Part shown: positions 1-64,000 of the stretch, piece after piece
Layout of the letters: every line of letters begins with the position of its first letter
Position numbering within the stretch: position 1 is the stretch's first letter
Assembly: GCF_018603905.1 (NCBI RefSeq)
Contig: NZ_JAHFZZ010000001.1
Location: 1 to 64,000, forward strand
Origin: Nonomuraea sp. NEAU-A123
GTDB taxonomy: Bacteria > Actinomycetota > Actinomycetes > Streptosporangiales > Streptosporangiaceae
Direction of reading: 5' to 3'
Length of the DNA: 64,000 nt
Position numbers and translations under genes: made by a program
The notes under the pieces: model-generated
Told to the model about the DNA's origin: nothing
Seen by the model: the letters and a program-made list of their open reading frames with translations, nothing else
The model's database searches: none

Positions 1-1
1 T

Positions 2-898
<897 letters not shown>

Positions 899-915
899 GG
901 GGGAGATCGCAGAAA

Positions 916-4791
<3,876 letters not shown>

Positions 4792-4803
4792 TCAGCTCTT
4801 CGA

Positions 4804-4851
4804 AGCACCGCGTCCGGATCTTGGTGATCCGGGCGCGGTGCTTTGTTTTGT
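4804..4851 (+). terminator. Intrinsic terminator of rpoBC
   Basis: A 17-bp stem (4804-4820 with 4826-4842, one G-U pair) closes the five-base loop TTGGT. It is followed by TTTGTTTTGT. It starts 12 bp after the rpoC stop and is a textbook Rho-independent terminator, rare for this GC content in having a real T-rich tail. Confidence 0.93.
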
Positions 4852-5182
4852 CGTTACGGCCAGCCCGGTGGGCCCCACCCGCCATACGGGGCCGGGCTCC
4901 CTCCAGGGGCACGCTCCTCCGGCTTACGGGGCTGGGCGCCGCTACGTGCGCGCTCTGGGCCGTCTGGGTGGTCGGGGGGGTAGCCGGGACCACTCCACGG
5001 GTCCCGATGCCTGGTGCGCCCATCCAGCGCGCGCACGGCCATGCGCCGGCCATCCTGGTGAACCGCGACCAAATACTCCGCGGGCCGGATATCATGAGCG
5101 TGGAGCAGTAGCCGGGCATGTATCGAAGAGGGCCCAGCGACCAGCGGTAGTGGCAAAAGCGTGTCCGCTTTGTCGCGCTGCT
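4852..5182. other. Long rpoC-rpsL spacer with no supported gene
   Basis: This stretch between the rpoBC terminator and the rpsL promoter holds no gene I can support. Open frames exist on both strands, but none has a credible start with a ribosome site. One plus-strand frame (to 5111) has GC-rich third positions and a short hydrophobic stretch, but its only starts lie inside the terminator hairpin. Confidence 0.5.
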
Positions 5183-5211
5183 TTGACGTGTCGCATGGGC
5201 CTGGGTAGTCT
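5183..5211 (+). promoter_or_regulatory. Sigma-A-type promoter of the str operon
   Basis: TTGACG (5183-5188), 17 bp, then TAGTCT (5206-5211) match a housekeeping promoter. Transcription would start near 5218, leaving a leader of about 215 nt before the rpsL start. The long leader could hold post-transcriptional control, but I see no named motif in it. Confidence 0.7.
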
Positions 5212-5432
5212 AGAGCTTCGTGCCCGTCGTTAGCGGGCTCTCGACTGTGCGCTCATATACGGGAGCGCCAGACGGCTTCCTGGCTCGTTGTCCCTGCGGA
5301 TGTGTCTGTGCGAAGAGCGCGACACGCCCGAGCGCGGGGGCGCCGAGACGGGGAAAACCAGCAGGTCATGACACCGGCAGAACCTGCGAAATGCACAAGA
5401 CGTATTACCGGCCAGCACGAAACGGAGTGGCA

Positions 5433-5807
5433 GTGCCCACTATTCAGCAGTTGGTCCGCAAGGGCCGGCAGGACAAGGTCGCCAAGACCAAGACTCCTGC
5501 CCTAAGGGCGAATCCGCAGCGTCGAGGTGTGTGCCAGCGCGTTTACACCACGACCCCTAAGAAGCCCAACTCGGCACTGCGCAAGGTGGCCCGTGTTCGG
5601 CTCACCAACGGCATCGAGGTCACGGCTTACATCCCCGGAGTGGGCCACAACCTGCAGGAGCACTCCATCGTGCTCGTGCGCGGCGGTCGTGTGAAGGACC
5701 TGCCGGGTGTCCGCTACAAGATCATTCGCGGCTCGCTGGACACCCAGGGTGTCCGCAACCGCAAGCAGGCTCGCAGCAAGTACGGCGCGAAGAGGGAGAA
5801 GAGCTAA
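5433..5807 (+). CDS. rpsL: 30S ribosomal protein S12
   Basis: S12 (124 aa) of the decoding centre. The start is GTG ([12 protein letters not shown]), chosen because the family begins MPTIQQL and a GGAG site lies just upstream. K43 in [11 protein letters not shown] and K88 in [13 protein letters not shown] are the wild-type, streptomycin-sensitive residues. D89 is the usual methylthiolated aspartate. First gene of the str operon; rpsG follows by 2 bp. Confidence 0.98.
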
Positions 5808-5809
5808 CT

Positions 5810-6280
5810 ATGCCTCGCAAGGGTTCTCCCGGCCGCCGTCAGCTCATGTCTGACCCGGTCTACAGCTCGCCGCTGGTCACCGCTCTGATCAACAAGGTGC
5901 TCCTGGACGGCAAGCGTTCCATCGCGCAGTCGATCGTGTACGGCGCCCTTGAGGGCTGCAGGGACAAGACGGGCAACGACCCGGTCGTCACCCTGAAGCG
6001 CGCGCTTGACAACGTCAAGCCGACCCTCGAGGTTCGCAGCCGTCGTGTTGGTGGCGCGACCTACCAGGTGCCGGTCGAGGTGCGCGCAGCGCGCAGCACG
6101 ACCCTGGCCCTGCGCTGGCTGGTGCAGTACTCCCGCGCCCGCCGCGAGAAGACCATGACCGAGCGCCTCATGAACGAGCTCCTCGACGCCAGCAATGGCC
6201 TCGGAGCGAGTGTCAAGAAGCGCGAGGACACCCACAAGATGGCCGAGTCCAACAAGGCCTTCGCCCACTACCGCTGGTAA
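5810..6280 (+). CDS. rpsG: 30S ribosomal protein S7
   Basis: S7 (156 aa) nucleates the 30S head by binding the 3' domain of 16S rRNA and contacts E-site tRNA. It begins [10 protein letters not shown] and contains the conserved [12 protein letters not shown] and [11 protein letters not shown] segments. It lies 2 bp after rpsL and 39 bp before fusA, so the three are co-transcribed. Confidence 0.98.
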
Positions 6281-6319
6281 TCCGGCGGGTTTCGACGAGA
6301 CGACGAGGACGCGAGAGAA

Positions 6320-8419
6320 GTGGCCGCAACGACCGCTCTAGACCTGGCAAAGGTCCGAAACATCGGGATCATCGCCCATATCGACGCGGGTAAGACCACC
6401 ACGACTGAGCGCATCCTGTTCTACACCGGCATCAACTACAAGATCGGTGAAGTCCACGATGGCGCAGCCACCATGGACTGGATGGAGCAGGAGCAGGAGC
6501 GTGGCATCACGATCACGTCCGCTGCGACGACCTGCGAGTGGGACGGTCACACGATCAATCTCATCGACACCCCGGGTCACGTCGACTTCACTATCGAAGT
6601 CGAGCGCAACCTGCGCGTCCTCGACGGCGCCGTAACCGTCTTCGACGGTGTGGCGGGTGTCGAGCCGCAGTCGGAGATGGTGTGGCGGCAGGCTGACCGC
6701 TACAACGTCCCGCGCATCTGCTTCGTGAACAAGATGGACCGCGTCGGCGCGGAGTTCCACCGCTGCGTCGACATGATGGTCACCCGCCTGGCTGCCACCC
6801 CGGCGGTCGTTCAGCTTCCCTGGGGCGTCGAGGCCGGTTTCAAGGGCGTCATCGACCTGGTGAAGATGAAGGGCCTGCTCTGGAGCGAGGACGCGGCCAA
6901 GGGCGAGATGTACGACGTCGTCGACATCCCGGCCGACCACGCCGAGGCTGCTCGCGAGTGGCGTGACAAGCTCGTCGAGACGATCGCCGAGAACGACGAC
7001 GAGTTGATGGAGCTCTTCCTCGAGGCCGTCGAGCCCACCGAGGAGCAGCTGGTCGCGGGGATCCGCCGCGCCACGCTGTCCGGCGCCGTCAACCCGGTCC
7101 TCACCGGCACCGCGTTCAAGAACAAGGGCGTACAGCCCCTGCTCGACGCGGTCGTCGCCTACCTCCCCGCGCCGATCGACATTCCCGCCATCGCGGGCCA
7201 CGCGGTCGGCAACGAGGAGAAGGTCATCGAGCGTCACGCGGACCCGAGCGAGCCGTTCTCCGCGCTGGCATTCAAGATCGCGAGCGACCCGCACCTGGGC
7301 AAGATCACCTACATCCGCATCTACTCGGGCACGCTCGAGACCGGTTCACAGGTTGTCAACTCTGTGAAGGGTAAGAAGGAGCGGATCGGCAAGATCTACC
7401 AGATGCACGCCAACAAGCGCGAAGAGCGCCCGTCGGCGATCGCTGGGCAGATCGTCGCCGTCATGGGTCTCAAGGACACCACGACCGGTGACACCCTGTC
7501 CGACCCGGCCAACCAGGTCGTGCTCGAGTCGATGACGTTCCCGGCTCCGGTCATCAACGTCGCGATCGAGCCCAAGACCAAGGGCGACCAGGAGAAGCTG
7601 TCGACCGCGATCCAGCGGCTGGCCGAGGAGGACCCGTCCTTTCAGGTCCGTCGTGACGATGAGACCGGCCAGACGGTCATCTGGGGCATGGGCGAGCTTC
7701 ACCTTGAGATCCTCGTCGACCGTATGCGTCGCGAGTTCAAGGTCGAGGCCAACGTCGGCCGCCCGCAGGTGGCCTACCGCGAGACCATCCGCCGCACGGT
7801 GGACAAGGTCGACTACACCCACAAGAAGCAGACGGGTGGGTCCGGCCAGTTCGCGCGGGTCATCATCAAGCTCGAACCGCTGGGCGAAGGCAACGACGGC
7901 TACGAGTTCGAGAACAAGGTCACGGGTGGCCGGGTCCCGAGGGAGTACATCCCCTCGGTCGACGCGGGTGCCCAGGAGGCCGCCGAGTTCGGCGTGCTGG
8001 CCGGCTACCCGATGGTGGGCGTGAAGGTGACGCTGATCGACGGTGCCGCGCACGACGTCGACTCCTCGGAAATGGCCTTCAAGATCGCCGGCTCGATGGC
8101 CTTCAAGGAGGCCGCTCGCAAGGCCGACGCTGTACTTCTCGAACCGATGATGGCCGTCGAGGTCACCACGCCCGAGGACTACATGGGTGACGTCATCGGT
8201 GACCTCAACGGTCGCCGCGGGCAGATCCAGGCGATGGACGAGCGGGCTGGCGCCCGTATCGTCTCGGCGCTCGTACCGCTTTCTGAGATGTTCGGCTACG
8301 TGGGCGACCTGCGTAGCAAGACGCAGGGGCGCGCGAGCTACAGCATGCAGTTCGACTCCTACTCGGAGGTGCCCCCGGGCATCGCCAAGGAGATCGTCGC
8401 GAAGGTCCGGGGCGATTAG
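6320..8419 (+). CDS. fusA: Elongation factor G
   Basis: Translocation GTPase (699 aa, GTG start). The G domain shows [12 protein letters not shown] (G1), RGITIT (G2), DTPGHVD (G3) and NKMD (G4). Domain IV contains GGSGQFARV. Length and motifs are those of a canonical EF-G1. A SD-like GAGAGAAG precedes the start. The gap to tuf is 147 bp and holds two hairpins, suggesting separate control of tuf. Confidence 0.98.
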
Positions 8420-8455
8420 TCCCGGAACCCCCGGCCGGGCCTAGCCCAGCCGTCA

Positions 8456-8500
8456 AGAGGCTTCGGCCTCTGGTGGGGCGGTGCGAGCCGCCTCACCGCC
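8456..8500 (+). promoter_or_regulatory. Two hairpins in the fusA-tuf spacer
   Basis: AGAGGC/GCCTCT with a TTCG tetraloop (8456-8471) is followed by a 7-bp stem, GGCGGTG/CACCGCC (8477-8500). There is no T-tract. They may attenuate, process or stabilise the transcript between EF-G and the more abundant EF-Tu; the function is inferred. Confidence 0.5.
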
Positions 8501-8566
8501 TAGGGGTTCGGGATCACCCGGGCCCGAGTGTGTAGACGAAGTCAGACAGATTCTCAAGGAGAACCA

Positions 8567-9760
8567 GTGGGCAAGGCCAAGTTCGAGCGGAACAAGCCGC
8601 ACATGAACATCGGCACCATTGGGCACATCGACCACGGTAAGACCACGCTCACCGCGGCGATCACCAAGGTGCTTCACGACCGTTTCCCCGAGCTGAACAA
8701 GGCGACGCCGTTCGACAAGATCGACAAGGCGCCCGAGGAGAAGGCCCGCGGGATTACGATCTCCATCGCGCACGTCGAGTACCAGACCGAGAAGCGTCAC
8801 TACGCTCACGTGGACTGCCCTGGTCACGCCGACTACGTGAAGAACATGATCACCGGTGCCGCGCAGATGGACGGTGCGATCCTCGTGGTCGCCGCCACTG
8901 ACGGCCCGATGCCGCAGACGAAGGAGCACGTCCTCCTGGCCCGCCAGGTCGGCGTCCCCTACATCGTCGTAGCCCTCAACAAGGCCGACATGGTCGACGA
9001 CGAGGAGATCCTGGAGCTCGTCGAGCTCGAGGTCCGTGAGCTGCTCTCGGCTCAGGAGTTCCCCGGCGATGACCTTCCGGTCGTTCGCGTCTCCGCGCTC
9101 AAGGCTCTTGAGGGCGACTCGAAGTGGGCCGACAGCATCATCGAGCTGATGGACGCGGTCGACGAGAACGTGCCCGAGCCGCCCCGTGAGACGGACAAGC
9201 CGTTCCTCATGCCGGTCGAGGACGTCTTCTCGATCACCGGTCGCGGCACGGTCGTCACCGGCCGTATCGAGCGCGGTGTCGTCAAGACCAACGAGCAGGT
9301 CGACATCATCGGCATCAAGCCGGAGAAGACGACCACCACGGTCACCAGCATCGAGATGTTCAACAAGATCCTCGACGAGGGTCACGCGGGCGACAACGCC
9401 GCGCTGCTGCTTCGCGGCATCAAGCGCGACGACGTCGAGCGCGGCCAGTGCATCATCAAGCCGGGCACGACCACCCCGCACACCGAGTTCAACGGCCAGG
9501 TCTACATCCTGTCGAAGGACGAGGGCGGCCGCCACACGCCGTTCTTCAACAACTACCGCCCGCAGTTCTACTTCCGTACGACTGACGTGACCGGTGTCGT
9601 GCACCTCCCCGAGGGCACCGAGATGGTCATGCCGGGCGACAACACCGAAATGCGCGTTGAGCTGATCCAGCCCATCGCCATGGAGGACGGTCTCAAGTTC
9701 GCGATCCGTGAGGGTGGCCGCACCGTCGGCGCCGGCCGGGTCATCAAGATTATCAAGTAG
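8567..9760 (+). CDS. tuf: Elongation factor Tu with unusual domain 2
   Basis: EF-Tu (397 aa) delivers aminoacyl-tRNA to the ribosome. Start is GTG behind AAGGAGAACCA; the family length and MxKxKFER start fit. G motifs are [16 protein letters not shown] and NKADM. Domain 2 is odd: [10 protein letters not shown] and [10 protein letters not shown] replace the near-universal TG(V/I)EMFRK and (G)(E/D)NVG(V/L)LLRG. S261 and A279 are the equivalents of E. coli G257 and G275, positions where S and A/S substitutions give GE2270A resistance. Kirromycin-site residues (equivalents of Q124, G316, A375) look wild type. It follows fusA, as in most str operons. Whether another tuf copy exists cannot be seen. 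Confidence 0.98.
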
Positions 9761-9772
9761 CACGATCGCGGG

Positions 9773-9810
9773 GCGGCGGTCGTCCCTCGGATATCGAGGT
9801 CGACCGCCGC
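9773..9810 (+). terminator. Probable terminator after tuf
   Basis: A perfect 10-bp stem (9773-9782 with 9801-9810) encloses a second 5-bp stem, CCTCG/CGAGG. It begins 13 bp after the tuf stop codon. There is no T-tract, so termination is probable but could be Rho-assisted. The rest of the spacer, to 10035, is the leader of the S10 operon; I see no convincing promoter hexamers in it. Confidence 0.6.
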
Positions 9811-10035
9811 ACTACGAGAGGGCAGAAGTCCCTACGGCTTCCGCCCTCAGGCTCCACGGGAAAGCCGTGATCTCGCAGTGGCTTCGGAGTGACCGAAGTA
9901 ACTGCCGGATCACGGAAGAAAACGGCAGATCATCAACGTCTGTCACGTGGGGCTGTGCGGGCTCGTCCTGCACGAATAGCGGCAACAGGCCGCACGATAC
10001 TTTTTCAGACGACAGCGAAGGACACCGAGGCCACT

Positions 10036-10344
10036 ATGGCGGGACAAAAGATCCGCATCCGGCTTAAGGCCTATGACCACGAGGTCATCGATAGCTCGGC
10101 CAAGAAGATTGTCGAGACGGTGACGCGGACTGGCGCGAAGGTCGCGGGCCCGGTGCCGCTGCCGACCGAGAAGAACGTGTACTGCGTCATCCGCTCGCCG
10201 CACAAGTACAAGGACAGCCGCGAGCACTTCGAGATGCGCACGCACAAGCGGCTGATTGACATCATCGACCCGACGCCCAAGACCGTCGACTCGCTCATGC
10301 GGCTCGACCTCCCCGCGGGCGTCGACATTTCGATCAAGCTCTGA
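10036..10344 (+). CDS. rpsJ: 30S ribosomal protein S10
   Basis: S10 (102 aa), first gene of the S10 operon; in other bacteria it also acts as NusE in antitermination. It begins [16 protein letters not shown], the conserved family start, and contains VRSPHK-type [21 protein letters not shown]-like rRNA contacts. The ATG at 10036 is preferred over upstream in-frame starts because these add non-conserved residues. Confidence 0.97.
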
Positions 10345-10358
10345 GGGAACGCACTGAC

Positions 10359-11012
10359 ATGGCTAAGACGATCAAGGGCGTCCTGGGCAAGAAGCTCGGC
10401 ATGACCCAGGTCTTCGACACGGACAACCGGATGGTTCCGGTGACCGTGGTCGAGGCCGGTCCGTGCGTGGTTACCAGGGTCCGTACCGCCGACAAGGATG
10501 GCTATTCGGCCGTCCAGCTCGGCTTCGGACAGGTCGACCCACGGAAGGTCAACAAGCCGCTCGGCGACTACCTGCGTAAGCACGACATCACCCCGCGCCG
10601 TTACTTCGCGGAGATCCGCACCGACGACGCCAGCGACTACACCCTGGGCCAGGAACTCCTGGCCGACACCTTCGAGGCCGGCCAGTTCGTCGATGTGACG
10701 GGCAAGAGCAAGGGCAAGGGCTTCGCCGGTGTCATGAAGCGACACGGCTTCAAGGGCCTGAGCGCGTCGCACGGTACGCAGCGCAAGCACCGCTCGCCGG
10801 GTTCCATCGGTGGCTGCGCCACCCCGGGCCGCGTATTCAAGGGTCTTCGCATGGCTGGTCGGATGGGTAACGTCCGCACCACCGTGCAGAGCCTCAAGGT
10901 TCACGCCGTCGACGTCGAGAACGGTCTCATCCTGATCAAGGGTGCGATCCCCGGCGCCAACGGCAGCCTGGTCCTCGTCCGTACCGCTGCCAAGAAGGGG
11001 GCTGCCAAGTGA
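10359..11012 (+). CDS. rplC: 50S ribosomal protein L3
   Basis: L3 (217 aa) is an early assembly protein whose central loop approaches the peptidyl-transferase centre. It has [13 protein letters not shown] near the start and the [13 protein letters not shown] and GRMGN loop segments. Its TGA overlaps the rplD GTG start (GTGA), indicating translational coupling. Confidence 0.98.
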
Positions 11013-11671
11013 CCAGCATTGACGTCCTCGACGCCAGCGGTTCCAAGGCCGGCACCGTCGACCTGCCCGAAGACATCTTCGGCGCCAAGGTCAACATTCC
11101 GCTGATCCACCAGGTGGTCGTGGCCCAGCTCGCCGCTCGCCGGCAGGGCACCCACAAGGCCAAGACCCGTGGTGAGGTCAGGGGCGGCGGCAAGAAGCCG
11201 TACCGCCAGAAGGGCACCGGTCGCGCCCGTCAGGGCTCGACCCGCGCGCCGCAGTTCACCGGTGGTGGCGTCGTCCACGGCCCGGTGCCGCGCGACTACT
11301 CGCAGCGGACGCCCAAGAAGATGAAGGTCGCCGCCCTGCGTGGCGCCCTGTCCGACAGGGCGAGCGGCGGTCGCGTGCATGTCGTGAGCGGTCTGGTCAC
11401 CGGCGAGACGCCGAAGACCAAGGCGGCTCTCGAGGCCCTGCGTAAGATCACCCAGTCCAGGACCGTTCTCCTCGTCGTCGACGAGGCCGACGAGCTGACC
11501 TGGCTGAGCCTGCGCAACGCTCCCGAGGTCCACCTGCTGGACTCCGGGCAGCTCAACACCTACGACGTGCTCGTGCACGACGACGTGGTCTTCACCCAGG
11601 AGGCGTACGACCAGGTCGTGGCGCGGCTGTCGGCAGGGTCGGCCACTGCGAATGAAGGGGCTGACGCCTGA
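11009..11671 (+). CDS. rplD: 50S ribosomal protein L4
   Basis: L4 (220 aa, GTG start overlapping the rplC stop by 4 bp). The extended tunnel loop [15 protein letters not shown], which lines the peptide exit tunnel and carries macrolide-resistance positions, looks normal. In E. coli L4 represses the S10 operon; no such leader element can be assigned here. The stop overlaps the rplW start by one base. Confidence 0.98.
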
Positions 11672-11973
11672 TGGAGAAGATCGCCGACCCGCGCGACATC
11701 ATCATCAAGCCGGTCGTCTCTGAGAAGAGCTACGGCCTGATCGATGAGAACAACAAGTACACGTTCCTGGTGCGCAATACCGCGAACAAGACCCAGGTCA
11801 AGATCGCTGTTGAGCAGATCTTCGGGGTCAAGGTCACCAGCGTGAACACGATCAACCGGACGGGCAAGCGCAAGCGCACCCGCACCGGTTTCGGCAAGCG
11901 TCCCGACACCAAGCGCGCCATTGTGAGCCTGGTCGAGGGCGATCGGATCGACATCTTCGGTCAGATCGGCTAG
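11671..11973 (+). CDS. rplW: 50S ribosomal protein L23
   Basis: L23 (100 aa) sits at the exit of the peptide tunnel and docks trigger factor and SRP. It shows [12 protein letters not shown] and the basic loop [17 protein letters not shown]. It starts within the rplD stop codon (TGATG). The 104-bp gap to rplB holds only a short CGCACG/CGTGCG hairpin at 12023-12036. Confidence 0.98.
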
Positions 11974-12077
11974 CAGCCATAGAAGTGGGCGGGCCGTAGG
12001 GCTTGCCAAGGGTAGAGACCGTCGCACGTTCGTGCGGCGGGCTCACCCATGTAACCGACGAAGGATGAACGAAAAAG

Positions 12078-12914
12078 ATGGGCATCCGTAAGTACAAGCC
12101 GACGACTCCGGGTCGCCGCGGCTCGAGTGTCTCGGACTTCTCCGAGATCACCCGCAGCACGCCCGAAAAGTCGTTGCTTGCGCCCCTTCACAGCAAGGGC
12201 GGCCGCAACGTACACGGCCGGGTCACCGCTCGCCACCAAGGCGGCGGTCACAAGCGCGCCTACCGGATCATCGACTTCCGGAGGCATGACAAGGACGGCA
12301 TCCCGGCGAAGGTCGCTCACATCGAGTACGACCCCAACCGCACCGCCAACATCGCTCTGCTGCACTACGCCGACGGCGAGAAGCGCTACATCATCGCGCC
12401 GACCGGCCTCAAGCAGGGCGACCGCATCGAGAACGGCGCCGGTGCCGACATCAAGCCGGGCAACTGCCTGCCGCTGCGCAACATCCCGACGGGTACCTTC
12501 ATCCACGCGGTGGAGCTCCGTCCGGGCGGCGGCGCCAAGCTCGGCCGCTCCGCGGGCGCTCAGATCCAGCTGCTCGCCAAGGAAGGCCAGTACGCCACGC
12601 TGCGTATGCCGTCCGGCGAAATGCGCATGGTCGACGTGCGCTGCCGGGCTTCGGTGGGTCAGGTCGGCAACGCCGAGCAGGCCAACATCAACTGGGGCAA
12701 GGCCGGCCGTATGAGGTGGAAGGGCAAGCGCCCGACCGTCCGTGGTGTCGCCATGAACCCGGTCGACCACCCGCACGGTGGTGGTGAGGGTAAGACCTCC
12801 GGCGGTCGCCACCCGGTGAACCCGAAGGGCAAGCCCGAGGGCCGCACCCGCCAGGCCAACAAGTCCAGCGACCGGCTGATCATCCGCCGCCGGAGCAAGA
12901 GGAAGAAGCGGTAG
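12078..12914 (+). CDS. rplB: 50S ribosomal protein L2
   Basis: L2 (278 aa), a primary 23S rRNA binder needed for subunit association and peptidyl transfer. Conserved [16 protein letters not shown], the OB/SH3-type core and the C-terminal [16 protein letters not shown] loop, with the catalytically implicated histidine, are all present. Confidence 0.98.
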
Positions 12915-12925
12915 GAGCAGCCGAT

Positions 12926-13204
12926 ATGCCACGTAGCCTTAAGAAGGGTCCCTTCGTGGACCTCCACCTCGCCAAGAAGGTGGATGTCCAGAACGAGAAG
13001 GGCACCAAGACCGTTATCAAGACGTGGTCGCGGCGCTCCATGATCGTGCCGGACATGCTCGGGCACACGATCGCCGTGCACGACGGCCGCAAGCACGTCC
13101 CGGTGTTCGTCACCGAGTCGATGATCGGCCACAAGCTGGGAGAGTTCGCCCCGACGCGTACCTTCCGCAGCCACGTCAAGGAAGATCGCCGCAGCCGGCG
13201 ATAG
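12926..13204 (+). CDS. rpsS: 30S ribosomal protein S19
   Basis: S19 (92 aa) of the 30S head, forming bridges B1a/B1b with S13. [12 protein letters not shown] and the [11 protein letters not shown] and [13 protein letters not shown] motifs identify it. It follows rplB by 11 bp and lies 32 bp before rplV. Confidence 0.98.
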
Positions 13205-13236
13205 ACGCCTTCAGAAGCAGTTAAGAGGAGTAAGCG

Positions 13237-13590
13237 ATGGAAGCCAGGGCTCAGGCGCGGTTCGTCCGCGTCACGCCCCTCAAGGCCCGCCGCGTGGTGG
13301 ACCTTATTCGCGGGCTGCCCGCTTCGGAGGCGCAGGCCGTGCTGCAGTTCGCTCCCCAGTCGGCGAGCGAACCGATCTACAAGGTGCTCTCGAGCGCCAT
13401 GGCAAATGCAGAGCACAACTTCGATCTCGACCCCCAGTCGCTCTTCGTGAGCCGCGCGTGGGTCGATGAGGGCCCGACGCTGAAGCGGTTCCGTCCGCGT
13501 GCCCAGGGTCGTGCCTATCGGATCAACAAGCGGACGAGCCACATCACTGTGATCGTGGAGTCCCGCGAGCCGAAGGGAAGGACCCGATAG
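13237..13590 (+). CDS. rplV: 50S ribosomal protein L22
   Basis: L22 (117 aa) lines the exit tunnel. It contains [16 protein letters not shown] and a beta-hairpin [19 protein letters not shown] of normal length, so no macrolide-resistance alteration is evident. A TTAAGAGGAG ribosome site precedes the ATG. The stop overlaps the rpsC GTG by one base. Confidence 0.98.
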
Positions 13591-14453
13591 TGGGCCAGAA
13601 GGTTAACCCGCACGGGTTCCGCCTCGGCATCACGACCGACTTCAAGAGCCGGTGGTACGCCGACAAGCTGTACAAGTCGTACGTCGCTGAGGACGTGGCG
13701 ATCCGTCGCATGCTGCAAAAGGGCATGGAGCGGGCCGGCATCTCCAAGGTGGAGATCGAGCGCACGACCGACCGCGTTCAGGTCGACATCCACACCGCCC
13801 GGCCGGGCATCGTCATCGGCCGTCGCGGCGCGGAGGCCGACCGCATCCGCGGTGACCTGGAGAAGCTGACCAAGAAGCAGGTCCAGCTCAACATCCTCGA
13901 GGTGAAGAACCCCGAGATCGACGCCCAGCTCGTCGCGCAGGGTGTCGCCGAGCAGCTCTCCAGCCGTGTCTCGTTCCGTCGTGCCATGCGCAAGGCCATG
14001 CAGTCGGCCATGAAGAGCGGCGCCAAGGGCATCCGGGTGCAGTGCTCCGGCCGTCTTGGCGGCGCTGAGATGTCGAGGTCGGAGTTCTACCGCGAGGGCC
14101 GTGTGCCGCTGCACACGCTCCGCGCGGACATCGACTACGGCTTCTACGAGGCCCGCACCACCTTCGGCCGTATCGGCGTGAAGGTATGGATCTACAAGGG
14201 CGAGGCGCCCACCAGCCGCGCCGAGCGCGAGGCGGCCGCTGCCGGTGCCCGTGCCGGCCAGCGTCGTGACCGTGACGACCGCCGCGGTGGCGGCGGCGCA
14301 GGTGGCGGCGGCGGCGAGCGTCCGCGCCGTGGTGGCGCCGGTGGCGCCCGTCGCGGTGGCGGCCGTGGGGACCGCGCCCCCAGGACTGAGGCGGCCGCAC
14401 AGGCTGCCCCCGAGACCGGCCCGGCTGCGCAGCCGGGTGCTGAAGGGAGCTGA
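13590..14453 (+). CDS. rpsC: 30S ribosomal protein S3 with RG-rich tail
   Basis: S3 (287 aa, GTG start) with the KH domain ([15 protein letters not shown]) and C-terminal S3 domain ([14 protein letters not shown]). It lines the mRNA entry channel. After about residue 212 comes a roughly 75-residue disordered tail rich in R, G, D and A. Such tails are common in actinobacterial S3 but absent from E. coli. The S5 N-terminus carries a similar [10 protein letters not shown] patch. Confidence 0.98.
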
Positions 14454-14455
14454 CC

Positions 14456-14875
14456 ATGCTGATCCCGCGCAGGGTCAAGCACCGCAAGCAGCACCGGCCC
14501 GACCGCAGCGGTGCCGCCAAGGGCGGCACCAGGGTCGTGTTCGGCGAGTTCGGCATCCAGGCGATTGAGCACTCCTACGTGACCAACCGCCAGATCGAGT
14601 CGGCTCGTATTGCGATGACCCGTCACATCAAGCGTGGTGGAAAGGTGTGGATCAACATCTACCCCGACCGCCCGCTGACCAAGAAGCCGGCTGAGACCCG
14701 CATGGGTTCCGGTAAGGGTTCGCCCGAGTGGTGGATCGCCAACGTCAAGCCGGGTCGCGTCATGTTCGAGCTTTCCGGTGTCGCCGAGTCGGTTGCCCGC
14801 GAGGCGCTCACTCGCGCGATCCACAAGCTGCCCATGAAGTGCAAGATCGTTAAGCGTGAAGTTGGTGAGGCGTGA
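14456..14875 (+). CDS. rplP: 50S ribosomal protein L16
   Basis: L16 (139 aa) beside the A-site tRNA elbow. Begins [14 protein letters not shown]; shows [16 protein letters not shown] and [13 protein letters not shown]. The end overlaps the rpmC start (GTGATGG), so translation is coupled. Confidence 0.98.
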
Positions 14876-15111
14876 TGGCTAAGGGCCTGACCGCCGGCGA
14901 GCTGCGAGTCGAGGACGAGGACACCCTGGTCCAGAAGCTCAAGGAAGCCAAGGAGGAGCTGTTCAACCTCCGCTTCCAGGCAGCGACCGGACAGTTGGAG
15001 AGCCACGGGCGGCTGCGTGCCGTCCGCCGCGAGATCGCCCGTATCTACACCGTGATGCGCGAGCGCGAGCTTGGCATCATCACGGTTGAGAAGGAGACGA
15101 GCGATGGCTGA
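14875..15111 (+). CDS. rpmC: 50S ribosomal protein L29
   Basis: L29 (78 aa), an alpha-helical hairpin protein near the exit tunnel next to L23. It has [18 protein letters not shown] and RREIARI. The ATG at 14875 is chosen; the GTG immediately before it (14872) is an equally possible start adding one residue. It overlaps rpsQ by 8 bp in another frame. Confidence 0.96.
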
Positions 15112-15400
15112 GACCGAGACCACAGAGACCACCGAGACGAACGACGACTCGCGGAATTTCCGCAAGGTCCGTGAGGGCCTGGTCGTCAGCGACAAGATGG
15201 ATAAGACCGTCGTCGTCGCCGTCGAGGACCGTGTCAAGCACCGTCTGTACGGCAAGGTCATTCGCCGTACGACCAAGTACAAGGCACACGACGAGGCCAA
15301 CGCCTGTGGCGTCGGCGACCGTGTGCTTCTGATGGAGACCCGCCCCCTCTCCGCCACCAAGCGGTGGAGGGTCGTGGAGATCCTCGAGAAGGCCAAGTAG
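15104..15400 (+). CDS. rpsQ: 30S ribosomal protein S17
   Basis: S17 (98 aa), a primary 16S rRNA binder with an OB fold. The start is the ATG at 15104, preceded by AAGGAG (15091-15096). The short T/E-rich N-terminus precedes the conserved [16 protein letters not shown] and [18 protein letters not shown]. Last gene before a hairpin pair that separates it from rplN. Confidence 0.97.
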
Positions 15401-15425
15401 CCCTTCTCGGATATACCGCGCCTCG

Positions 15426-15484
15426 TGGGGGCCGCCAAGGCCCCCATGACGGTGTCCAAGGACGCGAGGCCCCGGCCTCGCGTC
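15426..15484 (+). terminator. Tandem hairpins between rpsQ and rplN
   Basis: TGGGGGCC/GGCCCCCA with loop GCCAA (15426-15446) is followed 14 bp later by an 11-bp stem, GACGCGAGGCC/GGCCTCGCGTC (15461-15484). There is no T-tract. The pair lies where the S10 operon ends and the spc operon begins, so an attenuator or partial terminator is likely. Confidence 0.6.
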
Positions 15485-15593
15485 GCCTGCGGTGCGGCTC
15501 CAAGAGCTGTGGCCGGAGGAAAAAGACCATACAAGTTCCGCCAGGCTCGATCGGCAACGACGAGAACCAGCGCGACTCATCAGGAGAAGAAAA

Positions 15594-15965
15594 GTGATCC
15601 AGCAGGAGTCGCGGCTTAAGGTCGCCGACAACACGGGTGCGAAGGAGATTCTTTGCATCCGCGTTCTCGGTGGCTCGGGCCGACGCTACGCCGGTATCGG
15701 CGACGTGATCGTCGCCACTGTCAAGGATGCCCTGCCCGGTAGCACGGGCGTCAAGAAGGGCGACGTGGTCAAGGCCGTAATCGTCCGCACGGTCAAGGAG
15801 CGCCGCCGGCCCGACGGCTCCTACATCCGCTTCGACGAGAACGCCGCCGTCATCATCAAGGACAGCGGCGACCCTCGTGGCACCCGTATCTTCGGCCCGG
15901 TCGGCCGTGAGCTGCGCGACAAGAAGTTCATGCGCATCATCTCGCTCGCGCCGGAGGTGCTGTAA
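15594..15965 (+). CDS. rplN: 50S ribosomal protein L14
   Basis: L14 (123 aa) contributes to intersubunit bridges B5 and B8. The start is the GTG reading [15 protein letters not shown], with CAGGAGAAG upstream. Earlier in-frame starts would add sequence not found in the family. [16 protein letters not shown] and [13 protein letters not shown] are conserved. First gene of the spc-type cluster; the stop overlaps rplX by one base. Confidence 0.97.
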
Positions 15966-16276
15966 TGGCGAAGCTGCATGTGAAGAAGGGTGACCTCGTC
16001 CAGGTCATCGCCGGTAAGGACAAGGGTGCCAAGGGTCATGTCATCGCCACCCTCCCGCGGGAAGACCGCGTGGTGGTCGAGGGCATCAACATGATCAAGA
16101 AGCACACGAAGGAGACCCACCAGGGTCCGCGCGGCGCCAAGACCGGCGGTGTGCAGACCATGGAGGCTCCCATCCACGTGAGCAACGTGAAGAAGCTCAA
16201 GGACGAGAAGCGCGACGACAAGCCCGCCGACAAGAAGGCCGAAGACAAGGCCGACGAGACGGGTGAGGACAGCTGA
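15965..16276 (+). CDS. rplX: 50S ribosomal protein L24
   Basis: L24 (103 aa), an assembly initiator with a KOW motif ([20 protein letters not shown]). The C-terminal 25 residues form a lysine/aspartate-rich tail beyond the usual end. One-base overlaps with both rplN and rplE indicate tight coupling. Confidence 0.97.
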
Positions 16277-16851
16277 TGACTGCCACGACTACTGAGACCG
16301 AGCGTCCGACGCCGCGCCTCAAGACGAAGTACCGCGAGGAGATCGCGGCCAAGCTTCGCGAGGACTTCGGCATCGAGAACGTCATGCAGATCCCCGGCCT
16401 GGTGAAGATCAAGGTCAACATGGGTGTCGGCGAGGCGGCTCGTGACTCGAAGCTCATCGAGGGGGCCGTTCGCGACCTCACCGTGATCACCGGTCAGAAG
16501 CCGGCCGTCGTCCGGGCGCGCAAGTCCATCGCCCAGTTCAAGCTGCGCGAGGGCATGCCGATCGGCGCGCACGTCACGCTCCGCGGCGACCGGATGTGGG
16601 AGTTCCTCGACAGGCTTCTGTCGCTGGCGCTGCCCCGCATCAGGGACTTCCGTGGCCTGTCGCCCAAGCAGTTCGACGGCAACGGCAACTACACGTTCGG
16701 TCTGACCGAGCAGGTCATGTTCCACGAGGTCGACCAGGACAAGGTCGACCGCCCGCGGGGCATGGACATCACGGTCGTGACCACCGCGAAGAACGACGAC
16801 CAGGGCCGGGCGCTGCTGAAGCTCCTCGGGTTCCCCTTCAAGGAGGCCTGA
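16276..16851 (+). CDS. rplE: 50S ribosomal protein L5
   Basis: L5 (191 aa) binds 5S rRNA and forms bridge B1b. [31 protein letters not shown] and [18 protein letters not shown] are diagnostic. A TGA-TC-ATG junction links it to rpsN. Confidence 0.98.
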
Positions 16852-16853
16852 TC

Positions 16854-17039
16854 ATGGCGAAGAAGTCGCTGATCGCCAAGGCAGGGCGTAAGCAGAAGTT
16901 CGAAGTCCGGGCGTACACCCGTTGCACGCGTTGTGGCCGGCCCCGCGCCGTCTACCGCAAGTTCGGGCTCTGCCGCGTGTGCTTCCGTGAGATGGCACAC
17001 CGGGGCGAGCTGCCTGGCATCACCAAGTCCAGCTGGTAG
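16854..17039 (+). CDS. rpsN: 30S ribosomal protein S14, type Z (zinc-binding)
   Basis: Short zinc-containing S14 (61 aa) of the 30S head. C24-x2-C27 and C40-x2-C43 form the zinc ribbon (CTRCGRP and CRVCFREM). It follows rplE by 2 bp. Actinomycetes usually also have a longer zinc-free S14 elsewhere under zinc control; that copy is not in this window. Confidence 0.97.
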
Positions 17040-17047
17040 TTACCCTT

Positions 17048-17070
17048 GGGGGCGACCACGTGTCGCCCCC
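17048..17070 (+). terminator. Hairpin between rpsN and rpsH
   Basis: A perfect 9-bp stem, GGGGGCGAC/GTCGCCCCC, with loop CACGT lies 8 bp after the S14 stop. No T-tract. It may attenuate or mark an mRNA processing point inside the spc cluster. Confidence 0.55.
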
Positions 17071-17207
17071 GCGGGGCTGCTAGCCGTACATATGTAGAAC
17101 TGTCAAACCAGGGTGCTCTCGCAGAGGGCACCCATGACCGCGCCGAAGGTCCACCGGTAGAGCTCCGCTTCACCGACTGGAAACCGCGGCGAGGAAGGCC
17201 ACTGGCC

Positions 17208-17606
17208 ATGACGATGACCGACCCGATCGCAGACATGCTGACGCGTCTGCGTAATGCGAACTCGGCGTACCACGACAGCGTGACGATGCCGTATTCGAAG
17301 ATCAAGGCGCACATCGCCGAGATCCTCCAGCAGGAGGGCTACATCCAGGCTTGGACCGTCGAAGACGCCAAGGTTGGCAAGAACCTCGTGGTGGAGCTCA
17401 AGTTCGGGCCTACCCGTGAGCGGTCGCTCGCGGGACTGCGCCGGGTGTCGAAGCCCGGTCTGCGGGTGTATGCGAAGAAGGACAATCTGCCTCGAGTCCT
17501 GGGCGGGCTGGGCGTCGCGATCATCTCGACGTCCGCCGGTCTCATGACCGACAAGCAGGCCGGCAAGCGTGGTGTGGGCGGGGAAGTCCTCGCCTACGTC
17601 TGGTAG
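17208..17606 (+). CDS. rpsH: 30S ribosomal protein S8
   Basis: S8 (132 aa), the central 16S rRNA binder; in E. coli it represses the spc operon. The start is the ATG of [17 protein letters not shown], with GAGGAAGG at 17191-17198. [19 protein letters not shown] and [11 protein letters not shown] are conserved. Preceded by a 168-bp spacer with a hairpin. Confidence 0.97.
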
Positions 17607-17622
17607 AGGGGAGGAACACAGC

Positions 17623-18165
17623 ATGTCGAGAATCGGACGGCTGCCCATCCCTGTGCCGAATGGCGTAGACATCGCGATCAGCGGCCAGGATGTTCAGGTC
17701 AAGGGCCCGAAGGGCACGCTTTCTCATACGGTCGCCGAACCCATCGTGGTGGGTCGCGACGACGACGGCGCTATCGCCGTCACCCGGCCGAATGACGAGA
17801 ACAAGGTCCGTGCGCTGCACGGCCTGTCGCGGACGCTGATCGCCAACATGGTGCAGGGCGTCACGCAGGGCTACTCCAAGACCTTGGAGATCGTCGGCGT
17901 CGGTTACCGCGTTCAGGCCAAGGGCCCGACGCAGCTGGAGTTCGCACTGGGCTTCAGTCACCCGGTCATCGTCGACGCCCCCGAGGGTGTCACCTTCCGT
18001 GTCGAGAGGCCGACCCTGTTCCACGTGGACGGCATCGACAAGCAGAAGGTCGGCGAGGTCGCGGCCAACATCCGCAAGTTGCGCAAGCCTGACCCGTACA
18101 AGGGCAAGGGCGTGCGTTACCAGGGCGAACAGATCCGCCGCAAGGTCGGAAAGGCTGGTAAGTAG
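17623..18165 (+). CDS. rplF: 50S ribosomal protein L6
   Basis: L6 (180 aa), two repeated domains near the factor-binding site. [12 protein letters not shown] opens the protein, and the C-terminal [15 protein letters not shown] is the family signature. A GAGGGGAGGAA ribosome site decides the ATG at 17623. Confidence 0.98.
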
Positions 18166-18167
18166 GC

Positions 18168-18551
18168 ATGGCTCCGAAGACTGCGTTCGGCAAGCACACG
18201 GCTGCCCGCAGCGTCTCGCGGGCCCGCCGTCACCGCCGCGTCCGCAAGAACGTCGTCGGTACGGCCGCGCGTCCGCGCTTGGTCGTCAACCGCTCGACTC
18301 GTCACCTGTTCGTGCAGATCGTGGACGACTCGGTCGGCCACACGCTGGTGAGCGCGTCCACCATGGACTCCGCGCTGCGCACGCTCGAGGCTGACAAGAC
18401 CGAGAAGGCCAAGAAGGTCGGCGAGCTCCTCGCTCAGCGGGCCAAGGAAGCCGGGATCACCGCGGTTGTGTTCGACCGTGGTGGCAACCGCTACGCAGGG
18501 CGCATCGCCGCTCTGGCGGACAGCGCCCGCGAAGGCGGGCTCGAGTTCTGA
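18168..18551 (+). CDS. rplR: 50S ribosomal protein L18
   Basis: L18 (127 aa) binds 5S rRNA with L5. It has [31 protein letters not shown] and [21 protein letters not shown]. It lies 2 bp after rplF. Confidence 0.98.
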
Positions 18552-18600
18552 TGCGGGCCCGGGTATCGCAACTAATGGCAACTGAGATGAGGAACCACTG

Positions 18601-19230
18601 ATGGCTGCAGCTCCGCGTCGCGGTGGCGGCACCGGTGGCGAGCGGCGTGACCGTCGTGACGATCGCCGCGGTGGCGCCGCCGACAAGGGCGTCTCGTACA
18701 TCGAGCGCGTAGTGAAGATCAACCGAGTGGCCAAGGTCGTGAAGGGTGGTCGTCGCTTCAGCTTCACCGCCCTCGTCGTCGTCGGCGACGGCAACGGCCT
18801 GGTCGGCGTCGGCTATGGCAAGGCCAAGGAAGTCCCCGCGGCCATCGCCAAGGGTGTCGAGGAAGCGAAGAAGCACTTCTTCAAGGTGCCTCGCATCCAG
18901 GGCACCATCCCGCACACCGTGCAGGGTGAAGAGGCGGCCGGTGTCGTCTTCCTGCGTCCGGCCTCCGCCGGTACCGGCGTCATCGCCGGTGGCCCGGTGC
19001 GCGCCGTACTCGAGTGCGCCGGGATCCACGACGTCCTGTCCAAGTCGCTCGGCTCGGACAACCCGATCAACATCGTGCACGCCACGGTGGCGGCTCTGAA
19101 GGGTCTTTCCCGGCCCGAGGAGATCGCCGCCCGTCGTGGGCTGCCGATCGAGGACGTCGCTCCGGCCAGGATGCTCAAGGCTCAGCGCGAAGGCATCGCC
19201 GAAGCGGCGGCCGCCAAGGCGGTGAGCTAG
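18601..19230 (+). CDS. rpsE: 30S ribosomal protein S5 with RG/RD-rich N-terminus
   Basis: S5 (209 aa) guards decoding fidelity and the mRNA entry channel. The double-stranded RNA-binding-like core is present ([27 protein letters not shown]), with [20 protein letters not shown] and [10 protein letters not shown]. The first 30 residues are a disordered arginine/glycine/aspartate-rich patch similar to part of the S3 tail. A GAGGAACCACTG leader precedes the ATG. Confidence 0.97.
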
Positions 19231-19232
19231 TC

Positions 19233-19415
19233 ATGGCACGCCTGAAGATCACTCAGGTTCGCTCGAAGATCGGTGGCAAGCAGAACCAGCGTGACTCGCT
19301 GCGTTCGCTTGGCCTGAAGCGAATCGGCGATGTCGTCGTCAAGGAGGACCGGCCCGAGATTCGTGGCATGGTCTCCGTGGTGACGCACCTCGTCGAGGTG
19401 GAAGAGGTCGACTAG
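19233..19415 (+). CDS. rpmD: 50S ribosomal protein L30
   Basis: L30 (60 aa). [20 protein letters not shown] and [11 protein letters not shown] are typical. It starts 2 bp after rpsE and ends 2 bp before rplO. Confidence 0.97.
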
Positions 19416-19417
19416 TC

Positions 19418-19873
19418 ATGACTGACAAGGCTCCGCTCAAGATTCACGATTTGCGTCCGGCCCCTGGCTCCAACAAGGCCAAGGTCCGCAAGGGCCGTGG
19501 CGAGGCGTCCAAGGGTAAGACGTCCGGTCGCGGCACCAAGGGCAGCCGTGCCCGCACGAACGTCCCCCTCGGTTTCGAGGGTGGCCAGGTGCCGCTGCAG
19601 AGGCGTCTGCCGAAGCTCAAGGGCTTCTCCAACGCGCTGTTCAAGACGACCTACCAGGTCGTCAATCTGGACAGGCTCGGCGAGTTGTTCCCCGACGGTG
19701 GCGATGTCACCGTCGAGACGCTGGTCGCCAAGGGTGCTGTCCGCAAGAACCAGCTGGTGAAGGTGCTTGGCACCGGCGAGATCTCGGTCGCGGTGAACGT
19801 GCAGGCTCACGCCTTCTCGTCCGCTGCGAAGGAGAAGATCGCCGCTGCTGGGGGTTCCGTTACCGAGCTGTAA
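19418..19873 (+). CDS. rplO: 50S ribosomal protein L15
   Basis: L15 (151 aa), a late-assembly protein. [21 protein letters not shown]-type basic N-terminus, [18 protein letters not shown] and a C-terminal globular domain are present. Last ribosomal gene before secY; a strong hairpin follows 12 bp downstream. Confidence 0.98.
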
Positions 19874-19885
19874 GAGCTATTACGA

Positions 19886-19918
19886 GGCGTGGGGGCTCTG
19901 TCCATGGGCCCCCACGCC
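19886..19918 (+). terminator. Hairpin between rplO and secY
   Basis: A perfect 11-bp stem, GGCGTGGGGGC/GCCCCCACGCC, with an 11-base loop; no T-tract. The 168-bp rplO-secY spacer also contains a TAGAGT-like hexamer (near 19928) without a clear -35, so a separate secY promoter is possible but unproven. Confidence 0.6.
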
Positions 19919-20041
19919 CGTAGTGCGTTAGAGTTCGCGAGACGGCAGGCTTCTGTCCGGCTCGTTTTACCAGAGACTTCTGATGGCAGATCCCCGCACC
20001 ATCGCATACTCACACCGCCTTATAGGCGCGCAGGAGGGACC

Positions 20042-21352
20042 GTGCTGACCGCGTTTACCCGGGCGTTCCGGACGCCGGACCTGCGCAAGAAGTTGCTCTT
20101 CACTCTGGGCATCATCGCGCTGTTCCGTCTCGGCTCGGTTCTTCCGACTCCGGGCGTTCACGTCCAGAACCTTGCGTCCTGTTTTGATCAGGTCCGCAAT
20201 GGTGAAAACGGCAATATCTACGGGATGGTGCAGCTGTTCAGCGGCGGCGCGCTCCTGAAGCTGTCGGTGTTCGCGCTGGGCATCATGCCTTACATCACCG
20301 CGAGCATCATCCTTCAACTCCTCGTCGTTGTGATCCCACGCCTCGAAGCCCTCAAGAAGGAGGGGCAGGCCGGTCAGACGAAGATCACCCAATATACGCG
20401 TTATCTGACGATCGGTCTGGGCATTCTGCAGTCGACGGCGTTCATCGCGCTGGCGCGCTCCGGTCAGCTCTTCCAGGGTTGCGACAAGGACGTCCTGCTT
20501 GACCCCGACAACATCTTCATGATCATCACCATGGTCGTCATCATGACGGCCGGCACCTCGGTGATCATGTGGCTGGGCGAGCTCATCACCGACCGTGGTG
20601 TGGGCAACGGCATGTCGATCCTGATCTTCACGCAGGTCGTCGCAGTCTTCCCGTCCGAGCTGGCCAGCATCTTCCAGGCCAACAAGTTCACCTTCACGGT
20701 CGTCATGGTGGTCGGCGTCTTCATGATCGCCGCCGTGGTCTTCGTCGAACAGGCGCAGCGCCGCATTCCGGTCCAGTACGCCAAGCGGATGGTCGGGCGC
20801 AGGATGTACGGCGGCACGTCCACCTACATCCCGTTGAAGGTCAACCAGGCCGGCATCATCCCGGTCATCTTCGCGTCCTCGCTGCTCTATCTGCCGCAGC
20901 TCCTGACCTCGCTCTTCGCCAACGCGGAGACTCCGAACGCGGTCGTGGAGTGGATCTCTCGAAACCTCACCAAGGGCGACACGCCCGTCTACATGATCAC
21001 GTTCTTCGTCCTGATCGTGTTCTTCACCTACTTCTACGTGTCCATCACCTTCAACCCCACTGAAGTCGCCGACAACATGAAGAAGTACGGTGGGTTCATT
21101 CCGGGCATCCGTCCGGGCCGGCCGACGGCTGGCTACCTGAGTTTTGTGCTCACCCGCCTGACCGCCCCTGGCGCTCTCTATCTGGGTCTGATCGCCATGA
21201 TCCCGATCGTCGCGCTCGCGGTGGCCGGAGCGAGCCAGAACTTCCCGTTCGGAGGGACGAGCATTCTGATCATGGTTGGCGTCGGCCTGGACACCGTGAA
21301 GCAGATCGAGAGCCAGTTGCAGCAGCGTAATTACGAAGGCTTCCTGCGGTAG
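20042..21352 (+). CDS. secY: Protein translocase subunit SecY
   Basis: SecY (436 aa), the protein-conducting channel of the Sec system, with ten predicted membrane segments. The N-terminal [21 protein letters not shown], the plug/TM2 region [21 protein letters not shown] and the cytoplasmic [22 protein letters not shown] are family hallmarks. The GTG start is chosen for its CAGGAGGGACC site; upstream in-frame sequence is not conserved. The stop overlaps adk by one base. Confidence 0.97.
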
Positions 21353-22002
21353 TGCGTCTCGTTCTAGTCGGGCCCCCCGGAGCGGGTAAGGGGACACAGG
21401 CCCAGTACATCGCGTCGAACCTGTCAATCCCGAAGATCTCGACAGGTGACATCTTCCGTGCCAACGTCTCAGGGGGCACGGAGCTCGGCAAGCTCGCCAA
21501 GGCTTATATGGACCGTGGCGACCTGGTGCCCGACAAGGTCACCATCGCCATGGTCCGTGATCGCCTCGCCGAGGACGACGCGCAGGACGGTTTCCTGCTC
21601 GACGGCTTCCCCAGGAACGTCGCTCAGGCCGAGATCCTGCGCGACATGCTGAAGGAATGGGGCCAGGCGCTCGACCTGGTCCTGGAGCTCGTGGTGGACG
21701 ACGACGAGGTGGTCAGGCGGCTGGCCGGCCGTCGCACCTGCAGCCAGTGCGGTCGCATCTGGCACGTCGAGTTCGACGACAAGAAGGACGACAGGTGCGA
21801 CGCCTGTGGCGGCACGCTGTTCCAGCGTGACGACGACAAGGAAGAGACCGTCAGGCACCGCCTGGAGGTCTACCAGGAGCAGACAGCGCCGCTGGTGTCC
21901 TATTACGCGGACGAGGGCATCCTCGTGGGTGTTGACGCGACCGGCCCGGTCGAGGAGGTCACCCAGCGGGCCATGGAGGCAATCAGCCCTTTCATGGGGT
22001 AG
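21352..22002 (+). CDS. adk: Adenylate kinase
   Basis: Adenylate kinase (216 aa, GTG start) interconverts ATP + AMP and 2 ADP. The P-loop [10 protein letters not shown] (residues 7-16) and the DGFPRN motif (84-89) are intact. The long LID carries a four-cysteine zinc site at C130, C133, C149 and C152, as in many Gram-positive enzymes. Conserved secY-adk-map neighbourhood. Confidence 0.98.
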
Positions 22003-22020
22003 GCCCGATGGCCGAGTGCG

Positions 22021-22048
22021 GAGGTGGCACGGATTTCCGTGCCACCTC
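22021..22048 (+). terminator. Hairpin between adk and map
   Basis: A perfect 12-bp stem, GAGGTGGCACGG/CCGTGCCACCTC, with the four-base loop ATTT, begins 18 bp after the adk stop. No T-tract follows. Probable attenuator or Rho-independent terminator of the secY-adk unit. Confidence 0.65.
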
Positions 22049-22111
22049 GCGGCTATTGTGGGGGAATTGGTCTCCCACGACTGCCCGTTGAGACCCCGGG
22101 GGGTGCCACAC

Positions 22112-22915
22112 GTGTTCAAGAAGAACAAGCATGGAATTCAGATCAAGACGGCCGAGCAACTCGACAAGATGCGAGCGGCCGGTCTGGTGGTCGGACGCAC
22201 GCTCGACCTGCTGAAGCGTTCGGTCGAGCCGGGGATGACGCCCCTGGACCTCGACGCCATCGCCGAGAAGGCGATCAGGGACGAGGGCGCGATCCCGTCG
22301 TTCAAGGGCTACCAGGGGTTCCCCGCCACGATCTGCGCCTCGGTCAACGAGGAAGTGGTGCACGGCATCCCGACGGACGCCCGCGCGCTGCGCGAGGGCG
22401 ACGTCATCTCCATCGACTGCGGCGCCATCCTCGACGGCTGGCACGGCGACTCCGCGGTCACGGTGCCGGTGGGGGAGGTGGACGCGAAGCTCACCGAGCT
22501 GATGCGGATCACCGAGGAGGCGATGTGGCACGGCATCGCCGCGCTGACCGTCGGCCGGCATCTGTCGGACATCGGGTACGAGGTGGAGCGCTACGTCAAG
22601 TCGCAGGGCCGCTTCGGCATCCCTCCGGAGTACGGCGGGCACGGCATCGGCACCGAGATGCACATGGACCCGTGGATCGCCAACCACGGCCGCCCCGGCA
22701 AGGGGCCGGTGCTGGAGGCCGGGATGTGCCTGGCCATCGAGCCCATGGTCAACCTGGGCACGGAGCGCACGCGCGTACTGGCCGACGATTGGACCGTCGT
22801 GACGATCGACGGTAAGCAGTCCGCACACTTCGAACACAGCGTCGCGGTGACACATAATGGTCCTTGGGTGCTTACCGCCCTCGATGGGGGCAAAGAGCGC
22901 TTGGCGCAGCCGTAG
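22112..22915 (+). CDS. map: Type I methionine aminopeptidase
   Basis: Methionine aminopeptidase (267 aa) removes initiator Met. The metal ligands lie in SIDCGAILDGWHGDSAVT (two Asp), GGHGIGTEMH (His), AIEPM (Glu) and HFEHSVAVT (Glu); HGIPTDARAL is the substrate-pocket loop. Start GTG at 22112; a second in-frame GTG at 22103 is possible. The N-terminus lacks the zinc-finger extension seen in some actinobacterial MetAPs. Downstream of the adk hairpin. Confidence 0.96.
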   Translation: MFKKNKHGIQIKTAEQLDKMRAAGLVVGRTLDLLKRSVEPGMTPLDLDAIAEKAIRDEGAIPSFKGYQGFPATICASVNEEVVHGIPTDARALREGDVISIDCGAILDGWHGDSAVTVPVGEVDAKLTELMRITEEAMWHGIAALTVGRHLSDIGYEVERYVKSQGRFGIPPEYGGHGIGTEMHMDPWIANHGRPGKGPVLEAGMCLAIEPMVNLGTERTRVLADDWTVVTIDGKQSAHFEHSVAVTHNGPWVLTALDGGKERLAQP

Positions 22916-22936
22916 AACGAGCCGGGAGTGGTGGGT

Positions 22937-23365
22937 ATGGCGCAGAGCCCCGAGATGCGTGCCTCGGACGTCGACCGCGATCGGGTGGCCGCCGTGCTCC
23001 GGGAGCACACCGCGCAGGGCCGCATCACGATGGACGAGTTCAACGAACGCCTCGAACAGCTCTACCAGAGCAAGACGTACGGTGAGCTGGCCCGGCTGAC
23101 CTCCGACCTGCCGGACGTGGACCTGCGCAACCCGCCCGCCAAGCTGCCCGGCACCGCCCCGGCGCCCAAGAGCGGCATGCACTCGGGGATGCGCGCGGCC
23201 TGGGGGGCGTGGGCCGCGGCGAGCTCGATCAACTGGGTGATCTGGCTGATCGTGAGCATCACCTCCGGGCACGCGGTCTATCCCTGGCCGCTGTGGGTGA
23301 TGGGCCCCTGGGGCGTGATTCTGCTGATGAGCACCATCTTCGGAAGTGGGCAAAAGCACCGTTGA
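22937..23365 (+). CDS. DUF1707 small membrane protein
   Basis: Protein of 142 aa. An N-terminal DUF1707/SHOCT-like region (MRASDVDRDRVAAVL, LREHTAQGRITMDEFNERL, ARLTSDLP) is followed by a linker and two hydrophobic segments at about residues 90-110 and 115-132. These proteins are common in actinomycetes and have no established role. The ATG at 22937 has a GGGAG site 8 bp upstream; GTGs at 22928 and 22931 are alternatives. Downstream of map by 21 bp and possibly co-transcribed. Confidence 0.9.
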   Translation: MAQSPEMRASDVDRDRVAAVLREHTAQGRITMDEFNERLEQLYQSKTYGELARLTSDLPDVDLRNPPAKLPGTAPAPKSGMHSGMRAAWGAWAAASSINWVIWLIVSITSGHAVYPWPLWVMGPWGVILLMSTIFGSGQKHR

Positions 23366-23503
23366 GTGTGTAGTAGTGCACTGTGTGCATTCGTCCGCAG
23401 AAGGCCGGACATGACCTCCATAACGTAAGCGGTGCCCGGACAAAAAGGGACTGACCCGAGCAGTCCCAGTCCGGTACGGGGAACCGTCTTACAGGAGGAC
23501 ACA

Positions 23504-23953
23504 GTGCGTATCCGTAACCTGCTCGCCGGCACCGCTCTCGCAGGATCGATGGTCGCCGGAGCGCTGGCCATCGCTCCCGCCGCCCAGGCCGACGCCGCTA
23601 CCGCCGCTCAGGCGCAGAGCGTCCAGGCCGCTCCGAAGCACTTCTTCGGTCCCTACTTCTCCAACGGCTCCGAGAACGGCGGCCACGAGTCGTACTTCAG
23701 GGGCTACTGGCAGAAGCGCGGCGGCAACTACTACTTCTACGGCGATCTGTACGACCGTCACCACAACGACGGCGACTACAGCTACGTGTGGTTCAAGTAC
23801 TACGACAGCCACGGCAACTTCCACCGCAACTGGTACCGCTCCGACGACCGCCGTCACTTCGAGGGCATCCGCTTCAAGCGGGACTTCCAGATCCGCGTGT
23901 GCGAGGGTGACACGCGGAACAGCGGCTGCGGCAGCTACCACGACGTCTTCTAA
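23504..23953 (+). CDS. Small secreted aromatic- and histidine-rich protein
   Basis: Protein of 149 aa with a Sec signal peptide (MRIRNLLAGTALAGSMVAG, cleavage likely after AQADA near residue 30). The mature part is very rich in Y, H, W, F, D and R. It contains one cysteine pair near the end (RVCEG and NSGCGSYH), suggesting an oxidised extracellular beta-rich domain. I do not recognise the family. The GTG start is fixed by AGGAGG at 23493-23498. A strong terminator follows, so it is monocistronic. The 138-bp upstream region has no clear promoter hexamers. Confidence 0.88.
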   Translation: MRIRNLLAGTALAGSMVAGALAIAPAAQADAATAAQAQSVQAAPKHFFGPYFSNGSENGGHESYFRGYWQKRGGNYYFYGDLYDRHHNDGDYSYVWFKYYDSHGNFHRNWYRSDDRRHFEGIRFKRDFQIRVCEGDTRNSGCGSYHDVF

Positions 23954-23992
23954 GCGCATCAGGGGAGCTTCATCCCAGGAGGTGTGCTGACC

Positions 23993-24032
23993 AGCACGAG
24001 GCCCGCCGGTTACCCCGGCGGGCCTTCGTGCT
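23993..24032 (+). terminator. Intrinsic terminator, possibly bidirectional
   Basis: AGCACGAGGCCCGCCGG (23993-24009) pairs with 24015-24032 with a single bulged T; loop TTACC. It lies 39 bp after the secreted-protein stop and insulates the infA operon. Confidence 0.85.
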
Positions 24033-24086
24033 GTCGCGGGCGCCAGGACTACAAGGATGGGGTAAACTCACTCGTGGTTGTGTCAG

Positions 24087-24132
24087 GACACCTGGCACGC
24101 GTTTCGCGTTTTAGTCTCAGGTGTCGTACACT
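24087..24132 (+). promoter_or_regulatory. Possible promoter and inverted repeat upstream of infA
   Basis: TACACT (24127-24132) resembles a -10 hexamer, but no good -35 is present at 16-18 bp. GACACCTG (24087-24094) and CAGGTGTC (24118-24125) form an 8-bp inverted repeat immediately upstream. This could be an operator overlapping the infA promoter; support is limited to position and symmetry. Confidence 0.35.
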
Positions 24133-24262
24133 CCTTACTCGGCTCACTATGACTATCACGCGTCGGCGCCCGTTGCCGGTCGCCGCTCTCTTCGAAGCGT
24201 GAGGTCGCGGCTGCTTAGTGAACCGGAGCCTCAGACGATCGATCAGTGAAACGCGAGGAATT

Positions 24263-24484
24263 TTGGCCAAAAAAGACGGCGCCATCGAGATCGAGGGCAC
24301 TGTGGTCGAGTCGCTCCCGAACGCCATGTTCAGGGTGCAGCTTGACAACGGCCATAAGGTCCTGGCCCACATCAGCGGACGGATGCGGATGCACTACATC
24401 CGGATCCTGCCTGACGACCGGGTAGTCGTGGAACTGAGCCCCTACGACCTGAGTCGTGGGCGGATCGTCTACCGATACAAGTAA
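24263..24484 (+). CDS. infA: Translation initiation factor IF-1, TTG start
   Basis: IF-1 (73 aa), an S1/OB-fold protein that blocks the 30S A site during initiation. The protein reads (M)[20 protein letters not shown] and ends [12 protein letters not shown], matching the family exactly in length when started at TTG 24263. A GAGGAA site precedes it. The only upstream in-frame alternative (GTG 24218) would add 15 non-conserved residues. First gene of the infA-rpmJ-rpsM-rpsK-rpsD-rpoA-rplQ cluster. Confidence 0.96.
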
Positions 24485-24508
24485 GACGTCTGAGGAACAC
24501 GAAGGACA

Positions 24509-24622
24509 ATGAAGGTAAAGCCGAGCGTTAAGAAGATCTGCGACAAGTGCAAGGTGATCCGCCGGCACGGTCGCGTCATGGTGATCTGCGACAACCTGCG
24601 CCACAAGCAGCGTCAGGGTTAG
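24509..24622 (+). CDS. rpmJ: 50S ribosomal protein L36 (zinc-binding)
   Basis: L36 (37 aa): begins [19 protein letters not shown] and ends RHKQRQG. The zinc ligands C11, C14, C27 and H32 are all present, so this is the zinc-containing (C+) form. AAGGACA precedes the ATG. Confidence 0.97.
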
Positions 24623-24716
24623 TCGCCGCAAGGCTTCTCCGAGTCCGCCCCAGCACGGGAGCGGGCTCGACGCATGAGAAGCCTGCAACAGTAATCGCGC
24701 GTCACACCTGAGCAGG

Positions 24717-24768
24717 CGGCCTGTTTCCAGGCCGTACCACCCAGGAGACCCCCGGTCGGAGGCCGGGG
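24717..24768 (+). promoter_or_regulatory. Two hairpins between rpmJ and rpsM
   Basis: CGGCCTG/CAGGCCG with loop TTTC (24717-24734) and CCCCGG/CCGGGG (24750-24768) lie in the 217-bp rpmJ-rpsM spacer. No T-tract and no clear promoter hexamers are visible. They may form the leader structure through which S4 or another protein regulates the alpha operon; this is inference from position. Confidence 0.45.
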
Positions 24769-24839
24769 CCCTCACCCCGGGCATGGGGAGGGGACGTGAG
24801 GCGCAAGACCTCCGCCACAACGAAGGAGAATGCCCGACC

Positions 24840-25220
24840 ATGGCTCGCCTGGTTGGCGTCGACCTCCCCCGCGAAAAGCGGCTGGAGATCGCTCTCACCT
24901 ACATTTACGGAATCGGCCGTACCCGTGCGCTGGAGGTCCTCGAGGCCACCGGCGTCAGCGGCGACACCCGCGTCCATCAGCTCACCGACGCCGAACTCGT
25001 CCCGATGCGTGACTACATCGAGGCGAACTTCAAGATCGAAGGTGACCTGCGCCGCGAGGTTCAGGCCGACATTCGTCGCAAGATCGAGATTGGTTGCTAC
25101 CAGGGCATCCGGCACCGCAAGGGCCTGCCTGTCCACGGTCAGCGCACCCAGACCAACGCGCGCACCCGCAAGGGCAAGAAGAAGACCGTGGCCGGCAAGA
25201 AGAAGCCCGGTAAGAAGTAG
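24840..25220 (+). CDS. rpsM: 30S ribosomal protein S13
   Basis: S13 (126 aa), head protein contacting P-site tRNA and L5. [25 protein letters not shown] and [24 protein letters not shown]-type motif with a lysine-rich tail are conserved. The ATG at 24840 follows a GAAGGAGAA site. Confidence 0.98.
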
Positions 25221-25265
25221 TCCTCGCAGCCGCGGGACCGAACACCTCAGGAGTGAAGGCAAAGG

Positions 25266-25670
25266 ATGCCTCCTAAGAGCCGTCAGGGTGCGCCCAAGAA
25301 GGTGCGCCGCAAGGAAAAGAAGAACGTCGCTCATGGGCACGCCCATATCAAGAGCACGTTCAACAACACGATCGTTTCGATCACCGACCCCAGTGGGAAC
25401 GTGATCTCCTGGGCCAGCGCCGGCCACGTGGGTTTCAAGGGCTCCCGGAAGTCCACCCCGTTCGCCGCTCAGATGGCCGCCGAGAACGCCGCCCGCCGCG
25501 CCATGGAGCACGGCATGCGTAAGGTCGACGTCTTCGTCAAGGGCCCCGGCTCCGGCCGTGAGACCGCGATCCGTTCCCTTCAGGCCACCGGGCTCGAAGT
25601 GGGCTCGATCCAGGACGTCACCCCGGTTCCGCACAACGGCTGCCGTCCGCCGAAGCGCCGCCGCGTCTGA
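25266..25670 (+). CDS. rpsK: 30S ribosomal protein S11
   Basis: S11 (134 aa) of the 30S platform beside the E site. [30 protein letters not shown] and the C-terminal [17 protein letters not shown] are diagnostic. It lies 45 bp after rpsM. Confidence 0.98.
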
Positions 25671-25690
25671 CACCCAGGAGAAACTGAGAA

Positions 25691-26317
25691 ATGGCTCGTT
25701 ATACGGGTGCGGACTGCAAGCTCTGCCGCCGGGAGAAGACCAAGCTCTTCCTCAAGGGCAGCAAGTGCGAGTCCGCGAAGTGCCCCATCGAGATCCGTCC
25801 TTACCCTCCGGGTGAGCACGGCCGCGGACGTCCCAAGGAGTCCGAGTACCAGCTTCAGCTTCGTGAGAAGCAGAAGACCCGCCGCATCTACGGCGTCCTC
25901 GAGAAGCAGTTCCACAACTACTACGAGGAAGCCTCTCGCAAGAGCGGCAAGACCGGTGAGGCGCTGCTCCAGATTCTGGAGAGCCGTCTCGACAACGTGG
26001 TCTACCGCGCCGGGTTCGCCCAGTCGCGCGACGCCGCTCGCCAGCAGGTCCGTCACGGGCACTTCCTGGTCAACGGCAAGAAGGTCGACATCCCGTCGTA
26101 CCGTGTGCGCGAGCACGACATCATCGAGGTCCGCGAGACCAAGCGCAACCTGCTGCCGTACGAGGTGGCTCGCGCCACCGCCGGCGAGCGCTCGGTCCCG
26201 CCGTGGCTCGGCGTCGTGCCGGACAAGATCCGCGTCCTGATCCACCAGCTGCCGGTCCGCCAGCAGATCGACACCCAGGTTCAGGAACAGCTGATCGTCG
26301 AGTACTACTCGAAGTAA
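25691..26317 (+). CDS. rpsD: 30S ribosomal protein S4 (zinc-binding form)
   Basis: S4 (208 aa) initiates 30S assembly. The N-terminal cysteines C9, C12, C26 and C31 form the zinc site. An S4 RNA-binding domain follows (ESRLDNVVYRAGFA, RHGHFLVNGKKVDIPS). In some lineages S4 represses the alpha operon. Followed by a UUCG-capped hairpin. Confidence 0.98.
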   Translation: MARYTGADCKLCRREKTKLFLKGSKCESAKCPIEIRPYPPGEHGRGRPKESEYQLQLREKQKTRRIYGVLEKQFHNYYEEASRKSGKTGEALLQILESRLDNVVYRAGFAQSRDAARQQVRHGHFLVNGKKVDIPSYRVREHDIIEVRETKRNLLPYEVARATAGERSVPPWLGVVPDKIRVLIHQLPVRQQIDTQVQEQLIVEYYSK

Positions 26318-26326
26318 GCAGTAGTG

Positions 26327-26354
26327 GTTGAGGTGCGGTTCGCCGCGCCTCAAC
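26327..26354 (+). terminator. UUCG-capped hairpin between rpsD and rpoA
   Basis: GTTGAGGTGCGG pairs with CCGCGCCTCAAC (12 bp, one G-U) around a TTCG tetraloop, followed by TAAGCTTTTAT. It has the form of an intrinsic terminator and probably causes partial termination before rpoA. Confidence 0.7.
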
Positions 26355-26413
26355 TAAGCTTTTATCGGAGTGGCGTCATATAGCGGGCGCCACACGAAAA
26401 GGGGAGAACCCGC

Positions 26414-27430
26414 ATGCTGATCGCTCAGCGCCCGACTCTTCTCGAAGAGTCGATCGACGACACCCGATCCCGATTCGTCATCGAGCCGCTGGAGCCGGGT
26501 TTCGGCTACACCATCGGCAACTCGGTCCGCCGCACGCTGCTGTCGTCCATTCCGGGCGCGGCCGTGACGAGCATCCGGATCGAGGGCGTGCTGCACGAGT
26601 TCTCGACCGTTCCCGGGGTCAAGGAAGACGTCACCGACATCATCCTCAACCTCAAGGAACTGGTCGTCTCGTCCGAGCACGACGAGCCGGTCGTGATGTA
26701 CCTGCGCAAGCAGGGCCCGGGTGAGGTCACCGCCGCCGACATCGCGCCTCCGGCCGGTGTCGAGGTGCACAACCCCGAGCTGCGCATCGCCACGCTCAAC
26801 GGCAAGGCGAAGCTGGAGATGGAGCTGACCGTCGAGCGCGGTCGCGGTTACGTCTCCGCCGCCCAGAACAAGCAGCCGGGCCAGGAGATCGGTCGCATTC
26901 CGATCGACTCGATCTACTCCCCGGTGCTCAAGGTCACCTACAAGGTCGAGGCGACCCGAGTCGAGCAGCGTACCGACTTCGACCGCCTGATCCTGGACGT
27001 CGAGACCAAGCCGGCCATGAAGCCCCGCGACGCGGTGGCCTCCGCCGGTAAGACCCTCGTCGAGCTCTTCGGCCTGGCCCGCGAGCTCAACGTCGAGGCC
27101 GAGGGCATCGACATCGGCCCGTCGCCGACCGACGCCGCCCTGGCCGCCGACCTGGCGCTGCCGATCGAGGAGCTGAACCTCACCGTTCGCTCGTACAACT
27201 GCCTCAAGCGCGAGGGCATCCACACCGTGGGTGAGCTCGTCGCCCGCAGCGAGCAGGACCTTCTCGATATAAGGAATTTCGGCGCCAAGTCGATCGAAGA
27301 AGTCAAGCAGAAGCTGCACGAGATGACGCTGGCGCTCAAGGACTCCCCGCCCGGGTTCGACCCGAGCGCGGTGGCGGGCGCCGGTTACGACGACGACGAC
27401 AGCGCGTACGTCGAGACCGAGCAGTACTAA
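26414..27430 (+). CDS. rpoA: RNA polymerase alpha subunit
   Basis: Alpha subunit (338 aa). The N-terminal assembly domain has [20 protein letters not shown]; the C-terminal domain has [20 protein letters not shown] and [16 protein letters not shown], which bind UP elements and activators. The tail ends in an acidic [13 protein letters not shown] stretch. Three hairpins follow before rplQ. Confidence 0.98.
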
Positions 27431-27434
27431 GCCA

Positions 27435-27527
27435 TCGCGAGGGCTCTTCCTCGCGAACCCCCGCGCCGGACGGCTCAGCCGCCCGGCGCGGGCGACAGTA
27501 ACGGGTCGCAAGAGCGACTGCGACCCG
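27435..27527 (+). promoter_or_regulatory. Three consecutive hairpins between rpoA and rplQ
   Basis: TCGCGAGG/CCTCGCGA (27435-27456), a nested CCCGCGCCGG/CCGGCGCGGG stem with inner CGGC/GCCG (27460-27492), and CGGGTCGCA/TGCGACCCG (27502-27527) fill most of the 152-bp spacer. None has a T-tract. They could set the rpoA to rplQ expression ratio. Confidence 0.6.
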
Positions 27528-27582
27528 GCCCGACTTCGGTACCTGGTACGGCCGGGGCGGGTTAACTCACAAGGAGAACGCA

Positions 27583-28116
27583 ATGCCCAAGCCTCCCAAG
27601 GGTGCACGTCTTGGCGGCAGCCCGGCGCACGAGCGGCTGATCCTGGCGAACCTCGCCACGGACCTGTTCCGCCACGGCAAGATCCGCACCACGGTCGCCA
27701 AGGCCAAGCGCGTCCGTCCGCTGGCGGAGCGCCTGATCACCAAGGCGAAGAAGGGCGACATCCACAACCGTCGCCAGGTGCTGACGGTCGTCAAGGACAA
27801 GGGCGTCGTCCACCACCTCTTCACGGAGCTCGCGGTGACGTTCGCGGAGCGTCCGGGTGGTTACACCCGGATCACCAAGATTGGCGCCCGTAAGGGTGAC
27901 AACGCTCCCATGGCAGTGATCGAGCTGGTGACCGAGCCCCTGAACCCGGTGCGCGTCTCGCGCTCGGAGGCCCCGGCCGCCGCTGCCGCTCCCGCCGCTG
28001 AGACCGAGGCGCCGATTGAGGAGCCTGCTGCCGAGACCGCCGCGTCGGACGAGGCCCCCGAGGCCCCCGCCGCGGAGGCCGCTGAGGCTGGCGAGACGAA
28101 GAAGGACGAGGCCTGA
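27583..28116 (+). CDS. rplQ: 50S ribosomal protein L17 with Ala/Glu-rich tail
   Basis: L17 (177 aa). The core ([38 protein letters not shown]) spans about 125 residues. A disordered alanine/glutamate/proline-rich C-terminal extension of some 50 residues follows, as seen in several actinobacterial L17s. AAGGAGAACGCA precedes the ATG. Confidence 0.98.
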
Positions 28117-28202
28117 TCCGTCAGGTCGGTTGAATCGGGCTCGGATCCCTCTTGTGGGGGTTCGGGCCCATTCGCGTTTCAGGTGGTCTGGGGAGGGTGA
28201 TC

Positions 28203-29231
28203 GTGGTACGGCTCCGCCTTGATCTCGGCTACGACGGGACGGATTTCTCCGGGTGGGCCAGGCAGCCGGGGCTGCGTACGGTCCAGGGGGAGATCGAGCA
28301 GGCGCTCGGCCGGATCCTGCGGCTGACCGAGCCGCCGGCGCTGACCGTAGCCGGGCGTACGGATGCCGGGGTGCACGCGCGCGGGCAGGTGGCGCACGTG
28401 GATCTCCCGGTGGAGGCGCTGTCCGCCCTCGACCGCAACCACCGGCGATCCGCCGTCCGCGAACCTTCAGCGACCTTCCCCTCTGACGGCCCCACGTCGA
28501 CTGGCCCGGTGTCAGATGGCTCTGTGCCGACCGGCCCCGTGCCGACCGACCCGGCGTCGACTGGCTCTGCGCTGACAGGCCCGGTGTCGGGGAATGTCGT
28601 AGGGGGTCTGGACGTGGATGAGCGGCTCGCTACGCTGTTGCGGCGGCTGGCTGGGGTGCTGGGGTCGGATGTGCGGGTTCATCGGGTCTCCGTGGCTCCT
28701 GAGGGCTTTGACGCGCGTTTCTCCGCGTTGTCCCGCCGGTACGCGTACCGGGTGAGTGACGCGCCCGGCGGGGTGGATCCGTTGCGACGCCGGGAGGTGG
28801 TCTGGCACAACCGCCCGCTGGACCTCGGCGCGCTGAACGCGGCGGCCGGACACCTGCTCGGTGAGCACGACTTCGCCGCCTTCTGCAAGAAGCGCGAGGG
28901 GGCCACCACGATCCGGCGGCTGCAACGGCTCGACTGGGTGCGGGAGGGCGACGGGGTGCTGGTCGCCACCGTGGTCGCCGACGCGTTCTGCCATTCGATG
29001 GTGCGGTCGCTGGTCGGGTCGCTCTTGTCGGCGGCCGACGGGCGCCGGCCCATGGAGTGGCCGGGCCAGGTGCTGACGCGGGCCGTGCGGGACTCCGGGG
29101 TGCACGTGGCGCCCGCGCACGGCCTGTGTCTGGAAGAGGTGAGCTACCCGCCGGACGCGGAACTCGCCGAGCGCGCCCTCGCGACCCGGCGTGTCCGTAC
29201 GTTGGGCGATGTTCCGCCCGCCACCGACTGA
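28203..29231 (+). CDS. truA: tRNA pseudouridine(38-40) synthase with low-complexity insert
   Basis: TruA (342 aa; typical 250-290) isomerises uridines 38-40 in tRNA anticodon stems. The catalytic aspartate is D54 in [29 protein letters not shown] and [14 protein letters not shown] are conserved. Between about residues 80 and 133 lies an inserted Thr/Gly/Pro/Ser-rich degenerate repeat (TGPV, TGSA, TDPA units) that accounts for the extra length. The GTG at 28203 follows GGGGAGGG; other upstream starts are less likely. The stop codon sits inside a bidirectional hairpin. Confidence 0.95.
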
Positions 29232-29266
29232 CCGACCAGCCGTAGCCGTGATCGGTCAGTCGGTGG
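29221..29266. terminator. Bidirectional terminator overlapping both stop codons
   Basis: CCACCGACTGACCGA (29221-29235) is perfectly repeated in reverse at 29252-29266, with a 16-base loop. The left arm contains the truA TGA and the right arm the stop codon of the opposing gene. Both proteins therefore end T-D from the same arm sequence. Confidence 0.75.
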
Positions 29267-31811
29267 TGAGGCGGCGTTCCAGGACCTGTGAGGTCTGGTC
29301 GCGGAAGGCGCCGCTGACCTTGCCGAGTGTCTTCTCCTTGGTGCCGGGCGTGTGGCCGTCGGCGTACGTGGCGTAGCTGAAGACGATGTACCGGCCCCAG
29401 ACCAGGCCCGCCGCGTAGCCGCCGGCGATCTCCACTCGTTCGCCGCCCGTGCCGGCCGCCGAGGGGAGGCCGCGGAACCAGATGTTGCGGCCGAGGTTCT
29501 TGGCCTTGTCGGCGCTCATGGCCGCCTCTTTGGTCGGCAGCACGGCGATGCCGGTCGTCACGGCGTAGCGGCGCTTGGCGTCGACATAGGTCGCTCGTAC
29601 GATCCGGCTGCACTTCTGGTCGCGCAGCGCGTCGGCGAAGGGACCGGAGGCGGCCTTCTCGCAGCTTGACGTCATGTCGGTCTTGACCTTGGAGAACACG
29701 GCGCCACCCGCTTCGATCTTCTTCTGCGGGAACGCCTCGGAGAGCGACATCTTGCGCGGGTCGGTCTCTTCGGAGTTGAGGACCGAGGTGGCCGGGACGA
29801 CCGGGGTCGTGGTCGAGTCGGTGCTGACGATGGTGGGGGGTGCCGTCGTCGACGGCTCCTTGGCGACCGTCGTGGAGGCGGGCGGGGCCGGCGCGCTCAC
29901 CGACTTGTAGGCGAAGAAACCGCCTGTGGCGACGCCTGCCAGCGCCAGTACGCCCAGGGTGATGAAGAGCGCCTTCCGGCCCGCCGGCTTGCCGGGTGGG
30001 ACGCTGGCGGGCGGGGTCGCCTGGAACGGCGACTGCTTGAACGGCCCTTGCCCGTAGGTGACGGGCAGGCCCTGCGGCGGCGTGGGGCGGTCCTGCGACC
30101 CCGGCGGCAGGGACAGGGCCGGAGTGGGTTTCTGGCCCCATACCTCGAAGGGGAGGTCGGGGACCCGGCTCTCCTGCTCGGGTCCGCCGTGGGGGAGCGG
30201 GGGCCAGACCGGGACATCGCTGGGCTCTACCGGGTGTCCGGCGGAGGGGGAGTGCGGGTCGAACGCGGACGGAGCCGGGCCCGTGTCGAAGGCATGCGTT
30301 CGGGCGCTGGGGTCGAAGGCGCGCGCTGGGGTGGTGGGGGCGGAGGTGGCCGGAGTGGTCGCGTCGAACCCGGGCGCGGTCGTGTTCGCGTCGAAGTCAG
30401 GTGCGGTGGTGTTCGCGTCGAAGCCGGATTCGCCGAAGGGCCGGGCGGACGCGCCCCTCGCGTCGAAGGAGTGCGGGGCGGTCAGGTTCGGGTCGGTCTG
30501 GAAGTCCTCGGCGTCCTCCGAGGGGTCGTCCTCTTCGTAGTCGGGTGCGGGCTCTCCGAATGCGGGGCCCTTGGTGGTGGGGCCGCCGTATACGGACCGC
30601 TTGGCGCTGGAGTCGCCGGACGCGGGGGCGGCGGGCGGGATGAGGCCGCCCGGAAAGGTGGGGGCGTCGTCCGGTGGCTCCGAACTCTCCGACAGGACAC
30701 TCCAAGGGGACGTCTGGTCTGCCGCGTCGTCGAGGTCCGGCTCCACGGTGAGCTCGCCCGTGGCGGCGGGCCAGGGCGGCATGGCGGGCGGGTCGGAGAC
30801 GGGCGCGGGCCATACCTGCATGCCCGCGGCCGCGGCGGTGAAGGCCGGCGGCGGCTCCCACGCCGGCGCGCCGGGCACCACAGGATCGACCGCCCAGGTG
30901 GCGGGCTCCTCCGGGACGGGCGCGGGCCACGGGCCGCTCGACGGCGACCACGGGACGCCGGACTGGCCGGGTGCCGGGGGGTCTGGTTCCGGCTCCGCGG
31001 CCGGCCGCGAAGGCTGGGCGCCGGATGCCTGCGCGCCCGGTTCGGGTGCGGTGGGCTGCCATGAAGGTTGAGCACCAGGCAGCGGCGCGCCGGGCTGCGA
31101 CGGGGGCTGAGCGCCGGGCTGGGCGCCAGGTGTCTGCGCGCCCGGCTCCGGTGCGGTCGGCTGTCCTGGCGGTCCGGAGCCGGTGGCCTGGGGGCCGCCG
31201 GGAGGCCGCGGGGAGGGGGACGGGGTGCCGGGCTGGGCGCCGAGGTTGCGGGGCAGGCGGCCGCGCATGGGGCGGGGCGGCCCCTGAGGGTCGGCGAACC
31301 AGTCGTACGGGGCGGCGTCGTCGCCGGCCACCTCCCACGGCTGCGCGCCGGGGAAGGCCGGCAGGCCGGGCAGGTCGGACTGGTCCTCGGCCTCGGCCGA
31401 TGCCGGGTCCGCCGGCTGTGGTTCGAACGGTTGCCACTCGGCCGACGCGTCGAAGGCCGATGCCCCGGTCACTGTCTGCTCGGCATCCGGCGTACCTGGG
31501 AAAGCAGGCAGCCTTTCCGCCATGGGAGCAGGGCTGAACGGCGAATGGCCGCCCGGACGGGTTTCGGAGCCGTCGTCATCGGCACGGTCATAACTGGCAT
31601 CGCTATAACCGGCGCTGTCAGAGCCGGAATCGGGGCCCGTGCCCGGTTCGGACGGAGCCGGCGATGCTTGATTGGACCCGGGCGCCTCTTGGGACGCCCG
31701 TGACTCGGGATATTGAATGGGCTGGCCGAAGCTCGGCGGTGGCGTCGCCGGTGCGGCCGAGCCGTCGGATTCCCTACGATCGTTCTCAGACCCAGGTTCC
31801 TGGCCACGCAT
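29256..31811 (-). CDS. Large single-pass membrane protein with disordered cytoplasmic region and C-terminal ectodomain
   Basis: Protein of 851 aa. About 610 N-terminal residues are low-complexity Pro/Ala/Gly/Glu-rich sequence with degenerate PGAQ and FDANTTAP-type repeats. One membrane segment follows (about 614-634, RKALFITLGVLALAG...), then a Thr/Pro-rich stalk, then a globular domain (about 685-845) with a cysteine pair, C717 and C734. There is no cleavable signal, so the orientation is N-in/C-out. The ectodomain resembles that of the adjacent upstream gene: a KC-(S/T)-x-I-(V/I)-RAT segment and similar spacing of the two cysteines. Function unknown. It is likely co-transcribed with the two genes upstream on the minus strand. 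Confidence 0.85.
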   Translation of the reverse strand: MRGQEPGSENDRRESDGSAAPATPPPSFGQPIQYPESRASQEAPGSNQASPAPSEPGTGPDSGSDSAGYSDASYDRADDDGSETRPGGHSPFSPAPMAERLPAFPGTPDAEQTVTGASAFDASAEWQPFEPQPADPASAEAEDQSDLPGLPAFPGAQPWEVAGDDAAPYDWFADPQGPPRPMRGRLPRNLGAQPGTPSPSPRPPGGPQATGSGPPGQPTAPEPGAQTPGAQPGAQPPSQPGAPLPGAQPSWQPTAPEPGAQASGAQPSRPAAEPEPDPPAPGQSGVPWSPSSGPWPAPVPEEPATWAVDPVVPGAPAWEPPPAFTAAAAGMQVWPAPVSDPPAMPPWPAATGELTVEPDLDDAADQTSPWSVLSESSEPPDDAPTFPGGLIPPAAPASGDSSAKRSVYGGPTTKGPAFGEPAPDYEEDDPSEDAEDFQTDPNLTAPHSFDARGASARPFGESGFDANTTAPDFDANTTAPGFDATTPATSAPTTPARAFDPSARTHAFDTGPAPSAFDPHSPSAGHPVEPSDVPVWPPLPHGGPEQESRVPDLPFEVWGQKPTPALSLPPGSQDRPTPPQGLPVTYGQGPFKQSPFQATPPASVPPGKPAGRKALFITLGVLALAGVATGGFFAYKSVSAPAPPASTTVAKEPSTTAPPTIVSTDSTTTPVVPATSVLNSEETDPRKMSLSEAFPQKKIEAGGAVFSKVKTDMTSSCEKAASGPFADALRDQKCSRIVRATYVDAKRRYAVTTGIAVLPTKEAAMSADKAKNLGRNIWFRGLPSAAGTGGERVEIAGGYAAGLVWGRYIVFSYATYADGHTPGTKEKTLGKVSGAFRDQTSQVLERRLTTD

Positions 31812-31914
31812 AAGGGGGAGCCTAGCGAGAGTCGCGAGATCGTTATGCCGGTATGGGCGTTCCCGACTGGATCAGCGATGCTATTTGAGTACTTATGAAG
31901 GGGTTTAAGGGCGT

Positions 31915-32844
31915 TTATGCGCCCGAGTGGCCGGTCAGCGTGCGGGCGTCGAGGGCCTTGAAGACGGTGGCCTTGGTGATGTCGTCGACCGCCTGGAAGA
32001 GCTTCTTCTGCCCCTTCTTGTCGGGCTTGCTGCCGTCCTTGTTCTGGAACCAGATCATGACGGCGTAGTGGCCGTGCATCCAGATCTGCGTGCCGCCGCT
32101 GCCGGTGCCCAGGCTCTTGGTGAGCGAGTCCTTGCCGGCCAGCGGCTTGACGTAGTCGGTCTTGCTGCCGACCGACCGCACCTTGGTCGCGGTCTTGGTG
32201 GACTTGAGGTTGGCCACGCCGACCGTGCCCATCACCTTGCCGGCCTTGTCGCGGAAGGTGGCGCGGATGATCTGCGTGCACTTGCCGGCTTTGAGGGCCT
32301 TCTGGATCTTGCCGCCGATGACCCCGTCGGCGCACTTCTTGACCTTGCTGGTGGTCGTCATCGTGTAGGAGCGGCCGGCGACGGTGACCTTCTTGGCCGC
32401 GAAGAGCTCCTTGACCGTGAGCGGGTCGGGGTCGGTCTTGCGCTCGGCCGCGTAGCTGTACTTGCCGGGAGGCGCCGACGGCAGCGGCGCGGAGGTGCGG
32501 CGGGCCGCCTCAGTCTGTGCCTGCTGGGAGTCGCCCGACTTGAACATCACCACGAGGCCCGCGACGAGCACGCCGAGCACCGCGAGGCCGCCGAGCGTGA
32601 ACCAGAGCGGTCCCCGCGAGCGTTTGCCCTCGTCATAGGGGCTCCAGGTCGTGCTGCGCCGCACCGGCTCGGCAGTCGGCTCGGCCGCCACCGGGTCCTT
32701 GGCCTTGGCCTTGCGGGGAGAGTTGGCCGCCGCGACCGGCTCGAAGGGGTTGCGGGTGCCGCCGGATTCGGCCGCGTCACGGGCCCTGCGAGAACGGCGG
32801 GGGGTGCTCTCCGTGCTGGTGTCACGTTCGTCGGGAAAACCCAT
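31915..32844 (-). CDS. Single-pass membrane protein, paralogue of the 851-residue neighbour
   Basis: Protein of 309 aa: disordered charged N-terminus (1-75), membrane segment at about 79-101 (LWFTLGGLAVLGVLVAGLV), then an extracellular domain with a cysteine pair 18 residues apart, the second in GKCTQIIRATFRD. Alignment by eye with the downstream 851-residue protein covers the whole ectodomain. Family and function unknown. Gap of 24 bp to the CAP gene upstream and 103 bp to the paralogue downstream suggest an operon. Confidence 0.85.
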   Translation of the reverse strand: MGFPDERDTSTESTPRRSRRARDAAESGGTRNPFEPVAAANSPRKAKAKDPVAAEPTAEPVRRSTTWSPYDEGKRSRGPLWFTLGGLAVLGVLVAGLVVMFKSGDSQQAQTEAARRTSAPLPSAPPGKYSYAAERKTDPDPLTVKELFAAKKVTVAGRSYTMTTTSKVKKCADGVIGGKIQKALKAGKCTQIIRATFRDKAGKVMGTVGVANLKSTKTATKVRSVGSKTDYVKPLAGKDSLTKSLGTGSGGTQIWMHGHYAVMIWFQNKDGSKPDKKGQKKLFQAVDDITKATVFKALDARTLTGHSGA

Positions 32845-32868
32845 GCGGCGACATTACCGTGAAGGCGG

Positions 32869-33621
32869 TCATGAATAACCGAAGTCCTGGGTCCACCAAG
32901 GTCCGCCCGGACCGGCCACCACGCCGACGCCGATGGACTCGATGCGGCAGTTGAGGATGTTCTGGCGGTGGTCGGCGCTGTCGAGCCAGCCGCGGACCGC
33001 CTCTTCCGGCGAGGTGTAGCCGCGGCCGATGTTCTCGGCGGCGCCCATGCGGTAGCCGGCGCGCTCCATCCGGTCCCACGGTGAGGAGCCGTCGGGGGAG
33101 TCATGGGTGAAGCGGCCGCTCTCGGCCATCTCGATGGAGTGCGCGCGGGCCGAGCGGGTCAGCCTCGCGTCCGTCCGGAGCGGGCCGCAGCCGCGCTTGA
33201 CCCTGGCGCGGTTGGTGAGGCTGACGACCTTGGCCGCCATCGCCGGCGACACCTCGACGGTCTGCTCGCCGAGCACCCGCGTGGGGTCCTCCGCGGTGTA
33301 GCCGGGCACCGTGTTCTTGTCCGGGCTCTTGGTGGGCCGCATGCTGGCCCGGCCGCGCGGGATCCCGGTGGTGGTCTCCCTGGCGATGCGCCCGGCGTAC
33401 GGCTGCGCCTTCTTGGGTTTGGGGGTGGCGGTGACCTTGGCCGCGGCGGCGGGCGGGGCCGTCTCGTTGAGGTAGATGTGGCCGGCGGGCTCCGCCTCGT
33501 CGGTCATCCGCCCGATCAACACGCCCGTGAAGAGGACCGCCATGAGGCAGGCGAGCACCCCCAGATGGTTCCGGCGCCGTGCGCTCCGCTGGGTGTGCCG
33601 GGTGTGAGAGTTGTGCCACAT
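32869..33621 (-). CDS. Membrane-anchored CAP (SCP/PR-1-like) domain protein
   Basis: Protein of 250 aa. One N-terminal membrane anchor or uncleaved signal (about 22-42), a Pro/Lys/Thr linker, then a CAP domain in the C-terminal 125 residues. Family motifs visible are RARVKRGCGPL, LTRSARAHS, GRFTHDSPDG, ENIGRGYTS and HRQNILNC. Bacterial CAP proteins are secreted or cell-wall-associated, and their activity is mostly undefined. The start is the only early ATG. First gene of the three-gene minus-strand surface-protein run; divergent from rplM. Confidence 0.9.
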   Translation of the reverse strand: MWHNSHTRHTQRSARRRNHLGVLACLMAVLFTGVLIGRMTDEAEPAGHIYLNETAPPAAAAKVTATPKPKKAQPYAGRIARETTTGIPRGRASMRPTKSPDKNTVPGYTAEDPTRVLGEQTVEVSPAMAAKVVSLTNRARVKRGCGPLRTDARLTRSARAHSIEMAESGRFTHDSPDGSSPWDRMERAGYRMGAAENIGRGYTSPEEAVRGWLDSADHRQNILNCRIESIGVGVVAGPGGPWWTQDFGYS

Positions 33622-33940
33622 GCCACAGCCAACGATAGAGATGTCTGGTCCTGGGAAAGAAGGGATCCCAGGGAACCGAAATCGAACCGTTCTGTGTCAG
33701 GTAGACTCGACCTCGGGTTACCGGTCTTTTGACCAGCACCCTTAAGTGCGGGTAGCCTAATCAATCGTTGTGTGCATAGGTCCAGCGTGACCAATGCGCG
33801 GCGCGTCCGGCGTCATCTCCCATCATCAGCCCATCGGGCGGGGAGACGGAAGGTCCGGGCCGTCGTGTGCCCGCACCGACCGACCCTAGAGCTGTCGCTT
33901 CCGACAGCGCCGAAGACGCGAGCATAAGAAGGCTACGACC
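33622..33940. other. Divergent intergenic region between CAP gene and rplM
   Basis: Holds the rplM promoter (33729-33758), a long rplM leader (about 175 nt), and upstream of it a TAGACT hexamer at 33702 without a matching -35. For the minus-strand CAP gene a TATCGT-like hexamer lies at 33632-33637 (minus strand). No gene is supported here. Confidence 0.5.
33729..33758 (+). promoter_or_regulatory. Sigma-A-type promoter of rplM-rpsI
   Basis: TTGACC (33729-33734), 18 bp, TAGCCT (33753-33758). The predicted transcript starts near 33765 and has a leader of about 175 nt, compatible with the L13 autoregulation known in E. coli. Confidence 0.65.
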
Positions 33941-34384
33941 GTGCGCACGTACTCACCGAAGCCCGCCGACGTCCAGCGTCAGTGGTACGTCATCGACGCG
34001 ACCGATGTCGTGCTGGGCCGGCTGGCCAGCCACGTCGCGATCCTGCTCCGCGGCAAGCACAAGCCGATCTTCGCCAACCATGTCGACACCGGTGACTTCG
34101 TTGTCGTCATCAACGCGGAGAAGATCGCGCTTACCGGCAACAAGCGTGAGCAGAAGAAGGCCTACCGTCACTCGGGTTACCCGGGCGGTCTGCGTTCCGT
34201 CAGTTATGGCGAGCTCATGGACAAGCGGCCGGACAAGGCCGTCGAGAAGGCCGTCAAGGGCATGCTGCCGAAGAACTCCCTCGGCCGGAAGATGGCCAAG
34301 AAGCTGAAGGTCTACGCGGGGTCCGAGCACCCGCACCAGGCCCAGCAGCCGGTGCCGTTCGAGATCACCCAGATCGCCCAGTAG
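33941..34384 (+). CDS. rplM: 50S ribosomal protein L13
   Basis: L13 (147 aa, GTG start, AAGAAGG upstream), an early 50S assembly protein. [41 protein letters not shown] and [15 protein letters not shown] are conserved. Pairs with rpsI 25 bp downstream, the universal rplM-rpsI operon. Confidence 0.98.
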
Positions 34385-34409
34385 TTTCCGAAAGATTTAG
34401 AGGAGAACC

Positions 34410-34931
34410 GTGGCTGAGCCCACCGGTGTCGAGACGGCCGTCGAGGCCGAGGTGGAAGGCTTCTCCGGCGAGGAGTTCCCTTCCGAGTACACCACCGAGT
34501 CCACCGCCAGCGCTGACGCTCCCGTGCGTAAGCCCGTCACCACGGGCAACTCGTACGGAACCGGCCGCCGGAAGGAGGCGATCGCCCGCGTGCGCATCGT
34601 CCCCGGCACCGGCAAGTGGACGATCAACGGTCGTTCGCTGGACGTCTACTTCCCCAACAAGGTCCACCAGCAGATCGTCAACGAGCCCTTCGTGGTGCTC
34701 GGCGCCGAAGAGGCGTTCGACGTCATCGCGCGCATCGACGGTGGCGGCGTGACCGGCCAGGCCGGCGCGCTCCGCATGGGCCTGTCCCGTGCGCTGACGG
34801 CCCTTGATGTCGAGGTCAACCGAGCGCCTCTGAAGAAGGCCGGCTTCCTCACCCGTGACGCCCGCGCCACGGAGCGGAAGAAGTACGGTCTCAAGAAGGC
34901 CCGTAAGGCTCCGCAGTACAGCAAGCGCTAA
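34410..34931 (+). CDS. rpsI: 30S ribosomal protein S9 with acidic N-terminal extension
   Basis: S9 (173 aa, GTG start after AGGAG). The first 45 residues form an acidic Glu/Thr/Ser-rich extension typical of actinobacteria; the core starts at [14 protein letters not shown]. The C-terminal [12 protein letters not shown] tail reaches the P-site tRNA. Its TAA is followed after one base by the glmM start. Confidence 0.98.
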
Positions 34932-34932
34932 A

Positions 34933-36279
34933 TTGGCGCGCCTTTTCGGCACCGACGGGGTTCGTGGGGTCGCTGGTCGCGATCTCACGGCGGAGCTCGC
35001 CATGGACCTTTCGGTCGCGGCGGCTCACGTCCTCGGCGATGCGGGCGCGTTCTCGGCCACAGGACGTCGTCCTGTGGCCGTCGTAGGCCGGGACCCGCGT
35101 GCCTCGGGGGAGTTCCTCGAGGCCGCCGTGGTCGCCGGCCTTGCGTCGTCCGGAGTGGATGTGCTGCGCCTCGGCGTGCTGCCCACCCCGGCCGTCGCCT
35201 ACCTCACCGCCGCACTCGGCGCCGACATCGGCGTCATGCTGTCGGCGTCGCACAACCCCGCGCCGGACAACGGCATCAAGTTCCTGGCCCGCGGCGGCTT
35301 CAAGCTGTCCGACGCGGTCGAGGACGAGATCGAGCGACGGCTCGGCGAGGACTGGACCTTTCCCGTCGGCTCCGCCGTGGGCCGGGTCCGCGACGCGTAC
35401 GGTGAGGCCGACCGCTACATCTCCCATGTGCTGACCACCGTCAGCGGCCGGCTCGACGGGCTGGACATCGTCGTCGACTGCGCTCACGGCGCGGCCCACA
35501 TGGTCGCCCCCGAGGCGCTGGTGCGGTCCGGAGCCAGGGTGGAGGCGATCGGCGCGCGGCCAGACGGCCTCAACATCAACGCCGGCTACGGCTCCACCCA
35601 CCTGCCCAAGCTGCAGCAGGTCGTCGTCTCGCGCGGCGCCGACCTCGGCATCGCCTACGACGGCGACGCCGACCGCTGCCTGGCGGTCGACCACACCGGT
35701 GCGATCATCGACGGCGACCAGATCATGGCGATCCTCGCGGCCGACATGCACGCCGAGGGCACGCTGGCCAAGGACACCGTGGTCGCGACCGTGATGTCCA
35801 ACCTGGGCTTCAAGCTGGCCATGCGCGACACGGGCATCAACGTGGTGGAGACTGCGGTGGGCGACCGCTACGTGCTGGAACGCATGAAGTCCGGCGGCTA
35901 CAACCTCGGTGGCGAGCAGTCGGGACACGTCATCATGCTCGACCACGCCACCACCGGAGACGGTCTGCTCACCTCGCTGCACCTGCTCTCGGTCGTGGCC
36001 CGGTCGGGCAAGTCGCTGCGCGAGCTGGCCACGGTGATGACACCGCTGCCGCAGATTCTGATCAACGTCAAGGACGTGGACCGGGGCAAGGCGTCGGTGC
36101 CCGAGCTCACCGAGGCCGTGGCGCTGGCGGAGAAGGAGCTGGGCGAGACCGGCAGGGTGCTGATCAGGCCCAGCGGCACCGAGCCGATGATCCGCGTGAT
36201 GGTCGAGGCTTCGTCCGAGGAGCATGCCTCCGAGGTCGCGGGCCGGCTGGCCGACGTGGTGCGGGCCGCCTGCGTCTGA
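34933..36279 (+). CDS. glmM: Phosphoglucosamine mutase, TTG start
   Basis: GlmM (448 aa) converts glucosamine-6-phosphate to glucosamine-1-phosphate for peptidoglycan precursor synthesis. The protein reads (M)[14 protein letters not shown], the conserved start, so the TTG at 34933 is the initiation codon. It lacks a ribosome site and is probably coupled to rpsI termination. The phospho-serine is S106 in SASHNP; the magnesium loop is DGDADR; the sugar loop is GGEQSGH; the phosphate loop is [12 protein letters not shown]. Followed by a strong terminator. Confidence 0.96.
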
Positions 36280-36289
36280 GTCTTTTCCG

Positions 36290-36320
36290 GTGAGGGGCAC
36301 GGCACCGCCGTGCCCCTCAC
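36290..36320 (+). terminator. Terminator after glmM
   Basis: A perfect 14-bp stem, GTGAGGGGCACGGC/GCCGTGCCCCTCAC, with a three-base loop begins 10 bp after the glmM stop. It lacks a T-tract but is very stable. It places the start of the next gene downstream, at GTG 36337. Confidence 0.75.
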
Positions 36321-36336
36321 GCGTATTCTGCGGCTG

Positions 36337-37446
36337 GTGAGCGTGACTGTGTTGATCACCGGTGGGCGGGCCCCTGTGGCGTTGGACCTGGCCAGGAAGT
36401 TCGCCAGGTCGGGCGCGCGGGTGGTGGTGGCCGAGAGCTCGCGGGCGCAGCTCTGCGCGCGGTCCGCGGCGGTGGCGGTGAGCCATCGGGTGCCGCCGCC
36501 CAACCGGGCCCCCGAGGCGTTCACCGACGCGCTGGCCGACATCGTCACGCTGGAGGGCGTGCGGCTGGTCGTGCCCACCTGCGAGGAGATCTTCTGGGTC
36601 GCCCGGGGGCGGAAGCGGCTGCACTGCGAGGTGCTGGCCGAGCCACTCGGGACGCTGCGGGCGTTGCACAGCAAGTGGGAGTTCGTCCAGCTCGCGAGGG
36701 GGTTCGGGCTGCCGGTGCCGGAGACGGTGCTGGTGACGTCGCAGGACGACCTGGTGGGGATCCCACGCCCCTTCATTCTGAAGCCGGTTTTTTCGCGCTT
36801 TGGTACGAAGGTGCAGGTGGTGCGGGGAAATATCGGGTTAAGGGTGGATGAGGGGCCCTGGGTGGCTCAGGAGTTGCTCGGCGGGGAGCAGATCTGCACG
36901 TACTCCGTGGCCGTCAAGGGCAGGGTGGTGGCTCATGCCGCCTATGCGGTGGAGTTCACGGCTTCCGGGGCTTGTGTCAGTTTTGAGCCGGTGGAGCATG
37001 CCGAGGTGGATGCCTGGGTGACGCGGTTCGTGGAGCGGGCCAAGTTCAGCGGGCAGATCGCCTTCGATTTCATGGCCGGCGACCGGGTGGTGCCGATGGA
37101 GTGCAATCCGCGGGCCACCAGCGGGGTGCATCTTCTGGGCGACGAGCTGGCCGGGGTGTTGCTCGGTGATCTGCCGGACGAGCCGCTGCGGCCCGCGCCC
37201 GGCGCGCGGGCGATGATCGGGCTGGCGATGCTCGGCTTCGGGCTGGCCGGTGTGCGGTCCTGGCCGGAGTTGCGCCGGTGGGCGAGCGTGGTGTCGTCCG
37301 CTGACGACGTGATCGCGGTGAAGGGCGATCGGGGGCCGTTCGTGGCGCAGTTCGGGGTGCTGTGGGAGAACTGGATCCGTTCGCTGTGGACGCGACGGTC
37401 GCTGATCGAGTGCTCGACGTACGACATCGAGTGGAACGGTCGGTGA
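36337..37446 (+). CDS. ATP-grasp ligase-like protein
   Basis: Protein of 369 aa. The N-terminal Rossmann-like pre-ATP-grasp domain begins VTVLITGGRAPVALDLARK. A central ATP-grasp fold follows (PRPFILKPVFSRFGTKV, WVAQELLGGEQ), and the metal/ATP site is AFDFMAGDRVVPMECNPRATSG. The family joins a carboxylate to an amine or thiol through an acyl-phosphate; the substrates here are unknown. Start GTG 36337 is preferred because GTG 36310 lies inside the upstream terminator. Its TGA overlaps the next gene (GTGA). First gene of a three-gene cassette with a GNAT-like protein and an AMP-forming ligase. Confidence 0.88.
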   Translation: MSVTVLITGGRAPVALDLARKFARSGARVVVAESSRAQLCARSAAVAVSHRVPPPNRAPEAFTDALADIVTLEGVRLVVPTCEEIFWVARGRKRLHCEVLAEPLGTLRALHSKWEFVQLARGFGLPVPETVLVTSQDDLVGIPRPFILKPVFSRFGTKVQVVRGNIGLRVDEGPWVAQELLGGEQICTYSVAVKGRVVAHAAYAVEFTASGACVSFEPVEHAEVDAWVTRFVERAKFSGQIAFDFMAGDRVVPMECNPRATSGVHLLGDELAGVLLGDLPDEPLRPAPGARAMIGLAMLGFGLAGVRSWPELRRWASVVSSADDVIAVKGDRGPFVAQFGVLWENWIRSLWTRRSLIECSTYDIEWNGR

Positions 37447-38546
37447 AGGCCGAGCTGTACACGAAGGACAACCTCGGCGAGCTGCCCTGGCCCGAGACCG
37501 AGGATGGCGCCTACGCGCGGGACTACCTGGTGCCGCTGGTCGAGAGCGGGACCGAGGCGTTCGTCGGCAATGTGGCCACGACCTACGGGGTCCTGCTCGT
37601 GGACGGGCGGGTGGTGCTGCCGGTGTCGGTCAACGACGGTGAGCAGGGGAACGCGTGGGTGTGCTCGCCGTACACGCACTATGTGACCTATGCCGGTGAG
37701 GAGCTGCGCGTGCTCCGTAGCGGGGTGCTGCGCGCGGTGCTGGCGGCGGCGCTGTCCGCGCTGGGGGCGCTGTGCCGGTGGTCGGAGCTGGACCGGGTGG
37801 TGCTGGTCAACAACTGGCTGCTGTCCACGAACCTCTATCCGGCGATCGAGCCCGCCCACGAGCAGGCCGCCATCCGGTTCCTGCGCGAGCGGTTTCCCGG
37901 GCACGCCGTCGGGTTCTGCTCGGTGAACCGGCGGATCGACGGCTGTGTGATGGTGCCCGGGCGGCGGGTCTACCTGGTGCGGCCGGGGGAGCAGGGGGCC
38001 CGGCAGCGCAAGAAGTGGCGGCGTGATCTGCGGCTGATCGAGCGCCGGGGGTATGAGGTGGTGCGGCCGGGCGAGGATGACGCGGCTCGGGTGGTCGAGC
38101 TCTATAACCTGCTTTATCTGGATAAATACTCGCGGAACAATCCGCAGTTCACCGAGCGGTTCGTCCGCGAGACCATGCGGGCGGGGACGATCACCTACTG
38201 GGCGCTGGCCAAGGACGGGCGGATCTCCGGGGTGCTCGGCTACTTCCACCGTGACGGGACGCTGACCACGCCGATCTTCGGGTACGACACCGCGCTGCCG
38301 CAGCAGGTCGGGCTGTACCGGATGCTGAGCGCGCTGGTCTATCAGATCGCTGTGGACGAGGGGCTCGCGGTCAACGACAGTGCTGGTGCGGGGGAGTTCA
38401 AGCGGCTGCGTGGCGGGGTGCCGGAGATCGAGTATCGGGCCGTGCACGTCGGGCATCTGCCGTGGCGGCGTCGTACGGGCTGGGTGGTGCTGGCCTGGCT
38501 GCTCGAACGGGTCGCGGTGCCGGTCATGCGGCGTTACGAGCTTTGA
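37443..38546 (+). CDS. GNAT-fold acyltransferase-like protein
   Basis: Protein of 367 aa, GTG start overlapping the upstream stop by 4 bp. The N-terminal 190 residues have no domain I recognise. The C-terminal half resembles the GNAT/FemAB-like acyltransferase superfamily: RQRKKWRRDLRLIERRGYEV, YWALAKDGRISGVLGYF and LNDSAGAGEFK-like (VNDSAGAGEFKRLRGG) segments. Strict coupling with the ATP-grasp and AMP-ligase genes suggests a shared pathway, perhaps acylating or aminoacylating the ATP-grasp product. Substrate unknown. Confidence 0.8.
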   Translation: MKAELYTKDNLGELPWPETEDGAYARDYLVPLVESGTEAFVGNVATTYGVLLVDGRVVLPVSVNDGEQGNAWVCSPYTHYVTYAGEELRVLRSGVLRAVLAAALSALGALCRWSELDRVVLVNNWLLSTNLYPAIEPAHEQAAIRFLRERFPGHAVGFCSVNRRIDGCVMVPGRRVYLVRPGEQGARQRKKWRRDLRLIERRGYEVVRPGEDDAARVVELYNLLYLDKYSRNNPQFTERFVRETMRAGTITYWALAKDGRISGVLGYFHRDGTLTTPIFGYDTALPQQVGLYRMLSALVYQIAVDEGLAVNDSAGAGEFKRLRGGVPEIEYRAVHVGHLPWRRRTGWVVLAWLLERVAVPVMRRYEL

Positions 38547-38555
38547 GGGAGTGGG

Positions 38556-40110
<1,555 letters not shown>

Positions 40111-40127
<17 letters not shown>

Positions 40128-40827
40128 GGGCGAAGACCCGCAGTCGCTGTCCCGCCCAGAGCACCGCGCCGAGCGTCACGATGATCAGCGCCGGTACGGC
40201 GAAGCCGAGCGTCACGTTGGTGTCCAGGAACGGGTTGTCGGAGATCTGGACCGCGATCGACTTGGCCCACTGCTGGATGGAGAACTTCTGCGCCCCCGGT
40301 ACGACCGTGCCGACCACCGTCTCCCACAGCAGCGCGTAGATGATCCCGATCGTGACCGCGTGGCGGGTGATGGTGCCGAGCAGCAGGAACACCGCGACGT
40401 AGGCGAAGCCCGCGACCAGCGCGCCGAGCGCGAAGCCGGCCGCGAGGCCGTCCTCGTTGCCCACCAGCAGCCAGGCCGAGAAGTACGTCGGGACCGCCGC
40501 GAACACCGCCATCAGCGAGGCGGCCACCAGGAACTTCGTCTGCGCGATGACCGGCCGCGAGATCGGCTTGGACATCAGGTGGATGATCGTGCCGTCGTCG
40601 ATCTCCGGGGCGATCACCCCGGTCCCCGCGATGAGGCCGAGCAACGGGAGCATTACCGCGATGGCGAAGTTGTCCATCAGCAGTTCGGCCGAGTGCGGAT
40701 CGTTGCCGCCGAACAGGCGCAGCATGATCGCCAGGGCGATCAGCGCCAGCGGCAGCAGAAGCAGCAAGACGATCCGGCGCCTACCCAGGAGCGCCCGGTA
40801 AGTGATCCCTGCAACGACTGTATTCAT
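40111..40827 (-). CDS. ABC-2 type transporter permease
   Basis: Integral membrane protein (238 aa) with six predicted segments, including LIVLLLLLPLALIALAIML-type TM1, AVMLPLLGLIAGTGVIAPE and a conserved EIDDGTIIHLMSKPISR loop typical of ABC-2 exporters. It lies 22 bp after its ATPase and is the last gene of a four-gene minus-strand operon. Its end overlaps the convergent AMP-ligase gene. Confidence 0.9.
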
Positions 40828-40849
40828 TGCCTGACTCCGTGCAGGTTCA

Positions 40850-41764
40850 TCAAGTACTCCGGTTGATCAGGTAGGCGAACACGCTCTCCAGGTCCTCGTC
40901 GGCGGGGGAGACCTGGTGCAGGCGGATGCCTTCGGTGCGGGCGACGCGCGGCAGCAGTCGCGCGAAGCGCCGGAACTCGGCCGCCCTGACCTCCAACCCG
41001 TCGGGGCCGAGCGCGACACCGCCCGCCGAGCTGTCGAGCATCAGGGCGGCGGCGAGCTTCCTGTCGTCGCTCGACCGGATCCTGAACAGGTGCGGCCGGT
41101 CGGTCATCAGCCGGCGGATCTCGCGGAAGTTGCCCGAGGCGGCGTGCCTGCCCGCGACCAGCACCTCGATCTGCTGGGCGACCCGCTCGACCTCCTCCAG
41201 GATGTGCGAGCTGAACAGGATCGTCTTGCCCGCCGTGCCCATCGAGCGGATCAGGTCCATCAGGTGCATCCGCTGGCGCGGGTCCATGCCGTTGAACGGC
41301 TCGTCGAGCAGCAGCACCGGCGGGTCGTGGACGAGCGCGGCGGCGACCTTCACCCGCTGGCGCATGCCCTTGGAGTAGGTCTCGACGCGGCGGTCCTTGG
41401 GCTCCTCCATCTCGACCGTGGCCAGCGCCTTGCGCGCGGCCTCGACCGGATCGGGCAGACCGTGCAGCCTGGCGGCGGACAGGACGAACTGCCAGCCGGT
41501 GAGGAACCCGTAGACACCCTCCCGCTCAGGAACCAGGCCGATGTTCCGGTAGATGTGATGATTTTTCCAGATCCGGGTGCCGTCCATCGTCACCGTGCCA
41601 CCCGAGGGGGCCAGGAACCCGGCCATCATGTGCAGCAGCGTCGACTTGCCCGCGCCGTTGGGGCCGAGCAGGCCGGTGACGCCGGGGCGGATCGTCATCG
41701 TGACGTCGTTGACCGCCACCACGTTGCCGTACCAGCGCGAGACCTGTGCGAGCTCGATGTTCAT
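40850..41764 (-). CDS. ABC transporter ATP-binding protein
   Basis: ATPase (304 aa). Walker A LLGPNGAGKSTLLH, signature YSKGMRQRVKVA, Walker B VLLLDEP and switch histidine SSHILEEV are intact. A C-terminal domain of about 90 residues follows. The ATG at 41764 overlaps the stop of the permease gene upstream by 4 bp (ATGA). Partner of the 238-residue permease; exported substrate unknown. Confidence 0.95.
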   Translation of the reverse strand: MNIELAQVSRWYGNVVAVNDVTMTIRPGVTGLLGPNGAGKSTLLHMMAGFLAPSGGTVTMDGTRIWKNHHIYRNIGLVPEREGVYGFLTGWQFVLSAARLHGLPDPVEAARKALATVEMEEPKDRRVETYSKGMRQRVKVAAALVHDPPVLLLDEPFNGMDPRQRMHLMDLIRSMGTAGKTILFSSHILEEVERVAQQIEVLVAGRHAASGNFREIRRLMTDRPHLFRIRSSDDRKLAAALMLDSSAGGVALGPDGLEVRAAEFRRFARLLPRVARTEGIRLHQVSPADEDLESVFAYLINRST

Positions 41765-42621
41765 TGGGCGGCCGCCTTCCGGTAGCGCGCCGCGAGCGCC
41801 GCCAGTCCGATCGCGATGAGCACGACCACGATGATCGCCGGGGCGGGCCCCGGCGGGTAGCCGCTGCCGTCCAGCGCGTTGGGCGTGGTGTCGAACAGCC
41901 ACACCTGTACGGCGTCGACCAGCCAGAACGGGTTGACCAGCCAGGCCCAGAGGGCCCCCGACGTGTTGCCCGCCGACTGCAGCGTGCCGTAGATGACCGG
42001 GACGGAGGCCGAGGCCAGCAGGTAGACGGCGATGATGGAGGCGACGCCGAGCCCGCGCCTGGGCGTCAGCGAGGCGATGGCCAGGCCGAACGACGACAGC
42101 AGCAGCGCGAGCACCAGCGCCATGGCCAGAGCCCCGAGGTATTCCTTGGTCTGTGGCGGACCTTCGAGGTCGATGAGCAGCTCGCCCACGTAGATCAGCG
42201 TCATTGGCAGCGCGATCAGCAGGAACAGCGCCACGGTCATGGCGATGACCTTGGCGGTCACGTACTCGGCGATCGCGACCGGCCTTGACAGGTACAAGGG
42301 CAACACCCGGTAGCGCAGGTCGGGCGCGACGACCGTCGGCGACTGCGAGGCAAGGAAGATCGCCAGGACCGTCTGCATGGAGACCGCGAAGCTGCTGTAG
42401 CTCATGCCATGCTGCTTTATCAGGGCCATCATCGCGATCGACACGACCGCGGGCAGCAGCATGATGACGCCCAGGGCGAACGGCATGATCTTGCTGCGGG
42501 CCGTACGGCCGAGGCCGAAGACGCCGCGCAGGCTGTGGACGGTGAGCGCGCGCGTCGAATAGCCGCGGCCGAGTCGCGGACCGTCGTAGTGGCGGTAACC
42601 GATGTCATAGATCTCAGACAT
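41761..42621 (-). CDS. ABC-2 type transporter permease
   Basis: Membrane protein (286 aa), starting MSEIYDIGYRHYDGPRLGRG, with six predicted segments and an SQSPTVVAPDLRYRVLPLYLSRP loop like other ABC-2 permeases. It overlaps both neighbouring ATPase genes by a few bases, so the four ABC genes form one operon coding for two ATPase/permease pairs. Confidence 0.92.
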   Translation of the reverse strand: MSEIYDIGYRHYDGPRLGRGYSTRALTVHSLRGVFGLGRTARSKIMPFALGVIMLLPAVVSIAMMALIKQHGMSYSSFAVSMQTVLAIFLASQSPTVVAPDLRYRVLPLYLSRPVAIAEYVTAKVIAMTVALFLLIALPMTLIYVGELLIDLEGPPQTKEYLGALAMALVLALLLSSFGLAIASLTPRRGLGVASIIAVYLLASASVPVIYGTLQSAGNTSGALWAWLVNPFWLVDAVQVWLFDTTPNALDGSGYPPGPAPAIIVVVLIAIGLAALAARYRKAAAQ

Positions 42622-43522
42622 TCGCGGCCTCCTCCCGGAAGACGTCCTCGATGCGGTGGCGGCCCTGTTCCAGCCGGATCAGGCAGAGGTCGAGATCGAC
42701 GGCCGCGTCGCGGATCGCGTCGAACGTCTCCGGACCCGCCACCTTGACCACCAGCAGGCGGCCGTGCTGGGTGGCGGTGTGGCCGAGCTCGGACAGCCGC
42801 TCGGCGAGTGGCTGCGTGCCCTCCTCGACCTCGACCGTGACGGTCTGCGTGGCCTGGGTGAACTCGGAGATCGCGGACGAGCGCAGCAGCCGGCCCGCGT
42901 CGATGACGATCACGTGGTCGCAGATCCGCTCCAGCTCGCCGAGCAGGTGCGAGGTGACGAGCACGCTGATGCCGAAGTCGGTGCCGATGCGCCTGATCAG
43001 CGACAGCATCTCGTCGCGGCCACGCGGGTCGAGCCCGTTGGTCGGCTCGTCGAGGAAGATCAGCTTGGGGTCGTGCACGAGCGCCTGCGCCAGCTTGACG
43101 CGCTGCTTCATGCCGGTGGAGTAGCCGCCGATGGCGCGGTAGCGCTCCTCGGCCAGCCCCACGTGGCGCAGCACGTCGGCGGCGCGCTCCCGGGCGGCCG
43201 TGCGCGGCAGCCCGGACATCTGGGCGAGGTGGACGACCAGCTCGGTGGCGGACACGTCAGGGGGGAGGCAGTCGTGCTCGGGCATGTAGCCCACGAACCT
43301 GCGGATCTCGGCGCCCTGGGTGGTCACGTCGAGATCGAGCACGCGCGCGCCGCCCCCGGTCGGTGGCAGTAAGCCCAGCAGGATCTTGATCAGCGTCGAC
43401 TTGCCCGCGCCGTTCGCCCCGACCAGGCCGGTGACGCCGGCCCCGACGGTGACCGTCAGCTGGTCGAGTGCCGTGACGGTCGGGAAGCGTTTGGTGAGCC
43501 CCTCGGTAGCGAGGATGTGCAT
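42614..43522 (-). CDS. ABC transporter ATP-binding protein
   Basis: ATPase (302 aa). Walker A GLVGANGAGKSTLIKI, signature YSTGMKQRVKLAQ, Walker B LIFLDEPTNGLD and switch TSHLLGEL are intact; a C-terminal regulatory domain follows. First gene of the four-gene exporter operon, 40 bp downstream of the DUF389 gene in the same direction. Confidence 0.95.
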   Translation of the reverse strand: MHILATEGLTKRFPTVTALDQLTVTVGAGVTGLVGANGAGKSTLIKILLGLLPPTGGGARVLDLDVTTQGAEIRRFVGYMPEHDCLPPDVSATELVVHLAQMSGLPRTAARERAADVLRHVGLAEERYRAIGGYSTGMKQRVKLAQALVHDPKLIFLDEPTNGLDPRGRDEMLSLIRRIGTDFGISVLVTSHLLGELERICDHVIVIDAGRLLRSSAISEFTQATQTVTVEVEEGTQPLAERLSELGHTATQHGRLLVVKVAGPETFDAIRDAAVDLDLCLIRLEQGRHRIEDVFREEAANV

Positions 43523-43562
43523 GGTCCGGACCCTACCGGCCGGGGATGGGGTGTGGCCTCGT

Positions 43563-44507
43563 TCACACGGATGAACGATGTCCTACTTGAGGCCAGAATT
43601 TCCGCTGGACCGCGAGGGTGACGGTGCCCGCGATGAGCATGCCGACGATGTTCAGCGCGAGCTGCGCGACCGACCCCGCGACCTCGTCCCAGTCGCTGAG
43701 CGCCAGCGCCACGGCCACGTAGCCGGCGGCCGGGACCGTGGTGACCGAGATGAAGACGCCGATCAGGGCCGACGACTTGCCCGCCGTGATCGACAGCACC
43801 CCGGCCGCGCCCGCCAGCAGCGCCACGATGAACGACCAGCGGTCGGGCTTGACGATGAACTGGACCTCCTCGTTGACCCGCAGGTTGGTCAGGTCGATCC
43901 AGCCCATCCAGCGCGAGACCAGCGCGCAGGCGAACGTGATCGCGATCGCCACCGCGAACCCGATGACCAGGGTCCTGACCGAGGTGATGATCAAATGGCC
44001 GCGGAAGCGGAGCAGACCGAAGCAGATGGCCGCGATCGCCCCGAACTCGGGGCCGAGCACCATCGCGCCGACGATCAGGATGGGGGAGTTCTGCAGGACG
44101 CCGATGCCCGCGAGCTGCGTGGCGATCGCGAGGAAGGCCAGGTACGCCCACGTGATGCGCGACTCGGCCTGCACCTTGTGGGCGAGCTCCGCCCAGACGA
44201 CCGCGTCGTCGGGGTCGCCGGGAGCCTCCTCGACGGCGTCCGCGGCCACCTTGGACAGGGCCAGGTGAATCTGTTCGACCGCGATGGACCCCTCGTCCTG
44301 CACCCACTTGAGCCTGCTGATCACCTCGTTGGCCGCCTCGCGGGCGACGTCGCAGAGGATCAGATCGCCCACCGGCTCGCGGGCCGCGCCGGGCAGCACG
44401 GCGACGTTGGTGACGCCCGTGCACTCGTCGAGCACGGTCGTCACCTCGCCGGTACGGGCGGACGGGCAGATCAATCGCAGGTGTAGCACTTGGTCATTCT
44501 TGTCCAT
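43563..44507 (-). CDS. DUF389 membrane protein
   Basis: Protein of 314 aa. An N-terminal soluble part (VLHLRLICPSARTGEV, VAVLPGAAREPVGDLI) is followed by six or more membrane segments carrying the DUF389 signature (NSPILIVGAMVLGPEFGAIAA). The family has no established function. The ATG at 44507 is preferred over one 69 bp upstream because the family starts near this position; no clear ribosome site. 40 bp upstream of the ABC operon, possibly co-transcribed. Confidence 0.88.
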   Translation of the reverse strand: MDKNDQVLHLRLICPSARTGEVTTVLDECTGVTNVAVLPGAAREPVGDLILCDVAREAANEVISRLKWVQDEGSIAVEQIHLALSKVAADAVEEAPGDPDDAVVWAELAHKVQAESRITWAYLAFLAIATQLAGIGVLQNSPILIVGAMVLGPEFGAIAAICFGLLRFRGHLIITSVRTLVIGFAVAIAITFACALVSRWMGWIDLTNLRVNEEVQFIVKPDRWSFIVALLAGAAGVLSITAGKSSALIGVFISVTTVPAAGYVAVALALSDWDEVAGSVAQLALNIVGMLIAGTVTLAVQRKFWPQVGHRSSV

Positions 44508-44552
44508 CGGATGTTGATGATGTGTTGACAGTGGTACGCGAGGCTTCCTCGC

Positions 44553-44690
44553 ATGAGGCAGACGTTCAGGTGTCACGACGACGGCGAGGACTGCTGGTTC
44601 GCCGACATAGACGATCAGGGGTGCGCGGGCAGGTTCGCGGCCTACCTGTTCGAGGAGGTGTTCAGGTTCGGCGAAGCCGTACCCGCCTGA
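44553..44690 (+). CDS. Candidate 45-residue cysteine-containing small protein
   Basis: Small open frame [20 protein letters not shown]... with three cysteines (7, 14, 24), acidic overall, ending EAVPA. Nearly every third codon position is G or C, as in real genes here. It lies mostly in the otherwise empty gap between DUF389 and coaA (both on the opposite strand) and overlaps the coaA 3' end by 29 bp. The start is preceded by a GCGAGG/CCTCGC hairpin that would bury its only GAGG. Family unknown; could be non-coding. Confidence 0.5.
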
Positions 44691-45579
44691 CGGAGTGGTC
44701 GGCGCCTTTCTGCATGACCAGGCTGGCGCGGCCGCGCGTGGGGGCGATGTTCTCGACCAGGTTGCGCTCGTTGATGTCGCGCCAGACGTTGACCGCGAAC
44801 TCCGTCGCCTCCTCGTCGGACAGGTCGGCGATGTACTTGAAGTACGACTGGGGGTCTTCGAAGGCGGTGCGGCGGAGCTTGTGGAAGCGGTCGACGTACC
44901 AGGCCCGGATGTCCTCCACCTTGGCGTCGACGTAGATCGAGAAGTCGAAGTAGTCGTTGACCGCGAGGGACGTGGGTGGGGCAGGCTGAAGCACGTTCAA
45001 CCCCTCGATGATCAAGATATCCGGATTTTTCACCACTTGTTTTGCGCCGGGGACTATGTCGTATTCGAGGTGGCTGTAGATCGGGGCGTACACCTCGGAC
45101 TGCCCGGCCTTGACCTCGGCCACGAACCTGACCAGCGCCCTGCGGTCGTAGCTCTCCGGGAACCCCTTGCGATGCATGATCCCCTTGGACTCCAGCACCG
45201 CGTTGGGGTAGAGGAAGCTGTCGGTGGTGAGCAGCTCCACGTGCGGGTGCTCCGGCCAGCGGGCCAGCAGCGTGTGCAGCAGCCGCGCCGTCGTCGACTT
45301 CCCGACCGCGACGCTGCCCGCGATGCCCAGGATGTACGGCACGCGCTGCCCCGGATGCTCGAGAAACGCGCTCAGCACGCTACTGCGTTGTTTGGACCCG
45401 GTGAAGTGGAGATTCAGCAGCCGGGTCAGTGGGAGGTAGATGTCGGTGACCTCGGTGAGGTCGATGGGATCGTCGACGCCACGCAGCTCTTCCAGCTCTT
45501 CCGCGGTGAGAGTCAAGGGCGTGTTCTTGCGGAGTTCGCTCCACTGCTCCCTGCTCAATTCAACGTAGCCGTTGTTCAC
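44662..45579 (-). CDS. coaA: Pantothenate kinase, type I
   Basis: CoaA (about 305 aa) phosphorylates pantothenate, the first step to coenzyme A. P-loop [65 protein letters not shown] and [13 protein letters not shown] are all conserved. The start is uncertain: GTG 45579 ([13 protein letters not shown]) gives the family length; longer starts would run through the upstream DnaA-box palindrome. Opposite orientation to the flanking housekeeping genes. Confidence 0.93.
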
Positions 45580-45627
45580 CTTGGCAGCGTAGCGACGACG
45601 TCCAAACGCGCTCTCGACCGGGTGCCC

Positions 45628-45656
45628 GTCTTTATCCACAGCCTGTGGATAAAGAC
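45628..45656. promoter_or_regulatory. 29-bp perfect palindrome with two inverted DnaA boxes
   Basis: GTCTTTATCCACAG (45628-45641), one central C, and its perfect reverse complement at 45643-45656. Each arm contains TTATCCACA, the consensus DnaA box (45632-45640 and, inverted, 45644-45652). It lies in the divergent coaA/phoX-like intergenic region, upstream of both genes, so it is better placed as a protein-binding site than as a terminator. Confidence 0.75.
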
Positions 45657-45777
45657 ATGGGATTACTTTGTCGCAGTTCTGGGTATGGCGGCGGCTCCCG
45701 CCTGGGATCTCGGTGAAACGGGGCATGCGGCGATTTGTCAGAGGCTACTGTTCGGATACCTAGCCCTGGGAGGCCTT

Positions 45778-47196
45778 GTGGATCGTCGTCGCTTTCTGAC
45801 CAGAGCAGGTCTGGCCGCCGCGGCCGGCATCGCCGGGCCGTTCGCCGGAGTCGCCTGCGCGGGCGCCAGAGGCGGCGTCGCCCGGGCGACCGGGTACGGA
45901 CCGCTGAAGGCGGTGCGCGACGCGCGTGACGGGAAGGTCAGGCTGTACCTGCCTGACGGGTTCAAGTACCGCTCCTTCAGCCCGGCGGGCAGCAAATACT
46001 CCGACGGCTCCATCGTGCCGGGCAAGCACGACGGGATGGCCGCCTTCCGCGGGCCGCGTGACACCGCGATCCTGGTGCGCAACCACGAGGTCGCCGGCCC
46101 GGTCGGCGCGTTCGGGAACAAGGACAAGGCCTACGACCCGGCGGCCGGCGGCGGCACCTCGACCCTCCAGGTCACCCGTTACGGCGAGGTGCTCAAGAGC
46201 GCCCCGTCGCTGAACGGCACCATGATGAACTGCTCGGGCGGCCCGATGCCCTGGAACGCCTGGGTGAGCTGCGAGGAGACCGTCAACGGCCCCGACGTGG
46301 CCAACGACTTCAACGGCAACGACAACAGCAAGCTGACCCGCAAGCACGGCTATATCTTCGAGGTGCCGGTGTCGGGGACCTCCAATGCCAAGCCGATCAA
46401 GGCGGCGGGCCGGTTCGCGCACGAGTCGGCCGCGTTCGACCCGCAGGCCGGGGCCCTCTACCTGACCGAGGACTGCTTCGCGTTCGCCTCCGGCTTCTAC
46501 CGCTACACGCCGCCGAAGCACCCGCTCAAGGCCGGGCGGCTGCTCGACGGTGGCCGGCTGCAGATGCTCGCGATCAAGGGCTCCCCGCGCAAGGACCTGT
46601 CCAAGGGACAGCGGGCCGGCGCCACGTACAACACGGTATGGGTGACCATCGACGACCCCGACCCCACCTTCACCGGCAAGCCGTCGAACGACGAGGCCGT
46701 CCAGGCCGTCGGCAAGCAGGGCCGGGCCGAGGGCGCGGCGATCTTCTCCCGGCTCGAAGGGGCCATCTACCACCAGGGCACCGTGTACTTCTGCTCCACC
46801 CAGGGCGGCGCCACCGCCGAGGGTGACACGCCGCCGTCCGGGTTCGGCAAGGGACGCGGGCAGGTGTGGGCGTACGAGACGTGGACCGGGCGGCTCAGGC
46901 TCGTGTACGAGTCGCCGCGCTCGTCCGTGCTGGACCTGCCCGACAACGTGACGGCCAGCCCCCGCGGCACGCTGGTGCTCTGCGAGGACGGCGACGGCGA
47001 CAACTTCCTGCGTGGCCTCACCAAAAAGGGGGAGATCTTCGACTTCGCCCGCCTGGAGCCGGTGGAAGGAGACCCGGGCGCGGAGTTCGCGGGCTCCACC
47101 TTCGGCCCCGGCGGTCACACCCTGTACGTCAACATCCAGTCCAAAGAGGGCATGTCTTTCGCCATCTGGGGACCCTGGCAGCGGGGCTCGTTCTAA
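45778..47196 (+). CDS. PhoX/DUF839-family protein with Tat signal
   Basis: Protein of 472 aa. The N-terminus VDRRRFLTRAGLAAAAGIAG is a twin-arginine signal ending in AGA, so it is exported folded. The mature domain is of the PhoX-like (DUF839) type: DGMAAFRGPRDTAILVRNHE, MNCSGGPMPWNAWVSCEE, HESAAFDPQAGALYLTED and a C-terminal EFAGSTFGPGGHTLYVNIQ. PhoX alkaline phosphatases use Ca/Fe; whether this member is a phosphatase is not proven. The GTG at 45778 follows GGGAGG. Divergent from coaA; the stop overlaps the convergent aminotransferase gene by 4 bp. Confidence 0.93.
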   Translation: MDRRRFLTRAGLAAAAGIAGPFAGVACAGARGGVARATGYGPLKAVRDARDGKVRLYLPDGFKYRSFSPAGSKYSDGSIVPGKHDGMAAFRGPRDTAILVRNHEVAGPVGAFGNKDKAYDPAAGGGTSTLQVTRYGEVLKSAPSLNGTMMNCSGGPMPWNAWVSCEETVNGPDVANDFNGNDNSKLTRKHGYIFEVPVSGTSNAKPIKAAGRFAHESAAFDPQAGALYLTEDCFAFASGFYRYTPPKHPLKAGRLLDGGRLQMLAIKGSPRKDLSKGQRAGATYNTVWVTIDDPDPTFTGKPSNDEAVQAVGKQGRAEGAAIFSRLEGAIYHQGTVYFCSTQGGATAEGDTPPSGFGKGRGQVWAYETWTGRLRLVYESPRSSVLDLPDNVTASPRGTLVLCEDGDGDNFLRGLTKKGEIFDFARLEPVEGDPGAEFAGSTFGPGGHTLYVNIQSKEGMSFAIWGPWQRGSF

Positions 47197-48416
47197 CCGG
47201 CCAGCTCCGCGACCGCGGCGGCCACCTGGTCCACCTCCTCGTCGGTGTTGTAGTAGTGCGGTGACAGACGCAGGCACCAGTCGACGTCTTTGTCGCCGAA
47301 GTCGAACTGCGCGAACTCCCGGAAGCTGAGCGCCGAGTTGATCCCCCGCGCGTCCATCTCCGCCTTGAACGGCTCCGGCCGCCACCCCTCGATGGTGAAG
47401 GTGACGATGGCGCCCAGCTCGGGGCCCTGTTCGAGCACCCGTACCCCTGAAACGGCGTCGAGCAGGACGCGCAGCCGGGCGGCGAGCGCGGGTGAGCGGC
47501 GCGCGATGGCCTCGACGCCGACCCCGCGGGCGTAGCGGGCGGCGGCCGCGCAGCCCAGCACGGTCGCGTACGGGAACTCCCACTCCTCGAACCGCGAGGC
47601 GGACTCGGCGGGCTGGTAGCGGTCCGGCCCGGTCCAGCGGGCGCCGTGCATGTCGATGAACAGCGGCTCGTAGCCCGCCTTCAGGACCCGGTCCGACACG
47701 TACAGGAAGCCGGAGCCGCGCGGTCCGCGCAGGAACTTCCGGCAGGTGGCGGTGAGCAGGTCGCAGCCGATCTCGGCCACGTCGATGGGGCGCTGGCCGA
47801 TCGACTGGCACGCGTCGACCATGTACAGCAGATCCAGTTCGCGGCAGTGGCGGCCGATCTCGGCGACCGGCTGGACCAGCCCGGAGTTGGTGGGGATGTG
47901 GGTGGCGCTCACCAGCCGGGGGCGGTGCGCCCGCATGAGCGCGGCCATCGCCGCCACGTCCACGCCGCCCTCCGGCGCGTCCGGCGCGTGCACGACGCGC
48001 ACGCCGAAGCGCTTGCGCAGTGACAGGAACGCGATCTGGTTGGAGATGAAGTCGTTGCGCGTGGTCAGGATGACGTCGCCGGCCTCGAACGGGATCGCGG
48101 ACAGGGCCGTGGCGAAGGCGTGGGTGGCGCTACCGGCGAACGCGATGTTCCCCGGCTCGCAGTTGATCAGGCCGGCGAGCTCCGTGTAGAACTCGCGGAC
48201 CTGGCCGGCGCGGGCCGCCGCCGCCTCGTAGCCGCCGATCTGGGCTTCCAAACGCAGGTGTTCGAGCATCGTGGCCAGCACCGGAGTGGCCAGCAGCCCG
48301 CACCCGGCGTTGTTGAAGTGCACGACCTGCGCACACCCTGGGGTGTCAGCCCGCAGGCTCTCGACGTCGAGTAGCGGTTCAGGGCTTGTGCTGAAAGCGC
48401 TATTATCCAGTTTCAT
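47193..48416 (-). CDS. Class V PLP-dependent aminotransferase-like enzyme
   Basis: Protein of 407 aa with the cysteine desulfurase/isopenicillin N epimerase-like fold. Visible are FNNAGCGLLATPVL, GSATHAFATAL, VSATHIPTNSGLVQPV, the PLP aspartate in YMVDACQSIGQ, and the Schiff-base lysine in TATCRKFLRGPRGSGFLYV. Substrate unknown. The ATG at 48416 overlaps the start codon of the divergent MocR regulator; no other in-frame start is available nearby. Probably leaderless. Regulated, by position, by the MocR protein. Confidence 0.9.
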   Translation of the reverse strand: MKLDNSAFSTSPEPLLDVESLRADTPGCAQVVHFNNAGCGLLATPVLATMLEHLRLEAQIGGYEAAAARAGQVREFYTELAGLINCEPGNIAFAGSATHAFATALSAIPFEAGDVILTTRNDFISNQIAFLSLRKRFGVRVVHAPDAPEGGVDVAAMAALMRAHRPRLVSATHIPTNSGLVQPVAEIGRHCRELDLLYMVDACQSIGQRPIDVAEIGCDLLTATCRKFLRGPRGSGFLYVSDRVLKAGYEPLFIDMHGARWTGPDRYQPAESASRFEEWEFPYATVLGCAAAARYARGVGVEAIARRSPALAARLRVLLDAVSGVRVLEQGPELGAIVTFTIEGWRPEPFKAEMDARGINSALSFREFAQFDFGDKDVDWCLRLSPHYYNTDEEVDQVAAAVAELAG

Positions 48417-48427
48417 GACGGATAGTA
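48401..48427. promoter_or_regulatory. Face-to-face promoters with overlapping start codons
   Basis: TATTAT (48401-48406) lies 8 bp before the plus-strand ATG at 48415. On the other strand TACTAT (48427-48422) lies 5 bp before the ATG at 48416. The two start codons share bases 48415-48416 of CATG. Each -10-like element is therefore inside the other gene's first codons, and both transcripts would be leaderless. The -35 elements are weak (TTCAGG, 17 bp from TATTAT). Confidence 0.55.
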
Positions 48428-49806
48428 GCAGTTCGGCGGAGCTGGCGGTGCGGCTGCGTGCCCTGCTGTCCGGGATGGCGCCGGGCGACCGCCTGCCCAG
48501 CAGCCGTGACCTGGTCCAGCGCTACCGGGTGGGTCCGGTGACCGTGTCGCAGGCCATCGCCGCGCTGGCCGCCGAGGGCGCGGTGATCACCCGGCCGGGC
48601 AGCGGCACTTTCGTGGCGCCGCGCGCCAGGGCGGGCGCCGCGGTCGCCGACACCGCCTGGCAGACGGTCGCGCTCACCGACCGGGCCGTGGACACCCGCT
48701 CGCTGACCGACGCGCTCGGCCCGCCGCCCGCCGGGACGATCATGCTGGACGGCGGCTACCTGCACCGATCGCTGCAGCCGGCGCGGGCACTGACCGCGGC
48801 GCTGGGCCGCGCGGCCCGCCGCCCCGACGCGTGGGACCGGGCGCCCGCGAGCGGCCTGTCGCCGTTGCGCGCGGTGTTCGCCGCCATGGCGGGTGGCGGC
48901 GTCACCCCGGACGATGTGCTGATCACGGCGGGCGGGCAGAGCGCGCTGTCGATGGTGTTCCGCGCCATCGCCGGCCCCGGCAACCCGGTGCTGGTGGAAT
49001 CGCCCACCTACCCCGGAGCCATGGCCGCCGCCCGCGCGGCCGGGCTCAGCCCGGTGCCCGTGCCCATGGATGCCGACGGCCTGCGGCCCGACCTGCTGGC
49101 CGAGGCGTTCGAGCTGACCCGCGCGCGGGCGCTGTACTGTCAGCCGGCCCACCACAACCCGACCGGCGCGGTGCTGGCGCCCGAGCGGCGCCGCCAGGTG
49201 GTCGAGGTGGCCAGGGCGGCGGGCGCGTTCGTGATCGAGGATGACTTCGCCAGGCACCTCGGCCATGGCGGGCCCGTGCCGCCGCCGCTGGTGGCCGGCG
49301 ACCGTGACGGCACCGTCGTCTATCTGACCTCGCTCACCAAACCGGCCGCGCCGAGCCTGCGTATCGGAGCGCTGATCGCGCGCGGGCCCGTGATGGCGCG
49401 GCTGCGGGCGGTCCGCCTGGTCGACGACTTCTTCGTCACCCGACCGCTCCAGGAGGCGGCGCTGGAGCTGGTCAGCTCGCCGGCCTGGGAACGGCACCTC
49501 CGCACGCTGGCCACGGCTCTGCGGGACCGGCGCGGGGAGCTGGCCGCCGCCATCTCGCGCGGACTGCCCGGCTGGACCATCACGCGGGTGCCCGCCGGCG
49601 GGCTGCATCTGTGGGTCCGCCTGCCCGAGGGGCTGGGCGACACGGCGGTGGCCGGCGCCGCCCGGCAGCTCGGGGTCGCGGTCAGCGCGGGCAGCCGCTA
49701 TTTCGCCACCGAGGTGCCCGCCGCGTGGCTGCGCCTCGGGTTCGCCGCCACGGCCGACTCCGCCGAGCTGGTCGAGGGCGTACGGAGGCTGGCCCGCGTC
49801 TGTTGA
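48415..49806 (+). CDS. MocR-type GntR regulator with aminotransferase domain
   Basis: Protein of 463 aa. An N-terminal GntR winged helix (about 8-70; LPSSRDLVQRYRVGPVTVSQAIAAL, PGSGTFVAP) is joined to a class I aminotransferase-fold domain with HHNPTGAVL, the PLP lysine in LTSLTKPAAPSLRIGAL, and the C-terminal arginine region LRLGF. MocR proteins sense PLP or an amine adduct and usually control the divergent gene, here the class V aminotransferase. The start codon overlaps that of the divergent gene. Confidence 0.94.
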   Translation: MTDSSSSAELAVRLRALLSGMAPGDRLPSSRDLVQRYRVGPVTVSQAIAALAAEGAVITRPGSGTFVAPRARAGAAVADTAWQTVALTDRAVDTRSLTDALGPPPAGTIMLDGGYLHRSLQPARALTAALGRAARRPDAWDRAPASGLSPLRAVFAAMAGGGVTPDDVLITAGGQSALSMVFRAIAGPGNPVLVESPTYPGAMAAARAAGLSPVPVPMDADGLRPDLLAEAFELTRARALYCQPAHHNPTGAVLAPERRRQVVEVARAAGAFVIEDDFARHLGHGGPVPPPLVAGDRDGTVVYLTSLTKPAAPSLRIGALIARGPVMARLRAVRLVDDFFVTRPLQEAALELVSSPAWERHLRTLATALRDRRGELAAAISRGLPGWTITRVPAGGLHLWVRLPEGLGDTAVAGAARQLGVAVSAGSRYFATEVPAAWLRLGFAATADSAELVEGVRRLARVC

Positions 49807-49862
49807 AGGCGACCAAGGGGTTGTTCATACTCCGAGGGACACCCGCGATAGGAGGGCGCCTC

Positions 49863-50402
49863 GTGCTGTACATCTTCGGCTTCGAGCGGATCGGCGTGGC
49901 GGTGAGCGATCTCTACTTCGTCGACCCGAACCCGGGCAAGGGTCAAGAAGGAGCCGAGCACGGCGTACGTCTCGAAGTACGGATGCTCGAACAAGGGCAG
50001 CTGAAAGGGTCCATCTATTCGGCGCGGCCCATCAACGTCGACCGGCCCATCTGGCGCGTTGATTTACTGGAATCGGTCGACGGCCGCCCCGGCAGCTTCG
50101 ACCGGACCCATCATCATCCGGTCTTCACCGAATGGAACCCGGGCCCTCGCGTGTTCGACAGGGATCTGTCGAGTGATCCCCTTCAATGGCTGGCGGGCAA
50201 GCTGGCGGACCTGGACGCCGTGCTGGAGAAGGCGGGGGTGGAGCACGACGAGTCGATCGCCGCGGACGTGGCCGAGCTGCGCGCGTACGTCCCCGAGATC
50301 ATCGACAGCGTCAGCCGCCTGCTGGCCAGGGTGGGGAAGGGTGAGCTCGGCACGGCGCCCGACGAGGGGCCGGCCGACAGCGTCCGAGCCAGTTGGCTGT
50401 AA
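49863..50402 (+). CDS. Conserved-looking protein of unknown function
   Basis: Soluble protein of 179 aa with no signal or membrane segment. The N-terminal part is beta-rich (GVRLEVRMLEQGQLKGSIYS) with a histidine cluster HHHPVFTEW; the C-terminal 80 residues are predicted helical (LAGKLADLDAVLEKAGV). I do not recognise a family. The GTG start is set by AGGAGGG about 7 bp upstream. It sits 56 bp after the MocR gene and 22 bp before acpS in the same direction. Confidence 0.8.
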   Translation: MLYIFGFERIGVAVSDLYFVDPNPGKGQEGAEHGVRLEVRMLEQGQLKGSIYSARPINVDRPIWRVDLLESVDGRPGSFDRTHHHPVFTEWNPGPRVFDRDLSSDPLQWLAGKLADLDAVLEKAGVEHDESIAADVAELRAYVPEIIDSVSRLLARVGKGELGTAPDEGPADSVRASWL

Positions 50403-50424
50403 GCGCGCCCGTTAGCCTTGGGGG

Positions 50425-50775
50425 ATGATCCTGGGTATCGGCGTGGACGTCGTCGACATCGCGCGGTTCGAGTCGGCGCTGGAGCGCACGCCGGGGCTGC
50501 GCGAGCGGCTGTTCACCGAGGTCGAACGGCCGCTCGCGGTGCATTCGCTGGCGGCCAGGTTCGCCGCAAAAGAGGCCGTGGCCAAGGCGCTCGGCGCGCC
50601 GAAAGGGCTCGGGCATCTGGAGGCCGAGGTGCGCTGCGACGAGAGCGGCAAGCCCGCGCTCCACGTCACCGGCAAGGCCGCCGAAGTCGCCTACGGCCTG
50701 GGCGTCAAGCGCTGGCACGTCTCGCTCAGCCATGACGCCGGTGTGGCGATGGCCTACGTGATCGCGGAAGGATAG
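50425..50775 (+). CDS. acpS: Holo-[acyl-carrier-protein] synthase
   Basis: AcpS (116 aa) transfers 4'-phosphopantetheine from CoA to acyl carrier protein. The magnesium/CoA motifs [16 protein letters not shown] and [13 protein letters not shown] are intact, with [15 protein letters not shown] at the end. 9 bp before the NAD(P)HX repair gene; acpS, nnrD and alr form a common actinobacterial unit. Confidence 0.97.
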
Positions 50776-50784
50776 CTTCGGATC

Positions 50785-52248
50785 ATGCGTACCGCCTACA
50801 CCGCCGACCAGATCAGGACCGCCGAGCGCGCGCTGATGGCGCGGCTGCCCGACGGCACGCTCATGGACCGCGCCGCGACCGGGCTCGCCGCCGTCTGCGC
50901 CGGCCTGCTCGGCAAGGTGTACGGCACGCGCGTCCTGCTGCTCATCGGCAGCGGCGACAACGGCGGCGACGCCCTCTACGCCGGGGCCCGGCTGGCCGCA
51001 CGCGGCGCCCGGGTCGAGGCGGTCCTGGCGGGCGCCAAGACCCACGAGGGCGGTCTGGAGGCGTTCCGCCGGGCGGGCGGCACGATCGCCGGGGCGGACG
51101 CCCTCGACCGGGCCGAGCTGATCGTCGACGGGCTGGTGGGCATCGGGGCGACCGGCGCGTTGCGGGAGCCGTACGCACGGCTGGCCGAGGCGGCCAACGC
51201 GGCACCCGGTCTGGTCGTCGCGGTGGACGTGCCCAGCGGCGTCGACGCGAGCACCGGGCAGGTGGACGGGGCGGCCGTCGCGGCCCAGGTGACGGTGACC
51301 ATGGGCGCTCGCAAGACCGGGCTGCTCGTCGATCCGGGCGCGAGCTACGTGGGCGAGCTCGAGCTGATCGACATCGGGCTCGACCCCTACCTGCCCGACC
51401 CCGACGTGGTGGCGCTCTCCCATCGTGACGTCGACGGCCTGCTGAAGCACCCGATGGGTGAGTCCGACAAATACCGCAGGGGCGTCCTGGGCGTGGCGGC
51501 GGGCAGTAACCGCTACACGGGCGCCGCCGTGCTCGCCGTGGGCGGGGCGCTGCGCGCGGGCGCGGGGATGGTGCGTTACGTGGGGCCGCAAGAACCGGTG
51601 GCCCAGGTACGCGCCCGCTGGCCCGAGGCGGTCATCACCGAGCTGAGCGAGCCGTCGATCGACGAGGTCGGCCGCGTGCAGGCATGGGTGCTGGGGCCGG
51701 GTCTGGGCACCGGCGACTGGGCGCACGAGCTGGCCGCCAGGGTGCTGGCCAGTGACGTGCCCGTTCTGATCGACGCCGACGCCCTGACCCTGGTCGCCGG
51801 GGACAGGGCGCTGCTCCGCCGTACCGCGCCGGTGCTGATCACGCCGCACGCGGGGGAGCTGTCACGGCTGCTGGGGGCCGACCGCGCGGCGATCGAGGCG
51901 GGGCGGCTCGAACACGTCCGCCGGGCGGCGGCGGAGCTGGGCGTGACCGTGCTGCTCAAGGGCTCGACCACGGTCGTGGCCGCGCGGGACATGCCGGTAC
52001 GGGTCAACGGGACCGGCACCGCGTGGCTGGCCACCGGCGGCACGGGCGACGTGCTCTCCGGCGTGGCCGGCGCGCTGCTGGCGCAGGGGCTCGACTGCTA
52101 CGACGCGGGTTCGTGCGGCGCCTACCTGCACGGGCTGGCGGGGCGGATCGCGGCCGACGACGCCCCGCTGACCGCCGCCGACGTGGCCGAGGCGGTGCCG
52201 GCGGCGATCCGTATGCTGCGGGGTTCTCCCAGGTGGGCCGGAGGGTGA
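50785..52248 (+). CDS. nnrD: Bifunctional NAD(P)HX epimerase/dehydratase
   Basis: Fused metabolite-repair enzyme (487 aa). The N-terminal YjeF_N-type epimerase domain (about 1-210) has LIGSGDNGGDALYAGARLA and VAVDVPSGVDASTGQV. The C-terminal ADP-dependent dehydratase domain (about 225-480) has GVLGVAAGSNRYTGAAVLA, VLGPGLGTG, LIDADAL, ITPHAGELSRL and NGTGTAWLATGGTGDVLSG. It repairs hydrated NADH/NADPH. Both domains appear complete. Confidence 0.96.
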   Translation: MRTAYTADQIRTAERALMARLPDGTLMDRAATGLAAVCAGLLGKVYGTRVLLLIGSGDNGGDALYAGARLAARGARVEAVLAGAKTHEGGLEAFRRAGGTIAGADALDRAELIVDGLVGIGATGALREPYARLAEAANAAPGLVVAVDVPSGVDASTGQVDGAAVAAQVTVTMGARKTGLLVDPGASYVGELELIDIGLDPYLPDPDVVALSHRDVDGLLKHPMGESDKYRRGVLGVAAGSNRYTGAAVLAVGGALRAGAGMVRYVGPQEPVAQVRARWPEAVITELSEPSIDEVGRVQAWVLGPGLGTGDWAHELAARVLASDVPVLIDADALTLVAGDRALLRRTAPVLITPHAGELSRLLGADRAAIEAGRLEHVRRAAAELGVTVLLKGSTTVVAARDMPVRVNGTGTAWLATGGTGDVLSGVAGALLAQGLDCYDAGSCGAYLHGLAGRIAADDAPLTAADVAEAVPAAIRMLRGSPRWAGG

Positions 52249-52321
52249 ATCCCGTTCGGTCGGCCGGCCTCAAGAGGGCGAATCGCGCTCGACCGCGCGA
52301 GCGAGCTGCCAGACTGGGGGG

Positions 52322-53464
52322 ATGACATCCCCGATGGCGACGCCCGCGGAGGCGCAGGTCGATCTGGCCGCGATCAGGCACAACGTGTCGCTGCTCAAGG
52401 AGCGCGCGGGCGGCGCCGAAGTGCTGGGGGCCGTCAAGGCCGACGCCTACGGGCACGGGATCGTCCCGACGTCCGAGGCCGTGCTGCAGGGCGGCGCGAG
52501 CAGGCTCGGCACCGCCTACATCCGTGAGGCGCTCGCGCTGCGGGCCGGTGGCATCACCGCGCCGCTGCTGTCATGGATCATCACGCCGGGGGAGCCGCTC
52601 GACGAGGCGCTCGAAGCCGAGATCGAGCTGTCGGCGGCCGACGAGGGGCTGCTCGACGAGATCGCCGCCGCCGCGCGGCGCACCGGGCGGACCGCCAGGA
52701 CGCACCTTGAGGCCGACACCGGCATGAGCAGGGGCGGCGCACCGCTCGCCGCCTGGCCGGGGCTGCTGGCCAGGGCGCTCGCCCTCCAGGCCGAGGGCGT
52801 CATCGAGATCGTCGGCCTGTGGTCGCACTTCGCCTGCGCCGACATGCCGGGGCATGGCTCGATCGACCGGCAGATCGAGGCGTTCGAGGCGGCGCTCAAG
52901 CAGGCCGAGCAGGCCGGCGCCGCCGGATCCCACGTCATCAGGCACCTGGCCAACTCCGCCGCGATCCTGACGCTGCCGCGCACCCACTACGACATGGTCC
53001 GGCCCGGCATCGCGATGTACGGGCTCAGCCCGGTCCCCGAGCTGGGCGACTTCGGGCTGCGGCCGGCGATGACGCTGGTGGCGCGGATCGCGCTGGCCAA
53101 GCGGGTGCCGGAGAGCTCAGGAGTGTCCTACGGACACCTTTATGTCACGAGTTCCGAGACCACGCTTGGGCTGGTGCCGCTCGGGTACGCCGACGGGATC
53201 CTCAGGCACGCGACGGGGCGGGCGGAGGTGCTGGCCGGGGGTCGCCGCAGGGCGATAGCCGGCCGGGTGTGCATGGACCAGTTCATGATCGACATGGGCG
53301 ACGACCCGCTGGCCGCGGGGGACGAGGTCATCCTGTTCGGGCCAGGCGGGAGGGGTGAGCCGACCGCTCAGGAGTGGGCGGATAATCTCGGCACGATTAC
53401 GCATGAGATCGTGACCAGGATCGGTTCGCGGGTGCCGCGGGTGTATAGGGGATCAGGGACATGA
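52322..53464 (+). CDS. alr: Alanine racemase
   Basis: PLP enzyme (380 aa) making D-alanine for peptidoglycan. The PLP lysine is in GAVKADAYGHG; the catalytic tyrosine is in ESSGVSYGHLYVT. AIYAG-type N-terminus is replaced by QVDLAAIRHNV. GRVCMDQFMIDMG is the C-terminal family signature. The ATGA overlap with the next gene indicates an operon through tsaE. Confidence 0.97.
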   Translation: MTSPMATPAEAQVDLAAIRHNVSLLKERAGGAEVLGAVKADAYGHGIVPTSEAVLQGGASRLGTAYIREALALRAGGITAPLLSWIITPGEPLDEALEAEIELSAADEGLLDEIAAAARRTGRTARTHLEADTGMSRGGAPLAAWPGLLARALALQAEGVIEIVGLWSHFACADMPGHGSIDRQIEAFEAALKQAEQAGAAGSHVIRHLANSAAILTLPRTHYDMVRPGIAMYGLSPVPELGDFGLRPAMTLVARIALAKRVPESSGVSYGHLYVTSSETTLGLVPLGYADGILRHATGRAEVLAGGRRRAIAGRVCMDQFMIDMGDDPLAAGDEVILFGPGGRGEPTAQEWADNLGTITHEIVTRIGSRVPRVYRGSGT

Positions 53465-54510
53465 CGACGACAACACGGCGGAAGGTCGGGATCGCCGGCG
53501 CGATCGTCGGTGCCGCTTCGGCCGGTGTGGCCGCCGCGGCGCTGGCCAAACGCTACGCGGTGGGCCGCATGAGGCTGCGCCCCGACGCCGAGGCGAGCGA
53601 GCGGTTCGGCGAGCTGCGCGGCCGGGACCGCACGCTCATCACCTCCGACAGCACGGCCCTGCACATCGAGATCGACGGGCCCGAGGACGCGCCGCTGACC
53701 ATCGTGTTCTGCCACGGCTACTGTCTCAGCCTGGAGTCGTGGCACTACCAGCGCCGCGACCTGCGCGACAACTACCGCATGGTGCTGTGGGACCAGCGCT
53801 CCCACGGCCGCTCCCAGCGCGCGACCGCCGAGGACAGCACGATCGACCGGCTGGGCGACGACCTGGCCGAGGTGATCGACCGTTTCGTACCCGGCCCGTG
53901 CGTGCTGGTCGGCCACTCCATGGGCGGCATGACGATCATGGCGCTCGCCGACCGCCACCCCGAGCTGTTCGGTGACAAGATCCGCGCGGTCTCGCTCATC
54001 GCCACCTCGGCGGGCAAGCTGGCCGAGCTCACGCTGGGCCTGCCCGCGCTGCTGTCCAAGGTCGTGCACAAGATCGCCCCGCCGACGATCTCGATGCTGG
54101 GCAAGCGGGGCTCGTTCGTCGACAAGACCCGCCACGCGGGCAGCGACATCGCGTTCCTGATGACCCGCCTCATGGGCTTCGGCGACTCCAAGAACGTCAG
54201 CCCGACCCTGGTCGACTTCGCCGAGACGATGATCAGGGCGACGCCGACCGAGGTGTTCGCCGACTTCTACCCGGCACTGATGAACCACGACAAGCTGGCC
54301 GCCCTGCACGTCCTCGACCCGGTGCCGACCGCGATCCTGGTCGGCGACAAGGACTGGCTGACGCCGCCCGAGCACAGCAAGGCGATCGCCGCCGCGCTGC
54401 CCAAGGCCCAGCTCACCGAGGTGCCGGACACGTCGCACCTGATCCAGTTGGAGCGCCCGGGCGTGGTCAACGACGCGCTGCGCGACCTGATCAAGCGGGT
54501 GGAGCTGTAG
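53461..54510 (+). CDS. Alpha/beta hydrolase with N-terminal anchor
   Basis: Protein of 349 aa. A short basic stretch and hydrophobic segment (about 9-30, GIAGAIVGAASAGVAAAALA) suggests a membrane anchor or uncleaved signal. The hydrolase fold shows FCHGYCLSLESWH (oxyanion), the nucleophile GHSMGGM, the acid in LVGDKDWLTP and the base in DTSHLIQLE. The substrate is unknown. Conserved between alr and tsaE in actinomycetes. Start ATG overlaps the alr stop by 4 bp; the stop overlaps tsaE by one base. Confidence 0.93.
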   Translation: MTTTTRRKVGIAGAIVGAASAGVAAAALAKRYAVGRMRLRPDAEASERFGELRGRDRTLITSDSTALHIEIDGPEDAPLTIVFCHGYCLSLESWHYQRRDLRDNYRMVLWDQRSHGRSQRATAEDSTIDRLGDDLAEVIDRFVPGPCVLVGHSMGGMTIMALADRHPELFGDKIRAVSLIATSAGKLAELTLGLPALLSKVVHKIAPPTISMLGKRGSFVDKTRHAGSDIAFLMTRLMGFGDSKNVSPTLVDFAETMIRATPTEVFADFYPALMNHDKLAALHVLDPVPTAILVGDKDWLTPPEHSKAIAAALPKAQLTEVPDTSHLIQLERPGVVNDALRDLIKRVEL

Positions 54511-54974
54511 TGGCGGAGAGGCTCCCGACGGCCGAGGACATGCGCGCGTACGGCGCACGCCTGGCCGCAACGCTGCGCCCCGGCGACCTGCTCATCCTGT
54601 CCGGCCCCCTTGGCGCGGGCAAGACCACGCTCGTGCAGGGCATCGCCGAAGGGCTCAAGGTACGCGGCCCGATCACCTCGCCCACGTTCGTGATCGCCAG
54701 GGTGCACCCGTCGCTCCGGCAGGGCCCGCCGCTCGTCCACGCCGACGCCTACCGGCTGGGTGGTGACCTGGAGGTCGACGACCTCGATCTCGACGCCTCG
54801 CTCGAGGAGTCGGTGACGGTCGTGGAGTGGGGCGAGGGACTGGTCGAGGGGCTGTCCGAGGACCGGCTGGAAATCCACATCGACCGCGAGGGCGGCGACG
54901 ACGCCCGCGTCGTGACGCTGCGCGGCGTCGGTGCGCGATGGGCCGACACGCCGTCCGAACCTGCGGAAAAGTAA
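54510..54974 (+). CDS. tsaE: tRNA t6A biosynthesis ATPase TsaE
   Basis: TsaE (154 aa, GTG start) drives turnover of the TsaB-TsaD complex that makes threonylcarbamoyladenosine-37 in tRNA. P-loop LSGPLGAGKTTLVQGIA, ITSPTFVI, HADAYRL and VEWGEGL are conserved. Its partners tsaB and tsaD lie 2.3-4.5 kb downstream, separated by a surface-protein/sortase insert. Confidence 0.96.
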   Translation: MAERLPTAEDMRAYGARLAATLRPGDLLILSGPLGAGKTTLVQGIAEGLKVRGPITSPTFVIARVHPSLRQGPPLVHADAYRLGGDLEVDDLDLDASLEESVTVVEWGEGLVEGLSEDRLEIHIDREGGDDARVVTLRGVGARWADTPSEPAEK

Positions 54975-55056
54975 ATTCTGCCCTGTCTTCTGGCAAAGCT
55001 GTCACCCTTGACCTACCTCACCATCGACAGAAATCATGATCATTGGTAAGGGTTCG

Positions 55057-55071
55057 CCCAGAAAATCTGGG
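55057..55071. promoter_or_regulatory. Small palindrome upstream of surface-protein gene
   Basis: CCCAGA-AAA-TCTGGG lies 70 bp before the surface-protein start, downstream of a TTGACC hexamer (55008-55013) paired with a poor AATCAT -10. It could be an operator. Support is symmetry and location only. Confidence 0.35.
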
Positions 55072-55140
55072 TATCAGGAGGGGCGGCGTCCATTTTTTGG
55101 TGGATGCTTGGTGAAGGACGGCGCGGAGTGGGGTGCGGCG

Positions 55141-55812
55141 GTGCTCAGGGTCAGGCGAGTCGCGTACGCGGGAGCCATCGTCATGATCGGCGCGGTCGGC
55201 TGCTCGGCCTCCGCCCAAACCACACCGACCGCCACACCATCAGCCACGGCCAGCACCACCCCCACGCTCGGCGCCACCCCGACCGCCAGCAGGAAGCCCA
55301 TCCTCGTCCAGCTCAGCCCCGCGAAGGTCACCGCGGGTGAGAACTCCAAGGTGTGGATCTTAGCCAACTGCCCGGTCCCCACCGGCGGCCCCGCACACAC
55401 GGGCACCGCCACGTCCAGGGCGTTCCTCAGCGGCGTGCCGCTGACCACCGCGCCGACCGCCGCCACGGCCACGCCCACGCCGACCGGCCGCGTCACGGCC
55501 TCGAACCCGTGGGTACGCGGCGAGGCCCAGGTGTCGAGCACCGTCAAGCGCGGCTCCTACCTGGTCGACGTCAAGTGCGACGGCACCAACGACACCGGCA
55601 AGGCCACCCTGCAGGTCGCCAGAGCGACCGCGGACACCTCGGACACCTCGGACGACGACACCAAGCCCACCAAGGCGCCCCGAGCGGGCGGTGGCGGCAC
55701 CTTCGGCAAGGACCTCGACGAGGGCTCGGGGATGCCGGTCGGCGGCGTGCTGGCCGGCGCGGCCGTGCTGGCGGCTGCCGGGCTGCTGATCAAACGCCGC
55801 ATCAGGGGTTAG
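55141..55812 (+). CDS. Probable exported surface protein with C-terminal membrane anchor
   Basis: Protein of about 223 aa. The N-terminal signal (VLRVRRVAYAGAIVMIGAVG) ends at a cysteine in a lipobox-like AVGC; a Thr/Pro/Ala-rich stalk follows. An immunoglobulin-like domain has two cysteines (ANCPV and VKCDG). The end has EGSGMPVGG, a hydrophobic segment and a KRRIRG tail, the plan of a sortase substrate, but without a clear LPxTG. The start is uncertain (GTG 55141; TTG 55108 and GTG 55111 also possible). A class F-like sortase gene begins 3 bp downstream, supporting a substrate-enzyme pair. Confidence 0.8.
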   Translation: MLRVRRVAYAGAIVMIGAVGCSASAQTTPTATPSATASTTPTLGATPTASRKPILVQLSPAKVTAGENSKVWILANCPVPTGGPAHTGTATSRAFLSGVPLTTAPTAATATPTPTGRVTASNPWVRGEAQVSSTVKRGSYLVDVKCDGTNDTGKATLQVARATADTSDTSDDDTKPTKAPRAGGGGTFGKDLDEGSGMPVGGVLAGAAVLAAAGLLIKRRIRG

Positions 55813-55815
55813 CCG

Positions 55816-56352
55816 ATGGCCCGCCCTGGACGTGTGGTCCTCGCGGGAGCCGTCACCGGCCTGCTGCTGGTCGCGTTCGGCAAGTCGTACCAGACCGGCA
55901 CCAAGACCACCGCCTCCGTCGTGCCCCAGAGCATCGACATCCCGTCGATCGAGGTCGAGGCGCCGCTGATGAAGCTCGGCCTGAGCAAGGACGGCGAGGT
56001 CGAGCTGCCGCCGTACGAGAAGCCCAAGATGGCCGGCTGGTACACCGGCAGCGCGGTGCCCGGCGACAAGGGCGCCTCGGTCATCATCGGCCATGTCGAC
56101 ACCAAGACGGCCCCGGCGGTGTTCTACAAGCTCAAGCAGGTACGCAAGGGCGAGATCGTCAAGGTCGAGCGGAGTGACGGCAAGGTCGTCCAGTACAAGG
56201 TCGACTCGATCGAGCAGGTGTCGAAGGATCACTTCCCGGCCGATCGCGTCTACGGCGGAGACGGCCTCAAGCTGGTGACCTGTGGCGGCAAGTTCGACTA
56301 CGCCAAGGGCGAATACCTCGACAACATCATCGTCTACGCTTCTCGAGCGTGA
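55816..56352 (+). CDS. Class F-like sortase
   Basis: Protein of 178 aa with an N-terminal membrane segment (about 7-21) and a sortase domain. Catalytic histidine is H93 in IIGHVDTKTAP and the nucleophile is C156 in LKLVTCGGKFDY. The usual catalytic arginine after the cysteine is not obvious: the final strand reads GEYLDNIIVYASRA, with R177 the only later Arg. It would transpeptidate the upstream protein or other surface proteins. Overlaps the next gene by 4 bp. Confidence 0.9.
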   Translation: MARPGRVVLAGAVTGLLLVAFGKSYQTGTKTTASVVPQSIDIPSIEVEAPLMKLGLSKDGEVELPPYEKPKMAGWYTGSAVPGDKGASVIIGHVDTKTAPAVFYKLKQVRKGEIVKVERSDGKVVQYKVDSIEQVSKDHFPADRVYGGDGLKLVTCGGKFDYAKGEYLDNIIVYASRA

Positions 56353-57278
56353 GCGAAGAGACCAACCCGCCCGCCTCGGGGGCGCGGGTGCCCTGGCCGG
56401 AGGTGCACCCGGCCGCCCGCGCGGCCGTCGAGGAGTTCCTCGGCGCCTCCGTGATCGAGGCCGTGACGCAGCAGGGCGGGTTCTCGCCCGCGGCGGCGGT
56501 CCGGCTCCGCGCCGCGAACGGCCGGCGCGCCTTCGTCAAAGCCGTCGGCCCGGAGCCGAACCCCGACAGCGTCCGCCTCTACCAGGCCGAGGCCAAGATC
56601 GCCGCCGCCCTGCCCGAGTCCGTGCCCGCGCCGCGGCTGCTGACCGACTTCGAGATCGAGGGCTGGGTGGTGCTGGTCTTCGAGGACGTCGAGGGCCGCC
56701 ACCCCGAGCTGCCCTGGCGCCGCGCCGAGCTCGACCGGGTGATGGAGGCCGTACGGCGCATGTCCGCCGCGCTCACGCCCACGCCGATCGAGGCGCCGCC
56801 GATCGCGGAGGTGTTCGGGCAGGCCTTCCGCGGCTGGCGCGAACTGCTCGACGAGGACACCACCGGCCTCGACCCGTGGGCGCTGCGCCACGTCGGCGCG
56901 CTGGCCGAGCTGGAGTCCGGCTGGGCCGAGGCCGCCGCCGGTGACACGCTGCTCCACGCCGACCTGCGGGCCGACAACCTGCTGCTCACCGAAGACCGCG
57001 TCTACGTCGTCGACTGGCCGTGGGCCTGCGTCGGCGCGAGCTGGTTCGACTCCCTGGGCATGCTGCCCTCGGTCGCCATGCAGGGCGGCCCGCCGCCGCA
57101 GGAGCTGTTCCCCGACCCCGATCCCGCCGCCACCGCGGTGATCGCCGCTTTCACGGGTTACCTGGTACGGCAGGGCCGCCGGCCGCCGCCACCAGGGCTG
57201 CCCACGGTCAGAGCGTTCCAGCGGGCGCAGGGCGTCGTGGCGCTCGACTGGCTGAAACAGCGCACCGGCTGGGTGTGA
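56349..57278 (+). CDS. Phosphotransferase (APH-like) family protein
   Basis: Protein of 309 aa with the aminoglycoside-phosphotransferase/choline-kinase fold. Nucleotide-lysine region RRAFVKAVG, hinge VLVFEDVEG, catalytic loop LLHADLRADNLLL and metal loop VYVVDWPWACVG are intact. The substrate is unknown; such genes near tsaB are usually metabolic rather than antibiotic resistance. GTG start overlaps the sortase stop (GTGA). Confidence 0.92.
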   Translation: MSEETNPPASGARVPWPEVHPAARAAVEEFLGASVIEAVTQQGGFSPAAAVRLRAANGRRAFVKAVGPEPNPDSVRLYQAEAKIAAALPESVPAPRLLTDFEIEGWVVLVFEDVEGRHPELPWRRAELDRVMEAVRRMSAALTPTPIEAPPIAEVFGQAFRGWRELLDEDTTGLDPWALRHVGALAELESGWAEAAAGDTLLHADLRADNLLLTEDRVYVVDWPWACVGASWFDSLGMLPSVAMQGGPPPQELFPDPDPAATAVIAAFTGYLVRQGRRPPPPGLPTVRAFQRAQGVVALDWLKQRTGWV

Positions 57279-57305
57279 CCCGCCAGGCAGGTAGGCTAAA
57301 CAGTC

Positions 57306-57950
57306 GTGTTGGTCCTGGCCTTTGATACCGCGACGCCCGCCGTCACGGCCGCCCTCCATGACGGGCAGCGAGTGCTCGCCGAGTCGACGACGATCGACGC
57401 CCGGCGACACGGCGAGCTGCTCGTCCCCACCATCGAAACCGTGCTGCGCGAGGCGGGCACCGCCCTGTCCGAGGTAACCGCCGTCGTCGCGGGCAGCGGC
57501 CCCGGCCCCTACACGGGGCTGCGCGTCGGGCTGATGACCGCGCAGGGCCTCGCCACCACGTTGGGCGTCCCCGCGTACGGCATCTGCACCCTCGACGCCG
57601 TCGCCTACGGCAGCGGGTTCACCGAGCCGTTCCTGGTCGCCACCGACGCGCGGCGCAAGGAGGTGTTCTGGGCCCGCTACTCCGACGCGCGCACCAGGCT
57701 CGACGGCCCGTTCGTCGACCGGCCCGCCGACGTGCCGGTGGACGGCCTGCCCGTGGCCGGTGCCGGAGCCGGGCTCTACCCCGACCTCCTGGGGCGATCC
57801 GATGCTCCGCCATACCCCTATGCCGGGTTCATGGCCGCCCTGGCGGCCGAGCGCATCGCGGCGGGGGTGGCGCTCGGCCCGCCGCGCCCGATCTATCTGC
57901 GGCGGCCCGACGCGGTGGTGCCCGGCGCGCCCAAGAGGGTGACGGCATGA
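57306..57950 (+). CDS. tsaB: tRNA t6A biosynthesis protein TsaB
   Basis: TsaB (214 aa, GTG start), the ASKHA-fold scaffold partner of TsaD. LAFDTATPAVTAAL, RRHGELLVPTIETVL, GSGPGPYTGLRVGLMTAQGLA and VATDARRKEVFWARY are typical. Overlaps rimI by 4 bp, forming tsaB-rimI-tsaD. Confidence 0.96.
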   Translation: MLVLAFDTATPAVTAALHDGQRVLAESTTIDARRHGELLVPTIETVLREAGTALSEVTAVVAGSGPGPYTGLRVGLMTAQGLATTLGVPAYGICTLDAVAYGSGFTEPFLVATDARRKEVFWARYSDARTRLDGPFVDRPADVPVDGLPVAGAGAGLYPDLLGRSDAPPYPYAGFMAALAAERIAAGVALGPPRPIYLRRPDAVVPGAPKRVTA

Positions 57951-58414
57951 AGCCCCGGCAGATGGACGTGAAGCTCCGGCAGATGACCGAGGCCGACCTG
58001 CCGGCGGTCATGGGGATCGAGCGCAACACGTTTCCGATGGACGCGTGGAGCGAGGGCATGCTCCGCGGCGAGCTGGCCGACCAGCCGCGGACCAGGCACT
58101 ACGTGGTGGCCGTCGTCGGCGAGGAGATCGTCGGCTACGCCGGCCTGGCCGCCGCGGCCGACCAGGCCGACGTTCAGACCATCGCGGTCGACTACCCGCA
58201 TCAGGGCACCGGGATCGGTGGCGCGCTGCTGACGGAGCTGCTGGCCGAGGCCGGCCGGCGCGAGGCGCGGGAGGTCTTCCTCGAGGTGCGCGCCGACAAC
58301 CCGCAGGCGCGGGGGGTCTACGAGCACTTCGAGTTCGAGGTGATCGGCCGGCGCCGCCGCTACTACGACGACGGCACCGACGCGATCATGATGAGAAGGA
58401 AGCTGGATGGCTGA
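57947..58414 (+). CDS. rimI: Ribosomal-protein-alanine N-acetyltransferase family protein
   Basis: GNAT enzyme (155 aa) that acetylates protein N-termini (S18 in E. coli). Acetyl-CoA motif [39 protein letters not shown] and [14 protein letters not shown] are conserved. Overlaps tsaB and tsaD; the tsaB-rimI-tsaD order is widespread. Confidence 0.93.
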
Positions 58415-59438
58415 CGCACCCCTGGTCCTGGGCATCGAGACGTCCTGCGACGAGACCGGCATCGGCATCGTCAGGGGCCACACGCTGCTGGCCAACACGA
58501 TCGCCTCCAGCATGGAAGAGCACGCCAGGTTCGGCGGCGTGGTGCCCGAGGTCGCCTCGCGGGCCCACCTGGAGGCGATGACGCCGACGGTGGAGGCCGC
58601 GCTGGCGCAGGCCGGGCTGAAGTTCTCCGACATCGACGCGATAGCCGTCACGGCGGGTCCGGGCCTGGCCGGAGCGCTGCTCGTCGGGGTCGCCGCGGCC
58701 AAGTCCTACTCGCTCGGCCTCGGCGTGCCCCTCTACGGCGTCAACCACCTGGCCGCCCACGTCGCCGTCGACCAGCTCGAACACGGCCCGCTGCCCAAAC
58801 CGTGCATCGCCATGCTGGTGTCGGGCGGCCACTCGTCGCTGCTGCTCGTGCCCGACGTCGCCCAGGACGTGATCTCGCTCGGCTCCACCGTCGACGACGC
58901 GGCCGGGGAGGCGTTCGACAAGGTGGCGCGGGTGCTCGGCCTGCCGTTCCCCGGCGGCCCGCACATCGACAAGGCGGCCACCTCCGGCTCGGGCACGGCC
59001 ATCACCTTCCCGCGAGGCAAGATCGACGACGGCACGCTCGACTTCTCCTTCTCCGGGCTGAAGACCGCCGTGGCGCGCTGGGTGGAGGCCCGCGAGGCGG
59101 CCGGCGAGTCCATCCACGTGCCCGACGTGGCGGCCTCCTTCCAGGAGGCCGTGGTCGACGTGCTGACCCGCAAGGCGCTCCAGGCGTGCCGGAAGTACGA
59201 GGTGCGCGACCTGCTGATCGGCGGGGGTGTCGCGGCCAACTCCCGGCTGCGCGCGCTGGCCCAGGAGCGGTGTGACGCGGCGGGTGTGCGGCTGCGGGTG
59301 CCGCGGCCTGGGTTGTGCACGGACAATGGCGCCATGGTCGCGGCGTTGGGGTCCGACCTGGTCGCGGCGGGGATCACCCCGTCGAGGCTGGACATTCCGG
59401 CCGACTCGTCGATGCCGATCACGACCGTGCACGTATGA
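58407..59438 (+). CDS. tsaD: tRNA N6-adenosine threonylcarbamoyltransferase
   Basis: TsaD (343 aa) transfers the threonylcarbamoyl group to A37 of ANN-decoding tRNAs. [14 protein letters not shown], the metal histidines in [32 protein letters not shown] and the C-terminal DNGAMVA are present. Overlaps rimI by 8 bp. In Streptomyces groES/groEL usually lie downstream; they are not here. Confidence 0.97.
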
Positions 59439-59447
59439 GGCGTTGCA

Positions 59448-59560
59448 CCGGTCCTCGGTGCGTGTGATGGAGTGTGGCCGGTTTTTGGGTGTGGTGGCGT
59501 GCGGCCGGTCTTCGGTGCGTGTGATGGAGTGTGGCCGGTCTTCGGCGTGTGACGGGCGCG
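59448..59560 (+). repeat. Degenerate ~30-bp tandem repeat after tsaD
   Basis: Units starting CCGGTCNTCGGTGCG occur at 59448, 59478 (diverged, 27 bp), 59505 and 59535 (partial). Copies one and three match at nearly all of 35 positions. There is no spacer variation, so it is not a CRISPR. The rest of the 247-bp gap to 59685 shows no gene. Confidence 0.75.
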
Positions 59561-59685
59561 TCGGGGGGCCGTTCCCCCATGCGGGGGAGGTGGTTCCCTC
59601 CGGCGGGCGATGAGCCTGCCCTGACGCGGCTGCGATCTTCGGAACAGATCGGGCAAGCCATGCCCGTAGGCCCGAAGGACCGCGG

Positions 59686-60330
59686 ATGACCATCCTCACC
59701 GAAGTACCGCCGACCACCGGGCGGCTACGCGCCGCCTGGACGGCCGCCCACGCCCCTGTGCCCGGAGTGCCGCGCTGGGCGCGGATCGCCGCCTACGCCA
59801 TCCCGTTCACCGTGCTGCCGGCCAGCGTCTGGCGGATCGCGGCGGTCACCTTGCACCTGCCGATCGGTCACGGCGAGCAGGGCGCCGGGGACATCCCGCC
59901 ATGGCTGCCGATGGAGCTGTACGTGGTGCTGCTGTCGATCTTCTCCGAGCTGGTGGCCTTTACCGCCGTCGGGCTGATCGCCGCATGGGGAGAGGTGTTC
60001 CCGCGCTGGATTCCGGGCCTGCGCGGGAAGCGGGTTCCGGTGCTGGTCGCCATCGTCCCCGCCGGGCTCGGCGCGGTCGCCCTCACCTGGCTGTGGACAC
60101 TGGCGGCGGTCGCCACCTCTGCCCGACGCGACATTTACGGGCGGCCGCTGGCCGCGGACTTCCCCCTGGAGTTCCACGACTGGCAGGGCCTGCTGGCCGT
60201 CGCCGCCTACGCGCCGCTGCTGCTGTGGGGCCCGCTGCTGGCAGCGCTCACCGTCGCGTACTGGCGGCGCCGCCGCGCCCGGCCAACCGCGCCTGTGGCA
60301 GCTCACAGGCCGTCGCGGTGGGAAAGGTAG
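59686..60330 (+). CDS. Four-helix membrane protein of unknown function
   Basis: Protein of 214 aa with predicted segments at about 31-52, 74-102, 116-145 and 162-185, a short periplasmic loop GHGEQGAGDIPPW, and an Arg-rich tail. I recognise no family. No strong ribosome site is visible upstream of the ATG. The stop codon TAG directly abuts, in the same frame, a relic of an ECF sigma gene, so its C-terminal tail may have been altered by the deletion that made the relic. Confidence 0.75.
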   Translation: MTILTEVPPTTGRLRAAWTAAHAPVPGVPRWARIAAYAIPFTVLPASVWRIAAVTLHLPIGHGEQGAGDIPPWLPMELYVVLLSIFSELVAFTAVGLIAAWGEVFPRWIPGLRGKRVPVLVAIVPAGLGAVALTWLWTLAAVATSARRDIYGRPLAADFPLEFHDWQGLLAVAAYAPLLLWGPLLAALTVAYWRRRRARPTAPVAAHRPSRWER

Positions 60331-60473
60331 ACGGCCGCTGAGAACGTCACCACGGGCCTGCTGGTCGTGCTGGAGACGTTGTCGCCGCTGGAACGGGCGG
60401 CGTTCGTGCTGCGGGAGGCGGTAGCGGGGTGTATGGGCTGGTCAACCCGGACAAGCTTGCGCATTTGTCCTGA
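60331..60473 (+). pseudogene. Relic of an ECF41/SigJ-type sigma factor
   Basis: Open in the frame following the TAG at 60328: TAAENVTTGLLVVLETLSP then LERAAFVLREA, the start of sigma region 4 as in SigJ/ECF41 factors. About 20 bp later, in another frame, VYGLVNPDKLAHLS ends at TGA 60471-60473. NPDKL is the C-terminal signature of the ECF41 SnoaL-like extension. The helix-turn-helix and nearly all of the SnoaL domain between them, plus everything upstream of region 4, are missing. This is a deleted, frameshifted remnant. Confidence 0.75.
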
Positions 60474-60665
60474 GGTTCTGGCGCGACGGGGTGTCGGCCT
60501 GCCCCGGCGACGGCTGAGAATGCGCGTCGTAACGGCGGGAACCACGTGAGCGTTCACGACCGGCCAGGAAGGTCGCGCGCCCAGGTCGGCGCGTGCGGGT
60601 GACCTTGGCTTTGCCGTACAGGAAGGTCGGTCTTTTCTTGTGCGGCGGGTCTTGTGCGGCGCAGG
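60474..60665. other. Non-coding stretch with a 14-bp direct repeat
   Basis: No gene supported. TCTTGTGCGGCGGG (60636-60649) is repeated immediately as TCTTGTGCGGCG (60650-60661), just beyond the end of the minus-strand coiled-coil gene. CAGGAAGGTCG also occurs twice (near 60567 and 60619). No clear terminator hairpin is visible for the minus-strand gene. Confidence 0.5.
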
Positions 60666-62642
60666 TCAGTCCTTCCGCGTGGGGCGGAGGAGGGCTTCGG
60701 CGAGGGCGAGCATGGTCTCCTCCAAGGCGCCCAGGCGCTTGGTGAGGTCGCTGGTGGCGGGCTCGACGATGTCGGTGACCGTCTGGGTGAGCTCGGAGCG
60801 GTCGGGGCGCGCCGCGACCAGCTCCGTGAGCGCGGACGCGGCGGCGGTCAGGCGCTCGCCCTGGTCGGTGGTCTGGGAGTCGAGGAGTTCGCTCACCCGC
60901 TCGCCGATGCTGAGCGTCGCGGGTAGCTGGCCGATGCGCTGGTTGACGGCCTCGATGCGGTCGTCGACGGCTTCGAGGTGCTCGTTGGCCTGTTCGGCGC
61001 GTACGGCGAGGCCGGTCAGGTTGGTCTCCACGCTGTTGAGCTGGGTGCCGAGGCCGTTGATCGAGGTGTCGACGCCGGTCAGCCGGGTGTTCAGGCCGGT
61101 TACGGAGAGGTCGACGTCGGTGAGCCTCTCGCCCAGGCCCGTCACGGTGGCGTTGACGCTGGTGAGCTGGTTGTCCAGGCCGTCGAAGCGGGTCGTCAGG
61201 CGCTCCTCCACCTCGCCCAGGCGTTCGTCGAGTGACTCCAGGCCGTTGTCGAGCTGGTTGAAGCGGCCCTCGTTGCGGGTGGCGGACTCGGTGAGGTGCC
61301 GGTCGGCGACGGCCAGGCGTTCGTCGAGCCGGATGAAGTGGCCGTCTACGCGGCCGTCGAGCGCGTCGAACCGGTCGTCGTGGCGGGACAGGTGGCTGTT
61401 CACCGTGGTCAGGTGACTGTTCACGGAGTTCAGGTGCTGGTCGAAGCCGCCGAGTCGGCCGTCGAGCCCGCTGTGGGTGTCGAGCAGCTTGCCGTCGATG
61501 CCGTCGAGGCGGGTGTCTATGCCGGCCAGGTGTCCGTCGGCGGTCTCGATGCGGCCGTCGATGCCGAGGAGTTTGCCGTCGAGCTGGCCGATCCGACCGT
61601 CGACGCCGTCGAGGCGACCGGCCAGGCGCTGCTCGGTCTCGTCGAGGCGGCCGGACAAGCCCTGCTCGGACTCGCCCAGACGGGCGGTGAGACCTTGCTC
61701 GGTCCTGTCGAGACGCGCGGTCAGGGCCTGCTCGGTCTTGTCGAGGCGGCCGGTGAGCCGCTGGTCCAGGTCGGCCAGCTGCTGTTCGGTCTCGTCGAAG
61801 CGTCCGGTGAGGCGTTGTTCGGTGCCGTCCACCTGGGCGCCGAGCCGGTCCGTCGCCGCGGTGAGCTTGCCGCCAAGTTGGTTGGCGGCGGCGGTGAACT
61901 TGCTGTCGAGCTGGTCGGTGGCGGCGGTGAGCTGCGCGGCGGTGGCGGTGATCTTGCCATCGAGCTGTGCGGCGGTGGCGGCGAGCTTGCCGTCGAAGCC
62001 GTCGGGCAGCTCCAGCACCGCGCCTTCGATGCGGTCGGTACGGGCGGTCAGCTCGGCGAGTGACTTGTCGATGCGGGTGAAACGGTTGGCGGCGGCCTCC
62101 ATGCCCGTGGTGAGCTGGCCCAGCCTCGTGCCCAGCTCACCCATCCGCTTGTTGATGCCGTCGGTGCAGTCGAGGACCGACTGCAGCTTCTTGAGCACCT
62201 CGTCCACGTTGTCGCCGACGCTGCCGACCTCGGCCCAGAGCCCCGGCAACTCCGACACCGGCGCCACCCGCTGATGAACCGACTCCACATGCGCGTCAAC
62301 GCTGCCCACCTGCTCGCCAACGGCGTCAACGTGGTCGCGTACCGCCTCCACATGCTGGGCGAGACCCTCGGCCCACATCGGCGGTTTGGCGGCGATTTCG
62401 TCAAGCCGCCCGCTCACCGTCTCGAGCGTGCCGCTCAGCCCTCCAAGCTCCCGTTCGCGAACCTCGCGGAGCAGCCACTCCATACCTTCGAGGCGCTGGC
62501 GGATCTCGTCGAGGACGGCGCCCTGGGTGCGCTGCTCGTACACGTGATCCTGGGAAGCACGCGCGAGCAGGTCCCGCATCCTTTCGGAGATGGCGGAATC
62601 GCCGCCTGCCTGTAGAAGGGTGGTGTGGTTGGAGTGGTCCAC
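60666..62642 (-). CDS. Long heptad/hendecad-repeat coiled-coil protein
   Basis: Protein of 658 aa, soluble, without signal or membrane segments. Almost its whole length is predicted helical. Residues of about 215-440 are built from 11-residue units (LTGRLDKTEQA, LTARLDRTEQG and similar) interspersed with and followed by 7-residue units (LGGFDQH-like, LDGRVDG, VNSHLTT). Mixed 7/11 periodicity implies a coiled coil that changes handedness or a long amphipathic helix. The GTG at 62642 is fixed by AAGGAG 7 bp upstream. Function unknown; scaffold or filament roles are guesses. Confidence 0.88.
   Translation of the reverse strand: MDHSNHTTLLQAGGDSAISERMRDLLARASQDHVYEQRTQGAVLDEIRQRLEGMEWLLREVRERELGGLSGTLETVSGRLDEIAAKPPMWAEGLAQHVEAVRDHVDAVGEQVGSVDAHVESVHQRVAPVSELPGLWAEVGSVGDNVDEVLKKLQSVLDCTDGINKRMGELGTRLGQLTTGMEAAANRFTRIDKSLAELTARTDRIEGAVLELPDGFDGKLAATAAQLDGKITATAAQLTAATDQLDSKFTAAANQLGGKLTAATDRLGAQVDGTEQRLTGRFDETEQQLADLDQRLTGRLDKTEQALTARLDRTEQGLTARLGESEQGLSGRLDETEQRLAGRLDGVDGRIGQLDGKLLGIDGRIETADGHLAGIDTRLDGIDGKLLDTHSGLDGRLGGFDQHLNSVNSHLTTVNSHLSRHDDRFDALDGRVDGHFIRLDERLAVADRHLTESATRNEGRFNQLDNGLESLDERLGEVEERLTTRFDGLDNQLTSVNATVTGLGERLTDVDLSVTGLNTRLTGVDTSINGLGTQLNSVETNLTGLAVRAEQANEHLEAVDDRIEAVNQRIGQLPATLSIGERVSELLDSQTTDQGERLTAAASALTELVAARPDRSELTQTVTDIVEPATSDLTKRLGALEETMLALAEALLRPTRKD
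61595..61814 (-). repeat. 33-bp coding tandem repeats (11-residue units)
   Basis: Six to seven consecutive degenerate 33-bp units inside the coiled-coil gene, encoding L-(T/S/A)-(G/A)-R-(L/F)-D-x-(T/S)-E-Q-x. One 21-bp (7-residue) unit interrupts them. Likely expanded by unequal recombination. Confidence 0.8.
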
Positions 62643-62836
62643 CGAAAGGCTCCTTCGCTCGCCGACGGTCTGCCGCGCAGCGGTGGGATAGGTCCGGTTT
62701 GCAGATGGAAGAAAGAGAGCGCGGCTAACCGCCAAAGGGGGAGGACTCCCGCGTGCCCACCTTAGCCTTTCGATCAAGGTAAGTCAGGGGCGAAGGGAAA
62801 GATAGGTATTGGCCCGGGAACGCCCGGATTTGTCAT

Positions 62837-64000
62837 TTACGCAGGTGGAGCCGCATGGCAAATCAGGACAGAAGGCTTATCCATGATGCGGGTAAGGATG
62901 ATTACCACTGATTTATCGCCAGAAAGTCGAAGGTCGTTTCTGAGTCGCTCGATGTCGACTGCCGAGGCCCGCTTCTTGATAACGACATTTCCGATTTGCC
63001 GCTCGCGAAGGGTGGCGCGGAGGCGCTTCAGCGAGAACGGCAGCACTTCTTCCACCGAGTAACGCGCGGCCCACGGGGTGTCGAACGCCTCATCGCTCGT
63101 GATGTAGGCGATCATCGGGTCGGGGAGGCGGCCATTGACCATCTCGGCGACCTCCCCGACGAGGTGTGCACGGATCGCGGCCCCGTCGGGCTCATACACA
63201 TAGCGCCCGACGGGGCCGATCGGCGCCTCGGTCCCGCGGGCGACGAGCGTTTCCCCACCGGGCAGCAACGTCGCCCGCCGCACCGCACCACCGGGCGCTG
63301 CCATCGGTGGCTCCGCGCCGCCGGGCAGCGTCACCCGTCGCACCGCACCGCCCGGCCGCTCAACAGCGTCGATTGTGCCTGCGGCGTCGATCGTGTCCCC
63401 CGCGCCCAGCAAGCCTGTGGCGCCGGTCGTGGTCGTGGGGTCAGTGACGTCTGCGGTGCTGGTCGTAGTGGTGGCGTTGGTGGAGCCTGTCCAGAGGGCT
63501 GCTTCTTTTACCTCGCCCTTGTACGACACCCACTCGGCTTCGGCGCCGGCCGGGATGAACTCGTACGGGATGCCCGGAGCCACCTTCAGGCAGGCCCGCG
63601 GGGCCCTGGCGACCAGGTCGAGCACGACCGGCCACGGCGGTGAGTAAGCCATGGGGTCGAACGTCCTGCCCCGGCTCGTACGACGCGCGGGATCGGCGAA
63701 CAGCCAGTCGTAGTCCTCCGGCGAGACCGTCGCGGCGTCGCCCACCCGGACGGTGACTCGATCCCCAAGCCCGAGCGCCTCGGCGTTCGCCCGGGCGACT
63801 GCGACGGTCAGCGGATCGAGGTCCAAGGCGTCCACGACGCATCCGGCGCGCGCCAGCGCGATGAAGTCGCCGCCGATGCCGCAGCAGACGTCCACCACCC
63901 GCGGTCCCCCGGCCGCGCCCCGCCCTCCACCGGTCATGACCCGTGTTTCCGCGACCGCGCCAGGCACGCCACTGGTCGCAACTCGCGTTTCAGCGGCCAC
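62837..64000 (-). CDS. THUMP-like class I SAM methyltransferase (5' end outside window)
   Basis: At least 387 residues, open to the window edge. The SAM fold shows VVDVCCGIGGDFIALARAG (motif I), ALDLDPLTVAVARANA and LFADPARR. The C-terminal THUMP-like domain contains YSVEEVLPFSLKRLRATL and NVVIKKRASAVDIERLR. Between them is an extra low-complexity segment (Thr-rich, then a repeated PGGAVRR(V/A)TL(L)PGG unit). The target, probably RNA, is not known for this family. Confidence 0.88.
   Translation of the reverse strand: MAAETRVATSGVPGAVAETRVMTGGGRGAAGGPRVVDVCCGIGGDFIALARAGCVVDALDLDPLTVAVARANAEALGLGDRVTVRVGDAATVSPEDYDWLFADPARRTSRGRTFDPMAYSPPWPVVLDLVARAPRACLKVAPGIPYEFIPAGAEAEWVSYKGEVKEAALWTGSTNATTTTSTADVTDPTTTTGATGLLGAGDTIDAAGTIDAVERPGGAVRRVTLPGGAEPPMAAPGGAVRRATLLPGGETLVARGTEAPIGPVGRYVYEPDGAAIRAHLVGEVAEMVNGRLPDPMIAYITSDEAFDTPWAARYSVEEVLPFSLKRLRATLRERQIGNVVIKKRASAVDIERLRNDLRLSGDKSVVIILTRIMDKPSVLICHAAPPA

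Follow-up and report, generated by a model that had tools for sequence, protein, structure and literature searches.

The str-operon tuf gene of Nonomuraea sp. NEAU-A123 encodes an elongation factor EF-Tu that is predicted, from its pocket residues, to be resistant to the thiopeptide GE2270. The gene is best read as an inherited target-site resistance allele in a host that is not itself a producer, and a probability of roughly 0.7 was assigned to this reading. Alleles of this kind are already known; the distribution of this one is broader and less expected. The window was the whole stretch of DNA analysed (64,000 nucleotides).

In the window, tuf1 is the last gene of an ordinary str operon comprising the end of rpoB, rpoC, rpsL, rpsG, fusA and tuf (Table 1). 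It was assigned as the str-operon tuf1 by the gene order rpoC-rpsL-rpsG-fusA-tuf and by the full length of its EF-Tu, which was 72% identical to the E. coli tuf product on alignment. A preliminary description of this DNA had claimed that Ser261 and Ala279 replace two glycines, E. coli G257 and G275. Both codons were read as claimed and the alignment bore out the numbering, as it did for the unusual neighbours Asn266 (R262), Ala278 (V274) and His273 (R269). The placing of the residues in the GE2270A pocket agrees with the accessible text of PMC8183687, where 12 strong contacts are given: D216, G222, R223, T256, G257, E259, F261, R262, N273, V274, G275 and L277. Four of these 12 are altered in the window EF-Tu (Ser257, Asn262, Ala274 and Ala275 in the E. 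coli numbers used hereafter for the pocket), and these four are also the domain-2 residues of the Planobispora rosea type. Outside these contacts, Gln163 (9053-9055) of the window EF-Tu corresponds to E. coli Y160, which we take to be a position for another EF-Tu drug; Gln was also present there in one aligned mycobacterial EF-Tu.

Table 1. Coordinates of the str operon, of tuf1 and of the codons discussed, as positions in the window
Feature	Position	Strand	Remark
rpoC	916..4791	+	upstream border of the rpoC-rpsL gap
rpoC-rpsL gap	4792..5432		cluster site in G133, G039, G228 and G242
rpsL, str operon	5433..5807	+	start codon set by eye; aligned protein from 5436
rpsG, str operon	5810..6280	+	
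fusA (EF-G), str operon	6320..8419	+	comparison gene for tuf history
tuf1, EF-Tu, S-type drug pocket	8567..9760	+	397 aa, GTG start
Met13 (ATG)	8603..8605	+	outside domain 2; S-type marker within the family
Ser261 (AGC) = E. coli G257	9347..9349	+	codon read, alignment; next residue Ile262 = V258
Asn266 (AAC) = E. coli R262	9362..9364	+	alignment
Ala278-Ala279 (GCC GCG) = E. coli V274-G275	9398..9403	+	alignment; GCG = 9401-9403

The residues are not peculiar to this host. A DNA pattern for T-S-x-E-M-F-x-K was found in 53 of 341 Streptosporangiaceae genomes; the pattern admits a few other residues, and a few of its matches lie outside tuf. In the Nonomuraea group, tuf1 was found by protein search in 53 of 54 genomes (47 at 95-100% identity, six at 91-92%), and 47 of these 53 were of the S type. 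The S-type set was also present in Spongiactinospora, in one carrier of a thiomuracin-type cluster and in one carrier of a GE2270 cluster matching that of P. rosea. Within the Planobispora-like group, the pattern occurred in one of four genomes, namely the cluster carrier. The 12 contacts were read in 104 family genomes, comprising the 53 pattern carriers and 51 others, with 237 genomes presumed to be G type outside that reading. Two states were found, DGRT-S-EF-N-N-AA-L in 53 genomes (S type) and DGRT-G-EF-R-N-VG-L in 51 (G type); no intermediate was seen at these contacts in the 104 genomes, and the S-type set is therefore not due to chance. When 61 operons were aligned, columns 13, 261, 262, 266, 268, 278 and 279 parted 20 S rows from 41 G rows with no exception, and column 273 separated them less cleanly. 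Residue 13 was Met in 20/20 S-type and Val in 41/41 G-type rows compared.

The preliminary description had raised the case of the same residues in GE2270-sensitive relatives. The residues were indeed found in many relatives, and no GE2270 sensitivity data were found for those relatives. Likewise, the accessible parts of the literature searched held no MIC or binding value for any S-type non-producer. A report of the allele's spread across Nonomuraea was not found there either, subscription papers being mostly outside the scope of that search.

The window tuf had been described as the only one visible, which holds within the window and fails for the genome. A genome-wide search for a second tuf returned a 59% identical EF-Tu gene at G000:C12:746977-748149, G000 being the host genome. 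The pocket of this second EF-Tu has Asn216, Gly262, Ala274 and Ala275, yet Gly257. A second EF-Tu was matched at E 1e-100 in 49 of the 54 Nonomuraea-group genomes.

The host assembly (12.7 Mb, 82 contigs, completeness 100, contamination 4.06) was searched for a thiopeptide cluster, since the preliminary description had supposed that the host makes, or lives with, an EF-Tu-targeting thiopeptide. A query for pyridine synthase of the PbtD type had matches in 72 of 341 family genomes and none in G000; many of the matches were about 40% identical and are therefore probably of other thiopeptide kinds. No precursor with an SCNCxCxxCCSCS core was found either, with a query that matched 35 of the 341. 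The single YcaO gene adjoins a TfuA-like gene (G000:C34:102186-103091; L001:164-2637), and a split LanB-type dehydratase was absent from the 3.9 kb read around it. The host rpoC-rpsL gap (647 bp) gave no match to cluster proteins and no detected remnant. A GE2270-class cluster near tuf, as found with the P. rosea gene though unnecessary for resistance, was thus absent. The YcaO/TfuA region is a possible peptide-modification locus; reading frames resembling ABC transporters were seen beside it by eye.

That the host makes an EF-Tu-targeting thiopeptide, with the allele as self-resistance, is very improbable. The YcaO gene and the presence of such precursors in five Nonomuraea-group relatives would fit it, but the YcaO gene stands with TfuA, both the pyridine synthase and the precursor were missing from an assembly rated 100% complete, and the rpoC-rpsL gap was empty. 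The host was accordingly rejected as a producer of the known cluster type, and on the first two of these grounds it is taken to be a resistant-type non-producer.

Clusters were present in relatives. At least one precursor was read for each of the 35 matching Streptosporangiaceae genomes (30 + 5), some second matches in G257, G006, G143, G134, G291 and G072 lying outside that reading. The SCNCxCxxCCSCS core was found in seven: G228, G242 and G039, with SCNCFCYICCSCS, and G133, G212, G235 and G221, with SCNCVCGFCCSCSPSA, which in G133 ends the precursor. All seven genomes with this GE2270/thiomuracin-type precursor were S type (Fisher p 1.5e-6, uncorrected for kinship and with non-pattern genomes counted as G). 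The family also yielded 31 other thiopeptide-like precursors, whose cores vary (23 + 8; L320-L342, L392-L399).

In four of the seven genomes, the cluster occupies the rpoC-rpsL gap (Table 1). The site in G133 holds YcaO, LanB-type, P450, methyltransferase and radical-SAM genes together with the precursor, an arrangement that, as read from the sequence, matches the one published for P. rosea. From this arrangement and the precursor, G133, here called P. rosea-like, is probably P. rosea itself. The gap was ordinary in G235 (598 bp) and G221 (650 bp), where the precursor was on another contig; that of G212 was outside those read. Among 52 Nonomuraea-group gaps, with the rpoC border visible in 49, 16 were at least 1 kb, and similarity to cluster proteins was confined to G228, G242 and G210. 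The G210 gap contained broken P450, radical-SAM, TetR, YcaO and M20-peptidase genes plus an IS110 transposase, with no precursor match in the genome; it was the one decayed cluster in the 52 gaps. At the site of clusters elsewhere, upstream of rpsL, Spongiactinospora (L183) has M14 peptidase and metallo-beta-lactamase-fold genes, and L184 has a gap of 6.6 kb.

A variant of the preferred explanation differs in the selecting source: the allele would be kept because soil neighbours, not ancestors, make EF-Tu thiopeptides. Of the 53 S-type genomes in the family, 46 showed no SCNC-type precursor, and groups outside the family have the set with no detected cluster, as this variant would predict. We nevertheless consider it rather unlikely, since a decayed cluster persists in an S-type Nonomuraea (G210). 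That remnant, together with same-site clusters in four genomes, favours the view that some lineages at least descend from carriers.

The history of tuf was compared with that of fusA. Six changes of the S label, at least five of them by starred branches, were needed on the fusA tree (56 rows), against three on a tuf tree from which the marker stretches had been left out. G133 paired with a Planobispora-group genome in the fusA tree (98%) and joined S-type Nonomuraea in the tuf tree (94%). At the 3' end, G133 tuf was 99-100% identical to that of the same Planobispora-group genome. Acquisition of the whole G133 str operon from Nonomuraea is ruled out by the fusA grouping and this 3' end.

Recombination was assessed by permutation in ten tests and three controls, with eight marker codons omitted. 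The tuf genes of five G-type Nonomuraea (G222, G254, G241, G209 and G244) are mosaics around domain 2, with p values of 0.0005 to 0.005; the sixth G-type genome, G238, was outside the test. In three of these five, a gene that is elsewhere Nonomuraea-like has a G-type stretch at about nt 626 to 946. For G133, p was 0.006 against three references and 0.13 against six. Recombination was unsupported for G039 (p 0.40), G062 (p 0.24) and Spongiactinospora (p 0.51), and the controls gave 0.48, 0.54 and 0.91. With synonymous sites only, over a preset stretch of nt 600-900, values were 0.037 for G133 and 0.001 for G222, with no signal in G039 (0.27), G062 (1.0) or G209 (0.58). On these values, recombination within tuf has support in Nonomuraea; in G133, where the outcome varies with the references used, it is only suggested.

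A sample of 394 genomes from the class, of which 41 belonged to the family itself, gave nine pattern matches. Six were outside the family: three had the full set, one (G571) had Ser257 alone and two (G524, G665) were outside tuf. The search was widened around two outside hits, and the pattern then matched 62/151 and 59/150 genomes in groups that are presumably Corynebacterium and Pseudonocardiaceae. Thirty-five loci were read, 15 in the 62/151 group (one not tuf) and 20 in the 59/150 group (one with no readable pocket, two with Ser257 alone). S-N-A-A was found in 14 and 6 of them respectively; over both groups there were 11 S-K-A-A loci, two with Ser257 alone and two unreadable. The statement that other actinobacterial EF-Tus keep both glycines therefore holds for most of 80 named-record loci (residue 257: 77 Gly, 2 Ala, 1 Ser; residue 275: 79 Gly, 1 Ala), which were picked by likeness to the window EF-Tu and include some from outside the actinobacteria, but does not hold for the pattern carriers in the family and in these two groups. 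EF-Tu of Dactylosporangium (L034) and Frigoribacterium (L036) has Ala at 257 with Gly275. Every EF-Tu from outside the family that was read at position 13 had Val there; Met13 thus marks this family and does not belong to the recurrent set.

A tuf tree of 76 chosen rows, made without the trait columns, required eight state changes, at least five of them forced; 13 rows had other states, such as G-H-A-G, S-R-V-G and A-R-V-G. A pyridine-synthase match was found in 0/6 outside pattern carriers, by a search run without a positive control. As the set is common there and these six gave no match, a link to thiopeptides is unsupported outside the family.

The set might accordingly be a neutral or otherwise selected domain-2 state with little tie to thiopeptides, shaped for instance by aminoacyl-tRNA binding, by temperature or by another EF-Tu inhibitor. 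Its recurrence in three or more further actinobacterial groups, where Lys262 forms and partial states also occur, would suit this, as would the repeated changes on the tree and the failure to find a pyridine synthase in the six pattern carriers from outside the family. We regard it as unlikely, because the four changes sit on GE2270A contacts, seven of the seven family cluster carriers found have the set, and the only cluster carrier of the Planobispora-like group is also its only S-type member.

Under the preferred reading, of a resistance allele inherited by a non-producing host, Ser257, Asn262, Ala274 and Ala275 would reshape the domain-2 pocket where GE2270A and thiomuracin sit. Ser257 and Ala275 would place side chains where the thiopeptide packs, and Asn262 and Ala274 would shorten other side chains that touch it. 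With its pocket so reshaped, EF-Tu could continue to bind aminoacyl-tRNA despite the drug, as the title of an E. coli mutant study suggests; by that title, resistant EF-Tu with the drug bound to it still binds aminoacyl-tRNA productively. The allele is usual in Nonomuraea, occurs in a few neighbouring taxa as well, and is also present in genomes that lack the cluster. In the family, it accompanies thiopeptide clusters that are gained and lost, frequently at the rpoC-rpsL site beside its own operon, and it would outlive those that are lost.

A broader reading is offered tentatively, at rather less than even odds. The two main states of actinobacterial domain 2, G-R-V-G and S-(N/K)-A-A, might form a thiopeptide-immunity switch, the second state having arisen several times, been exchanged by recombination inside tuf and left immune non-producers when clusters were lost. 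The exchange would perhaps have carried sensitive segments into Nonomuraea tuf and a resistant one into a Planobispora-like tuf. Such a switch, if real, would explain why a Nonomuraea, strain ATCC 39727, serves well as a GE2270 host and Streptomyces serves poorly. The difference in GE2270 expression between a Nonomuraea host and Streptomyces is raised as a question in the accessible part of PMC3943966, in which the 250 mg/L host also received P. rosea tuf on a cosmid. The S-type allele suggests a testable reason for that difference.

Most members of a genus thus have, as their ordinary tuf1, a resistance allele known from one producer. Because of this, and because the set recurs in other actinobacterial groups, the allele alone does not identify a producer, a point to heed where target variants serve as signposts in genome mining. 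S-type and G-type sister strains within one genus also provide natural material on thiopeptide escape by EF-Tu.

Published experiments bear on how such an allele acts. As described in the available portions of PMC3943966 and PMC12309360, P. rosea tuf added to S. coelicolor that kept its own tuf gave no resistance, and replacement of S. coelicolor tuf1 by P. rosea tuf gave resistance with a growth cost. This contrast fits a need for all cellular EF-Tu to be altered; in the host, both copies differ in the pocket. Introduction of four P. rosea point mutations into S. coelicolor tuf1 was unsuccessful according to the 2025 paper (PMC12309360, in the part available), and the residues alone may therefore not suffice. 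The same portion of that paper describes EF-Tu3, the second EF-Tu of Streptomyces, as GE2270A-resistant. The host likewise has a second, divergent EF-Tu, whereas the window gene is the str-operon tuf1.

In E. coli EF-Tu, G257S and G275A/S reportedly give GE2270A resistance. The window EF-Tu resembles these laboratory mutants in being altered at both 257 and 275, but the natural allele joins both changes with Asn262 and Ala274 and is common to most of a genus. The EF-Tu1 of P. rosea, cited as resistant in the preliminary description, is so described in the part of PMC3943966 available. The P. rosea-like G133 has a GE2270 cluster just upstream of its tuf operon genes, in contrast to the cluster-free window. 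The EF-Tu of G133 is 95% identical overall to the window EF-Tu, shares its str-operon location, and is identical to it at the 12 GE2270A contacts and at Met13.
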